A stretch of DNA of 64,000 bases from Allodiplogaster sudhausi (taxonomy: Eukaryota; Nematoda; Chromadorea; Rhabditida; Diplogasteridae), in the NCBI GenBank assembly GCA_945643635.1, contig CALZFC010000017.1, positions 157,001-221,000 of the forward strand, in the 5' to 3' direction. Made by a program: the position numbers and the translations under genes. Positions 1 through 64,000 of this stretch are shown one piece after another (positions within the stretch are counted from its first letter, which is position 1; each line of letters starts with the position of its first letter). Under the pieces are notes generated by a model that worked only from the letters and a program-made list of their open reading frames with translations, ran no database searches and was not told where the DNA came from.

Positions 1-1612
1 GCGTGAAAAAATTCACAGAGGCATATTTTAAGGGAGAGAGAGAGAAGGAAAAAAAGAACGAGATTAACATGACATTTTACTATGTAATTTTAACAACAAA
101 AAGTAGATCAAAACATCGTATGACCTTTAACATTCTGCAGCCGCAACTCCTGCACCTTTGCGAGGCAGTAATACATTCGGTAGCCCATGTGCATCTCTGC
201 TTCGCTCATGTACACATAGTTGATCGTGCCACGGAATGGTGGGAATTTATCTAAAGACTTATAATTTAGTTTATTTTTTGAGATTTTTTCCAACAGTTAC
301 ATATATCGAATTTTCTCCACTATCTCCTCTTTATTACAATGAGAACAAAGTGAAGGATTGCGACCAATGCATTGGGCGGTTTTTTTTTACAGAAACATTT
401 TTTGACGTCTATTTTTAACTTGCCTTTACAACTGTGTTCAGTATTGTTCTTGAGAAATATTCAGTAATCATTCAAAATGATCGCGAATTCAAAGCATCAT
501 TAAATGTGCAATATACCGTCGTAAGCCTTGACGATCTGCTCTTCGTCGTATGCGCCACAGAAGAAGATGGCCGCGAAGAAGCCGCCGTACAGCCGCTGCT
601 GGTAGCCCATGCCGTACGACCAGCGGTAGTTGTGCGTCAGGATCAGCACCTGGGATGTGCAAATCTTTAGATTTTTTAAATATCATTTTAGTAATAATAA
701 TAAATTATTAATGTTTTCTCTGAAGCAGGAGTCAACGGGGCGAAAAGTTTCCACGGTATTTTTCAGGATGTCCATTCATTCCAGCCGCATACTATCCATT
801 TTACTCAATAACACTAACAAATGTCCAAGACACGAACAAAGAAATGCCTTGGACATCTCCTCTGCAGGCCTCACGCTCTCTAACCTCTCTAACGTTAATC
901 GTGCGGCCGCTATAACGGCTAATAGAATTTGATGGATATTCTGTGTTTTATTTTTGAAAGTAATAAATAGTTAAATATAATACCGTATCCAGCTTCTCCC
1001 TGAAGACTTGCTCTTTCGCGTGTGCTTCGGCGACCTCGTCGGGCGTCGGGAAGGTGAGGCTAAAGTTGTAGGCAGAAGGCGACAAGCGACACCACGACTC
1101 GAGGTCGCCAAAGTTGCGGATCTTCTCTTCGGCGCGCTCGAGAGCCTCGAGAAAAGCAAAAGATATGAAAAAAACAACAATAAAATACCATGAAAATTAG
1201 AAAATACTCCAAAAAGCAGAATAAAAGAGAGAAAAATATAAGCTAATTTAATTTAAATCATAATATGTATTTAAAGGTGCAGGAAACTCAATCGGCACTA
1301 ATCTAGAAATTTCACTTTTACTGCCAAATCAGGTCTCTCTAAATGCAGGGTAAAAATACACGAATTCAAATGCTAGTTTTCCGGCTCCTTTAAAGAAACC
1401 GGCATCTCCGCGCTCGCCGGCTGATCCTTGTACAGTTCAATGTGCATCGGGCGGCAGTTGTGCAGCGACGACACATTCTTGTAAATCTTGACGTTGTAGC
1501 CGTCGGCGGTTGCGTTGAGGAGCGCAGGGAATTGATAGCTGGAAAAATAACTTCAAAAATTTGTTAATTTTTTTCAGTTACAATACCAATCGATAATACT
1601 GTTATTAATAGG
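1..1612 (-). CDS. partial second copy of the STELLO/DUF288-like gene (middle-to-3' exons)
   Basis: On the minus strand this stretch holds four exons almost identical to exons of the complete gene at 41112-48214. They lie near 1385-1540 (reads PALLNATADGYN), 975-1150 (AEEKIRNFGDLESW), 505-655 (VLILTHNYRWSYGMG) and 140-250 (INYVYMSEAEMHMGYR). All four stay open, and introns as well as exons match, so this is a segmental DNA duplication and not a retrocopy. Similarity starts at the window edge and stops abruptly near 1612, which corresponds to about 44169 in the other copy. The 5' exons that should follow beyond 1612 are missing, so this copy lacks its membrane anchor and the first half of the domain. 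One codon differs by an indel (KIYKN against KMDNKN). The 3' end lies outside the window. It may be a pseudogene or the tail of a rearranged gene. Confidence 0.75.
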
Positions 1613-1745
1613 ATCGTCAAGGTCAGACTCTGATTGGTTATGTAGCATTAAGACTAATTATATAGGGCCAAATTTTAAGAAAAAGTCCGTTTCTTAGGCA
1701 TCCTAAAGATCAAAGATCAGCCTCAAGTTCCCTCAGTCAAATGGC

Positions 1746-2249
1746 TTAAAGTAGGGCGATCACCGAAAAGTCATTGACGATAAATGAGCCATCTAAGTTA
1801 TTTTCGAATAGTCTGGGGCATGCAGAAAAAGAATATGTATATGAAAATGTACAAGAAAGTTCCATATTCAAGTATAATGAACTTTAAAAGTCAAATTTTG
1901 AATGAATTTGTGATTGGTGTGCCAGGGAAAAAGCAGAACCCATCGGTAGAATCCCAACTTCACGGCCACGTACCCATCGCGGGAAAATAAAATTACAAGG
2001 ATTTGAAGAAATTGTTATGGTGAATGCTTTATCACCTTTTGGTTCATTTGTGTTAGAAATTTTTTTTTATAAATTCTTGTTACGCAAAACATTATCAAAT
2101 AGGTATAACAGCAATAACAACCCGCTTCAAAAAACACACGCACATTCCTAGTCTACCGTACATTTTTGAGTAATTAAACGGACTTCCGTTCGAAATATTT
2201 GTACGTTTGAACTCACATTACTGTAATTTCGGTGATCGCCCTTCTTTAA
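1746..2249. mobile_element. TTAA-flanked MITE (504 bp)
   Basis: Both ends carry the same inverted terminal repeat. The left end reads TTAA then AGTAGGGCGATCACCGAAA, and the right end is its reverse complement with one mismatch, followed by TTAA. No transposase is encoded. TTAA target duplication is the habit of the piggyBac and Kolobok superfamilies. A second member with the same ends lies at 52104-52298, and a degenerate relative lies near 41330-41553. Confidence 0.8.
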
Positions 2250-2312
2250 ACCCATAAAATCAAGTTGAGTTTTCCTTGTGCAAGTTGTAAGTAATTAAAA
2301 ATATAATATCAG

Positions 2313-2514
2313 TACGAAGACCTCACCAAAAATCCGATTGCTCATATCCGCGAGGTTGGCAAGTTTCTCGGAGGTAAAGCGGCGGAAGTGGTTGACGACG
2401 ACGACTTTGTTCGACAGGTACTATTCATTCAACGGTTTTTCTGACTAAATAATGTCTAAAGTAATATCGGAGGTGAATTATGGCGCGAACTATTTTTTTA
2501 TTAATAACGTTATG

Positions 2515-2595
<81 letters not shown>

Positions 2596-3230
2596 GTAAT
2601 AATAATAATAATAATGTAATAAAAAGGTTGCTTTCGCCTCGAGTATCGGTGAAATGAAGAAGAAGCAGTGCCGATGGTTCCCGGATGATTTCTTGTAAGT
2701 TGGTACAAGCAAACACACCCCTAAACACACACTTTTTTCTCATTTTTCAGCCAAACAGACGTCAGTACATTGTTCGCTATATATAATTTGTTTACTTCGT
2801 TTACTTACTTTTGTTAAGAAGAAAAATCAGTGAACGGCAGCACAATATTACTCTTTATTTCTTTATTAAGCAACCAACCAAACTGCTTCGTTCGACGTGG
2901 CGGCGTCGGTGGTTGGCGCGAGCATCTGACGGAGAGCCAGAGTCAACTCATTGACAAAGTGTCCAATCATTTTCTATGGATTTAATTTTTGTCAATATAG
3001 TCAATAATTTTATTAAATTATTTTCTTTAACATTGTTTAAAAAACTTTTATTCGCCCTTTACGAATTTCACACTAGGGACTTCATGAATATAGAATTCGT
3101 AATTACTGGATTTACATATCCAGCACTTTGCGCGTGAGCTCGCCGGTACAGAGGCTGCGACGTGGTGGCGAGAGGAGATGGCGTGGCAAGCGAAGGAAAC
3201 AAACGGATCGAGCGTCCAGCATTAATCTTG
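2313..3230 (+). pseudogene. inverted partial copy of sulfotransferase 3' exons
   Basis: Four plus-strand segments match, exon by exon, the last four exons of the minus-strand sulfotransferase that ends at 4977. They are 2313-2417 (YEDLTKNP...DDDDFVRQ, acceptor ag before 2313 and donor gt at 2418), about 2627-2696 (ASSIGEMKKKQCRWFPDD), about 2882-2975 (FVRRGGVGGWREHLTES, the RKG-type PAPS-binding motif) and about 3130-3225 (FARELAGTEAATWWREEM). A long TAA microsatellite sits in the first intron. The 5' two thirds, including the PAPS P-loop, are absent. The reading runs past the position where the minus copy stops (MAW-stop there, MAWQAKET here). Without the P-loop it cannot be an active sulfotransferase. 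The pair forms a tail-to-tail inverted duplication. Confidence 0.75.
2514..2626. repeat. TAA/ATA trinucleotide microsatellite
   Basis: About 110 bp of nearly perfect (TAA)n broken by a few single changes (TGA, TAG). It gives spurious poly-Tyr, poly-Ile and poly-Leu open frames on the minus strand that should not be taken as genes. It lies in the first intron of the inverted sulfotransferase fragment. Confidence 0.95.
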
Positions 3231-3299
3231 TGCGCAATATAGTCTTACCATTAGATATACGTACTTGTAATTTCGTTTTGCGCATTTGATCTACTTGTT

Positions 3300-4850
3300 C
3301 GTGACAAGAAGGAAAGAAAGACTATCGATTAAGAACTGTCATTTTACCAATCTCCTAGTTCCTAGTGATACTCGATGTCCTAGGTCCCGGTTTGCTTGAC
3401 GAATCGTAAAATTTTTTTACGAATCGTCAAAATTCCTTCATATCGCTAGCTAGGTAATATGAAGTAAGTTTGGTCATTTGTCCTTTTAGTTTTTAGTACA
3501 CTATCAGCTTGATCATTTTCGATGAAACGTTCTCGTAATATGGATATCAGGAAATGGAAATCAAACCAATCGAATGAGCCTATCAAGCATGCAATGATTG
3601 AAGAACAATCGGAGAGTTTTTGAAGTCAACAACCGAAATCTATTCAAAGTTGGTGCACTTTATTGATTGTGAGAGAATAGGTATAATAAATAAGAGGAAA
3701 AAACCATGGAAATGGCAATGAATGGAGAAATTTAATGTGGTTCTTTGCAAAAGAGAGCTCGAAACCGCATGGACAAAGTAACAGCGTCTTTAAACAGCGG
3801 CACAATTGCAATATGTATGTTTGTATTTATGCACATGTGTCCCAATTCAAGTTGTCGTTGGCTGTGATGGATGCAGAGATGTTATGGCCGAGCGCCGCAT
3901 TAAAGATATCATATGTCCCCAAATAAAAATAAGTATGTACATAAATAGAGCACACCTCTGATCCGGATTTATGTGACCGGCAAGATCTCATTCAAGCGCT
4001 TGCGCTCATATAAATTTCAAACGAGCTCACACTTCTGGAACGTAGCCAAAATGTCGAGTAGCAATTGTGTTACTATCGCCTTCATTCTGCTATTATTCTT
4101 CTTCTTCAACTTGTCCGATTCAGCGATAACTGCATCGCTTATCGATGAATCGGACAACGCTGAGATTAAGGTATGCTGTTCTTGACGAATTTGTTGCTGT
4201 AAACAATCTCAATCTAGCAAATCTCATTTGGTGTCTCTCCTTCTCCTAAACTCCTTCTCTTTCTCTTTCTCTCACTCTCTCCCTCTCGTCGCTTTCTATC
4301 ACCCTCAGTCTCTCTGACTCTCTCTCTGTCTCTCTCTCTCTTCTCTCCTTCTCGTTCTGTATCTCTCTCTGCCCTCGTTCTCTCTATTTCTCTCTCTTAC
4401 AGCATGTCTTATAAAAGAGTATTTCTGCGGGAGAACGAAGAACGGAACGGGCGACTGCATATGCGACTAGTAAAGAGAAAGTATAAAAGCTTTAAAAAAT
4501 ATTTTAATCTATCTACATACATACCTCTCTCACTATATCTCTCTTACAAACTCACATTAACAAACTGTATCTATCTTTCTTTCTCTTTTACTCTCCACCT
4601 CTCTCATATACACTCTCTATCTATCATCCTCTCGCTCATACTCTCTCACTCTCTCAAACTCTCTCACTCTCTCATACTCTCTCACTCTCTCAAACTCTAT
4701 CACTCTTTTAAACTCTTTCTCTCTCACTCTTTTCCAAGCATCCTCTTGAGTGCGAATGATGAACGGTGACGAGTTGAGGAAGAATGAAATATCTTCATCA
4801 ATTTCGATGAAATCTTCTTGCAATATGCCATCGAGAAGTGAAACCAAGTC
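3300..4850 (+). pseudogene. broken copy of the serine protease 5' end (copy A)
   Basis: This block matches 27490-28930, the promoter-proximal part of the protease gene, including non-coding DNA. Exon 1 is 4051-4170 and starts MSSSNCVTIAFILLLFFFF, a clear signal peptide, then [12 protein letters not shown] and a gt donor. In the intact copy exon 2 ([19 protein letters not shown]) begins after ...tttctaacaattttcag. Here the corresponding stretch near 4422-4427 reads ...tttctgcggg, so about 19 bp that include the whole 3' splice acceptor are deleted. A remnant of the activation-site exon is visible near 4754 (RMMNGDEL). No catalytic exon follows; the sequence runs into the end of the minus-strand sulfotransferase. 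It could at most make a short secreted peptide. Confidence 0.7.
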
Positions 4851-4976
4851 AGCGTTATTTTGTTTAACCACTCTCGTTAAGCAAGGTGGGATAGGAATGC
4901 AAGAATTATATGTGTGCATGTATGTAGTTCCATATATTGATCAACGCTGCACGCTCGATCCGTTTGATTCCATCGC

Positions 4977-7900
4977 TTACCACGCCATCTCCTCTCGCCA
5001 CCACGTCGCAGCCTCTGTGCCAGCGAGTTCGCGAGCAAAGTTCTGGCAATAGTTATGAAATCCACAGTACTGAAATCGGTAAAGGATGAATTAGCAAAAA
5101 ATAAAAATAAATGACATTAAAGAAAATAATCAAAAATAATTCATGGCTTAATCGGTAAAAAATTAAGTCCATAGAAAATGATTGGAAACCTCGTCAATGA
5201 GTCGACTGTCGCTTTCCGTCAGATACTCACGCCAACCGCCGACGCCGCCACGTCGAATGAAGCAGTTTGGCTGGTGGCTTTATAAGGAGTTATATTGTTT
5301 TACAGCTTCTTTTTTGATCTACTGATTGTTTTTTTGTAACAAAGGAAATAAAACAAAAATAAAAATATTTCGAGTAGAGTATAAATATACATATCTTCTG
5401 TTTGCCTGATAAAGTTGTAAACATGTGCGTGTGTTTTTTTAACTCACAATAAATCTTCCGGGAACCATCGATATTGCTTCTTCTTCATTTCTCCGATACT
5501 CGATGCGAGCGCAACCTTTTTAGGAATAATATATGATGAGTGTGCCCATATTCTGGACTTGGAAAAATTACGGGAAAACTTTCGCCAGTGAGTGCTGGAC
5601 TTAGAAAACTAATGGGTGAAAAATTTCAACGGGGACTTGTGGACTTCGAGCAATTTCACTTGCCTAATTGTAAGAACATGAGCACACTCATCATACAATT
5701 TTTTATGATTATTATTTTCTAAATTTCTCAAAAAAAAACAGAGAAACATCTTTAAAAAAATTTGTTTCGTCTTCATTTCGTCATAAGACTTTCCTTTAAA
5801 TACCTGTCGCACGAAGTCGTCGTCGCGAACCATTTTCGCTGCTTTGCCACCGAGAAACTCGCCAATCTCGCGGATCAGAGATGTCGGATTCTTGATGAGT
5901 TCTTCATACTGAGTAGATAAAACTTATTAAACGTGAGATTGATCTTGGTCATCAAGCAAACTAGAGGAAGAGAAACTCCGAAAAATACAGTACCGACAAA
6001 AAGTTTATGAACTTTTGGTTTTTCATTCATAATTTTCTTCAAAATGTATGAAATTTAATGAAATTTTCAGGGTTGCTTCTTTGAAATAATAGATCTCTAG
6101 TAGCAGAATATTGCATTCATTGATGAACTGCAGAGCGAAATAAAAATCAATAACTCAAATTACAAGGGTTGCACATTTAGGAGTGCTGGACAAAATGGTT
6201 TATTTCTTTGATATTCGGCTAATTTTATTGGATAAATGGTTGAGATATATTCTAGAACATCTCTGCGATAACTTTTTGGTCTAGTCGCTACTTAATCACA
6301 TGTTTTTGCATGTTACCAGCCCCCAGTACCCGAACCATGCAGGCGGCCTGAGATGCAGAAGGTTCAGGAGGAAAAAGTCGATCTTTTAATGCAATATCTA
6401 GAGTAATAATGATGTCCATATACTCGGAGGTGATCATTGAACTAATTCAGACGGTTACCTGATCTGTGGAAATAAGATGCTAACTATTTATTCACACTTT
6501 GAATGCGGCGGTCAACTTTTGTCGGAGGCGCTAACATGCTAAAACTGATCTTCTGCAGGAGTCCGTATTGCAAAAACGTTTTTACCTATCTATAACGATA
6601 GTTAATAGGCTTTTCCACGTTCAGAATCCCTATTTCATCCCTGGCTTCATGATCCCACCAGGACAGTAGATCGTTTGACGGCACCATGGCATAGTATGGT
6701 GTATTTGACATCATTGTATTTTAAAACAGTCACAACATTAAACTGGCTAATTGGGCTTAGACTGTTGCAGAACACTCTGATGTATAAAGTAAAGTGATAT
6801 TTGATTCGATTTGAAACATTTTCGAGTTTAGTTTTCCGTTTTTTAAGACTCCGCATTATTCAACGCCATGATTTCATTCAAACGATCTATTTTATCTGGT
6901 GGCCTGATAGGTCCTGGTAAGAAATAAGGCAAAAGAACATGTAAAAGACTATTAACTATCACTTGAGATAGGCAAACCTGTTTTTGAAAATCAGACTCCC
7001 GCGTAGCATCACTTTAAGTTGGTCCTGACCGTGGACGAAAGTTGGCCACAGTGGTCATCGCGTGCTCAAACAGTTAGAATGTAATTTTCACAGCCCTAGT
7101 AACCATGTGAATATCTTCGATCATGCTCTGCGAACATATGGACATCATGATTACTATACATATTGCAGTAAAAGATCGACTTTATCCTCCTGAACCTTTT
7201 GCATCTCAGGCCGCCTGCATGGATCGGGTAGTCGCTACTTAATCACATGTAAAAACATGTGATAAATTAGCGACTAGACCAAAAAGTTATCGCAGAGATG
7301 TTTTAGAAAAAACTAGCCGAATATCAAAGAAATAAACCATTTTGTCCAGCACGCCTAAATGTGCAACCCGGGTAATTTGAGTTATTGATTTTTATTTCGC
7401 TCTGCAGTGGATCAATGAATGCAATATTCTACTACTGGAGATCTATTATTTCAAAGAAGCAGCCCTGAAAATTTCATTAAATTTCATACATTTTGAAGAA
7501 AATTATGAATGAAAAACCAAAAGTTCATAGACTTTTTGTCGGTACTGTAATTAATGCAGGATCGAATTGAAGTGTTCACCCTGGGCGAAGAGGCACTCTC
7601 TCATTCTCACAAGCTATTTCCCCTCCTTTCAAGAAATTAGCAGTTGAAAGACAGAACCCCATCAATACGAAGCAGACGACAGAAACCCGCGGAAAATTGC
7701 ATGACGCACGAATGAAAGTGGCGAAGGGTGGTGGCAATTTTAAAGTACACACATATATTTTCGATCTCATTGCACCCTTTTAACGTAGGGACTTGGGGAA
7801 CTTTGTTGAGCTACTTTTAATGCAGAGCCTGACCTTCACCATCAGAATGTTCCTTTTGCCATCCCTTGCTGCTCGTAGCCAAGTGCGAAGATGCTCGAAA

Positions 7901-10900
7901 TACAAGGCGTCGAAACGCTATAAAAACAAATAACAAATTTTTCAATCTAAATGTTCACATATCACAAACATATAAGACAGTGTGAATTAAAAAATTTGGT
8001 TTTTTTCTGGAATTTTCAAATAAGCTGTTATTTTTGGCACGGAATTAGAATATTCCACTTCTTGCCATTTTTTACGATCGTCAATAATAGCAAACAGTGG
8101 AATATTCTAAATCGACAGTGGAATATTCTAATTCCGTGCCAAAAATAACAGCTTATTCGAAAATTGCAGAAAAAAAAAACCATTTTTTTAAATTCACACT
8201 GTCTTATATGTATATGTAAATATAAACTGTCATATCTCTCCATATATGCACATTGTAGCTTTCTAGACAGTTTCTGCTGATTTTCTAATTTTTGAAAAAA
8301 GAGGAGGCAAAGCTTCCCTTTCTCTCAAAACCACTGTGTATCAAATCACAAATGCAAGCAGTGTTCGATCAGCATGGTATGAATGAGTGCAGGGAGACCA
8401 AACATCTCTATCTAAACTCTATATATGTAGAAATTTCTTTGTCACTCGTTATGACTCTCCACATCTACGACCTCCGCCCGGTTTCCTTGCCTTTCCTTCG
8501 AGATAGAGCTGCACAAAATCAGCAATCTCGCCATGCGCCCAGTCGTAGACAGCAAAGTTCTTGCAGTGGAAGTACAAGCTGAAAATAACTTCGAAGTAAC
8601 AATGATCATTTCATGTAAAAAAAGCTAAAAACTCGTTCTTGAATTCGCGCTTTTTTGCCTCACACAACAGCTAGAGAGCATTTATGTGATTTAAAGCGAC
8701 GCATAACTACAATGGCCAGGAAAAGCCTAATGTATTACGACTGTGTTAAGAGATGATGTCAGTAAGACTCGAGCAGGGTACTATTATGACCTGCCCTAGG
8801 AATTTTTTTTTCGAATTTCTTAACCAAAATTGATTATAGTATACAACTCGACGTGGTGAACACAACAGGCTGTATTTCAAAGGCGAAAAAAATTTTCCGC
8901 GCGAGACCCAGTACCGTAATCTTATAAATTCGATTGGTCATAAGTCGCATGAAACTTATTATTAGACAGCCATCGAGCTATCATTGGATAGCTGATTGGA
9001 TGGGCTTTAATTTTCATGTTGATGATGTTTTCATAAAATTTGAATTTGACCCTAAAAGACGGCCCTAAACATTTTCGAGGTCGGTTTTTTGCCAAATTAT
9101 GCACTTTACGTTCATTTCCCCACAACCGCTCCTATATATTCTTAAAGTGCTTGAAATTTGCTATAACATATGTCTCTTTCATAAGAATTAAGAGTCTCGC
9201 ACTCACTTTCCATTGCGCTAGAACATTATCCAGTGTAAACTGTAACACCGTGCAAGCGCATTCTTCGATCCATAACTGCGCTCAATGTCAATATTACAAA
9301 ATCGAAAGTATATCATCTAAGAGCTCTCACGGAGATCTTCAAATGTTACATACATTATTTTATTGAAATGTTTCAATTTATATGGGAAATTTCGTTATGT
9401 ACAATTAGAAGGCTTAAAAAACTACTTTAAAAACATTTTCGCCTGTCGAAACATACATTATAAGAAAGAGGATGAAATTTGGTACAAGATGAACCCCTTT
9501 CAATGGAATTGTTATAAGCCATAATAGTAGTATAACAAGGCCTTATGGGAAAAACTGTAGAAAAAAAAGGATTGGAATATTCTAATTCGAATAACCTAAA
9601 ATGTGAATTCTTGGGCGAAATGACAGCGACGCTACAGGCGCTACTGTTATGATTTATAATAAAAGATCGTATGCATGGAATTCCATTGAAAGGGGTTCAT
9701 ATTGTACCAAATTTCATCCTCTTTCTTATGATGTATGCTTCGACAGGCGAAAATGTTTTTAAAGTAGTTTTTTAAGCCTTCTAATTGTACAGAACAAAAT
9801 TTCCCAAAAATTGAAACTTTTCAATAAAAGTATGTATGTAACATTTGAAGACCTCCGTGAGAGCCCTTAGATGATATACTTACGATTTTGTAATATTGAC
9901 ATTGAGCGCAGTTATGGATCGAAGAATGCGCTTGCACGGTGTTACAGTTTACAGTGGATCATGTTCTAGCGCAATGGAAAGTGAGTGCGAGACGCTTTAT
10001 TCTTATGAAGGAGACATATGTTGTAGCAAATTTCAAGCACTTTAAGAATATATTTGAGCGGTTGTGGGGAAATGAACGTAAAGTGCATAATTTGGCAAAA
10101 AACGGACCTCGAAAATGTTTAGGGCCGTCTTTTAGGGCAAAAATAAAATTTTATGAAAACATCATCAGCATGAAAATAAAAGACCCCCTTAAAAAAGCTA
10201 TCCAATGATACCTCGATGTTTGTCTAATAATGTGTTTTAAGCGAGTTATGACAAGTGAAATTTTAAACAATGGTACATCGGGTCCCGCACGGAAAATTTT
10301 TTTCAAGTTTGAAAAATAGCCTATTTTGTTGGCCACGTCGAATTGTATACTGTAACCAATTTTGGTGAACACACTCGAAAAAAAATTCCTAGGGCAGGCC
10401 TTGATCGAAGGATACTGACATGCTCTCTTAAGTGCTCCTTTAAAATTGCATGGATTATTTTACCTAGACAAATTAAAACAAGAATCTTTAACGACGCCTA
10501 AATCACTAGTTAAGAACTTACATACATTAATATTTGTTAATAACTTATATAATTGCACGAAATGAATTATGAATGAAGCTGAATCAATTTGAAGAAATAA
10601 GCAGTATACCTAACAATCACATCCTTGATGTTCCTTACGACGACAATGTACTTGGCATCTGCATGAGACGGTACTTCGGGCTCGCAGAGATGCGACTTGA
10701 GCACCCGAGGATCGGCGAGTTTATCGCAGAAGTCGGCGCCCGCTTGTTCGATCATTGGACTTTGGACGAAAAGACCTGGCAAATATTTCTAATTTATTTA
10801 AAAAATTTAATTAAGAAAGCTTATCTGTAAGACGCGAGCATGGCTTAATAAAACACTGCCCTGGGGACGTTTGTTTGATTCAACGCTTTGTAGGAACAAA

Positions 10901-13900
10901 TAGCTACCCTTAATTTTCTTTGAAAGTGACTTATGTATATAACGTGAAATTTTATGTTTACGCACTTTCCGAATATCCATATTTCATTTGGTGGAAATGA
11001 ACGGAAATTGGTAATTTCTCCATTTGAACATAGTTATAAGTAAAAGTAATATAAAACTTATGGTGGCGTATCTCGAACGGAAATTTTTTAATGCCTGGCT
11101 ATTGCAATAATCTCTCTATACTCTCGCCCGTGTGTCAGGCAAAAAGGCGCGAACTCAAATTTGATGTTTGGTTTCTTTAGAGAGCCTGTCAGTATCCTTC
11201 GATTAAACCTGCTCTAGGAATTTTTTTTTTCGATTTTGTTCATCAAAATTGACCACAGTATACATATTTCAAAGGTGGAAAAATTTTCCGTGCGAGACCC
11301 AATACAGTAATCATATAAATTTAATTGGTCATAAGTCGCTTCAAACTTATTATTAGACGACCATCCAGGTATCATTGGATAGCTGATTGAACGGGCTTTA
11401 ATTTTTATCTTTTTCGTAGAATTTGAATTTGACCCTAAAACACGGCCCTAAACATTTTCGAAGGTGGTTTTTGTTAAAATTAAGTATTTTATGCTCATTT
11501 GCGCACAACGTCTCCTATATACGCTTAAAGTGCTTGAAATTTGCTACAACATATGTCTTTTTCAGGAAAATTGAAGGTCCCAGGCTTAGGTTCCTAAGCG
11601 CTTGAACATGATCCTGTGTAAACTGTAACACCGTGCAAGCGCATTCTTCGATCCATAACTGCGCTCAATGTCAATATTACAAAATCGAAAGTATATCATC
11701 TAAGAGCTCTCACGGAGATCTTCAAATGTTACATACATTATTTTATTGAAAAGTTTCAATTTATATGGGGAATTTCGTTATGTACAATTAGAAGGCTTCA
11801 AAAACTACTTTAAAAACATTTTCGCCTGTCGAAACATACATCATAAGAAAGAGGATGAAATTTGCTACAAGATGAACCACCCTTCAATGGAATTCCATGC
11901 ATACGATCATTTGTTATAAGCCATAAGAATAGGATAACAAGGCCTTATGGAAAAACTGTAGAAAAAAAGGATTGGAATATTCTAATTCGAATAAACTAAA
12001 CTATGAATTCTTCTACGAAATGACAGCGACGCTACTGGCACTGCTTTTATGGCTTATAACAAAAGATCGTATGCATGGAATTCCATTGAAAGGGGTTCAT
12101 CTTGTACCAAATTTCATCCTCTTTCTTATGATGTATGCATCGACAGGCGAAAATGATTTTAAAGTAGTTTTTAAAACCTTCAAATTGTACAAAACGAAAT
12201 TTCCCATAGAAATTGAAACTTTTCAATAAAATAATGTACGTAACATTTGAAAATCTCCGTGTCCTCTTAGATGATATACTTACGATTTTGTAATATTGAC
12301 ATTGAGCACAGTTATGGATCGAAGAATGCGCTTGCACGGTGTTACAGTTTACATACAGTACCGCTCAACAACCAGGGGTGCAGGAACTTTCGGAACTTTC
12401 GGAAAGTTCCAAAATGTCCGATCAAATTTGTGCGTTTCTCGATAACCGCACGTCGATTTGGTTTGCATATTTGAATTCAGGCACTCGGGTTACACCATAA
12501 TTAAGCATTAAAATGTCAAGATAATGCATTTTCGATAAAATGGAAAATATTGTGAATTTGGTGGTGCAGGAACACCGCATTCGTAGTGCGCCAATGTGTC
12601 TTCGTGTCAGTGAAATTTATGAAGGCATTTGTTCTAACAGTATTACTTTAAATTACAGTTACAGACTTCATTTTTAGTATCCTTATGTCTTAGAAAGTGA
12701 CTTTTAATGTTACAAGTGAGGAAAAAACCTGCAAAAAATTTTGCAAAACAAACTTGAAGAAATTTGTTCAAAAGCGAAAACCGAACCCTAGCCACTCCGT
12801 TCATACTCCCTGCAGGCATACCAATACTCCACACAGCCACATTGTTGGTCAGCTCCAAACAATTTTAGGGCGCATTTTGACGTTCTTCATAAGAGCTGTT
12901 AGAGTCCATGCCACGAAAATTCCATACCTTCCGTAGTCTTCCGTACATTGCCAGATTTCAATTTCGAAGACATAAAGTTTCGGGTCCTCTCTCCGTGTCG
13001 GAAAATAATTTTTGAATGAACTTTTCTAGAATTGAAATCCAAAAGCGCAGCAAAATATTTTCTGCGATTGGGTCTCGAACCTGAGACAAACAAAATTGCA
13101 ATCCGGCGCGTAAACCACTGCGCCATACCAATCATTTCTGTTCGTGCATTCGAATCCTTGACAGTCGGTCATCCACCTGCTTCCCAAATTCACTCTCTCT
13201 CTCTCTCTATCGCTGTTACTTCTTGATTCGTTCTCTCTTTGCTTCGCTTTGAAAGATCCCCCACTTTGAGCTATCATTTTGACTCTCTTTCCTTTTTCCT
13301 AGTCGAAACGTCCGCCCCGGTTGGGATTCGAACTTGCGACGCTCAAAAAAGCGAGCACGCACGCACCCTACTGCGCTACGCAGGCCATGTGGATCGTCTG
13401 AAGATCGACAATGATAATTGCAAAACTATGATCAGCCATCTACGGTGCTATTCAGTTTCATTTTTCTCTCTCGCTCTCCTCTCTCTCTCTCTAAATCTCT
13501 CACTATTTCCCGCAGATTTCAGGCCCTTGAATTTTGGGCCTGCCCTGGCCGGCCCTGTTCCATCTCAGTCTGCATGACCCTTGGGGACTAAATGGAGAAA
13601 GAAAGAAAGAGAGAGAAAGAATGAGAGAGAGAACGAAATAGGAAGAGAGGGAAATAGAGATATAGAAATAGTGTTAGAGATAGAGAAAGAGGGCAGAGAG
13701 AGAGAGAGAGAGAGAGAAATAAATTAAATAGGAAATAAATAATAGCGACGTAGATGGCAGATCATAGTTTTGCGATTATTGTTGTCGGGCATGAGACCAC
13801 CGACAGTGCAAAGAGGACAAAGCGAAGCGAAGCAAGAGAAAACCAAGGACAGAGCGAAGAAAGCAAAGGACGAGGGAAAAACGAAGCAGAGAGAGGACAA

Positions 13901-15908
13901 ATCAAGAAGTAACAGAGAGAGAGACAAAAGATAGAGAGATGGAAAGGAGATAGGGAGAGAGAGAGAGAGTGAGTGAATTTGGGAAGCAGGTGGCTGACCG
14001 ACTGTCATCGATTCGGTTGCACAAACAGAAATGATTGGTATGGCGCAGTGGTTTACGCGCCGGATTGCAATTTTGTTTGTCTCAGGTTCGAGACCCAATC
14101 GCAGAAAATATTTTGCTGCGCTTTTGGATTTCAGTTCTGGAAATGTTCACTTAAAAAATATTTTCTGACACGGAGAGAGGACCCGAAACTTTATGTTTTC
14201 GAAATTGAAAACTGGCAATGTACGGAAGACTACGGAAGGTATTGAATTTTCGTGGTATGGACTCTATCAGCTCTTATGAATAACGTCATAATGCGCCCTA
14301 AAATTGTTTGGAGCTGGCCAACAATGTGGCTGTGTGGAGTATTGGTATGCCTGCAGCGAGTATGAACGGAGTGGCTAGGGTTCGGTTTTCGCTTTTGAAC
14401 CAATTTCTTCAAGTTTGTTTTGCAAACAAAATTTTTGCCGTATTTTTTCACTTGTAACATTAAAAGTCACTTACTAAGAAATAAGGATACTAGAAATGAA
14501 GTTTGCAACTGTAATTTAAAGTAAAACTGTTAGAGCAAATGCCTTCATAAATTTCACTAACACGAAGACACATTGGCGCACTACGAATTGTGGTGTTCCT
14601 GCAACATCAAATTCACAATATTTTCCATTTTATAGAAAATGCATTATCTTGTAATTTTAATGCTTAATTATGGTGTAACCCGAGTGCCTGAATCCAAATA
14701 TGCAAACCAAATCGACGTGCGGTTATCGAGTAACGCACAAATTTGATCGGACATTTTGGAACTTTCCGAAAGTTCCGAAAGTTCCTGCACCCCTGGTTGT
14801 TGAGCGGTACTGTAGGATCATGTTCAAGCGTTTGGGAACCATAGTGCGGGACCTTCAATTCTTTTGAAAGAGACATATGTTGTAGCAAATTTCACGCACT
14901 TTAAGCGTATGTAGGAGCGGAAATGAGCATAAAATACTTAATTTTGCCAAAAACCGCCTTCGAAAATGTTTAGGGCCGTGTTTTAGGGTCAAATTCAAAT
15001 TCTACGAAAATATCAGCTATCCAATGATACCTGGGTGGTTGTCTAATAATTAGTTTGAAGCGACTTATGACCAATTAAATTTATACGATTACTGTACTGG
15101 GTCAGGCACGGAAAATTTTTTTCACCTTTGAAGTATAGTTTATTTTGTTCGCCACGTCGAGTTGTATACTGTGGTCAATTTTGATGAACAAAATCGAAAA
15201 AAATTCCTAGGGCACGTCATAATTGGACCCTGCTCGAGTCTTACTGACATCCTCTCTTAAAAGAAAATAGTAGTGTTCCAACATTCGGATCTCTCCGGCT
15301 TCGCGCCATCGCTCTTCTCGTAGGGAGTGTGGCCGAGCAGGAGATGCACAATGTGCTGCATCCAGGTCGTGCCCGCTTTGGCCACCGTGCAAACGAAGAT
15401 GTCATTTGGACGTGCCCGCATTGACGCGATGCTTCTGAAGATATACGGAGGGCTATCACAGAATAAATAATTAATGAGGGCTTTAATTTTCCGCTTTCAT
15501 CCTTGGAGTAGGCACTTTAAGGGAAGAGATCACTGACAGTTAGGCCAATAATGATTAAGCAAACAGTACGCACTCTCTCATTCTCGCGTGCTATTTTGCT
15601 GTCCGTACCAACACGCTACGAAAAAATGACACACGTGAATAAGAGAGCGCGATATGAAATCTCACATGATTTTGCATTTTCTTTGGTTTTTAGCTCATCT
15701 TTCTCAAATTACTCGCTTATGTTGGAAATGAAAGTTTCTAAAAATGCTATTTTAAATGTTTTCACATACATATGTAAAGACCTCATTCAATAAAGTGAAG
15801 AGAACAAAATAATGTTTTAAAAATTAAGATGAAATTCACTGACCTTACTGCTTCGGCTGTGAAGATTGTCGAGTATTTCCTTCCATCAATCTCGACCATC
15901 GGCGGCAG
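4977..15908 (-). CDS. cytosolic-type sulfotransferase, about nine exons seen, 5' end not found
   Basis: Predicted PAPS-dependent sulfotransferase (Sulfotransfer_1 fold) transferring sulfate to a small acceptor. Minus-strand exons in order: 15844-15908 (LPPMVEIDGRKYSTIF), about 15276-15452 (NDIFVCTVAKAGTTWMQHIV), about 10607-10783 (DPRVLKSHL...YIVVVRNIKDVIV), 8465-8572 (YFHCKNFAVYDW), 7838-7911 (FDALYFEHLRTW), 5816-5905 (SLIREIGEFLGGKAAKMV), about 5450-5520 (SSIGEMKKKQYRWFP), 5185-5290 (FIRRGGVGGWREYLTES) and 4977-5055 (GTEAATWWREEMAW-stop). Known landmarks are present: the 5'-phosphosulfate loop (TVAKAGTTW, canonical TYPKSGTTW, Lys kept), the 3'-phosphate motif (RNIKDV) and the RKG region (RRGGVGGW). 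The initiating exon upstream of 15908 was not identified. Introns are swollen to about 4.5 kb by nested transposons. The 8465 exon may use a GC donor. Acceptor substrate cannot be read from the sequence. Confidence 0.82.
5996..7549. mobile_element. Tc1/mariner-like element with very long inverted repeats
   Basis: Both ends read TA-CAGTACCGACAAAAAG followed by about 310 bp of near-perfect inverted repeat; similarity continues more weakly to about 450 bp (the segment near 6340-6390 reappears inverted near 7170-7225). TA flanks and the CAGT start are typical of Tc1/mariner. The central part near 6500-7050 has no long open frame, so any transposase is decayed. It sits in a sulfotransferase intron. 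A single right-hand arm of a related element lies at about 49860-50297. Confidence 0.8.
7971..8208. mobile_element. palindromic TA-flanked MITE
   Basis: A 238-bp foldback: the left end TATAAGACAGTGTGAATT returns inverted at the right end, and the arms (with AGCTGTTATTTTTGGCACG) pair over nearly their whole length. The centre carries a short duplication of a GTGGAATATTCTAA motif. A second copy is at 28975-29230. It lies in a sulfotransferase intron. Confidence 0.8.
8746..10441. mobile_element. foldback transposon FB1, TTAA-flanked, about 830-bp arms
   Basis: TTAA at 8746-8749 is followed by GAGA and a stretch containing CTGCCCTAGG, and the right end mirrors this up to TTAA at 10438-10441. Nearly the entire 1.7 kb is one inverted repeat centred near 9590. 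No open frame of transposase type is seen. The two outermost ends differ slightly (ACTCGAGCAGG on the left, CCTTCGATCAAGG on the right), and the same two variants occur at the ends of FB2. It lies in a sulfotransferase intron. Confidence 0.8.
13066..13133 (-). other. tRNA-like module, left arm
   Basis: Read on the minus strand it has a good pol III A box (TGGCGCAGTGG) and a perfect B box (GGTTCGAGACC) at tRNA-like spacing, with GATTGCAATTT where an anticodon arm would be (GCA, Cys-like). The acceptor and T stems do not pair well, so it is more likely a tRNA-derived repeat of SINE type than a working tRNA gene. Confidence 0.55.
13316..13386 (-). other. second, different tRNA-like module
   Basis: On the minus strand an A-box-like TAGCGCAGTAGG is followed about 40 nt later by AGTTCGAATCC, a near-consensus B box, with a T-rich loop flanked by GCTCGC and GAGCG between them. 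It occurs only in the left half of the host foldback, so it arrived independently. tRNA-derived repeat is the best guess; stem pairing is incomplete. Confidence 0.45.
14033..14100 (+). other. tRNA-like module, right arm
   Basis: Inverted twin of the module at 13066-13133, identical across the A and B boxes. Because the host element is a foldback, the two copies face each other and could be transcribed convergently into complementary RNA. Confidence 0.55.
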
Positions 15909-16245
15909 CTGAAAGAAAAAGAACTTTTTGTCTGAAGTCTCAGTGATTCTGAAAAAATTTTTATAGGCACAAAATGTTTTGGCGCGTATAGATATGTATA
16001 TTATATATGTATGCATATATCTTTATTCATACTTGGTACAAACTCTAACGTTTTTGGCACAAGAAAGCGACACGGCTCATGCTGCAGAGAGTGTAACCGG
16101 TTTGAGAAGAAACACTACCTTTCTCGTGCCATTCTCGCCTTGCGAGCCGGCATCGCTCTTCTCGCTCACGGACATTGGCTCCCTGACGCGCGATTTCTGC
16201 TCACCCGAGAGTCGCCGGTCTTACTTATATTCGAACAGTTTTAAG

Positions 16246-17052
16246 AGGGAGAGGTAGTGAAGAGAGGGAGAGTGGGAAAGTTAGTGAAGAGATGGAGAGA
16301 GGGAAAGTTAGTGAAGAGACGAAGAGAGGGAAAGTTAGTGAAGAGAGGGAGAGTGGGAAAGATAGTGAAGAGATGGAGAGAGGGAAAGTTAGTGAAAAGA
16401 GGGAGAGAGGGAAATTTAGTGAAGAGATGGAGAGAGGGAAAGCTAGTGAAGAGATGAAGAGAGGTAAAGTTAGTGAAGAGAGGGAGAGTGGGAAAGATAG
16501 TGAAGAGATGGAGAGAGGGAAAGTTAGTGAAAAGAGGGAGAGAGGGAAATTTAGTGAAGAGATGGAGAGAGGGAAAGATAGTGAAGAGACGAAGAGAGGG
16601 AAAGTTAGTGAAGAGAGGGAGAGTGGGAAAGATAGTGAAGAGATGGAGAGAGGGAAAGTTAGTGAAAAGAGGGAGAGAGGGAAATTTAGTGAAGAGATGG
16701 AGAGAGGGAAAGTTAGTGAAGAGACGAAGAGAGGGAAAGTTAGTGAAGAGAGGGAGAGTGGGAAAGATAGTGAAGAGATGGAGAGAGGGAAAGTTAGTGA
16801 AAAGAGGGAGAGAGGGAAATTTAGTGAAGAGATGGAGAGAGGGAAAGCTAGTGAAGAGATGAAGAGAGGTAAAGTTAGTGAAGAGAGGGAGAGTGGGAAA
16901 GATAGTGAAGAGATGGAGAGAGGGAAAGTTAGTGAAAAGAGGGAGAGAGGGAAATTTAGTGAAGAGATGGAGAGAGGGAAAGCTAGTGAAGAGATGAAGA
17001 GAGGTAAAGTTAGTGAAGAGAGGGAGAGTGGGAAAGATAGTGAAGAGAGGGA
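16246..17052. repeat. 27-bp minisatellite arranged in a 135-bp higher-order repeat
   Basis: The basic unit is 27 bp (gagggaaagttagtgaagag plus seven bases). Five variants recur in fixed order to give a 135-bp higher-order unit, about five to six units long. In one plus frame each unit reads xERGKVSEE and the five variants differ at fixed residues (RESGKDSEE, MERGKVSEK, RERGKFSEE, MERGKASEE, MKRGKVSEE). Because 27 is divisible by three and the unit lacks stops, both strands stay open for about 290 codons. That is a property of the repeat and no proof of a gene. It lies about 340 bp upstream of the first visible sulfotransferase exon. Confidence 0.92.
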
Positions 17053-17229
17053 AGATCTGCCATCTTTTCTCAGGTCCTCCTCGGATTTTTGTCGCTGTCA
17101 TTTCTTTTTGTCAATCATGTATTTCGATGAAACGATATCAGGAAAGAAAAACAATGAGCTGATCAAACATCAAATTATTTAGTTTCCGAAATCAATTCAA
17201 ACTTTTGTAGCGTCCAAATTCCGTAATGA

Positions 17230-18560
17230 AGGAATGGGTATAAATAAGAGGGAAAAAAAGACTAGCTTGGCCATTAAAAGACAGTGAATACTTAACTGAA
17301 CGAGAAAAACTGTCTGAGCATTACTCTGCTTATTTGTTTACACAATAGCGATATGTTCTAAATCAAAGTATCTTTGGAGGTGACGGACACAGAGATGTCA
17401 TGCTGAAAGCCCAACATCGAGACACAAGTGGAAGAGATAGGATATGTCCCAAAGAGAGAAATAGAGAGAGAGAGAGAAGAAGAGAGAGAGAAAGAAAAAC
17501 AGAGAGAGAGAATTAGAAGAGAGAGAGAGAGACAGCTTCAAACTGTCTTCACCAATAAGTAGATACAGCTACTATTGCTGATTCGGATATACATATGTGA
17601 TATACAAAAGCTCATTCAAACGTTCGCAATCATAGGACTCGATTTGCGAGAGAATAAAAAAAATACACATGCGACCGGGACCCGGCCAAAATCGACCAGC
17701 TTGGATTTTCTTCAAAAGTTCCTAATAGGCGCTTTCTGATATGAGGAATCGACCTTGGAATCTGAAAATTTCGTATTCCTTTCCTTCGAAAGCTTTAAAT
17801 ATGGGGGATCTCTTGGGGGGGGGGGGGGTGCGAGTAGGATTCATGATGTGCGGATAAATAAAAAAATAAATAAGCAATGCTGATCGTGAGATTCAGTTGG
17901 ACGAATTTATTGGAGATGACAGTTAGAAGTTGTATCACTCTCTGTCTCCTTCACTCTTTTCTCCCTTTCATTCTCTCCCCCTCTTTTCTCTCTGTTTCTC
18001 TCCTTTGCTTAGACTCATCATCAGTTGCATGTATAATAAAACTATTTCTAGCAATCTCCACTCCGTCTGCCGGAAGGCAAGCAACCCAAAGGGCTCATGC
18101 ATCTGCGACGAGCCAAGAGAAGGTATTAAAAAAAAATATTACAAAAAATATTTTGCATCTTTCTCCCTCTTACTCTTTTTCCAGCTGCCTGTCATCCACT
18201 TGTTTAGTTCTCTCTGTATCACATTCTCTGCATCTCTCACCTTCTCTGCCTAACTGTGTATCTCTCACCCTCTCTCCCGTACTCTCTCTCATCGTCTCTT
18301 TTAAACTCCCTCTCACCCTCTCAAACTCTCTCTCCGTCATTCTCTCTCACACTCTCATGCTCTCTCTCATACTCTCTCTCCCTCATTCTCCCCCACCCTC
18401 TCATGCTCTCTCTCTCATGCTGTCTCTTTCTCTCTAATACTCTCTCCATACTCTCTCACTCTCTCTTCTCCTCGTGAGGACGAATGATGAACGGCGACGA
18501 GTCGAAGAAGACCGACCACGCTTGGTTTATTTGCCGTGGTCCTCCGGGAATCTTCTTCAT
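17230..18560 (+). pseudogene. broken copy of the serine protease 5' end (copy B)
   Basis: Third copy of the protease leader region. The exon-2 equivalent near 18064-18122 reads [19 protein letters not shown], matching [19 protein letters not shown] of the intact gene. The splice acceptor upstream has changed from ttttcag to tctccac, so the AG is lost. The signal-peptide exon was not found; only a decayed relative of its 5' flank is seen near 17590-17640. The activation-site exon near 18484-18550 reads RMMNGDESKKTDHAWFI, which looks like a better trypsin-type start than the one in the full-length gene. No catalytic exon follows; the probable transposon begins at 19354. Confidence 0.65.
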
Positions 18561-18794
18561 CTTTTTTTTTCAATCCTATTGCGAGAACGTTTCATCGAGA
18601 TAGAACAACTACTGCTGGCGAACCTAAATGAAAGGGACAGCGACAATAATCCGAATAGTCTTTGCAAAAAGAAATGACTGCAATGTTTTACTAATTCCAG
18701 CAGATACTACATATTTTCTTCTTTGCACTCATTTGTTCGCTCTCTTTTTCACTCTCGCTCTAGAGAAATCATTTTAGCGCTGCTGCTCTAATGG

Positions 18795-18876
18795 TAAGAA
18801 TGCGAATGTGTACTTTGTTGGTCACGGTTATTCTCTCTCAAACGTGCATCTATTTCATAAATAAGATCTCCCTCTC

Positions 18877-18918
<42 letters not shown>

Positions 18919-19090
18919 TGAGAAGAAATCGTTTCTCATTGTCAGAAGAGAGGAAATGGCCGATAACAAGAAGAAGTACGGTGAGCAAGCGAAACTAATG
19001 TAATGAAGTGGGTTTCAAATTCAAATTTCGATTTTTCTCTAAAACCTTCTGCTGCTAACCGCCGCATTCAGGTAAGTGAGAGAGAAATAG
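18795..19090 (+). other. CT-rich repeat and weak exon-like segments
   Basis: Holds a (CT)n run at about 18880-18915. A short open segment beginning MADNKKKYG at 18956 ends at a possible GT donor, and a second short segment ends at gtaagt near 19073. Neither matches anything I recognise. Confidence 0.2.
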
Positions 19091-20279
19091 AAGAAGAAAT
19101 TGATGGATTACGGGTGCAATTTCTGTGTAGAGTTTAGATTGAAACAGAGATGTTTTTATGGCTTTTCTCTTAGCTCCCTCTCATTCATACCCGTGCTCAT
19201 AATCTTCATGATCATACAGCGAATGAGATTTCAGAGAAGGTTTAGCCTTGCCTTTTCTTTCTCACAGATACGAAATCAGCAGCTGCAGCTTCATGAACTG
19301 CTCAGAAGGATATGTAGCTAAAAAAATGTGCGGAGATCCAGAGTAAACGTAAAGTACTCTGTAAATAAAAATAGGCTGACTGGCAGGATTGTGGAAGGAC
19401 TGCCGGCCACTCCACCAATTAGCCTTCCAAATGCACGTAGGAAGGCTAACTGGCAGGATTGTTTCGCTAAGTGCACTAGGTACTATTTGTAAATATGACC
19501 ATTCACTTTTTCCTTCATCTGCACTTAATTTGTAAATTTCACTTTGTATTATGCACTTTGCGAAAATACACTTTATATCGGCCGTTTTCCTGGGCTTCCA
19601 TTCAAGCCTATTTTTACAAGAAAGATAGTCTAAAAGTGAATAGAATGGACTCTACTAAGCAGGAATATACAAGGAAAATCAGTTTTACATGGCACAGCTG
19701 GAACGGGGAAGAAAAAAAGCAAGAGATTACAAGGACGATCAGCATTATCAATGGCATAGAATGAAAGGTCAAGCAATTACACAAGCATCTTAAGGAAATG
19801 AGCAGCAGCAATACAAGTACAGAATTGGAAAACAACTAGTATTCTTATAATACAGACTAAAAGTGAGCCATATCAAGATGAAGATTCACATAGCAATCAC
19901 TGCCAGCCAATTTACAAGGAATATTCCGTAATAATGTCGAAAAGCGAAACGAGAATTAACAACGAGGGCTTGATAGCACAAGAGAATAGAACATTAACTG
20001 AAGAGGAAGAAATCTTGCACTTCTTCATGACCGTCAGCACAAGACTTATTTAGAAACCGCAATAATTGCTTCTACCAAAAGCAGCCACCCACTGATTACA
20101 AGAACCACAGGAATTTAAATCCAAAATAAATTAGTGAAAGAATCAAGATTCGAATTTGCATTCTAACAGGCCAAGATGGTAGCGAATGGAATACGGTAAG
20201 CAATTGCTTTAAGAGCCATTACAGCAGCCCTGATAAACCATAGGGTAATGCAAAAACTCGTTGCAAAAAAACACGGCAC

Positions 20280-20880
20280 GATCCGCGTCTAATACACCGT
20301 GGCGGAGCAGACCGAGAAGATTCGGATTCACGTCTCCAGTCGATAGATGTCCCTGCCAACCTGCAGTGTGAAGATAACAGTGCAAAAAAGAAACTAGATT
20401 CTCATTTATTCAATGTTAACGGGAATTTTTTTAACACGAAATGACTACCCCCATAGGAAATGGTGAATTTGTTTTTCCTTAGAAGCAATACCATAGTTTA
20501 ATAATAACGATAAACATAAAAAAGAAAGGAATACCAATAAAATTCATTAAAAAAAGCTTACAGTGCGACTTCTGAAAACAAGCACATACCGTATGTCAGC
20601 AGGCCTTGGCTGATAAGAATGCTGCCGTGGAAGAGTACGGTAGTCCACTTGCCACGATCCAACAACATTCCTCATATATCTTCTACTTACCCATCAAAAA
20701 CCCCCAGTACGAACCCCGCTTCGGCGGCTTTATCCTTGACGGCGAAGTCTCGGACGCGGAAAGAGGGCGAGAGCATCGCGCACTACTCGGCGCGCAGCAA
20801 CGCGTCCCACTGCGCTCCCTCACCTTGCTCCTTTGCGAAGGCACTTGCTGAAAAAATGGAATTGCCATTTGAAATTGAGG
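20280..20880 (-). other. unidentified coding-like segments on the minus strand
   Basis: GC-rich sequence in an AT-rich setting. A minus-strand reading near 20690-20850 gives KEQGEGAQWDALLRAE, one stop, then CAMLSPSFRVRDFAVKDKA; another near 20590-20665 gives GKWTTVLFHGSILISQG. This looks like real protein with a lesion, perhaps host exons carried or trapped inside the outer transposon. I do not recognise the family. 19460-20280 and 20900-21150 show nothing further. Confidence 0.25.
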
Positions 20881-21150
20881 CAACATTTGTAATTAGCATG
20901 AGCCAAAATCATTAGTTCGTAAAGATCTTGTGTTGAGTACTCTCTGAAATAACGATAAAAAACGTGAATAATGTCTTCAACCTGTTAAAAAAGAGGACCC
21001 TTCGAATAATCACTTTTTCTAACTTATCCGTTAGTTTTTCAAGAAAAATATGTGCCCAAACTTTTTCTCTTCAAATCGTGACCAGGAGAATGAGGGATTG
21101 TATTAAAATATCACTCAAAACGATAAATATATTTTACCAGTAACATACGT

Positions 21151-24100
21151 CTCTGGTTTTCCCGAGTGAGCATAATTAGATTTGAGACGAATTTGAAGCC
21201 TAATTAGGCAAACGTCAGCCTAATTTAGGCTGTTTTTTGCATCATGATATTTGGTGTGCAACTACCGTAATTTTTTGGTGTTGCGATAAATTGAAATAGT
21301 CACCTTGAGTTGGAAATGAAAATGAAAGCGGCTAAGAAAGCTGGAAATGTTATATCTTGGTGATTTGCGTGTGTGTGTGTGATTTGTTTTTTTTTTAAAT
21401 AACGTTTGTTGTAGATGGAAAGGAGGTTCGTCCAGACCAAGAAACGGAAGACTTTGCGAGAAGTAGAAGCCCGAGTGGAAGAAGCTACTCTAAGGAATGC
21501 CTCGGATTCAGTGGAAGAAGCTGATGAAGAAAATGACGTGGATATCATGGAGACATCGAGTGGCGATGAGGGCGAGAACACCTTTGTCGATGATTTGCTG
21601 ATTACGGAGGCTCGGGCGGATAACGAAAGTCAGATGATTTTTTTCTATTTCATTGTTATTTTCTCGACAATGAAAGTGACCTGTTTTTTTTCCTTTTTTT
21701 ATTTCATCTTTTTTTAAATGTGAATGCTAGTATTTTGAACCAACCGTTATCTTGTAGGTGTTTGCGGGGACAGTTTATCGTCCATGTCTTCCCTAGTCCT
21801 TTGCCAGCTTCAACACTTAATTGACAGTGCATTCAGCCAGGCCGGTTTGTAACTTTTTTTTCGTTAAATTTGAAGTATTGTGGTAAAGAAAACTTGCGTT
21901 TAACTATATGTTTTTTCAAGTAAATTAAAGTTACTTTATTTAATGTGCGCAAAGCTTGTTGATGATACTGTGCTATTCGCACAGGATTGGACCTTTATTT
22001 CGCTGGTCACTTCAGTCCACACGAAAGGTTTATGCGTGCATTCTTGAACAACAAGGCGTATCTTGCGCATAGTCTAAGCCTCTGCGCCCTCTGCGCTCGT
22101 GATATTGACAGGTATTTCAATTGATGTTTTCTTATGGGTTGAATTGTAATGTATTTCGTAGTTGTTCCTGCCAGGATGGCCCTTCAAAGAGCACAGTTGT
22201 TCTGGCGAGCATAGCAGAGCTAGTGAACCGGCTACTAAATGGTCACTACGCACACATTCGCACTCTGCATGAGAGAATAGCGTCCGGCGTTATCCTTGAC
22301 ACGCCTTTGGCGTGGCCGTTCTTTCAAAACAGAGTGAAAGTTACTGGGGGCCCAGTGCAGCCATTGAGCTTCATTTCCAGTTGGGACGGCGTACGGTTAA
22401 AAGGACATTCTAGGTTAGATATACCAAAAATTCAGCTCCACTGTAACCACAGAGCTTTAATCACTAAACATGAATTCAGATTAAAGTGTTGGCCTCTGGG
22501 GTTAATGTCGATTGACATGGATGACGCGCATCGGGCTAGGGAAGGTGCAGTGTTTCTCGCAGCAGTATACTTTGGTGCAGCTGAACCGTCCACTGCCGTT
22601 CATGACCGCCTGCTACGCTATGTTGTGCGAGAGTTGGAATGCGTAGCGCAGTGGAAAGGAATCCCAATCGACGCTAAAGTGGTTACGGGAGCGCACGATG
22701 ATCCGGTATATGACCAGTATTTTTTGTTGTTTATAACTTATCTAAAGCTATTTATTGTCAGGCCAGGCGTAAGGTGTTTGGCTTGCGCCATCATTCGTCC
22801 CCTGCTGCTTGCTTCTATTGCTATGACAGTGGGACAAGAATGAAACTGCATCCACCGGAACTATGTGTAAGTCGTACATTAAATAGGTTTAAATATTTAT
22901 ATAAATTATTATGTAAGCCCGAATTTCCCGAGTGTGCGGTCCTCTGACGAAGGATTGTCCAGACGGATTCCATGTAGGCGTCGAATATTCCTTCGCTCAC
23001 TCTGTTCACGAGATGCATTTCGCTCCAGTTGACTGGCTCCATACAGTACAAGAAGGGGCAATGGCATTGATTGTACAAGGTTATTTAATGTAATGAGTGA
23101 ATTCTGTACATTAATAATACCCTTTAGAAGTTGTTGGATCGATTCTGCAGGGCGTTAGGCCAAAACATGAGATATTTAGCGCTGATGCATCAGAGGTTTT
23201 TTCAGCATTGGTTCCATGGAATTCCACTTTGCCATGTTCTCTGTAGGTGCATAAGTTGCTGGATGATATTATGCTTCCTTCATTCTCTCGGCCTCTCCCT
23301 CGTTCCCTTTCCGATTGTACAGGCACCGAGAAAGAGGCAGTAGGTTTTGATGAACCAAGATATATCAAACTCGAGTTCGAACAATTCTTCAGATGTTCAA
23401 CAGTCTTGTTGTTTCGATTGCGATGACGGGCGGGATTTCTCCAACAGCTTCATTGATATCATTTACTCTTCACGCCATAAACAGAGTTAGTTTGTAGCAA
23501 CAAGAATAGTAAATGAAAATGAGAATTATCTTTTAAGGAGATGGTCTGTCCCTTCAGTTCAAGCGATTTGAACATGCCGACAAGAGTGGAAGTCCTCTGC
23601 CGTGGCCTAGCCCTCGCAGTTCAAGAAGACTGCCCATTTCTTCTCTCCGGGATCAAGTGGCATGTCAGCTTGTTTTTTGTTATTGGGGATGCAAAATGAT
23701 TATTTAATTTTGGTTTCCAGACCATTTGTTTTCACCTGGCAGAATTGGTCCGTGTAATGGGAAGCCAATACCCACTGTCGACGACTTCTTTCGAACATTT
23801 GCATTTTGTTATGCAAAAATGCCTGAATCTCAACGTCACTCGTAATGTAGGATTCTTCATGCTTAAGAAGTTAGAATTTTTTGTTTAAAAAAAGTTTAAA
23901 ATAGGAAGTAACATGTTTTGTTTAGCACTGCCCTTATCCAAGAGATCCGTCACGAGGCGCTACGTCGCTCTCGAGCTGACTTTGAGAGCATCGAGGTCGA
24001 CCGCCCATTGAAGAGGCTCTGTTCTCGACTCACTATCGAGCTTCCTCGACAAGTTACAGTGCCGACTGATGATCAAGTACATGCCTTTTTTATATATAAA

Positions 24101-26837
24101 AAGAGACTTTCTTTGACCGGGTCCTTTTCGTTAGATCCCAAACGAGATTCGCCCTCTAATACATGAAGATGACATCTTTTCTCTTTGCCATACCATACGC
24201 GGCCGTCGGTATGCTTGCACCGGATCAGCATCATATGACGATACTCATATTATGTACCGATTTGGATATACTGTTCGTTACGGGAAACTTCTTGGGTTTC
24301 TTCTTGCGGGTCAAAATGGAGACAGAGCAGTTATCTCGCGGATTAAAGTTGGAAAGCGGCATAGTGATCTTCTCATCCGCTCACTTGCTAGGGAAGGTTT
24401 AGATGTTAAATTCCGAGAACTCACCGAGCAACTGTGTGACATTAGATACGGAGGTGTTGTTATTCCATCTGCTGTAGAAGTAATTGAGATTCACATCAAA
24501 GATATTGTTGGCCATTCAGTTGTAGTTTCTGCGCGAGAGATGTGCTTAGTTTTGCCGTACGCCCGGCGTGCGATGCTGTCATGAATAAAAGATTCAAAAG
24601 TGCGAGTAAATGTTTCCTTTCATAATTGAAAGCTTCGCTTGCGCTTAGAGATATCTTTAAATTTTTAATAATGGTGCGTCGGGATAAGCTATTTTAAAGG
24701 GTTATAAATCGGCGTGTTGAAAGAATGTCTGGTGGAAGCGCCCAGACTCCCAGTTCTAGTGGTAGAGGTATAGGCCAGACTCGCATTTCTCGTGGCAAAG
24801 GGATCCCCCAGACTCCCAGTTCTAGTCGCCGAGGAGGCGCCCATGCTTCTAGTGGACTACGGCTGCCAATGTCGCAAGCGCACTATCGGCATGAATACCG
24901 ACAACAAATCAAGAGGGTTGGCACAAATAAAAAGGAAATAATGAGAAAAGATATCTATTTCAGAGCCTCCTTTGCGACAGCGACGGCGAGGAATTTGTCG
25001 AAGAGAACAACGGAGACATCATACTCCCCCGCAGATCCGGCTTCGATTCTGGAGGGGAAGAAGACGATGCAGGGCAGAATCACCTCGGATTTTCGCAGAA
25101 AAACGAGGTATGTAAAAATAGAGGGAACGGATCACCTCGCCCATCATTGTCTTATTCTCAGGGATGCAAATCAAGTGAGTTGTTTGGTGACGGTAAGTTT
25201 TGTATGACGAAGATTGGTGAATTTTTCATCGATCTGGGCGATAATTCTGAGGATACTCAACGTGGGAAGGTTAGGTCTAGCTATTTTAGCAGCTTAAAAT
25301 CCTAGTAGAACAAGTTACCTTTTCCAAGGAGAAGTTCAAATCTGAAACGCGTGACATGACGGGAATTTCATACCGTACCCTGTCTGAGTTGGCGCGAAAT
25401 TGCTCTGAGGAAATGTTCCACGTTTACGCTACCCTCATCGGCATGCTCAGATACGTCAGTTCTGAAATCTTTTGCAGAAAATTTAAAAAAAGCACGTACA
25501 GATTAAAAAGTTTATTCTTAGATGGAACTTTCAACTGAGCGTCGAGTTTTCAAGGATAGAAAGGGTCCTGTTGACAAGGTTATGCAGACAAATAAGTTTA
25601 GTTAAAACTGACTATCTCGTTCGCCTCAGGAAACTCTGGAGGTTACGTTCAACAGACGAGAAGCCCAAGCGTTGCCTCGTTCACCTACATTCTTGTTCGC
25701 TCCTATTGCGGGAGGTTCGATTTTACTCATTCCATTCTGTTCCTATTCAAATCTACTTTCACTTAGGGAAAAGCGACATAATCGAGGTCTTCGGTTCAAT
25801 CCCATCAGCGAGCAACTCCCTGCGAAACGTCGTTAAGCACGTTTCTCGTCATGCCATTGAGCAGGTTCGATAACTCTTCATTATACCAAAATTTTTAGCC
25901 AAATGTGCATACTTAAGATCATCCCGATGCGAGTCCGGCACCGATAGACTGTTGCTGCGAAGCCGAATGACGGGAAGACCGCGATACCGTCTTCCATCCT
26001 CAATGCATGTGTCGGTATGTGTTTTTTATGCCATAATTATTTTTAGGTATGATTCTGTTATAGTCTCTCCTCACATCTGATTGCAAATTTTGATTTCAGA
26101 TGCTTTCTTGGCCTCTATCACCTTCCCTGATGGCGACGAGAAGAAGAAAAATGCGATCGAGAGCACCGTCTGTGATCTGTGGTCCCATTACTTCACATAC
26201 TACACGTATGTTTTTAACAGTGCATTTTTTCTATATAAAACAACATAAAAATTCGCTAAGTCTACTGAATTGCATCATTTTCAGGACCAACGCACGATCG
26301 AAGTTCAAGGCAAGCGGAGGCAGAAACAACGGCGGCTCACAGAATGAGATGGAGTGAGGTCGCCACCACGAAAGTCAGCCGTCATATTCCCTCTCCTATT
26401 TCTTTTCTGTGACTTTCTGTGAGTTTTATGGGTAGCATATATTTTTCCTTCTATTCCAGTAATTTCCCGTCTGTGAATAGTTATCGTTTTCTGATAGTCT
26501 GTGAATAGTTTAAAGAATAACGTTTTTTACAACAAAGAATGTCGTTCGATTAGCACTGGAGCTACTTTGGATTGAAATAGGATAATTTCGTCACTATTTT
26601 GACATGTTGCTCATCTGCTATGCTTGTAAATGGTTCGTTGAATGGTCAAAAATCGTATTTATTACCAACAGATAAAGCATTTGACATTTGCCTAATCAGG
26701 CAAAAGTTGGACCTAATTTTGAGGCTTCCGAGCCTAATTACATTTTTGCTCGACCAAATTTAGGCGGCGAAGGTTCAAACAAAAGGTGCGCTTAGGCTTG
26801 AAATCAGTACAATTATGCTCACTCGGGAAAACCAGAG
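21151..26837. mobile_element. 5.7-kb CACTA-like transposon
   Basis: The ends are a near-perfect inverted repeat of about 27 bp beginning CTCTGGTTTTCCCGAGTGAG at 21151 and ending with its complement at 26837. The flanks are GT at 21149-21150 and GT at 26838-26839, a 2-bp target duplication. Inside the ends are several TAATTAGGC/GCCTAATT words in both orientations. It encodes the multi-exon transposase described separately. It is nested in the outer element 19354-27455. Confidence 0.8.
21415..26358 (+). CDS. CACTA-like transposase, multi-exon
   Basis: Plus-strand exons with good splice sites: 21415 to about 21632 (acidic N-terminus, MERRFVQTKKRK), about 21759-21844, about 21988-22111 (HFSPHERFMRAFL), 22154-22707 (main exon), 22763-22867, about 22914-23079 and further small exons up to 26358. 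The main exon reads FISSWDGVRLKG near the start and GAVFLAAVYFGAAEPS later. The junction of 22707 to 22763 gives HDDPARRKVFGLRHHSS then CFYCYDSG. That is the layout of Transposase_21-type CACTA transposases (ISADG..., FVIGIY.G..KP..., CDAPAR...GHSGY..C..C). It is followed by FAPVDWLHTV, like the DxMH segment. The 3' exons (near 24163-26358) are not matched to a family. No obvious disabling change was found in the main exons. Confidence 0.65.
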
Positions 26838-27489
26838 GTGGCAGACCGAGATAGGAGGAACACAGAACAGAAGAGATGAAGCGGCCAGCGGAGAACGGAA
26901 CGTGCTTACGGGCCTGAGAAAAGCCTGGTCTGCCTGGGGCTCATGTTGCAATCACATTTCGTTAACCGATAGCTTCGCTGGAGGAAGAGACGAGGCGAGG
27001 CGACAAAACAACAGCGACTTGAGATGGAGCGATGAGATGGAGCGATGAGAAGGAGTGCGAGGAGCTCTTCGCAGTGCTGACTGACAATGAGCAGCAAGGT
27101 GTAACGCCGCGCGAAACGTGCCTGTATAATTGCCATCAGTCTAAAGCGAAATAGGCATCTAATTAAGCGCAAAATGCATGGAATCAGAACATGGAGGAGA
27201 ACACGGCAAGGAGAACATTGTATCAAAAGCAACTATAACGACCACGAAATTATCGCTCCCGAGATGACCGCTACCGCGACCGCGTCGCACCCTGTTAATT
27301 AGCCTTCCAACTCCTGTTGATCGGCCTTCCAACAGAAACTCCTGCCAATTACCCTTCCACATCCTTCCAGTTAGCCTTCTTGCTGGCAAATCCTGCCAGT
27401 TAGCCTTCTTGTGTCAACAATCCTAATAATTAGCCTTCTTTCATTTACAGAGTACATTTAGAGAAAAAAGGAGAATCTGGTTTTTTGAT

Positions 27490-28263
27490 CTAATAAATGA
27501 AAAAAAGTAAATGATTAAGAACTGTCATTTAACCAATCCCCTACCTAGTGATAATCGGAGTCCTATTCCGGCATGCTTGACGAATTGTCAAACTTTTGAC
27601 AAATGTTCAACTTCCTTCATTTCGCCGACTATGTACATGATATGAAGGATGTTTGAACACTTGTCCTTTTTGGTTCTAGTACACTATCACCAGTTGATGA
27701 ACTTCGATGAAACGTTCTCGTAATATATATATCAGGAACTGGAAATTAAACCAATCAAATGAGCCGATCAAGCATGCGAATTATTCAAGAACAAAGTGCT
27801 AATTTTTGAAGTCAGCAGACGAAATCTATTCAAAGTTGATGCATTTTATTGGTGCGCTACGAAATGTCCATTGTGAGAGAATGGGTATAATAAATACGAG
27901 CAAAACATCTAAAAATTTCAACATAAAAGACTGACTTGGCCATGGAAAATGCAATGAATGGAGACAATTAATGTGGTTCTTTGGAAAAGAGAGCTCGAAA
28001 CCGCATGTGCGATGCCGCTGAATCCATTTGAGCAAGTTGCCGTTGGATGTTATGGAAGTAGTGATTTTATGGCCGAACGTTGCCTTCAATGCGGAATACG
28101 AGTTGGAATGATAGGAATATATCCACAAATGAAGTAAGTACATAAATACAGCACACATCTCATCCGGATTTATGTGACCGGCAAGGCCTCCTACGAGCGT
28201 TGGCTCTCATATAAATTTCACAAGAGCTCACCATCGGCCATGCTTTTCTGGAACGAAGCCAAA
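27490..28263 (+). promoter_or_regulatory. upstream region of the serine protease, conserved in copy A
   Basis: About 770 bp of non-coding DNA upstream of the signal-peptide exon that stays alignable with 3320-4050. Shared words include TTAAGAACTGTCATTT, CGATGAAACGTTCTCGTAAT and ATCCGGATTTATGTGACCGG. A TATAAAT at about 28210 lies some 50 bp before the start codon. Conservation may simply reflect recent duplication. Confidence 0.4.
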
Positions 28264-31200
28264 ATGTCGAGTCGCCATTGTGCTACTCTCACCTTCATTC
28301 TACTGATATTCTTCTTCTTCAACGAATCAACCTCGCTTATTGACGAATCGGACAACGCCGAGATTCAGGTTGGCTGTTCCAGATGAATTTATTGATGTAG
28401 ACTGCCATATCTCATTTAGCTTCTCTCTTTCTGCTGCACTCCTTCTCTCCATCTTTTCCCTCTCTATCTCTCACTCTCTTCTCTCCCTCATTCTCTTTCA
28501 ATCACTCTCTGTCTCTCTATCATATAATAAAAGAGTATTTCTAACAATTTTCAGGCAGTCTGCGGGAGAACAAAGAGCGAAAAGGGCGAATGCATCTGCG
28601 ATGAACCAAGAGAAAGTATAAAAGCTTTAAAAAATATATATTTTCATCTGTCTACATATACCTCTCTCACTCTCTTTCTTTCAAATTCACTCAAGCAAAC
28701 TCTGTTTCTCTTTTTCTCCACTCCATCTTTTCCTCTCCACCTCTCTCAAATATACTCTCTCTCAGTCTCTCTCTCATACTCTCTCACTTTCTCTTACTCT
28801 CTCTCATACCCTTCCCTCTCTCACTATCTTCCATCTTCTTGAGGGCGAATGATGAACGGGGACGAAGAAGAACGACCCTGCTCGGCTGGTTGTCGCGGCG
28901 ATTCATCTTCCTCCGGGTATCTTTTATTTTATTTTTCTTATTTATTTATTTATTAATTATTTCTAATTTATACATATACGACAGTGGGAATTAAAAAATT
29001 TAGTTTTTATCTGCAATCTTCGCGTAAGCTGTTATTTTTGGCACGAACTTAGAATATTCCACTGTTTGCCATTATTGACGATCGTAAAAATTGCCTCATC
29101 ATCGTTTTGACAATTTTCCCGATCGTCAAAAATGTCAAACAGTGCAATATTCTAAATCCTTGCCAAAAATAACAGCTTATTCGAAAATTGCAGAAAAAAA
29201 ACCAAATTTTTTTATTCACACTGTCTTATATGAATGACTCGACTCCCGAGTTTGTGTATGTGTGGGCCATGAGCTCGCCAAGTCCATGTGCCATCATCAT
29301 GACTCCCGCGCCGGACAATAGAGTCGCGAAATGCCGCCCTGGCTATAGCGCCCCGAAATCAGTCTTTCATCAAAATTCATTCTCTGTTTCAGAATCCACA
29401 TGCACGGGCACGCTCATCTCCCGCAGACACGTCGTGACAGCGGCGCATTGCTTCGCACGTCACCTTAACGAGACGATCTGCAGACAGCAGCCAGTGTTTT
29501 GGGGGGTTTTTTTAACCATAGTTTTGAGTTTTTTGTGCCAGCGTTTTGAGTTTTTTGGGCCGGGGTCTTGGGTTTTTTTATCCTCTGTTAGGCCAGCGTA
29601 TTTTTATAAGGTTTTGGATTTTTTGTTTAATGGGTTAGTCTTTCGTGCCAGGGTTTCTTTTTTTTAATGCCAGAGTTCTGTTTTATGGTTCATAGCGGTC
29701 TCATCCCTTTTTTGACATGGTTTCTAAAGCCACATCTTTAATTTTTAATTAAGACAATTAAAAAAACGAGGAAGGTAAAATTAACTAGTTAATTAATTAA
29801 AATCAGCAATCTCACCGGCCCACTCGTGGAAACGACAGTCATCGCGGACGAGCACTGCAGTGATCCGGGATGCGACGGCAAACGACAACGAGGTGTAGTC
29901 CGAGTCAGCCTTTCTCTTTCTCTCTTTTCTCACTCTCTCTCCCCTCCCTCTCTCTGATTCCATATCTGTCTCTCTACTCTAATGAACTTAATCTCCTTCA
30001 CCATTACTCTTATACACTCTCTGTTCTGTTCATCACTCGGTCTCTTTATCTTTCCCGCTCCGGCTCTCAGCATTTACTTTTTTATAACCATTTGCATTTA
30101 TTCTAATAACATCGTCGTACGAAACATGTATTCAATTGAAAAGGTTTCCCTTCCATCCACCGTGCTGAATTGAGCATGCAACATTGAAAACTTGCAAGCG
30201 AAAGAGGATGACATTGCGATTCTCGAGGTCGACGAGGTAGGGCTGCGTTTAAGGAAACAGAAACTCATGTTTGAATTGGCGCCGTTTCCCCTGAATAATG
30301 AGAGGGTGGCAGTTTTCTAAGCTTCTTCAAATGAATTTACACAACCGAAAAGGTACATTTGAATTGGCGTTATTTCACCTGAACAAAAAGGTTCTGTCAG
30401 CACATGCTTGATTCTTGAAAGGAATTTACGGGAGCCCGATTCGCTTGCTTGCCCGATGTCGACGATTTGGAGCTGCCGGACGAGCTGTACGCCTTTGGCT
30501 ACGGCGCACTTGGATCACGTAAGTGCCCTGCGATTAAAGAGGCTGTCCAGGGACCCTAAAATCTGTCGTAATCCTCAAGAAAAGAGCATGTAATAAGAGA
30601 GAAGCATGGTTGATTTTTGGCTCCATGGACAACCACTTTAGTTTCGACGGAAAAAACATTACTTACACTTAAAATGCTCCAATTTATCGTATGCCATTAA
30701 AAATGTTCTCGTTTTTTCAACGCATTTGTCTAGATGGTTCAAATGTTGTTGTAGAGCAATAATTATCAGTGGAATGGGCAGCCTACCAAACCACAACTTG
30801 TGTGTCCATTTGTTTTCAGCGATCAATTCCAATCGTGATTTTTCTCTCTCTCTCCAGTGCCAAATACGCATGGAAGCTTGAAATCCATGAAGTGGAAGCC
30901 GGCGGTCTGCAAAGAGACAGCGAACGCGCGTCGCCTCTGCCTCAAGCCAGTGAAAGAGGACCAGCTCGGATGCACGGTGTGGGCTTTTCATGCAATTTAA
31001 GGAAAAAGAAGGAGAAAAGTATACTTATTGAAACAAAGTAAAATTCCTCTCTACAATACAACGCTGAATGTTTTGCAGTAAAAAGAGAAGGAAGTAACGC
31101 TTTTGAATTATACATACAATTTCTTTCCTTATAACAGTAATATAAAACAAATTGCGCACTCTTCGTTGTTGTAAGAAAAAAAACGATAAGCCTCATGGAC

Positions 31201-34200
31201 AATTTGAATTCCTAATTAGGGTGATGATGTCTTCTTACAATTAGGGCGACAGCGGGTACGCGCCCCTCGACACGAGTCGCGGCGCGCGCTTCCCGCCGAC
31301 AGCCGTCGCCGTCTACTCGTTCGGCGCCGCACACAAGAAAAAATATCATTGAATTTCCGAAATCGCAATACACCTTGGGTGAATACCATTTAAAATTATA
31401 GATGTTCGCGGAAATTTAGTTCGGAAGCACTAGTATTGTGCAATGGTAAAAACCGCAAAGGATAATACTTTACTCTGAGCCCTACCTCAAGTGCGTCAGA
31501 TAGTACTCCTTGGCGCAGTTCCATCTTGCGCATATATGGCGTCAAGCGGCAAGATTTGGTTGCAATTCAGTACTAGGCTGCAACCATAGTTTTTTTTACT
31601 TAATGTGTTTCATAGCTGATTTTGATAACTTTACAATGAATCCGCTTTCCAGGAACGTGCATACGACGCGTTTCAGTTCATTCAGGGCGGCTCTGCCCCT
31701 TGGACACTCGCTTAGCAGGTTGGTTGAAAACGAATGTTGTTAAGGGTTGTTCTTCTTGCTAGTTCTTGTTATATTTTCTTTAAATTTTGGCTTAGCCTAT
31801 TATTCCCTCAATTTTATATGTTTAGACTTCGCGGTGGTAAGGTGCGTTGGGCGGCCACTCGAGACGGAGGCAGTGGACCGAAAAGTGCAAGGTATGCCTG
31901 CTTTGAGAATATTAAAAGTTAACTTGTGACTGACTGACGAAAGTTGTTAGCCTTATTATTGAAAGTGTGAACGATATGCTTTTTTGTTGCGATGTTAGTT
32001 AATATGCCTAAAATGCTTTTTTTGCCTTTTTTCTGATTTGATATTTTATACCTTTTTTTTACATTTAAAACTAAACTTCTTACCCCACGCATTCATTTAC
32101 TTGCAGTATTTTCTCGGTCGAATGCTATAGCGGCGCAGCTGTAGCTGAAGGTGTTGTACCTAGGCAAGACCCGGCCTTTATTAAGGTTTGTTATAGTCTC
32201 TTTTGGTTTAATGTTTTCGAGTAATTTAACTTTATCCTTTTATTCTTTTTTATTTACTCTACCCTTTATATATCCTTATCCCTTTATTCCCTTTTATATG
32301 CTTAACCTTTATTCCCTTTTTTACGTTTTTATTTAGACTTCACCGCGGTAAGCAGTGTGTTGCCGCAAGGAAAGAAAAGCTGACGCAGGAACGAGAAGTG
32401 TTAGGTAAGTAGTTGAAGTTAATGTGTTAGTAACTTACGAAGGGTTTTGGCACCTTTTTTATTGAATAACTGTTCGGAATGTTTGTCATTTCGGACTACG
32501 ATAATAGGTAATGTAAGTTAATTTTCTTTGCCATCCATACTGTATAGTCACTCGTTGAATGAACTCGTATAAAAATTGTCACGATAATTTAGATGGAGTG
32601 CCCAGTACAAGGATGTACTGAATGGATCGAAACTAAGAGAATGCTTCTTGAACACCGGCGCCATGATCACAACGGCTCGGGCACGTTAATCTGCAAGCTC
32701 TGCCCAGTCAACAGCCGACTTTCCACAATACAGAAGCTCGAGCAACACTGCGCCAAATATCATGTTGGGACGTTATTATCAGGTAATACTTCTAAGTATT
32801 AATATGAAGTAACTTCACACCTATTCAGTAATTACATGACGTTATTAATCTATTAGCTTAATAGGGTATTTCCAGGGGTTGCTCGCGCCGCACCTCCTCG
32901 ACCACCCATACCCCAAGCTGAATCTAGAGAAGAAGACGAGTTTTCTCCAGCTGCCGATTTCGACGTCGATCTCGAGGAGGACAACAATCATGGTCCGTTT
33001 ATTTGTTCCACATCTTTTTAATATATTGGAGCATGAAGTTTTCACTTAAAGGAACCGAACACGGAATAATAGTACAGTATCCAAAATGCCACGATTCAAA
33101 TCTGCGGCAACAAAATTTGGCCGTTCTGTTTTCTATTTTCCGGCACCCATAATTTTGATGCACTCAGTGCACCATGACATTTTGACCCCACTAAAATCAG
33201 CGTGAAGTTTTATTTCGCCGCGTGGCATCGTGTAATCTTTATCGTTTTACGTCGTTTTTGGTTTTAGTTTTGATTCTTATCATGGATATTTAGTTTTATC
33301 ACTTAAGTAACCGCTTATCCAGTTACTCCGCCATCGTTGGATCTGCTGGTCCCAATGCGTGAGCTCTATTTAGATGCGTGGTTTCGTTCTTTTTCATAAT
33401 CGAGTTTTTGTTTATTTCTCATTGAGTCTTTTAGTTTACTATTCTTCGATTTGAACTATGCTTGTGGGCGACTTGTTGAGGTCCAGTGCTGGCGTCCAGG
33501 AGATGGCTCGTTCCCTGCAAAGCCATCCAAGCGAAAGATGTGAGGCTTGCAATATTTTGCAGTAAGTAAGGTAAACTATTTATTCAAACCATTTTTAACT
33601 CATGGATGATTAAATAACGAAATATTTTCTACTCCAGCACGAAATGTTGATTATTTCTAGCAATGAATTCGTAATTAAGAGAAATAAAAATCAAAATTCG
33701 TCGCTGAAATAGTCTTCTTCATCAATCATCTTCAGTGCGCGGCCTAATCCATCTTCTGGCTGGTCCATCTCGACATCGCTGCCCTCAGCGCCTTCTTCGT
33801 CGATGCCACTCTTCACCAACGCTGGCGCAGCAGGCATGGCACGACGAATGCGGTATGTTTCCGCCATAACATCTTTTCTAAATTTTATTACGATTGCAAT
33901 TTGACGTTTGCTTTTTCACTCCCGGCATTTACCTGTACTGATTGCTTGAGCTGGAGTAGACAGCGCGATCCCTATACTCCTTGGTTGTCTTGTTGTAAAT
34001 TTTTTTCATTCCACATTGCGAAATTGTTCCTTCCTCGATCTCGCGCTTCCTTCCGTTCCACGCCATAATTGCTACCATCATTCGAAGATTTGTACCCTCT
34101 TCAGAAAAGTAGTGATCCTTAGGCAGCCAGCAAGCAGAGAAACCATGAAATGCTTCCACCTGAACTTTTTCCTTTCTTTCATGTTATCTAAAGCACTAAA

Positions 34201-37200
34201 ATGTGAAACTTTCTTCGGATGTTGTCATAAATGGAGAACACTTGGAGACGTCGTCGGCCTGGCTGTGAAAATATTCATGTAGCCACTTCCTCGCCTTATC
34301 AGTCAATCCACTGGCATGAGGCGCGCTTGCGGGAAGTGGACCATGTGAACAGCCAGTAACCGTGGGAAACATTTCGCTCTGAAACAATCAAGCTGTATTC
34401 TTTACCGCTTTAGCAATATTTCTTGTAAGTTTTATACCTGCGGCCAGTCGTGTATCCCATCAACGTGATTCAGTGTTGACAGGAAGAGCTGGCGCGCTAG
34501 CTGTCCATCCCATTTCGATACCGTGATTGCGTGCCATGTATGATTGATTAGGCTCCTTGTCCACTTTCTTAGCGTTTCAAAGGCTCTAGTCTTCGTCTTC
34601 TAAAAGGAAATTTTGCCTTTTAAAATAACCAAAGATTTTGTGACTTACATTCATCAATGTCAGAGTAAGGTTCCTTGTGAGGTGCCAAGAGTCGTGAAGA
34701 TGCTTGACTTTGTAGGGGCGAAGGGCAGCAGCGACGGATCTGCTTCGGTCGGTCGTAATCGTCTCTATCGGGGACTCTTCCGGGTCCCCAAGGTCGGCAA
34801 GGAGGCTGTTGATCGCCTTCTTCATTCCATGCGGCTCCATCCGAGTGGAGATATAATCTGGTGTGTTTTTTTATATAATTAGATTTGTTTTAATTTGAAA
34901 AATTCATAATTTAAAAAATTAAATTTTATATTTTTTTTTATGATTTACCTGTTTCCTTCTTGTGAGTGATACTGTAGGACAATATGACGTTGTAGGGTAT
35001 GGCCATTAGTTCGTATCTGCATATCATTGCGCTGTATCCTCTTGAGTCGTATTGTCCATCGCCGCTTAGGTTTAGACGTTTTCCCTATAAACAAATTGCG
35101 AGTAGTACTCTATTCAATTTGCATACTTGGGAGATGTCGTCACGAATCCTAGACATCCAATAATCGCGATCCCGGCGAAAGACGTTTTCAACTGCAAGTG
35201 AACAATAGTGACGACGAATATTGTGGAATGCCGCCTTCTGAATGAAGGCTACGCCAAGGGTCTCCATAGTCGGTGCAATGGCCTAAAATCTTTATTATCA
35301 TTTGGTGTTATCTCTTATTTTCCTTACCCCGTGTCCATAGGTAGTTGTAGTGATAGCGGACACCAAGTCCAGGGACACTTCGCGCAGCTTTTCCTTCGAT
35401 GAGTTGCCCGCAGTGGGTATCTTCTTACTACTTGCCCACGATCTCTTGTGTGAGCTGTTGAGTACGCACTCAGAAGTGACATGTAGAACAGCTCCTTCGG
35501 CTCGGATAGAAACCTAAAAGTTCTGTAAACATAAAAGAATTATATGGATAGTTATGACTGACCTGGCATATGTTTTCACGGCCACATTTGATGCAGTCAC
35601 GGAATAGCTCCGCTAATAGTTCGATGTCCACGAGTGCATACTTGGCACTAACATTATTCAAATTGCAGGATGCTTCAACTGAAGGCGCAAATGACGACTC
35701 CTCTTCCTGAACGGTGTGGTTAGAAGGTTATTGATCTCAACGAATGCGAGGTTGGCCATTTTTCTTTCTATCTAACTTCTGTATCCTCACTGGACTCCCC
35801 TCTGTACAAGGGTGTTAGTTTAAGAGGATTTGGAGTTGGCATGAAGTTAAAAGTAGATCCTTTTGAGAGTGTGTGCCTGCCGTTGCAATCTCTTGATAAG
35901 ATTGGCATTGAGGGACTCGGGAGAGGCGCGAGAGGAGGAGCCGAAGCCGGAGGAGAAGGTTGTGCAGCGGCAAGTGTGCTCGCGCCAAGAAGTGGAAGTC
36001 GGAGAGGAGGAAGGAACCGCGGCGGAAGCAGGCGAGAAGGCGGCTGGCGTGTAGGATAGGGCTGCCCGCCTGCTTGACTCCCCCTCACTCGAGCTGTAGG
36101 TCCCTTTGAAGGCGTTCGAATTAACTTTTTTCTCAACCACCGGAACCGGTACTTCGGGTAATCCCGGTATACGGTGGCTTTTGCTCGAGTACCAATGATG
36201 ATAAAAAGTGATTTTCTTACTTGCATTCTGATGACAGCCGAAGGAAGGGGCAGAACATCTTTTAGAAGACGCACTTTACTCGTAGACGTTTCGTAGAACG
36301 AGTTAGGAGGAAAGTGGATCTTGCAAACGCGCGGGTCCTCGTAGAGGGAGAGGTTGTGCCGGAGAGCAGCTTCTTCGTGGATGTCGATGTTGGAAATAGA
36401 TCTTATCCACGAATTAGACTTCTGGGCAGTAGACGTGAAGGATGTCACATCATACTGCTGCTTGAAGTCGCCGCATACGACACAGCGAAAGTTATGCACC
36501 ATAGCAAACGGGTAGCAATGGGCGCAGTGACCCTTTTCCTTTTTCTTGTTTCAGAACATCCTCACTCTAGTTTTCTGATCTATTGCATTCAATTATCACG
36601 TAAAAAGCCATTTCGCTCGGTTCATTCATGTCATGTTAGGTCACAAATAAGAAAACTTCCACTTTATCACGCATAAGGATGCAACAATCGAGAAGGTATT
36701 CACCAATGTATCTGAACATCCAAAAATCCAGTGTATTGGCCATTTTCTTCGGGCCACTTTCTCCGGATTGCAGTGACCATACAAGCAGGTAGTTCGACCC
36801 GTTGACCACCACCGAGCGGGCCCCAGATATCAGCTGCTAGATATCGATAGATCCCGTATCGATAAGACCTAAATTCCAAGTAGACACATTATCATGTCGA
36901 TGAATTATTACACACATGTGCTTTGTTTATGAAGAGAAAAGTCATCTTGCCTGTTAGTAGGCTCTTGGTGCCTCTGGCCGGTTCGTTCAGAGACTTCGTA
37001 CATGCGAGCTGCGGCCCTGGCAGCCCGCATATCGAGGTACACCTCTTGGAATTGTCGGCACTCGGCGACACATCCAACTGCTTCCTCTCTGAGGAGCTCT
37101 TGCAGGAATTCTCCTAGCTCGCGACCTCGCAGCAGAAGCCGATGGGGATTCTGGAGGACGGCTCTGCAGCAATACGAGGTTGAGTAATTGGAGACGACGC

Positions 37201-40200
37201 TGCAGCCTCTACAGCTGCACCGAAGAGTCTCCGGCGGAGTGTCAGAAGAGAATATCTTCGACGCTCTCTCTGTGTCCTCCAGGCGGCGCCTCATCTGCTG
37301 AACCCCCTCTTCCAACTCGTCTCTAGTTGGGTCAAACATAGATGGATGTGTAATGCCATCCATTTTCTGTAAACATTCCATATAAGCAATAATCATATGT
37401 AAATGAATAAAGGATATTATCATTCCATTTATGCTTGGAACATACATACGAATTCTAAATCACAAAATGTTCATGTGATCACGTAGCCATCCTGCATGCT
37501 ATTCCAATGCATCCTACGAACTATTCGCACCAAATTTCGAGTTCAAAGACCAAATGTGCAAGAGTGCGCTGGGTGCACGTACACTCGGGCCAAATTTTTT
37601 ACAGTATTCCATCTGAGGAAAATGAGATTATATCGGCTTAGACTTTATCAAATTCAATTCTTGTTTCACTCATCGATCTTTCTAGTCTGAACGGACAGAC
37701 TGATTTAAAAACATAAGACATTATATATTCCGTGTACGGCTCCTTTAAAAGATCTACCGTACTTTTCTATCTGCTTCTCTCGTTTTGCATATTATTTTCT
37801 TTTGCATTTCGGTAGTTTTTTAGGTCCCCGGACAGCTTCTTTAAATTCGTGTTTTTAGGGTCTGCTGATTTCGGAGCGGAGATCAGAAGATTCTTCGCCC
37901 AGCAAATGGGCCGAGGAGTCGCTCGATCCACCCTCGACAGTGTCTCCACGCTAATCGACCACGCACTCCGCATTGGTGAATATTGCGATTCTACATTGAT
38001 TGCTGAGGCACACGCGGCGAATTCTTCATGCTCCACCCACTACAAAAGGACCCAATCTCTGTGCCAGAGTGGCGATGTGTTAGCCCCGCAAAAATGTCAG
38101 ATGGGTGTTATCCAGACGACAAAGCGCGATTGTAATGGCGAATCCAGGCGTGTTGAGCAAGGCGAAAACTTTTATGTCTTACCTCTCGCTGATGTGCTAA
38201 GGCAAGCTGTTGAATTTTTGAATTGTCATGGCCTCATTAACTCGTGCAATAGTCCTCATATTTGCTGTCACCAGCGAGGAGAACGTTTAAAAACTATCTC
38301 TGCTGCATCGCAAGTCACCAATGCAACTGTGCTCCCTTTTCTCTTGTACTGTGACGACGTAGCTCCTGGCATATATGCGAAGAGCTTCGACATGTCCCGG
38401 ATGGTACCGATGCTTCGAGAAAGTTACTCGAAGAGACACGGTTAGCATTGCTTTTAAGTAAAATTTTAGGTTTTTAAAATGATGTCTAAACATTTGATTA
38501 TCCTAGTTTAATGTTTTAGTAGTCTATGTAAGTGTACTTGTAGAAACTACCGCCTCGATCTGTGTCGGAGAAAGGGGCCTTCCATTGCAATTCAAGAGAT
38601 TCGACAACTTGCATACCCAGCTCAGGTATATAATCATATTTTGCATCGCATGCAATAACATATTGATGATATCAAAGAGCAATTCATGTTTTTCCTTCAT
38701 AATTATAGTTACTATCGGACTTCGACCACGGCTTCAAAGTGAACACTCGAGAATTCATCCTTCAATGGCCTCGGATTCGTGCCTATCTCAACGGTCTTCT
38801 CGATAGAAATTTTTCTCCTGCTGAAAAGGCATCTATTTCCGCGTTGAACACCGCGACTGGTACAGGTGAGTCAATAAAAATAAACAAAATACCTTTCGCC
38901 CACTTGAGCACAATTACTTTACAGAAAGGTAGTAACATTTCATTACAGAAGCACTTTCGTTCCAAGCGGTACTAGCCGTGCTTGCGCTCTTCAAAAAGTA
39001 CTGTCCTCGCAAGCAGTTGGCTCGAGTTGGCCGATTCTTCTCGACCTTTCTAGTCAGCCTTTTATAACTTTGTGCAACTTACTGGTTATGGCTTAAAGTA
39101 ATTAAAGAATTTTACTTAATGGTATCTCTTTCCTTTTTTGACTCTTCTTTTGCTGCTTAATTGAAAATTCTCTGATTGTTACAGCGTGAACCAGACTCAG
39201 CACACGTGGTCAACAAGCTTTGCGAGATGCAGTTTCGGCAGCCCCTTGTTGTGCTTTACGGCCAGAACACCACGCAGTTCTCCGTGTTTTGTAACGTGAG
39301 TTCTTCTTTTTTCAGCATAATTTAGCAACAACACGAAAATGAATTAGCGAAAGAGTTAAAATGCAAAAATATTCCACTAATATCCTACTTCATTTGCTAC
39401 AAATAGCTTCGATTTTAATTTCCTTTTTGTGATTTTTTTATATTATTCCAGGGAGTCGAGATCCTGTGTGAAGACTCGTTCATCGAAGCGGTTACTGTGG
39501 CGTTGGCATGCCATTTCATCTTCCATCTCCGCTTTGACGCCGAAGTTGCCGATCTTTGGGGGCTCTTCTCTACCCTGATTGGCGCGCCCTTCACTCTCAA
39601 GTCGAATACTGCAATCAACCTCGCCGACAGCATCAAAAGGCATTTGTCGTCTGATTAGATTCCATTTCTTATTTAAAGAGTACAAATGTCTATTTGCATT
39701 TATCAGAATCTATTATATTTTGAACTAATTAGTTTCGCTAGCAATTATTAATTACTTTGGTTTCATTAAACCACTTACAGTTGTTTTGTTGCTTTGTTGT
39801 TGTTGTTTTTTTTGCCTGATTGGTTTCCTTAAACCACTTTCATTGTTGACTTTCAATCTTTACCTGGTCAATTTTCGATGACTCAGGGTTCTGTTACTTT
39901 GCAGGTAAAAGTACTTAGATGATGATTGAAATAAAAAGTTGTTGCTTTCGTTATGCAATTCAAAGTGGAATGAAAGGGGCGAGGCTAATCGATTGGCCAG
40001 TGAAGCGACAAGGAAGGAAGGGAGGAGGGGGGGGGGCTGCCAGCGCTAGCTCGAAAATACCATTCCGGCAGGTGTAATTCACGCCGAGCCGAGTTTTTAT
40101 GGTATTTGACCAGTGGATCTGAAACAATAGTTTGAAGTTGCTCAGTTTTAAAGTAATTACCCCCAAGTTTTGTGGCGATGGTATTTACCATCGACGAGAC

Positions 40201-40488
40201 TACTATTCGTAATGGTATTTTTTCTTGTGTGCGACTGCAGCGACGCCGAGTACGCGCTGATGTATCACAACCATGAAGACGACACTGACGAGGCATGTTG
40301 TTGTTGTTGTTGTTGTAATTGAATTAGTAACAATTATGGATTCTGACCAGTAGCAATATTTTTTTTATAATTATTGTTATTTCACCTATTTGTGGTAAAA
40401 TTGTTTTTCTTTATGTTATTTATGCAAAAAAAAACCTTATAGTTTTTATTTAGTTAAATATGTATGTATATGTATATGAGTATTTATA

Positions 40489-40551
<63 letters not shown>

Positions 40552-40690
40552 GTATATATATATAATATATTATCAGGTCTTCTCTTCGCTTCTCCCTCAC
40601 CTGCCCTTCATCTGCGCGAATAAATACAGGCATTTGCCATCCGGCGCTCAAGCGCACCGAGACAGGCGTAGAGCCGATTATTCTTGAATA
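28264..40690 (+). CDS. secreted chymotrypsin-fold serine protease interrupted by a transposon
   Basis: S1-family protease. Exon 1, 28264-28368, starts [19 protein letters not shown] (signal peptide). Exon 2, 28555-28615, is Cys-rich ([19 protein letters not shown]). An activation-site exon follows near 28848 (RMMNGDE). The His exon is 29392-29500 ([18 protein letters not shown]). The Asp exon is near 30182-30238 ([12 protein letters not shown]). Other exons are 30427-30520 ([19 protein letters not shown]) and 30859-30977. The Ser exon starts at 31245 with GDSGYAP. All three catalytic residues are present, though GDSGGP has become GDSGYA. The Ser exon is cut at 31329 by the 8.9-kb element 31330-40231 and resumes at 40234; the joined frame reads [15 protein letters not shown] terminal exon near 40576-40690 resembles the nematode protease end in a shifted frame. 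The copy as read cannot make the full enzyme unless the insert is removed. Confidence 0.75.
28975..29230. mobile_element. palindromic TA-flanked MITE, second copy
   Basis: Same family as 7971-8208: ends TATACGACAGTG and CACTGTCTTATA, shared AGCTGTTATTTTTGGCACG arm and a longer centre with AATTGCCTCATCATCG. It lies in an intron just upstream of the His exon of the protease. Confidence 0.8.
31630..39657 (+). CDS. zinc-finger protein of the 8.9-kb transposon, candidate transposase
   Basis: Multi-exon. The clearest start is ATG 32593: [19 protein letters not shown] gives one C2H2-type finger (C-x4-C, H-x4-H) and CKLC...HCAKYH a second. An acidic exon at 32874-32992 follows ([20 protein letters not shown]), then an intron holding the Kolobok element. 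The large exon is about 37858-38440 ([19 protein letters not shown] ... [14 protein letters not shown]). Further exons are near 38540-38625, 38708-38864 ([18 protein letters not shown]), 38948-39050, 39184-39295 ([16 protein letters not shown]) and 39452-39657, ending HLSSD-stop. Possible 5' exons lie at 31630-32400. The combination 'two zinc fingers, ARSTLD helix, YDD-type segment' resembles a group of uncharacterised transposon-linked zinc-finger proteins in animals. I cannot assign catalytic residues. Confidence 0.5.
32593..32784 (+). other. C2H2 zinc-finger exon
   Basis: First confident coding exon of the zinc-finger gene, with two adjacent fingers. Both keep their Cys and His ligands. 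An acidic linker exon follows. Confidence 0.7.
33682..36502 (-). CDS. Kolobok THAP-domain transposase
   Basis: DDE-type transposase expected to cut and paste at TTAA. Minus-strand exon 1, 36221-36502, begins [16 protein letters not shown] and ends with gtaag after ...IRMQ. C-x2-C ... C-x2-H with [11 protein letters not shown] is the THAP zinc-binding layout (DNA binding). A Pro/Ser-rich linker exon (about 35850-36160) is followed by exons near 35560-35700 ([18 protein letters not shown]), 35410-35515, 35110-35280 ([19 protein letters not shown]), 34975-35090 ([15 protein letters not shown]), 34665-34860 ([10 protein letters not shown] ... [12 protein letters not shown]), 34440-34600, 34200-34385, 33945-34180 and 33682-33850 (acidic end, DYFSDEF-stop). 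GDGxYDSxGxSA, TDRxxxV and HxxDxWHxxxxL are hallmarks I associate with Kolobok DDE domains. No stop or frameshift was noticed inside the core, so it may be recent and active. Confidence 0.8.
36700..37363 (-). CDS. P2X7 cytoplasmic-domain-like zinc protein encoded by the Kolobok element
   Basis: Two minus-strand exons. The first begins at ATG 37363 ([20 protein letters not shown]), has a coiled-coil-like acidic start, then [10 protein letters not shown] ... SYCCRAVLQ and [20 protein letters not shown], ending near 36955. The second, about 36700-36852, reads [20 protein letters not shown] then [18 protein letters not shown] and stops at 36700. The order C-x-C-x2-C, CC, C-x3-H/C-x-F, an L/D-x-R helix, LGxGxRxxxPxC and a final GQYTGF is the pattern of the intracellular 'ballast' domain of P2X7 receptors. 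It has no transmembrane segments and no P2X channel part. The ATG choice is the first in frame after an apparent intron or leader. Role in transposition is unknown. Confidence 0.75.
40290..40570. repeat. (GTT)n and (TA)n simple repeats in the last protease intron
   Basis: About 25 bp of GTT repeats near 40294-40316 and a near-pure TA tract at about 40491-40566. They give Cys-rich and Tyr/Ile frames that are not genes. Confidence 0.9.
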
Positions 40691-41111
40691 ACGTGGCTTT
40701 TCTTTCTTATTCTCCCACCCACAATGAAATTAGCGCAACTTTGCCATAAAGTTATGGTTTATTATTGCTCAAGCTTTAATTTCTAAAGTTACACGATAAG
40801 TAAAGTAGGGAAGCATACATTGTATAAGTAATTCAATTAGTTCGTCACCATTTTAGAAACACTTGAAAGTCTCTCTTTCACGAATCATGTTTTTTCCTAG
40901 CAAACACCACTTCATTTAGCGTAATATAAACGACTTGCACGAATCCAATTAGTACACGGCACAAAAAGTAATATATTTGCAATTTTCCCGACTATTGTAG
41001 CCGCCATCTCTCTAAAAGGACATGCTCGTCTCAGGCAAAAAGGCGCGAATTCAAACGTGAGTTTTTCGCCCTCTAATGAGAAATATGCACATACATATGT
41101 ATGTATCTATG

Positions 41112-44100
41112 TCATTGTCGTAATCGCCTGGTGAGATTGGCGACCGGCTTCATGAAGATCTCCTCGTGCATCGTGCACAGAACTCTGCGGCAGAAAAGCG
41201 GCCGAAGCGGGCCCTTCTCGTCGATGAGCATGGACATCTTCAGTGTGTGCATGCCGATCAGCTTCGCGTTGTAGTATTTCGCCCACAGAAGACGATCGCT
41301 GCCCCAGAGATAGAGCAGGGTGTCTCGTCTGTGTTAAAATAGAGGAGACTTATCACCGACAAAACAATTAATGCACACATGTTCGAATTGCCGCCGCGTT
41401 CATCGTGTGATTAAGCAATTTCATTCTCGCGAGTGCTATTTCACTCACATAAGTAGCACAAAGTTGCGCTGTCTATAAATGAGCAACGTACGAAGGGATG
41501 CGGCAATTTGAAATCTCACACGTTTTCGCTGGCGATTATCGTCTCCTTTAAGAAAGTGTGGGGGGGGGTACTTATAACGCACATTGAACATGCAAAAGTA
41601 AACACACGCGATCTACCGAAAGAACTGAGCAGCACAAACTTGTAGAGATTGCTCGAGAGCGACAGCATAAGCTTGTGCGTCGCGACCTCGAGGAAGACTT
41701 GAGCCTCGAAGAAGACCTAAAAAAAATTTATGTAATTTTTTTAAAATGTAGAAAGTATCGATTAAATTCTATCTAGCACAAGTAATTAATTAATTAATTA
41801 ATTAATTAAAAGCAAAAACGATTGATCGATTGACATTGGCAAGGGTCGCAAAGTAGGTGAGATTGGAGGCGGGCAGATAGAGCCAGTCGGCTGTCATCCA
41901 GCCGTCGGCTGTCAGCAGAATCTTCGTGGCATTCGCTCTCGGATCGCCCTTTGAGACCTAAAAAAAAGAAAGGAGGTCTCAGAGGGCCCACTAAAAAGGG
42001 GTCCAAGTCGAGTCTCTGTCGTTACTACAGAGCATCTACAAGCCCCCTCCTGCTGACCGCCTTCTCGTACTCGCGCCACGCCCATTGGACGCCCGTGTCA
42101 TTCGCGTACTTGCCGTGGATGAGCTCTAGCGACTTGACCATCTTGACCGTGCCGTACTCGCCGGGCCACCTTTTAGAAACAGAGAGAGAAAGTCAATATT
42201 TTTTTTAAATTATAAATGATAGTACCAACAAGTCAATATTAAATCTTTATATGAGACTATATACACATATGAATGTACATACATTGATACTTAAATAACT
42301 ATGTTATGCAGATCAAAAATGACAACGAAGGAAGATTCGTCAACTAGCCAAGGCCCCGCGCCCGGCGCCGGAATAATAGTGTTCGGTATGCTGAGATTGA
42401 TTGGATGGAAGACGTTGAATGCAGTGTCATCGGCGACCATGAAATAGCCTGAAATAGGTTGGAAAGGTAAATGACCTCTCCTCGAATATGGTTATAATTT
42501 TATGAGTCAACAATTAATAAACTTTTCAAACATCAATCATTAAATGTGCTTGAAAAAATTCAACGGAGCATATTTAAAGGGAGAGAGAGAAGGAAAAAAG
42601 AGAGAGATTAACATGACATTTTACTATGTAATTTTAACAACAAAAAGAGAGAGATCAAAACATGTTATGACCTTTAACATTCTGCAGCCGCAACTCCTGC
42701 ACCTTTGCGAGGCAGTAATACATTCGGTAGCCCATGTGCATCTCTGCTTCACTCATGTACACATAGTTGATTGTGCCACGGAATGGTGGGAATTTATCTA
42801 AAGACTTATAATTTAGTTTTTTTTTTGAGATTTTTCCAACAGTTGCATATATCGAATTTTCTACACTATCTCCTCTTTATTACAATGAGAACAAAGTGAA
42901 GGATTGCCACCAATGCATTGGGCGGTTTTTTTTTACAGAAACATTTTTTGACGTCTATTTTTAACTTGCCTTTACAACTGTGTTCACTATTGTTCTTGAG
43001 AAATATTTAGTAATCATTCAAAATGAACGCGAATTCAAAGCATGATTAAATGTGCAATATACCGTCGTAAGCCTTGACGATCTGCTCTTCGTCGTATGCG
43101 CCACAGAAGAAGATGGCCGCGAAGAAGCCGCCGTACAGCCGCTGCTGGTAGCCCATGCCGTACGACCAGCGGTAGTTGTGCGTCAGGATCAGCACCTGGG
43201 ATGTGCAAATCTTTTGATTTTTTAAATATCATTTTAGTAATAATAATAAATTATAATGTTTTCTCTGAAGCAGGAGTCAACGGGGCGAAAAGTTTTTGCG
43301 GTCTTTTTCAGGATGTCCATTCATTCCAGCCGCATACTATCCATTTAACTCAATAACACTAACAAATGTCCAAGACACGAACAAAGAAATGCTTTGGACA
43401 TCTCCTCTGCTGGCCTCACGCTCTCTAACCTCTCTAACGTTAATCGTGCGGCCGCTATAACGGCTAATAGAATTTGATGGATATTCTGTGTTTTATTTTT
43501 GAAAGTAATAAATAGTAAAATATAATACCGTATCCAGCTTCTCCCTGAAGACTTGCTCTTTCGCGTGTGCTTCGGCGACCTCGTCGGGCGTCGGGAAGGT
43601 GAGGCTAAAGTTGTCGGCAGAAGGCGACAAGCGACACCACGACTCGAGGTCGCCAAAGTTGCGGATCTTCTCTTCGGCGCGCTCGAGAGCCTCAAGAAAA
43701 GCAAAAGATATAAAAAAAAAACAATAAAATACCATGAAAATTAGAAAATACTCCAAAAAGCAGAATAAAAGAGAGAAAAATATAAGCTAATTTAATTCAA
43801 ATCATAATATGTATTTAAAGGTGCAGGAAACTCAATCGGCACTAATCTAGAAATTTCACCTTTACTGCCAAATCGGGTCTCTCTAAATCATCGCCCTAGT
43901 GCCGGGTAAAAATACGCGAATTCAAATTCTAGTTTTTCGGCTCCTTTAAAGAAACCGGCATCTCCGCGTTCGCCGGCTGATCCTTGTGCAGCTCAATGTG
44001 CATCGGGCGGCAGTTGTGCAGCGACGACACATTCTTGTTGTCCATCTTGATGTTGTAGCTGTCGGCGGTTGCGTTGAGGAGCGCAGGGAATTGATAGCTG

Positions 44101-47100
44101 GAAAAATAACTTCAAAAATTTATAATTTTTTTGTAGTAACAATACCAATCGACAATACTGTTATTAATAGCCAATTGATGAAATAAATAAAAAAAAGAAA
44201 AATCAGCACATCACTTTTTGCAGTAAAACAAATCTAATCGGTAACGCTGTGATTAAAAGGTGATTGATTCTAATGTTCTTTTTTTTTTGAAGAAAAATTA
44301 AACTATAACTTAATTTTAAAAAAATAAAATAAAATAAAAGTAAACTCGCACCCGATCTCGCGTAGATCGCTGATCCACAGCTTGATCAGCTCGGCATCCT
44401 CCGTGCCCCAGAAGCCCGCGTCGGCCATGTCAAAGGCAAGCCTCACGGCACACTCTTCGATCGATACATCGGCACACTCCCAGACGTCGAGAAAGTGCAG
44501 CAAATCGCCCGCCTTGTCGTAGACGTCTCTTTAAAGGATGAGAAAAGAGAATCAAACTAATTTTGAATTCGCGCCTTTTCGCCTAATTTTGGGCCGCTTG
44601 GAAAATTCGGCTTTGTGCACATATACACATATATGAAAATACAATCGATATTGAAGTGTTGTCCGGGCGCAAAAAAGCTAGAAGCGATCGATCATTTAGA
44701 TGAGAGAAGAAAACGGCGCTAACATCTCCTGGTCAAAGTCCTTGAGAAAGTCGTGTTGATTGCGGTTTTGGACGGCATTCGGCGGGACAAACGAGACGGA
44801 CTCGCCAATCAAGTGCAGCAGCTTCTGCGTGTAGAAGCTGCGCCAAATGTCCGTGACTCGAAAGGCGACCTGGCAAAACGAGGGAAACACGAGAGAAATC
44901 GAACTGCCATCCTATGCTTCCTACCAGGAGTGTGTTACCAATCGGTTGCACTAACCGTTGTCGGCAGGAAGAGACCGAAGAAGGCGCGCCGGTGAAATAG
45001 TGTGTTCTGCGAATTCCACGGCGCGTAAGTGCCAAAAAAAGAAATCCTTTTACAAAAAAACACAATCCACATAGTTGTTTTATTATGAGAATATATTTAA
45101 ATCCCAATTAGAGGACAATTCTACATACATATGTATATGTACATACATACACCTTTGTTTCTCGTATATTAATATAAGTGGGAAGTGTTTTGCAGAGTTT
45201 AGCACAATTAGCACAATTTTTTCTGTTTTGTATGTATGTAGTGTTTCGTTGAAAAACAATAGAGAAGAAGGCTGCCTGCTCTAACCCCCTCCTATTCCCA
45301 AACTTCCCCCCCCCCAAACAACCTGTAGCTAGGGTGACGGGAGGTGCAAATTTGTTGAAATTCTCGTCTAGCCCGCTGCTCGGGTCGCCATGGAGGAGCC
45401 GATAAATGGCATCGACATCCGGGTCCTTCAAAGTAACTTATTGAGTTTATTAAATGATAGTAGAAAAAATTTAATTAAAAATAAATGTTACAAGAAGAAA
45501 ATTCATACATGGGTATGATTTAGCAAAATGAAGGAAGAATACGCTTGAAAAATAATAATGTAAGGAAAGGGAATATGCTTCTGACTTAAATGAAGTGGGA
45601 AAAACACAAGAAAAAGTAATCAATAACGCAACAAAAGCCTGGGCCTTGTACAACATCATCAAAATGGTAGATGAAACAAACCATAATAATGATAAAAAGT
45701 AGACGGCAAAAATATGTCAGAAAATAAATAGAAGAATGAGAGACCGGAAAAATGGGCCGACCTTATGCACGATTCCTTGCTGAACTGCGGCTGTTGTCAT
45801 TCGCTGACAAACGCGGAAAGTGCCCTTTTCGTGGCGATGAGAGCTAAAATTAAACTTAAGTTCCGCTAAATTAAAACAAATAATTCAAATTCAACTAAAA
45901 CCAATCATAGATGAATATGCTTGTTACTTGCCTAAAGTATTGCAGAGGAAAACCACGAGGCCACATTTCGGGAGAGCCAAAGTGTCTGTACGGATTGAAA
46001 AGGCGTCGTCTGAACATACAATTTGCGATTTTTCATAGTTTAATAACAAAAAAATCAGTAAAAAATAATTTATTCATGGTTTAAAAATAATAAAAAATCA
46101 ATAGTAGACAATTGTGTTAGAGTTTGCTTTTAAAAAAATCAATAATTTCAATAGTGAATAAAGTATGCAAACTTCAAAGGGATCGTCACATTGTTGCCAT
46201 CATCTTGAGGAGGATGAAAACGAATGCCGCGGCTGACGTCATCAAAGTCGAATTGATCGAGACCCTTACCTTTGGGAAAGTGACCCTTACTTTTTGAAAC
46301 GTGCCAACCATTAACTTTTGAAGGTGGCCATAACCAGCTGCAAGTGGGCTCAAGAAGCTTAGCCTTCACGTAATTAATTAAAATAATATTTAAACAAATT
46401 ATAGATGTGTACAAACAGATATGTATATTATAAAGCAAACGAGTTGGTATTGATTAATGTCCTCCTTTCAAACTGACCATACGGCTTGTTGTCGTCGTCC
46501 GTATCGTAGATCCATTCGGCACCGTTCGCAATCGCATACAAGTAGCCGGCATTCTTTCGCGTGTAGCTCTTCTGAAAGAGGAAAGTAACAATATTTAAAT
46601 GATTATAACTTAAGCATACAAAACACCTGCGCCCCTCTGCCATGACAATGAGCAGCAGCACACACTCTGATTCTCGCGTGTTATTTCGCCGGAGGACGCA
46701 GAAAGGCGAGAATAGCAACGCGAGAACGAGAATGTCGACGTTCATTGTTTTTTCTTTGTTTCGCTTATTGTTCTCCTTCATAGAACAATCGCGGCTTTTC
46801 GCACTAGACGAACAAATTTGTTCACTTTTTCGTGCCAAGAATTCTTTCTTTTTTTCTCGTTATTCTCCGGTCGCGTCATATTTCTACCAGTGTCGATGTA
46901 GATTAATGAAATTGTCCCAGTGCAGACGGAAGCAATGTGCTCACCTGCGGCAGTCGACGCACGCTCGCAAAGCCCAGCTTTCGCTGGTCCTGCAGCGACA
47001 AGAAGTGCGCGCACTCGAGATACCAATCGGGCGGCGTCTTCGAGTCGCCGACCACGAGAACAGTCCACTCGGGCAGAGCGCAGAGACGCTTATTGTGAGA

Positions 47101-48214
47101 GTAGTATAAGTATAAATTTTGTTTTGTTTAATAATGATATGTATGTACCGTATTTTCTCTATTAGTACCCCCGGGGGTTCTATTTTTCAATACCCTTGCG
47201 GGAGGGGGGCACTATTAGAGGGAGGGGTTCTATTAGAGGGAGGGGTACTATTTTTCAATGTGAGTCACTCAATGTTTAATAGCAACATTTTATTCCCAAA
47301 AAAAGAAGAATCGTAGTCCGAATTCAATGGAATCATCACTGGAATATACGTTTTACAACAGATTTATCATGAATTTGGCATTAGTTCATTGGTAAGAGCT
47401 CCCCATGCCTCCAGGAGGACTATTGGGGGGGGGGTACTATTGGAGGGGGGGTTCTACTAGAGGGAGGGGTTCTATTTTTCAATGGCATTTTCAGAGGGGG
47501 GTACTATTAGAGGGGGGGTTCTAATAAAGGGGGGGTACTAATAGAGAAAATACGGTATATCTGTTTTATTTTTATATGATGATGAGCTTTGTTCATTAGA
47601 CTAGTATTAATTTCAGTTTTTTTTCTTGTATGGTAAGTTATATTTATGCAAATTTGTTTTTAAAAAATTGTTTCCACAATAGAATTGTACCTTGACATCC
47701 TCTGTCGGCTGCTGGATCGACGTGACTACGATCCACTTCTTTGTACACTTTCCGTGACGAACGAATCTTTAATTTTAAACCGAGAGAAATTTTTTGAATT
47801 CGCGCCCTTTCCCAAAAATAAAAAAGAGAGAAAGAGATGACGTGTTTAGCTTGGTGAGAAGCGGATACAATAAACAAAAAAGAAGACGAAATATATCCGT
47901 TGATTTGCGCTGTTGTTTTAATTTTAAAAAAATCTTTTTTTTTCTAAAATTGATAATTAATTTAAAAGAAAGCCACTACCTAGATGATAAATCCCGCCCG
48001 CTTATCTGCATGGCAGCATCATAGAGGCCCGTACTGTTCTGAATTTGGAAGCAATAATTAAATTTTTAATTTAATATTTTTATTTGACATTTTATAATCC
48101 GTTGCAGCTAACCTCAAAAGAAACGCGAAAGTCGAGGATAATTGCGACAATGAAAACGGCAGCGGCAAGCAGCGCGAATCCTCGCAGTAAGTCATTCCAT
48201 TTGGATGCGCTCAT
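41112..48214 (-). CDS. STELLO/DUF288-like type II membrane protein, about 20 exons
   Basis: Starts at ATG 48214: MSASKWNDLLRGFALLAAAV begins a short cytoplasmic tail plus signal anchor, ending exon 1 at 48113. Exon 2 is 47980-48038 (NSTGLYDAAMQ). Exon 3, near 47699-47766, gives KWIVVTSIQQPTEDVK in phase. Then 46935-47095 (WTVLVVGDSKTPPDWYLE), 46480-46560 (GYLYAIANGAEWIYDTDDDN), 46180-46350, 45925-46010 (LFNPYRHFGSPEMWPRGFP), 45765-45840, 45340-45430 (DPDVDAIYRLLHGD), 44965-45030, 44725-44875 (VTDIWRSFYTQKLLHLIG), 44350-44530, 43945-44100, 43530-43695, 43060-43200, 42690-42800, 42345-42450 (GYFMVADDTAFNVFH), 42045-42175, 41845-41960, 41625-41720 and 41112-41335. The GYLYAI..GA..IYDTDDDN and FNPY.HFG...WPRGFP blocks are the core of DUF288/STELLO glycosyltransferase-like proteins; the D-D-D stretch is a candidate metal site. 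Golgi location is inferred from the anchor. Frames and phases checked stay open. Confidence 0.85.
41330..41553. mobile_element. degenerate TTAA MITE in the last STELLO-like intron
   Basis: Begins near 41334 with TTAAAATAGAGGAGACTTATC and ends with CGATTATCGTCTCCTTTAA at about 41553. The inside shares CATTCTCGCG...TGCTATTT with short repeats near 15575, 46665 and 52170. Its left end abuts the last coding exon of the gene. Confidence 0.5.
46650..46700. repeat. copy of a dispersed CTCTNATTCTCGCGTG word
   Basis: Contains ACTCTGATTCTCGCGTGTTATTTCGCC, related to words at 7590, 15575, 41425 and 52170 that lie within MITE-like DNA. The rest of this intron (about 46560-46930) shows nothing else. Confidence 0.4.
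47146..47557. mobile_element. TA-flanked MITE with G-rich internal repeats
   Basis: The left end TACCGTATTTTCTCTATTAG returns inverted at the right end (47538-47557), with TA at both limits. The inside has several copies of a word like GGGGTTCTATTAGAGGGAGG, partly in tandem. It lies in an intron of the STELLO-like gene. Confidence 0.85.
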
Positions 48215-48479
48215 CGTAGGTGGTGGAGTCGAAAAGTATTGTTTTGAATTGGTGCTCCTTTTCCTCAAGAAGGAGCGATCAATAGAGTATCGCAAGTTGA
48301 AGTAGAATAATGTCTCAATGGACTGAAATGAACAGCGTCTTTTTTTTCCTCTGAAATTTTATGTTTCAAGTCAGAATATTAAAAAAAAAAATAACTAATT
48401 TATTGCTCGTCCATCTAGTATGCATAATAGAGAGATGGAGAGACATGATGTAATATGTTCCAAAATTGTAAACACTTCA

Positions 48480-49130
48480 AAATTTCAGGTAGAAAAACAA
48501 ACATTTTTCAAAAGATACTCGGCCAGTTTTTTTTTACGCTTAAGCTCCGACAAGAAAAGTGGATAGAAACAAAGAAAAAGAAAAAGAAGAATAAGGCGCT
48601 CAGAACTTGAAGCGAGCCACCAGAGTTGGGAGGGGGGGGGGGGGGGGTGATCCTCTCTTTCCATGTATGCCTCTTTGGCATGCCATTCCAGCATGGGCAC
48701 CGAACGATCTCCGAGTCACTTAGCAACAGTCGACTATTAACAGACTACGCCCAAGTTACCCGCCGCCGCCGCCCGCCAGCAGACGAAAACGGATGAGAAA
48801 AATAAAGGTAGACTAAAATTATTACTTGACTCCGAACAAGGCTGATAGCCATAATGTAAGCCATTATTTGAGCCCGCTATATCCAGCCCGGTCAACTTTG
48901 ATCCGCGGTACACACATATGTAAACACGTATAAGAGGCTTGAGGCCGAAAGTAACGGCATGAAAGTATATAGAAGAAGAGTGAATGATAACATTTAAAAA
49001 AAATTGTAAATGATATGATCTCGAGACACATCAGTGCGTGTTTGAACCGGCAAATCGACAGCATTGCCATTGTCAGCTAAGAACCCCCCACCCGCCACCC
49101 CGCAGCGAAGTTCAAATCGCAGTAGGACGC
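48480..49130. other. intergenic stretch upstream of the STELLO-like gene
   Basis: Contains a poly-G run at about 48629-48647 and a GA-rich patch. I see no convincing exon here; later exons of the receptor at 49132-49299 would be expected on this side but could not be found. Confidence 0.4.
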
Positions 49131-49131
49131 C

Positions 49132-49299
49132 GAGAGGACACAGTGATCTGAGCCAGCGGCCGGAAGAGCAGACAAATCATGGTGAAGAAGAGGTCGTGCA
49201 TCGCGAACGAAATGATGTTATACTTGTAGACGCCCATGGAAGAGCTGCTGTACCTGCACGCGAGTACGATGACCATCGTGTTGCTTAGCAGTGCGACAG
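49132..49299 (-). CDS. serpentine-receptor-like exon (TM1-loop-TM2)
   Basis: The minus strand after acceptor ag (49300 side) reads ALLSNTMVIVLACRYSSSSM, then GVYKYNIISFAMHDLFFTMI and LLFRPLAQ. Two hydrophobic segments are separated by a short polar loop with xxSxxMGxYKYxxxxFAxxD. That is the pattern of TM1-ICL1-TM2 in nematode chemoreceptors of the Str/Srd/Srh type. Other exons were not found, so it may be a fragment. Confidence 0.5.
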
Positions 49300-49859
49300 C
49301 TAAATAATTTTGTTGAAATTTTTCAGGATTTTTTTCAACAACAAGACTCTAGGCAATATCCAATCATGGAACTCTGGAGAGCATAACGTCGTGGTTTTTT
49401 TTATATTCTTTTCCCCCCTTCCAATTGGATGAGCCAGAATGCAAACAATACAACGAATGTACATCAGTTATAAACATTACCTCCATTCTGAGCAAAGCGA
49501 TAAAGATATGTACAATAGAATCGTTATGATATAACATCTATAAAGTAGCAATATAGTTCTTTTTTTTCTTGAAAAGCTTGCGCTCTGCGGTTTAACAGCA
49601 GTCGTTGTTGGAGTCTGAGACATCCGTGGCGCAACTACTGAATGAAGACACGGAAAAGCTTTTATTCCTGCGCAACAATGGATTGTTGACTCTTCAATAC
49701 AGGTGCTACAGATATGGTGTTCACTTTGAACTGCCTGCAAGAGTGGTGCACAGTGTTCTAGTTAAAACATCCGTCTGGCAAACATTCCTGCAACGCAAAC
49801 AATCATTGTCGTAGAGAGCACTCCCGCAGAGAATGTTCATCTCGTATTTGGAAGACGAA

Positions 49860-50297
49860 CAATCAATTTCGAGTAGACGACGCAAACATATTGCTTCCGC
49901 TTTTGGGCCTCCTCCTGAACCTTCTGCAACTCAGCCCGAGTGTATGAATCGCAAATTTGAGCCAGGCCGCATGTAACAGAATGTTAATAAAAACAGAACA
50001 GATCAAAAAGTTATTGCAAAGATGTTCTAGAATAAAGCTAAGTAATCAAAGCAATACAAACTACCCGAAGATTAAACAAATAAACCATTTTCTCCAGCAG
50101 GCCTAAATGTGAAACCCAGGTGATTCGAGTTATTGATTTTTTTCTCGCACTGTAGTAGATCAATGAAACCAATAAACTGTTACTATAATTGTAACAGCAT
50201 AAAGAAGAAACTCTGAAAATTTCACTCACTGTCATCTGCTGTGAAGGAAAATATGCATAAAAAACCAAAAGTAAATAGAATTTTGCACGGCACTGTA
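49860..50297. mobile_element. solo arm of a Tc1-like element
   Basis: Matches the right arm of the element at 5996-7549 (CCTCCTGAACCTTCTGCA, TAAACCATTTTCTCCAGCAG, AATCAATGAAAC-like words). It ends CACGGCACTG followed by TA at 50296-50297. The left arm is missing or too diverged to see. Confidence 0.65.
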
Positions 50298-50508
50298 TGT
50301 ACGTGATTGGGGAATATATACATACATATATGTACATACACATATATACTTGTTGACTAACCCTACCGACATATCAAAGCAATGTTTGATTTGTGCGTAA
50401 TGTTAAAGTAGCATAGCTTCAAATCAGATGCTCACACTCCCATGTATGTACGTTTGATTGTCTTGTGAGTCGCTAGTTTTGTTAATAACAATTACATAAA
50501 CTATTGCC

Positions 50509-52635
50509 TTAGGCCATGTAGGTGTCGTAGTCGGTTCCGAGGCGCCAGATATGGCCGCACACACGGCTCTCCTGCTGCGCGTTCGGCAACACCGTTTGCA
50601 GCACATGCATCTCAAGACACCACTTCAGACTAACGCCGCAGACTGACTTCCTTTCACTCTTTCCTATTTGTGGATTGTTTACACCGTACTTTTCACCTAT
50701 GTATGCATATATTGTATCAGTCAGGTAGTTCGTGGTAGGAGTATTCTTCTCCCCTATGATCTCCTTTAATACAAAGGCAGTTTAGAAAGAATGAATGAAA
50801 CAAGATATTATGCACTTGCCTGGAGGACTCCGTTGTCCGCGCCATTCCAGTTGCTCGGCTGAAAAAATTCCCAGTCGGCCCACTTCTTCAGAAAACGCTG
50901 CGAAAAATCCGTATTCCTGGCCTAAATGGTGTAAAATGCGTATAAAGACTTTACTGTTATTAATCAGTAGCTAAAATTTGTGAAAAAGGTTAGTTCTATT
51001 GTGTCTAAAGTCGTTATTATAATTGTTAGCTAACAATGTAATTTCCTGACGCGATTTCCCAATTGAAGAATCGTTCATAGAAGATCAAATCAACACGATC
51101 ATCGATCCACTCTTCTGAAGTGAAATATTTGCTGCACTATCGTTGAAAGGTCGATGATCAATATTTCAGGAAGAGAAATAGAGATATATATCTTGGAAGA
51201 TGAATGGAGAATCGTGAAATAAATCAGAATAATCAATACTATGTGACTCAATCAACATCAGAGGAGCAGAACAGTAAACGAAAGAGAATGGAGAAGCGAG
51301 TCAGAGTGGGAGAAAGAGAGTGAGAGAAAGAAAAAAAGAGAGAGACAAAGAGGGAGAGAGAGAGAAAGAGAGAGAGGGAGAGGGAGAATACATACCGATG
51401 CAGTGGTTGGGATTGACAACTCCGGTGTCAGCATCGAGGACGAAGAGCCAGTCAGCCTCTTGGAGGTACGCGGCAGCTGCGCAGTGCTTGCGAAAGAAGA
51501 GCTGGAAGAGCCAAGTCGCGTCCTTCTCTCATTCATGTTCATTCAATAAGTCAATCAATCAGTCAATCAATTTATACAATGGAACATAATTATATATGTA
51601 TTCGGCAAAAACACACGTGGTAAAAAACTCAGAAAGTGCTTTCCTTTTCATCTTCCATCTTCCCTTCTTGTTCCTTGCTCTTCACTATCATTTTTTTTAC
51701 GATAACAAATAGCTGCGTTTGCCTGTTTATTGTTGTTGCATGCTTCTTTCACCCGGGCATCATTGTCGTAGTCCACCATGAAGATGGGATATGGCGTGCT
51801 CTTCAGGTAACAATCCAAGCTCCTCTGGGCTACGGCGTAGTGGCTGTATGTAGGCTCATTAATTGCACCATCTTCAATTTTCAACTTCTGCCTATCCAAT
51901 ACATATTTAATCATCCTAATCTTGAAGATATGTATGTATTTAAAGTGAAAGATGAAAAGAAAAAAGATACTAACGTCTCCATGCTGCTCAGCACGTAGGC
52001 CACAAAGATTGCCACTTTGCCGAAGAGAGGACGACAGGCGGACATGTTCTGGCGCGCCGGAAACCAAGTCCGCCGATGGTTCCTCGGAGTCGCGTCCTCC
52101 ATCTTAAAGGAGGCGATCACCGAAAAGTATTTAATACAGGTTCGAATTGCCGAATCTGCCTTGTGATTCCTCACTCTCATTCTTTCGTGCAATTTCGCAG
52201 GTCGCACAAACCGGCTGCGTGAAAAGAGCACGCGCGAATGAGAGTGCGCGCGGCAGTTTTAAATAGCACATAATTTTTTGGTGATCGCCCTCCTTTAACG
52301 AAACTACAATTGACAATGTTAGTTCCAAGTTCAAATTTAATTTTTTTTAAATCTAAATGATTTGATTAGAAGAAAAACAGGTTTTAGCGTCAACTAATGA
52401 AATATTTTATGTAGTACTTACATATGTATGTATGTACACAAGAGCATGAAAAATAGTTGTAATCGACCTGTGAAACATGAATATCTGGTTGGTGAGGGAC
52501 TACGAGCGGAAGCTGGAAGTCAGCCAGAGGAACGGGAACGAATGAGAATCGATGATTGTGAGACACCAGCAACAGAACTATCACCAGCACAGAGAACACG
52601 CAAAGAGCGTTCAGTAGCAGACGTTCCCTGCGCAT
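50509..52635 (-). CDS. DUF273-type glycosyltransferase, type II membrane protein
   Basis: Exon 1, 52468-52635, encodes [20 protein letters not shown] and a signal anchor, ending QPDIHVSQ before gtcgat. A second exon lies near 51975-52103. Exon near 51750-51843 reads [20 protein letters not shown] and [12 protein letters not shown]. Exon 51395-51520 reads [20 protein letters not shown] then [14 protein letters not shown], with the DAD motif as likely metal/nucleotide-sugar site. Exon 50820-50935 reads [20 protein letters not shown]. The end, 50509-50765, reads [21 protein letters not shown], perhaps split by one more intron. This order (AQ.....CY, FF..HC.AA.....DW...LDAD..VVNP..C, NG.DNG) matches DUF273 (PF03314), known mainly from nematodes. 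The protein is expected in the Golgi lumen. Reading frame of the second exon is uncertain. Confidence 0.78.
51300..51390. repeat. GA-rich simple repeat
   Basis: Imperfect (GA)n beside the DAD-motif exon of the DUF273 gene, on the intron side of its donor. The matching CT-rich minus frame is not a gene. Confidence 0.85.
52104..52298. mobile_element. TTAA-flanked MITE abutting a coding exon
   Basis: Same ends as 1746-2249: TTAA then AGGAGGCGATCACCGAAAAG on the left, and TTTTGGTGATCGCCCTCCT then TTAA at 52295-52298. Only 195 bp. The left TTAA lies directly next to the second exon of the DUF273 gene; on the minus strand the element end reads ctcctttaag, which would provide the splice acceptor. 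Confidence 0.8.
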
Positions 52636-52639
52636 TCTG

Positions 52640-52830
52640 AGAGAGAGAGAGAGAGAAAAAAGAGTGAATAAGATAGAGAAGTAGAGAGAGATAGAGAAAA
52701 GACTGAGGAAGTTAGAGAAGTAGGAAGAGAGAGAGAGAAAAGAGTGAGGAAGTTAGAGAAGTAGGGAGAGAGAGAGAAAAGAGTGAGGAAGTTAGAGAAG
52801 TAGGGAGAGAGAGAGGGAGGGAGAGTGCGA
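52640..52830. repeat. GA-rich tandem repeat upstream of the DUF273 start
   Basis: Several copies of a roughly 50-bp unit like GAGTGAGGAAGTTAGAGAAG plus GTAGGGAGAGAGAG. It ends a few bases before the start codon of the DUF273 gene, so it is in or near its 5' leader. Confidence 0.8.
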
Positions 52831-53387
52831 TTCAGCATCTTCACAACACATGAACATGTGTGATTAGGTATTATTTTTTTGACATCCAAAAACAATGAAT
52901 AAACCTGCTATTTTACTATTCGGAATGAGGATAGAGAAAAAAATGATGGTACATGAAAAATTGTTGTGAAAAATGTAAAAAAAATTTATATGCAAAACTT
53001 GATAACTTCCTATCAAATCATTAGAAATTATCTCTTTTGTAACAGTAGCCTCCGTTCTCTATAAATAAACTAATGTATTATACCATTAGTCTTTTTTTTC
53101 CGAACCGTTCATGGTATGTACCATCATGGATGGGAACGTACATACATACATATCTATGATTGATTTAAGGTGGAAGACAACTATTAAATTAATTCATTGT
53201 GAACTGACTTTTCGAGGTCTCCGTAGAGTCCGTGATGTGAACTGATTAGCATCATTGCATTCTTATATCTTTCGATGGTTTAATATGCAGCTGAGCTAAC
53301 GGAAGCTTGGCTGACGCCCACATACATATCATTATGAATTTCCCGAATTGTTCTTTTGGTTCTCGTACATATTTTGCGGTAGCCGAA

Positions 53388-53770
53388 GAGCAGAAACTAG
53401 AGAATAGAAGATTCGCTCTTTATAAGGTTCAGTAGGAATATTTTTGGCGAAAAAAAGATAGTAAAATAAAAGAGAAATTGAGAGGGAATAATTGAGTCTT
53501 CTTCCACTTTAGCAGACCCTAAAAAATTTATGATCAACACAACATCTATCTCTTTAATTTCAATATTGAATCCACAATGGTTTTTGTTAATGCAATCTTG
53601 AAATTAAAGAGAAAGAAGTTGTGTTGATCTTCAATTTTTTAGGGTCTGCTAAAGTGGGAGACTCAATTATTCCCTCTCGATTTCTATTTCATTTTACTCT
53701 GTTTTTTCGTCAAAAAAATATTCTACTGAACCTAATGAGGAGTGAATCTTCTATTTTGTGGTTTCTGCTC
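53388..53770. repeat. long inverted repeat, about 190-bp arms
   Basis: Arms around a centre near 53580 share TTTAGCAGACCCTAAAAAAT, GACTCAATTATTCCCTCTC and GAATCTTCTATTTTGTG-like words. No terminal signature or target duplication is clear. It may be a decayed foldback MITE. The flanking DNA (52860-53380 and 53780-54450) shows only CT/GA patches and no gene. Confidence 0.75.
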
Positions 53771-54479
53771 ATCAACTTTCTGTTGCTTGTTAGCGACCAA
53801 TTAAATTATTATTGGCCCATGCTCTGTTAGCGTTTTGTGGAAACCAAATAAATGAAAAGAAAGTGAGAACAATTGGAAAAGAGAGGGAGCGGGAAAGAGG
53901 GTGAGAGAGAAGAGATCGAGCAAGAGAAAAAGGTTGAGAGAAGAGCGAGTCGGTGAGAGAGAGAAAGAGGATGAGATGAGTACTATTCGATGATGCAGCA
54001 GCTTTTCCAATATTCGGGATGCAGAATTCTCGAGTCGTCTGCTTTGCCCGCCTACTCATTTTTCCATTCCATAAACGACCGTTTTTTTAGTTGGCACCGT
54101 CATATATGATTAATATATGTTGCGATGTACATACCTAGCTTGTTCCTTCTTCCTTCATAAGTATACACTGCATTAGAAGCCAAAATCTCACAATCAGTGA
54201 ACATTATTCCAGTTATACGATTTTGAAATCTATAATCAAATATATTTCCATATGTATGTATGTATGTATTTCGATTCGCCAAACATCTTAGATTTATAAT
54301 TAACCATACAATTTTTTCGGTTTTAAGACGCGGTTAGTACAAAAAGTAGTTCCAGATATATTGATATATTCCTTTCTAATTTTTGCACGGTTGCAAACTA
54401 GCAAAATATGGCGCGTAGAATTTTTTTTTCTACATTTGATGTTAGCCACTCTCCTGTTTCACATGCTCTCTAAGCAGAA

Positions 54480-54525
54480 AAGAGGCCAAATATTTGAGGG
54501 CTCGCATTCAAATATTTGGCCGATT
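54480..54525. repeat. short perfect palindromic hairpin
   Basis: GGCCAAATATTTGA and its exact complement TCAAATATTTGGCC are separated by 10 bases. Confidence 0.8.
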
Positions 54526-54837
54526 TTCTGACTCATTGGTGCTTTGTTCCTTTAGCATTATAAACATCAAATATCGGTATCAGAATTCACACAGAAATTA
54601 GAGAAAATAAGAAAAAACATAACTTACGTATATTCGAAAGATATACAACCATTGTGCATCGCTCTTGTCTTCATCGTTTACTCTTTTATGCATACAAACA
54701 AATAAAGTTGTCGAAGTGCCACCAAAGTGTCAAATATTTTATAAAATATTTGTGTTACCAATATCAGGTATAAGAGTGACAAGAGCGATACACAATGGTT
54801 GTATTTCTTTCGAATATATGTAAGTTGGTTTTTTTGT

Positions 54838-54903
54838 AAGCCACACTCGCTAAATGCTAACACCATTTATGACCATGGTGTTAGCATTTAGCAAGTGTGG
54901 CTT
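54838..54903. other. 66-nt hairpin with 29-bp stem, possible small-RNA precursor
   Basis: Left arm 54838-54866 (AAGCCACACTCGCTAAATGC...) and right arm 54875-54903 pair at 28 of 29 positions around an 8-nt loop. The size fits a miRNA precursor, but the near-perfect pairing also fits a young MITE remnant; a looser inverted repeat (near 54605-54660 against 54775-54830) lies just upstream. A minor open reading with signal-peptide-like residues (ALLLAFAVLPSAVPLL) starts just after it on the plus strand without an ATG. Confidence 0.45.
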
Positions 54904-55072
54904 TGTTTCCCTTCGCTCTTCTTCTGGCTTTCGCCGTTCTGCCATCTGCCGTGCCGTTGTTAAGCATGACAAATGATTTGTTAAATGAAACATCTTCAGC
55001 ATTTGAATTGACGATGTTCGATCATTTATTCGGTCGGGTAGATGGAGAAATACGTGAAGCAGATGAAGCAAA

Positions 55073-56652
55073 TTAAGAGAGCCAATCTGAGAGACTCGAG
55101 CAGGGGCATGTCGGGAACAAAATTATTTTTTGATTTTCTTTTCCTTCTAAAGGCTTATGAGGCATCCTAAAGAGACCTCAAAAACATTTTTTCCAAAAAT
55201 TATTTTCTTCAGTTTACCATGTATATGCACCGAAAACCCAAAAAAAATGGGGCATAAAAACCCCCCCATGTTAAAAAACTGAAGGCACCACGTGAAAGAG
55301 CGACCTTTTTTACCCCTATTGAAATGCCTTTTACTAAAAAACTACGATACACCTGTTTCAATATTTTGACATGAAGCGCGCGAGTCGGTCAAAATGGCGC
55401 ATTTTCTCTGCCGCCGAGGCACCGTGGAAGCGCATTCATCGATCCATAACTGCGCTCAATGTCAATATTACGAAATCGTAAGTATATCATCTAAGAGCTC
55501 TCACGGAGATCTTCAAATGTTACATACACACTTTTATTGAAAATTTTCAATTTATATGTGAAATTTCGTTCTGTACAATTAGAAGACTTAAAAAACTACT
55601 TTAAAAACCTTTTTGCCTGTCGAAACATACATCATAAGAAAGAGGATGAAATTTGCTACAAGATGAACCCCTATCAATGGAATTCCATGCATACGATCTG
55701 TTGTTATAAGCCATAAGAGAGTAGGATAGCAAGGCCTTATGGAAAAACTGTAGAAAAAAGGATTGGAATATTCTAATTCGAATTTGGAATATTCTAATTC
55801 GAATAACCTAAAATGTGAATTCTTAATCAAAATGACAGCGACGCTACTGGCACTACTTTTATGATTTATAACAAAAGATCGTATACATGGAATTCTATAG
55901 AAAGGGGTTCATCTTGTAGAAAATTTCATCCTCTTTCTTATGATGTTTGTTTAGACAGGCAAAAATGTTTGTAAAATAGTTTTTTACGCCTTCTATTTAT
56001 ACAGAACGAAATTTCCCATATAAAACGAAACTTTTCAATAAAAGTATGTATGTAACATTTGAAGATCTCCGTGAGAGCTCTTAGATGAAATACTTACGAT
56101 TTTGTAATATTGACATTGAGCGCAGTTATGGATCGATGAATGCGCTTGCACGGTGCCTCGGCGGCCGAAAATGCGCCATTTTGACGCTTCATGTCAAAAT
56201 ATTGAAACAGGTGTATCGGAGTTTTTTAGTAAAAGGCATTTAAATAGGGGTAAAAAAGGTCGCTCTTTCACGTGGTGCCTTCAGTTTTTTAACATGGGGG
56301 GGGGGGGGGTTTATGACCCAAACGCACCACTCGAAATATTAAAATGCCAAAATGAGGCTTTTAATAATTTTTTTCAAAATGTCATTAGGACCTTTTTATG
56401 CGCCTTTCAACTCTGAATCGAACAAGAAATTCAAAATAAATATATGTTAACAACGAACAAAGTTATGGTGATTTAATTTTTTTTTGGGTTTTCGGTGCAT
56501 ATCCATGGTAAACTGAAGAAAATAATTTTTGGAAAAAATGTTTTTGAGGTCCTTTTAGGATGCCTCATAAGCCTTTAGAAGGAAAAGAAAATCAAAAAAT
56601 AATTTTGTTCCCGACATGCCCCTGCTCGAGTCTCTCAGATTGGCTCTCTTAA
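55073..56652. mobile_element. foldback transposon FB3, TTAA-flanked
   Basis: TTAA at 55073-55076 then GAGAGCCAATCTGAGAGACT, mirrored to TTAA at 56649-56652. The outer 350 bp on each side differ from FB1 and FB2 except for ACTCGAGCAGG, whereas the inner part (about 55425-56160) is the same module as in FB1 and FB2. Poly-G and poly-C runs (near 55260 and 56297) face each other in the arms. It separates the CHORDC1 fragment from whatever followed it. Confidence 0.82.
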
Positions 56653-56663
56653 AGAACGGAATA

Positions 56664-57655
56664 AATGTTTTTGGAGACTATCCATCAATCGTTCAGATCA
56701 CCGTCGAGTCTGCAGCCTGCGTTGCGAATCCGCGCGAGCACCTGGCGTACTCTCGACACGAAGCGATATTTCACTGCTAATCTCTTCTGGAAGACGCTCG
56801 GCTGGCTTGTTCAGCCCATTCCATACGATCACTTCTTCACCCTGCACACAGAGACCCGATTAATAATTGATCGTCATCGCATACTGGGCAATTTTCTACT
56901 TTTAATAGACTATAGAAATTCGAAGAAAACAAACCAATTGCACCGACAGCATAGAAAGAACAACATTCATTATTAGTTAAAAGAAAAAAGGCATAAAATC
57001 CGAAGGAGGCGCTAATTCACTGTTGTAATGTTTTGCTCACAAACGATTTAAAGCCGCGTTTAAACAAGTTGCGCCTGTCCCATGAATAGAAGACTGAAAA
57101 AAACACACGCCTTCTCCGGCCGGATCTCCTTTTCTGCTGCGATCCGCACGATGTCATCCGGCTTCTCGCCGTTGTGGCGGCCCTTCGTGCAGCCGGCACA
57201 GTTGAACCACGTGCCAGAGTCGGTGCTGCGCTTCTTGCAGCAATTCCAGATCTTGTACGCGTCGTGGAAGTAGGGCGGGCCAGGATGGAGCTGGCAGGAT
57301 TCTGGAAGGAGTTATTTGTAAGGACAAAAGAGCTAAACCTGAAAAGTTAAGGTAAAAAAGATGAAAAGTTGCCTTCTTTGCTAATACAAAAACCAAACAA
57401 AAGCGTAACTAAACGAATGGTAATAAATCAGCAAGAAGACAGCAAGCAAAAGAAACCGTGGCCATTCTAAAGTTTCCTTTAGAACTCATGGTTAAAAGGC
57501 ACGCAAATATGCGATTAAAAAAGAACGAGTACAGTAGTATGAAAGAAGAACAGGAATACGTCTCCAAAACGAACCATCATCGTTATCGTCAGAATCGAAC
57601 TTCTCGCAACAGCCCTTGCACGGAGGGTATCCATGTTCGTTATGGTGAACGAGTG
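56664..57655 (-). pseudogene. CHORDC1 (CHP-1) homologue fragment, first CHORD domain
   Basis: Minus-strand exons: about 57570-57655 (CKGCCEKFDSDDN), about 57090-57302 (CQLHPGPPYFHDAYKIWNCC then GCTKGRHNGEKPD) and 56664-56845 (EEVIVWNGLNKPAERLPEEI). This is the first CHORD zinc domain of the HSP90 co-chaperone CHORDC1 (C..CG..FDP... C..HPG.P.FH...K.W.CC..R... GCTKGRHN.EKP) and part of the linker. The second CHORD domain and the CS domain are absent; the sequence runs straight into FB3 at 56652. The plausible start ATGGATACCCTCC is out of frame with CKGCCEKFD by one base. Truncation and frameshift point to a pseudogene, or to assembly error. Confidence 0.7.
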
Positions 57656-57699
57656 TAGTTGTGAATTAGATTGGTCGAGATTTTCGCCGAGATTTACCA

Positions 57700-58310
57700 G
57701 ATCGCAATTTGGAGTGGGACTTAAAAATCATTAGAGCTAAGGTGAAACTGCTGGCAAATTGCCAGTTGCCCGAATATAACCAAATATTACGGTAATTTTT
57801 GGAGGGAGTTTAAATCATTTCGCATTTGGAGCTGTATGCTGTGCCTTGCCGCGACGCATAAAACGGGCGCAACGCGGAAAATACTGTATTCGCTGTGTCA
57901 AAGTTCCGGAATTTTTTAAGGGCGGGTACCCTCCGCACAGCGCTTTGCTTGTTAAGAGAAGTGTCGGTTCGACTTTAACCAATTGGTGCATGAAAAAGAA
58001 AGTGTTAGTGTATTTTCATATGTCGTACTGAAAAATTTCTGCATGGGACACATAATTTTAGTTAAAATGTTTCCAGAAGTAAATACGAAGTTTCAGAAGT
58101 AGTTTATGTTGCATTTTCTCGCATATAAAGTTCTTATTTTGCCGCATAACTGTGTCTATTGTTCATTATTGATGCTTATTCCTTGGTATTATGCAGGGAC
58201 GTTCGCGGAAGACATAGCTGAAACCGCCAACATCAACTGAGCGACGAATATGTCGCGCGCTCTTTGAGGTTTTCCTTTCTCCTTGTTGTTGCTTTTATTT
58301 AAAAAAAAAC
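57700..58310. other. no gene seen
   Basis: I find no convincing exon, RNA gene or repeat on either strand. Short readings near 58200-58260 might be decayed CAND1 sequence. Confidence 0.4.
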
Positions 58311-58316
58311 TTTGTA

Positions 58317-59690
58317 TGACACCCGGCGCACAAGGCAACCGCATCAAAGTGGCCAACCGATTGTTGCCCAAGCTCCATTCCATACTCAGTTCGTTAATCT
58401 CTTTAGAATGTGTTGTCATTTAAGTATCAAGATCAATCTTTTCCTTAGAATAAACTACTTTGGATGTGGCTGGGAAGTTGGAAGTGTTCGACATCATTGG
58501 AGAGATTCTCTTGCGAAACGGTTCAGCGCTGGCGTCTTTCCATGAAGCGGTAACAATTGTCCTTCTCTAGCTTGGCCTATTCTCCCCTCTGCAGGCTGAG
58601 TCCGTTCTTCTTTATCTGTCGTCTGAGAGTCCTCCAGTGAAGAAACGAGCCTCTGCCGCCCTCTGCCATCTCGCTGCTGTCGCTTCTCCTTCTCTTTACA
58701 ATGACATTGTCTCCAACATTCTCACTCAGTAGGTCCTTGTTTATTCCTTATTTCAATGTTTCTTTCTTACCTAACCGTGGGTTTCCGCTGTTAGTGTTAT
58801 ATTTTCAGCTTTCTGTTTTATGTTAGAATGATTAATTTCTGGGGGTACAAACATCTATATTGAATTGATTTCAGACTGCGTTCGCCAAAGCCAGGCGATG
58901 TGAAGATGCTGGTGACAACTCTGACTGGTCTGGTCAAGTCTCGCAGTGCTCTCTTTGCTAACTTCATTACTGATGTTTGTTACTTTCTACTTTGATAGTT
59001 TTGTAATCTTTTATTCTTTTGTTGATTTGTTTCTCAAACACGTGCATTTAGGTGGTTCCCGTGCTTCTTGAATGTGTTGACAACGACGAAGATGATTTGA
59101 AAGAAGCGTCGATTCAGGCGAGTAGTCAAGAACGGGAGAAAGAAAGAAAGAATGCGTTGTTCCTTTAGTCTCTGGAGGCAATGCTAGTCCGTTGCCATCG
59201 TGCGATGCTGAGTTTCTCCTCCTAAATGGAGAAGAAGTTGACCTCTGCTCTGGCCCACGATCCGAATTATGCCTACGATGATGAGGCACCCGCTCTCCCT
59301 CTCTTCGTCTCCCACACTCCTCAGCTTGTTTCTCTCATTTTCAAGGCTCTCGCTGATTCCTTCTACAAGGTTTGTCAGACGCTTCGACGGTCATCATAGT
59401 GTGGCCAGTTTCTAAATATTTTGAATGTAGGCAAACGTGTTGTAGTATCATATGGGATAGTAATTGATATCCATGTGGTTTGCCTGTGGCCTCTTGTTCC
59501 TTCTCTACTTAATGTGAGGCTTCGTTTGAAGGTCCTCTCCTGATATCCTTGCCTTCTCCCCTTCAGAGTAGTTGTGTCCCTGCGAGTAGCATTGTCGCCA
59601 CCCTCGAACACTACGTCAGAGACGACCACTGCCATCTCAGACCGGACGTCCGAGTTTATCTCGCTAAGCAACTACAGATCAGGGCAGTAT
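58317..59690 (+). pseudogene. CAND1 homologue fragment (HEAT repeats near the N-terminus)
   Basis: Plus-strand exons about 58317-58420 (KVANRLLPKLHSIL), 58455-58550 (LEVFDIIGEILLRNGSALAS), 58596-58730 (VKKRASAALCHLAAVASPSL), 58876-58975 (KSRSALFANFITD), 59052-59118, 59170-59370 and 59568-59690. They follow human CAND1 from about residue 120 to 415 in order, including an acidic-loop landmark (HDPNYAYDDE against YDPNYNYDDE). CAND1 regulates cullin-RING ligases by exchanging substrate receptors. An in-frame TAA at 59223-59225 interrupts the segment just before HDPNY, and about two thirds of the usual 1,200 residues are missing: the next coding sequence is an E2 enzyme. Most likely a truncated pseudogene. 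Confidence 0.7.
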
Positions 59691-59737
59691 TTCTTACATT
59701 ACATTTCCTTGGTATACGCTCTCTCTCTTTATTCTCA

Positions 59738-60639
59738 CAAGAACACGCCGTCTTGTCAGAACACGCCGTCTTGCCAGTCCATCACGAAAGTCTGGCACCC
59801 GAACGTCTATGAAGTATGTGTTGTTTAATTAATGAGTCCCTCTTGCTACCTTCCTTTTCACGAGTACATTTGTATTTGTAGAACGGCGACCTTTGCATCA
59901 GCATCCTCCACCGATGATCCACAAATCGTAGAGCTTCCTTGTGAGAGGTGGAATCCCACCCAGAATGTTCGGTGAGTTGGTGACTCGACTCGCTTGGTTT
60001 GGATGTTAATCCATAATTATCTATGACAATTTTGCTGTCCGTGATCTCGCTGCTGAACGAGCCGAACACTTCTTCCCCTGCCAATGTCGACGCCTTCATC
60101 ATGTACAGGAGATGGAAAGAAGGCGCCGATAGCCAATATGAAAATTATCGTCAGGTCGGACTCCCATTTTTTTTGGCGGAAGTGACTTCCAGGCCAGATG
60201 TGAAACCGCGTTTAATGCGAATGTCTTTCATTATGTCTCTTTCAGACAACAAGTGGAGTTATCGAACGTAGAAGCAAAGCACGATGGGGTCGTTGTCCCG
60301 GAAACAATCGATAAGTACTGTATCAAGGAGAAGCCCGTGGACCAGGACGACTTCAACTGCATCGATTACGGTAGCATTTGTTTTGTTAATATTCTGCTAG
60401 TTTTTTTTATCTGGTTATCCGGTTTGTATATTTTCATTGCTTTCCACAATGTACTTGAATGAAAAATAAGCTTGTTGTAGTCCATACGAGCATCTAGCAA
60501 TTACCATATTGTGCTAGTCGTTTGCTATTTCAACGACCCTTTAAAGTTGCCTGTCTTGGTCGCAGATGACGACTACTACAACGACAGCGAATGCGAAGAT
60601 GACGAGGACGAGGACGACTCTGGAATCGGGCAGAACTAA
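59738..60639 (+). pseudogene. CDC34/UBE2R-type ubiquitin-conjugating enzyme, 3' half
   Basis: Exons: about 59738-59815 (SITKVWHPNVYE), 59881-59970 (NGDLCISILHPP ... ELPCERWNPTQNV), 60024-60154 ([20 protein letters not shown]), 60248-60370 and 60566-60639 (acidic tail, ending DEDDSGIGQN-stop). The catalytic Cys (CISILHPP), the acidic-loop insertion typical of CDC34/UBE2R and the acidic C-terminal tail are all visible. The N-terminal half of the UBC fold is missing. One base appears to be lost near 59911: CATCCTCCACC-GATGATCC must shift frame to give HPP then DDPQIVELP. An 18-bp tandem duplication (GAACACGCCGTCTTG) sits at the first exon. Its place right after a truncated CAND1 suggests a deletion or rearrangement. 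Confidence 0.72.
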
Positions 60640-60659
60640 GCGGTTTCACACGGGACTAT

Positions 60660-61090
60660 AGCTTCTCTCTGCCCCTGACTCCTGAACTTCCACTGCTCTC
60701 AACCTCTGGATTTGAGGTTTGTATCTCTCTCTCTCTCTCTCTCTCTTCCTGTCACTGTCATTATCTGGTTCTCTAATGCCATATTCGTTAAGGTGCTGCC
60801 TAGTCGGAGGTGGACTGTCTTGTGCTGGGAACCCTCTTCCCCCATATCCTGGCTGAGCTCTCCTTCTCCTCTCTTCCCCTTCTTCCACTGCTTGCGAGGA
60901 TCTGAAGAAGTTACTGTTGCCACGAAGATCAAGGACATTTGTTTTAGCGTTTATTTTAATTTTTTAATCGAATAAACTGTCTGTTCTTAAAGAGAGGCAT
61001 GTGCGAGAAGCCAGCTCTCCCTCAGTAATTCCTGAATGTGTTTCACTTTTAACCGTATTTTTTAATGTTAGATATGAATAAAACTTTTTG
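60660..61090. other. no gene seen; short CT repeat
   Basis: A (TC)n tract at 60725-60746. The remainder shows no coding signal that I trust. Confidence 0.5.
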
Positions 61091-61223
61091 AATGTAGTAT
61101 GGTGCCGAAGGTTTCATATCCTTCGGCACATTGCGGTGAACAGTCCCTGGTGAACGGGCGACTTTCTGGTGACCAGTGCAGGGTGCACTGGTGGGAACTT
61201 TAGTTGTTGTAAACCGGACAGAT

Positions 61224-61538
61224 TCAGCGCTGTGCCTCCGTGCCCTTGTTGTAGCACTGCACGAAGGAATCACCGCACGCATCTTCGGGCATTTCTCTTC
61301 TCTTTCCGCCAGCCACCGCGACGCAACAAAAACAAAGGAGACAAGTAAAACAAATTAACACGATAGAACAAAAACCTCGAAATGGAAATTGCAAATTTGC
61401 ACTTCTAAAAAACTTTTCGCAACTTTTACGAGTCCGCGTGTACCGTTGTTTACAAATATTATAATACAAAACAAAGTGTGCGACAGTATCTCGGCAGCTC
61501 CCAGCGTACTTTTCCGCGCAGGAGTTTTGGGTGTTCAT
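61224..61538 (-). other. possible exon of a small secreted or membrane peptide
   Basis: The minus strand reads a hydrophobic run (ICFTCLLCFCCVAV) followed by GGKRREMPEDACGDSFVQCY and a stop. It resembles a signal peptide with a short Cys-bearing mature part. No homologue is recognised and the start is unclear. A short palindrome (CCAGTGCAGGGTGCACTGG) lies at about 61171-61190. Confidence 0.25.
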
Positions 61539-62384
61539 GTTCCTTTAACGCCTCATTGTCAGATGGTCATAAATTAAATGATCCGAATGATGCTTTTCTA
61601 CATCACTCGCTAGAAGTCTCGAAGATGATGATGAGCTGTAAACATTTCTTTGTTCCAGTAGAGAACCTGCCTAGTCATCTTCGTTGCCGCAAGCAAATGC
61701 TGTGCTCATTTTTCACGCATCAAAGCAGAATTCAAAGATTACAAATGCTTTCTTAAACGAACACATGACTCAACCGTAATTTATCACTGTTTATTTTACA
61801 GCCTTTTTTCTTCTCCAAACACACACACACACACTTCCACACATAATCCCTGAGAAAGTTTTGTAATGTTTTAGAAAAAGATGTGTGAAATGAAAACTAG
61901 TCACAAACTTTATTATATCGTTAGTAAATTTTTTATTTATTTTAGTGTTCTTATTGGACGATATACTAATTGTAAGTTATGGCCTGTGAACTGTGAATAG
62001 CAGCACACTTCTTGCTTACTTCGAATTCTCAAGGCAGCTGTAGTGAAGCGGACTTTCAAGCGAAACAAGCAACGGGCTGATGGCAATTATTTCTAATTGA
62101 AAGAAAGTAAAACCAAACGAGCATACATTTTACGTTTGAGACAAGAAATTGTTAGCCGTTAGTTTTTCGAGAAGGATGAGATCTGTTTTCTTCGAGATTA
62201 AGTTTTTGGCTACTTCAAGCCTACCGCTTAAAGTATGTAGCATGCAAAATGCAAGTACTATGTTTTTAAATTATATATTCCTGAATATTGTTGTCGCGTC
62301 TCGCCAAACTTGCCCTTTATTCAGGCAAAAGAGCGCGAATTTAGACAGTGGTTTTAAGTTTAGCTGCTTTGCCCAGACTAATTC

Positions 62385-62480
62385 TGCTGGTCGACGACGC
62401 GATCACCCTCGTTGAGAACGTTGCTTCTTATGCTTCGTGGCCAGCAGGCGGAGTCTGCTGATCGGCGGCTACCGGAATGG
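62385..62480 (+). pseudogene. dead copy of the receptor-like exon
   Basis: Matches the exon at 63223-63399 but has lost bases: around LVENV the frame shifts twice, and the second half ends after GGYRNG instead of continuing into the second membrane segment. Confidence 0.6.
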
Positions 62481-63222
62481 ACCATTGAGACATCAAAACA
62501 CTTTTGCATACTACCAGTGCAAAATATTAGGATTCTGTGAATGAGAAACCCTCTTTCTGGTATGTATCATTCTTTGGTTTTTTTAAACTATTGCTTAGCA
62601 AGGAAAATGATTCATGAGTTGATGATGTTTTATTACTCGAAAAGATCGTAAAACGCATGAAGCAGAAGAAGCTAACCATAAAGAAACACAAGCTTAATCA
62701 TCGCAAATGTTCACAAATTACCCGGTTGGAAAGAGCGGTCGCTTGCTCCCTTCTCTATATCACATCGCCAGATGTCTAATTGTAAGAAGATGATAAACTA
62801 TGTATGAATAAACATTGTTTTTCTTTGCTCCGGTAGAGAACCCGCCCAGTCAACTTTGGTACCACAAGCAATGCTTTACTCATGTCAAGCGTATCAAAGT
62901 AGAATTCAAAGCCTTCGTACATATGTATGTAGGCATGCTAACCCTGTCATTTAAAGTAGTGCAAGACTCAATTTTGAATCCCGCTTTACAACGATTATGA
63001 GTTAGTTGCTTTTGAAATTGGACATATCCGAGCAACAACGGATCTGCATTTGCAAATGTCAAGTGTACTTCTACCATCCAGTCAAGTGATTCTTGCTCTT
63101 GAATTGGAAGTCTTGCTCTTTACAATATAACATTGCCTTATAGTATTTAGATCCGATTTGTTTCAAACTTTGTTTATTCAGGCAAAAGGGCGCGAATTCA
63201 AACATTGGTTTAAGGTTATCCA

Positions 63223-63399
63223 GCTATGCCCAGGCTAGCCATGCTGGTCGTCGACGCGGTCGCCCTCGTGGAGAACGTGTGTTTCTTCTGGCTCGTGGCC
63301 AGCAGGCGGAGTCTGCTGATCGGCGGCTACCGAAATGTGCTGCTCATTGAAATTGTCGCCGACTGTCTCGGCGTAATAACGATGCTCTCTTACTCACCG
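63223..63399 (+). CDS. receptor-like exon with two membrane segments
   Basis: After acceptor ccag the reading is MLVVDAVALVENVCFFWLVA, then SRRSLLIGGYRN and VLLIEIVADCLGVITMLSYS, with donor gtaagc at 63400. Two hydrophobic helices joined by a basic loop (RRS..GGYRN) resemble TM1-ICL1-TM2 of nematode serpentine receptors. No further exon is found before 63512. Function unassigned. Confidence 0.45.
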
Positions 63400-63511
63400 G
63401 TAAGCGAATGATGATGAATTTCTAAAGACAAAAGACAAGAATTCATGAATTTTGCCTGATTGTGAGACACAAGCGCGAGAGAGCATATGATTTAGCGAGA
63501 CGGCGACCACT

Positions 63512-63994
63512 TTAAAGGATCACTCTGGCGAATGTTTTCGCGCCCGTTAAATAATTGGTGTTTGAAAAAACCAACCATTCTAAAATTCTTACAGTATTCG
63601 GGAGGGTGGATTTTTTGGAAAGCTGTGATTGTGTTGGATGTGTTCGAAATGGCAGCAGAGCGCTTCCATTCGTTTTTATGTCTCTCCCTCTCTCCTTCTC
63701 TTCCACACTCTTTCTCTCAGAGTGAACAATCGATGACTTTCACATCATCCCGTGCCCCCTTTATCTGCCACGCTTGGCATGGGGGGTGGGGAGGGTGGCA
63801 TAGCCATGATCATGAGCTCAAAGAACGATCGCGGGCGGAAAATGCACCGTAATCCCAATCAAGCACTGTAAATATTTAACAAACTAAACATTGTTTTGAA
63901 ACAGGACCACTTCTAATGGATGTTTCTGGCCGATCTTCATCTCGAATAAGAACATTAAACTAGAACATGTATATTCGCCGGAGAGGTCCTTTAA
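63512..63994. mobile_element. TTAA-flanked MITE at the window end
   Basis: The left end TTAAAGGATCACTCTGGCGA matches the right end (TTAAAGGACCTCTCCGGCGA when inverted, finishing at TTAA 63991-63994). 483 bp, no transposase. It is probably related to the other TTAA MITEs. Confidence 0.72.
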
Positions 63995-64000
63995 AGACGA

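Follow-up and report, generated by a model that had tools for sequence, protein, structure and literature searches.

Results

The window, i.e. the whole stretch of 64,000 nucleotides of the nematode Allodiplogaster sudhausi that was analysed, contains a Kolobok DNA transposon at 33046-37748 (4,703 bp including both flanking TTAAs) with near-matching inverted ends (Table 1). The element carries two genes on the minus strand, a multi-exon THAP/DDE transposase and, upstream of it, a second gene, KolX. A sequence-only reading had proposed a two-exon minus-strand gene at 36700..37363, with C-x-C-x2-C, CC, LGGGQR...PAC and GQYTGF in this order. This observation is confirmed: the coordinates are correct, the second exon ends in a stop, and the motifs follow each other as proposed in the spliced translation, the first of them as CSCRGC. 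The product starting at 37363 has 193 aa in an open frame; a 199-aa form was also used for numbering, and in this form the seven zinc-type cysteines are C55, C57, C60, C71, C72, C104 and C173. Across all six frames of 36900-37400 the longest open run comprises 163 codons, a length reached by 5 of 1000 first-order random sequences. The GC-AG intron of the window copy is also found in near copies, with GT-AG at the matching place in distant relatives.

Table 1. Features of the Kolobok element in the window
Feature	Position	Strand	Remarks
Left TTAA target duplication and terminal inverted repeat	33046..33068	+	AGGAACCGAACACGGA...
DDE transposase core	33691..35706	-	9 exons, 8 GT-AG introns of 42-91 nt, 526 aa, stop-free
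Putative linker, THAP exon to transposase core	35707..36220	-	by inspection
THAP domain exon of transposase (CVVC...CKIH)	36221..36502	-	putative 3' splice site
KolX exon 2	36700..36868	-	GQYTGF tail, stop
KolX intron	36869..36950	-	82 nt, GC-AG
KolX exon 1	36951..37363	-	holds first six zinc-type cysteines; alternative upstream ATG at 37381
Right TTAA target duplication and terminal inverted repeat	37726..37748	-	AGGAGCCGTACACGGA...

The placement of the gene within a TTAA-flanked element was borne out by the ends. Inside the TTAAs at 33046 and 37745, which enclose KolX, 14 of 16 bases match, and a pattern built from both ends finds, with up to three mismatches, only these two ends in the window and nothing in any shuffle of it. 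Agreement at 14 of 16 positions is by itself not unique, as at least 14 is reached by 21 TTAA pairs in the window; among the 39 KolX-enclosing pairs in 33000-38000, 33046/37745 is the best (14) and the runner-up reaches 9. Several of the 21 pairs sit within other inverted repeats. An outer TTAA pair, 30534/37844, was rejected as the element boundary because the inner pair fits closely around both genes and is found again elsewhere as one unit. A chance inverted repeat was likewise rejected, since the end pattern is absent from shuffles and the ends recur at other sites. Kolobok elements are recognised by a 4-bp TTAA duplication and RR...YY termini; here, TTAA stands on both sides of AG...CT termini that are repeated elsewhere. 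The ends, TTAA plus AGGAR, agree with those described for T2/Kolobok, TTAA and AGGRR (PMC6004289). No Rfam family and no tRNA was found when the window was scanned for them.

The transposase lies downstream of KolX on the same strand; the earlier reading had placed the two next to each other. Its core scores 27.5 bits against PF20700 (cut-off 26.5) and contains, in order, GDGQYDS (position 170), TTDRS (242), HDSWH (262), GCSHG (340) and VEAFH (390). The catalytic residues were assigned from motifs rather than by aligning the core with a reference Kolobok, and at this level the C/DxxH of Kolobok transposases lies between the second D and the E. GCSHG, together with upstream histidines, forms a candidate H2CH zinc finger, seen by inspection and unscored. 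The THAP exon reaches 20.7 bits against PF05485, below the cut-off of 23.9, and its C2CH and W/F/P pattern was recognised by inspection.

Is the likeness of KolX to the cytoplasmic domain of P2X7, which had been read from the motifs, a true homology? Of all Pfam families the protein matches P2RX7_C alone (PF20478; E=2e-8, 34.8 bits, 35.8 in a second run, cut-off 23.5), which makes the likeness significant at the level of a profile; the absence of such a match, which would have refuted the earlier reading, is thereby contradicted. This family is matched by none of five controls (four shuffled versions and the reversed sequence), but by ten of ten KolX proteins submitted from this genome (10 of the 18 gene models, the window's included; best 1.8e-11). 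In a PDB search with a profile of these ten, P2X7 is the top-ranked entry (E=7.5e-5). The resemblance of a small cysteine-containing reading frame might instead be due to chance; P2X7 is indeed a weak match when the single sequence is searched against the PDB (E=0.023 and 0.013), and a lectin repeat comes out ahead as a whole sequence (0.0011, 0.00021), with no stretch of it passing alone. We regard chance as extremely improbable, as it is contradicted by the controls, by the above-cut-off score of the window's protein, by the P2RX7_C match of all ten members and by the family profile, and the cysteines persist in relatives that share 49-89% identity with the window KolX.

KolX aligns across residues 500-591 of P2X7 with 24 of 92 positions identical, and C506, R546, Y550, P570, C572, R578, P582, G586, Y588, G590 and F591 are common to both proteins. 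Among the cysteines of P2X7 only C506 and C572 are aligned, the other five being matched to KolX by motif order. The two proteins differ in several respects. At the guanosine nucleotide site, KolX has Y, V and E in place of H547, R574 and K583, the distance from CC to the next C is 32 residues in KolX versus 7 in P2X7, and KolX has no P2X channel domain. The vertebrate spacing PxWCxCx2C and LCCRx3GxC, which describes the P2X7 form and not KolX, is accordingly absent: there is no W before CxCx2C, and the CC-to-C gap is longer.

Is the pairing of KolX with a transposase common in this genome? Of the 46 Kolobok loci listed, 41 have KolX upstream of the transposase (18/22, 14/14 and 9/10 in the three sets that make up this number). 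The pair is enclosed by three terminal-repeat families in total, the two further ones being AGGAACAGTCCATGGA (4,925 bp) and AGGAAGTATCCGACGA (5,023 bp), and near-identical copies of the window element occur with the same ends at several sites. The recurrence that the sequence-only reading had made a test of its proposal is thus found. Damage to KolX is common: across the 24 loci of the sets of 14 and 10, 17 show an open cysteine cluster and 16 the tail motif; a mere remnant is left at C5 (11.76 Mb), and the sixth cysteine is lost at L062.

We considered whether KolX could be a domesticated host gene whose position next to or within the element is accidental. Stand-alone ballast proteins such as Nanor do exist, Nanor itself being regarded as a likely domesticated KolX (Kojima & Bao 2022, PMC9587614). 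However, KolX is enclosed by the TTAA ends and travels together with them, complete copies have unrelated flanks at C17, C346 and C1, and the same pair is found inside other terminal-repeat families. These copies and families contradict a host-gene identity, which we consider highly improbable.

The earlier reading would have been refuted by active copies that lack KolX. Of the five loci without a complete KolX, three are internally deleted, one breaks off inside the THAP exon and one is rearranged in the core. Two loci weigh against the explanation that we favour below. At C109 the transposase core is nearly open (one stop, four gapped codons) and the sequence examined contains no KolX; at C95 (0.46 Mb) there is no KolX within 4.5 kb upstream, and part of the core is repeated. 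The internally deleted C6 and C51 (0.77 Mb) keep both ends and miss parts of both genes. Judged by these sequences, none of the five appears to be evidence for an active element without KolX.

Across 18 KolX gene models, six cysteines are kept in all and the seventh in 17, the invariance of the first five being partly by construction, since the pattern used to locate the models already includes them; in this set, no locus matching both exons failed the cysteine pattern. Relative to the 5.2-Mb C1 copy, dN/dS is 0.22 (0.11-0.37) for KolX, 0.14 for the THAP exon and 0.10 for the core, i.e. KolX is at about twice the value of the core. For KolX, comparisons of close pairs yield 0.47-0.84 with wide intervals. 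The better-resolved comparisons show purifying selection on KolX. Identity to the window copy is correlated between KolX and the transposase (r=0.95, 12 loci), a crude measure in which deleted and duplicated copies are included.

That KolX is less constrained than the core could also fit a regulator or host-facing factor (a repressor, a silencing-evasion or a nuclear transport factor) that is selected on the element and dispensable for cut-and-paste. The deleted copies C6 and C51 point in the same direction, as the retention of their ends implies no need for a complete copy of either gene in cis. The close linkage of the two genes, however, fits a helper equally well, and nothing favours repression. 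We hold a regulatory role to be rather unlikely.

Discussion

Neither the link of KolX to P2X7 nor the two-gene pairing is a discovery of the present work. Kojima & Bao 2022 (PMC9587614) described Kol0 Koloboks as coding for two proteins, of which KolX is the second, matched KolX to the P2X7 ballast and proposed that P2X7 arose from a fusion with KolX. As described there, the Kol0 lineage, represented by Kolobok-1_XT, has in common with the window element a DDE transposase, KolX, the TTAA target and RR...YY ends, and its KolX likewise resembles the P2X7 C-terminus and has seven conserved cysteines. The window element differs from the published ones in its nematode host, a group not named in the Kol0 list of that article, and in the intron of KolX.

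We consider it quite probable that the window holds a Kol0-type two-gene nematode Kolobok, assigned by its KolX gene content and not by position on a DDE phylogeny, and that KolX is a zinc-folded accessory factor for transposition. An accessory function is the likeliest role that the sequence suggests. KolX would fold around zinc like the P2X7 ballast and may work with the transposase, e.g. in keeping this enzyme stable or in its assembly on the ends; the transposase would bind the element ends, cut them and insert at TTAA. The interpretation given by the sequence-only reading is partly supported, namely for homology to the P2X7 ballast, residence in a Kolobok and recurrence of the pair.

That reading had also described the domain as fused to a channel in vertebrates, which is incomplete. 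Stand-alone forms were already known, i.e. Nanor and invertebrate proteins, including those of the nematodes Haemonchus contortus and Ancylostoma caninum (Rump et al. 2020, PMC7016195). These proteins (PTHR36981) are, like KolX, short and stand-alone with a C-terminal ZCD, and R546 and R578 are kept. The main text of PMC7016195 contains no word beginning with 'transpos', so the ZCD proteins are not linked there to an element, whereas the gene described here is placed inside element ends. The Xenopus XKol/T2 Kolobok (PMC6004289) resembles the window element in its THAP, DDE and H2CH transposase, TTAA duplication and AGGRR ends; the term KolX is absent from the main text of that paper.

The published KolX link provides the P2X7 ballast domain with an ancestor, not with a function, and the functions of its zinc and GTP/GDP sites are said to be unknown (PMC9859053). 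We speculate, with somewhat less than even confidence, that all nematode Koloboks depend on KolX as a second transposition protein, a module for zinc and perhaps a guanosine nucleotide by which the THAP transposase is licensed or assembled, and that the P2X7 tail is this factor after capture. If so, the original biochemistry of the P2X7 tail could be read in living nematode elements. The many diverse KolX-transposase pairs in one genome, some of them near-identical and open, offer natural variation and conserved residues for probing the role of KolX.

Searches of KolX and the transposase core against a protein database found no relatives outside this genome, nor did viral contigs yield any. 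Another protein of the window (DUF1258) was also without relatives there, so this database says little about this genome. The SL1 22-mer, a nematode leader, occurs 1,821 times, versus 0 in the reversed control.

The element protein and its relatives

Here, we found that the small two-exon protein KolX, encoded within the Kolobok transposon, matches the Pfam family P2RX7_C at 34.8 bits (cut-off 23.5), while none of its controls (four shuffles and the reversal) produced such a match. A profile search of the PDB with ten aligned KolX proteins placed P2X7 chains at the top (E=7.5e-5), the other E-values being 8.1e-5, 0.0028 and 0.0029. The match above cut-off and the P2X7-first ranking bear out the likeness to the P2X7 cytoplasmic (ballast) domain that the sequence-only reading had proposed. 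In a single-sequence alignment, KolX and P2X7 are identical at 24/92 positions; C506, R546, Y550, P570, C572 and R578 of P2X7 are common to the KolX of the window, whereas H547, R574 and K583 are replaced. The first five of the seven KolX cysteines (CxCx2C, then CC) were paired with P2X7 through motif order, without alignment. A passage in Rump et al. reports that invertebrate forms keep just R546 and R578 of the nucleotide-site residues (PMC7016195). Since these two are retained and H547, R574 and K583 are altered, the window KolX behaves like the invertebrate group.

The transposase core scores 27.5 bits against PF20700 (cut-off 26.5), and the THAP exon reaches 20.7 bits, under its cut-off of 23.9. 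The motifs of the DDE core follow in the order GDGQYDS, TTDRS, HDSWH and VEAFH, a set that agrees with the C/DxxH signature given for the Kolobok DDE in a section of Kojima and Bao (PMC9587614). Spliced together, the core exons, counted without the THAP exon and linker, encode 526 stop-free amino acids.

Features in the window
Feature	Position	Strand	Description
KolX gene	37363-36700	minus	two exons, 193 aa (199 aa from upstream ATG), 82-nt GC-AG intron
KolX intron	36869-36950	minus	donor GC in window-type copies, GT in distant families
THAP-like exon	36502-36221	minus	downstream of KolX, same strand
DDE core	35706-33691	minus	nine exons, eight GT-AG introns of 42-91 nt
DUF1258 protein	22109-22843	plus	41.7 bits, cut-off 33.1

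Element boundaries and mobility

TTAA sites at 33046 and 37745 enclose both genes, and their inner 16 bases match at 14. A pattern derived from these ends, with up to three mismatches allowed, matched only the element's own two ends in the window and nothing in shuffles. Because 21 TTAA pairs in the whole window score at least 14/16, the end score by itself is not decisive, and the boundary is decided rather by recurrence of the ends at other loci. Indeed, the ends and the TTAA on each side are shared by the window copy and two copies on other contigs (C346 and C1a), the flanks of all three being unrelated; in C346 and C1a, KolX, THAP exon and core are all stop-free. The gene model and the ends thus uphold the earlier description of a two-exon minus-strand gene inside a TTAA-flanked element.

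A search for new end pairs among distant loci (C245 at 1.52 and 2.06 Mb, C51 at 1.10 Mb, C35, C4 and C95) revealed a second and a third TIR family around the KolX-transposase pair, at C245 1.52 Mb (4,925 bp, ends 14/16) and C51 1.10 Mb (5,023 bp, ends 15/16). No own end pair was found at C245 2.06 Mb, C35 and C4, where the examined DNA may stop short of the ends.

Recurrence of the gene pair

Is the pairing of KolX with the transposase common in this genome? In the 351.8-Mb assembly containing the window (at C17:157001-221000), a DNA search with the KolX region gave 18 matches, four of them complete at 99-100% (window copy included) and two more complete at 87-88%; the transposase core matched 166 stretches. 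Among the matches listed, stretches were grouped by eye into 46 transposase loci, all of which were examined, in DNA that does not always extend to both element ends. KolX lies upstream of the transposase in 18/22 first-examined loci, and KolX matches occur in 14/14 of the next and 9/10 of the last, in total 41/46 among the matches listed, which supports the recurrence that the sequence-only reading had raised as a possibility. An open cysteine cluster was seen in 17 and the tail motif in 16 of the last 24 loci; at C5 (11.76 Mb) KolX is a remnant only. The 46 loci are not all independent: C1a and C1b (C1:7518762-7533038) point towards one another, their flanks are mirror images, and the two probably represent a single insertion that lies in an inverted duplication or in a palindrome of the assembly; several other loci may be recent duplicates.

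Three loci have lost internal sequence, including parts of both genes: C82 at 0.75 Mb, C6, and C51 at 0.77 Mb. C6 and C51 retain both ends; at C82 the right end alone is visible, the left lying outside the examined DNA. At C109, the element is matched at 84% from its left end as far as position 3352, which falls within the THAP exon; the DNA examined there contains neither right end nor KolX. At C95 (0.46 Mb; 456000-462764) no KolX was found within 4.5 kb upstream of the transposase, a portion of the core is repeated, and no AGG/AGA-type end pair was seen.

Constraint and proposed role of KolX

Six of seven zinc-type cysteines are invariant in 18 KolX gene models and the seventh is missing in one (C58), an invariance that is partly by construction, since the models were found via a pattern containing the first five cysteines; no locus of the set that matched both exons was lost to this pattern. 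Imperfections affect three models: C35 and C10 lack a start ATG, and the splicing of C243 is unreliable. The aligned proteins, 10/18 models including the window's and omitting near-duplicates and imperfect models, are 49-89% identical to that of the window.

With the C1 copy at 5.2 Mb as reference for the two-way comparison, dN/dS was 0.22 (0.11-0.37) for KolX, 0.14 (0.07-0.28) for the THAP exon, in which the C1 copy has one stop, and 0.10 (0.07-0.13) for the core. A separate KolX set comprised 14 overlapping pairs, whose values are descriptive: six gave 0.12-0.29 (0.24, 0.12, 0.19, 0.15, 0.16, 0.29). Three close pairs, with broad intervals, came out at 0.47, 0.48 and 0.84; a further three had zero synonymous changes and hence no ratio. 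For window versus C16 the synonymous distance was 2.1 and the ratio 0.23, and window versus C58 was saturated.

From the motifs and ends, and in line with what is expected for the superfamily, we infer that the THAP-bearing transposase would bind the AGGAR ends, excise the element and insert it at TTAA. Being co-encoded, conserved and constrained, KolX is most likely there to serve the element. A probable zinc-built fold suggests that KolX could partner the transposase, or the transposase-DNA complex, in a structural or assembly role. Passages of Kojima and Bao (2022; PMC9587614) already present KolX, its ballast homology and a proposed origin of P2X7, and an excerpt of a paper on plant-parasitic nematodes (PMC11118728) names Kolobok-T2 and Kolobok-H without KolX. 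Among the best matches in the open-access literature, KolX in the transposon sense appeared only in PMC9587614, and no nematode element of the KolX-bearing Kol0 lineage was found.

Surroundings of the element

An outer TTAA-bounded inverted-repeat pair (30534-30606 / 37772-37844; 73 nt, 77%), starting AGAGGCTGTCC / AGAAGCTGTCC, encloses the element. Given its likeness to the ends of the C245/C58 family (AGGAGCTGTCC), the pair could be a non-autonomous Kolobok, or else two insertions separate from each other. Plus-strand open pieces lie before (32593-32802, C2H2-like by eye) and after the element (37816-39658, three pieces); no Pfam family matches any of them above cut-off, and they could form one gene with the transposon in its intron.

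The nematode spliced leader SL1 occurs in the genome at 1,188 places in forward and 633 in reverse orientation (reversed control 0), which marks the host as a nematode. It forms dense arrays in both orientations, many spaced 460 bp, at C1:10148768-10204176. A long frame of a short repeated unit (SEERESGKDSEEMERGK...) at 16187-17182 of the window is open on both strands.
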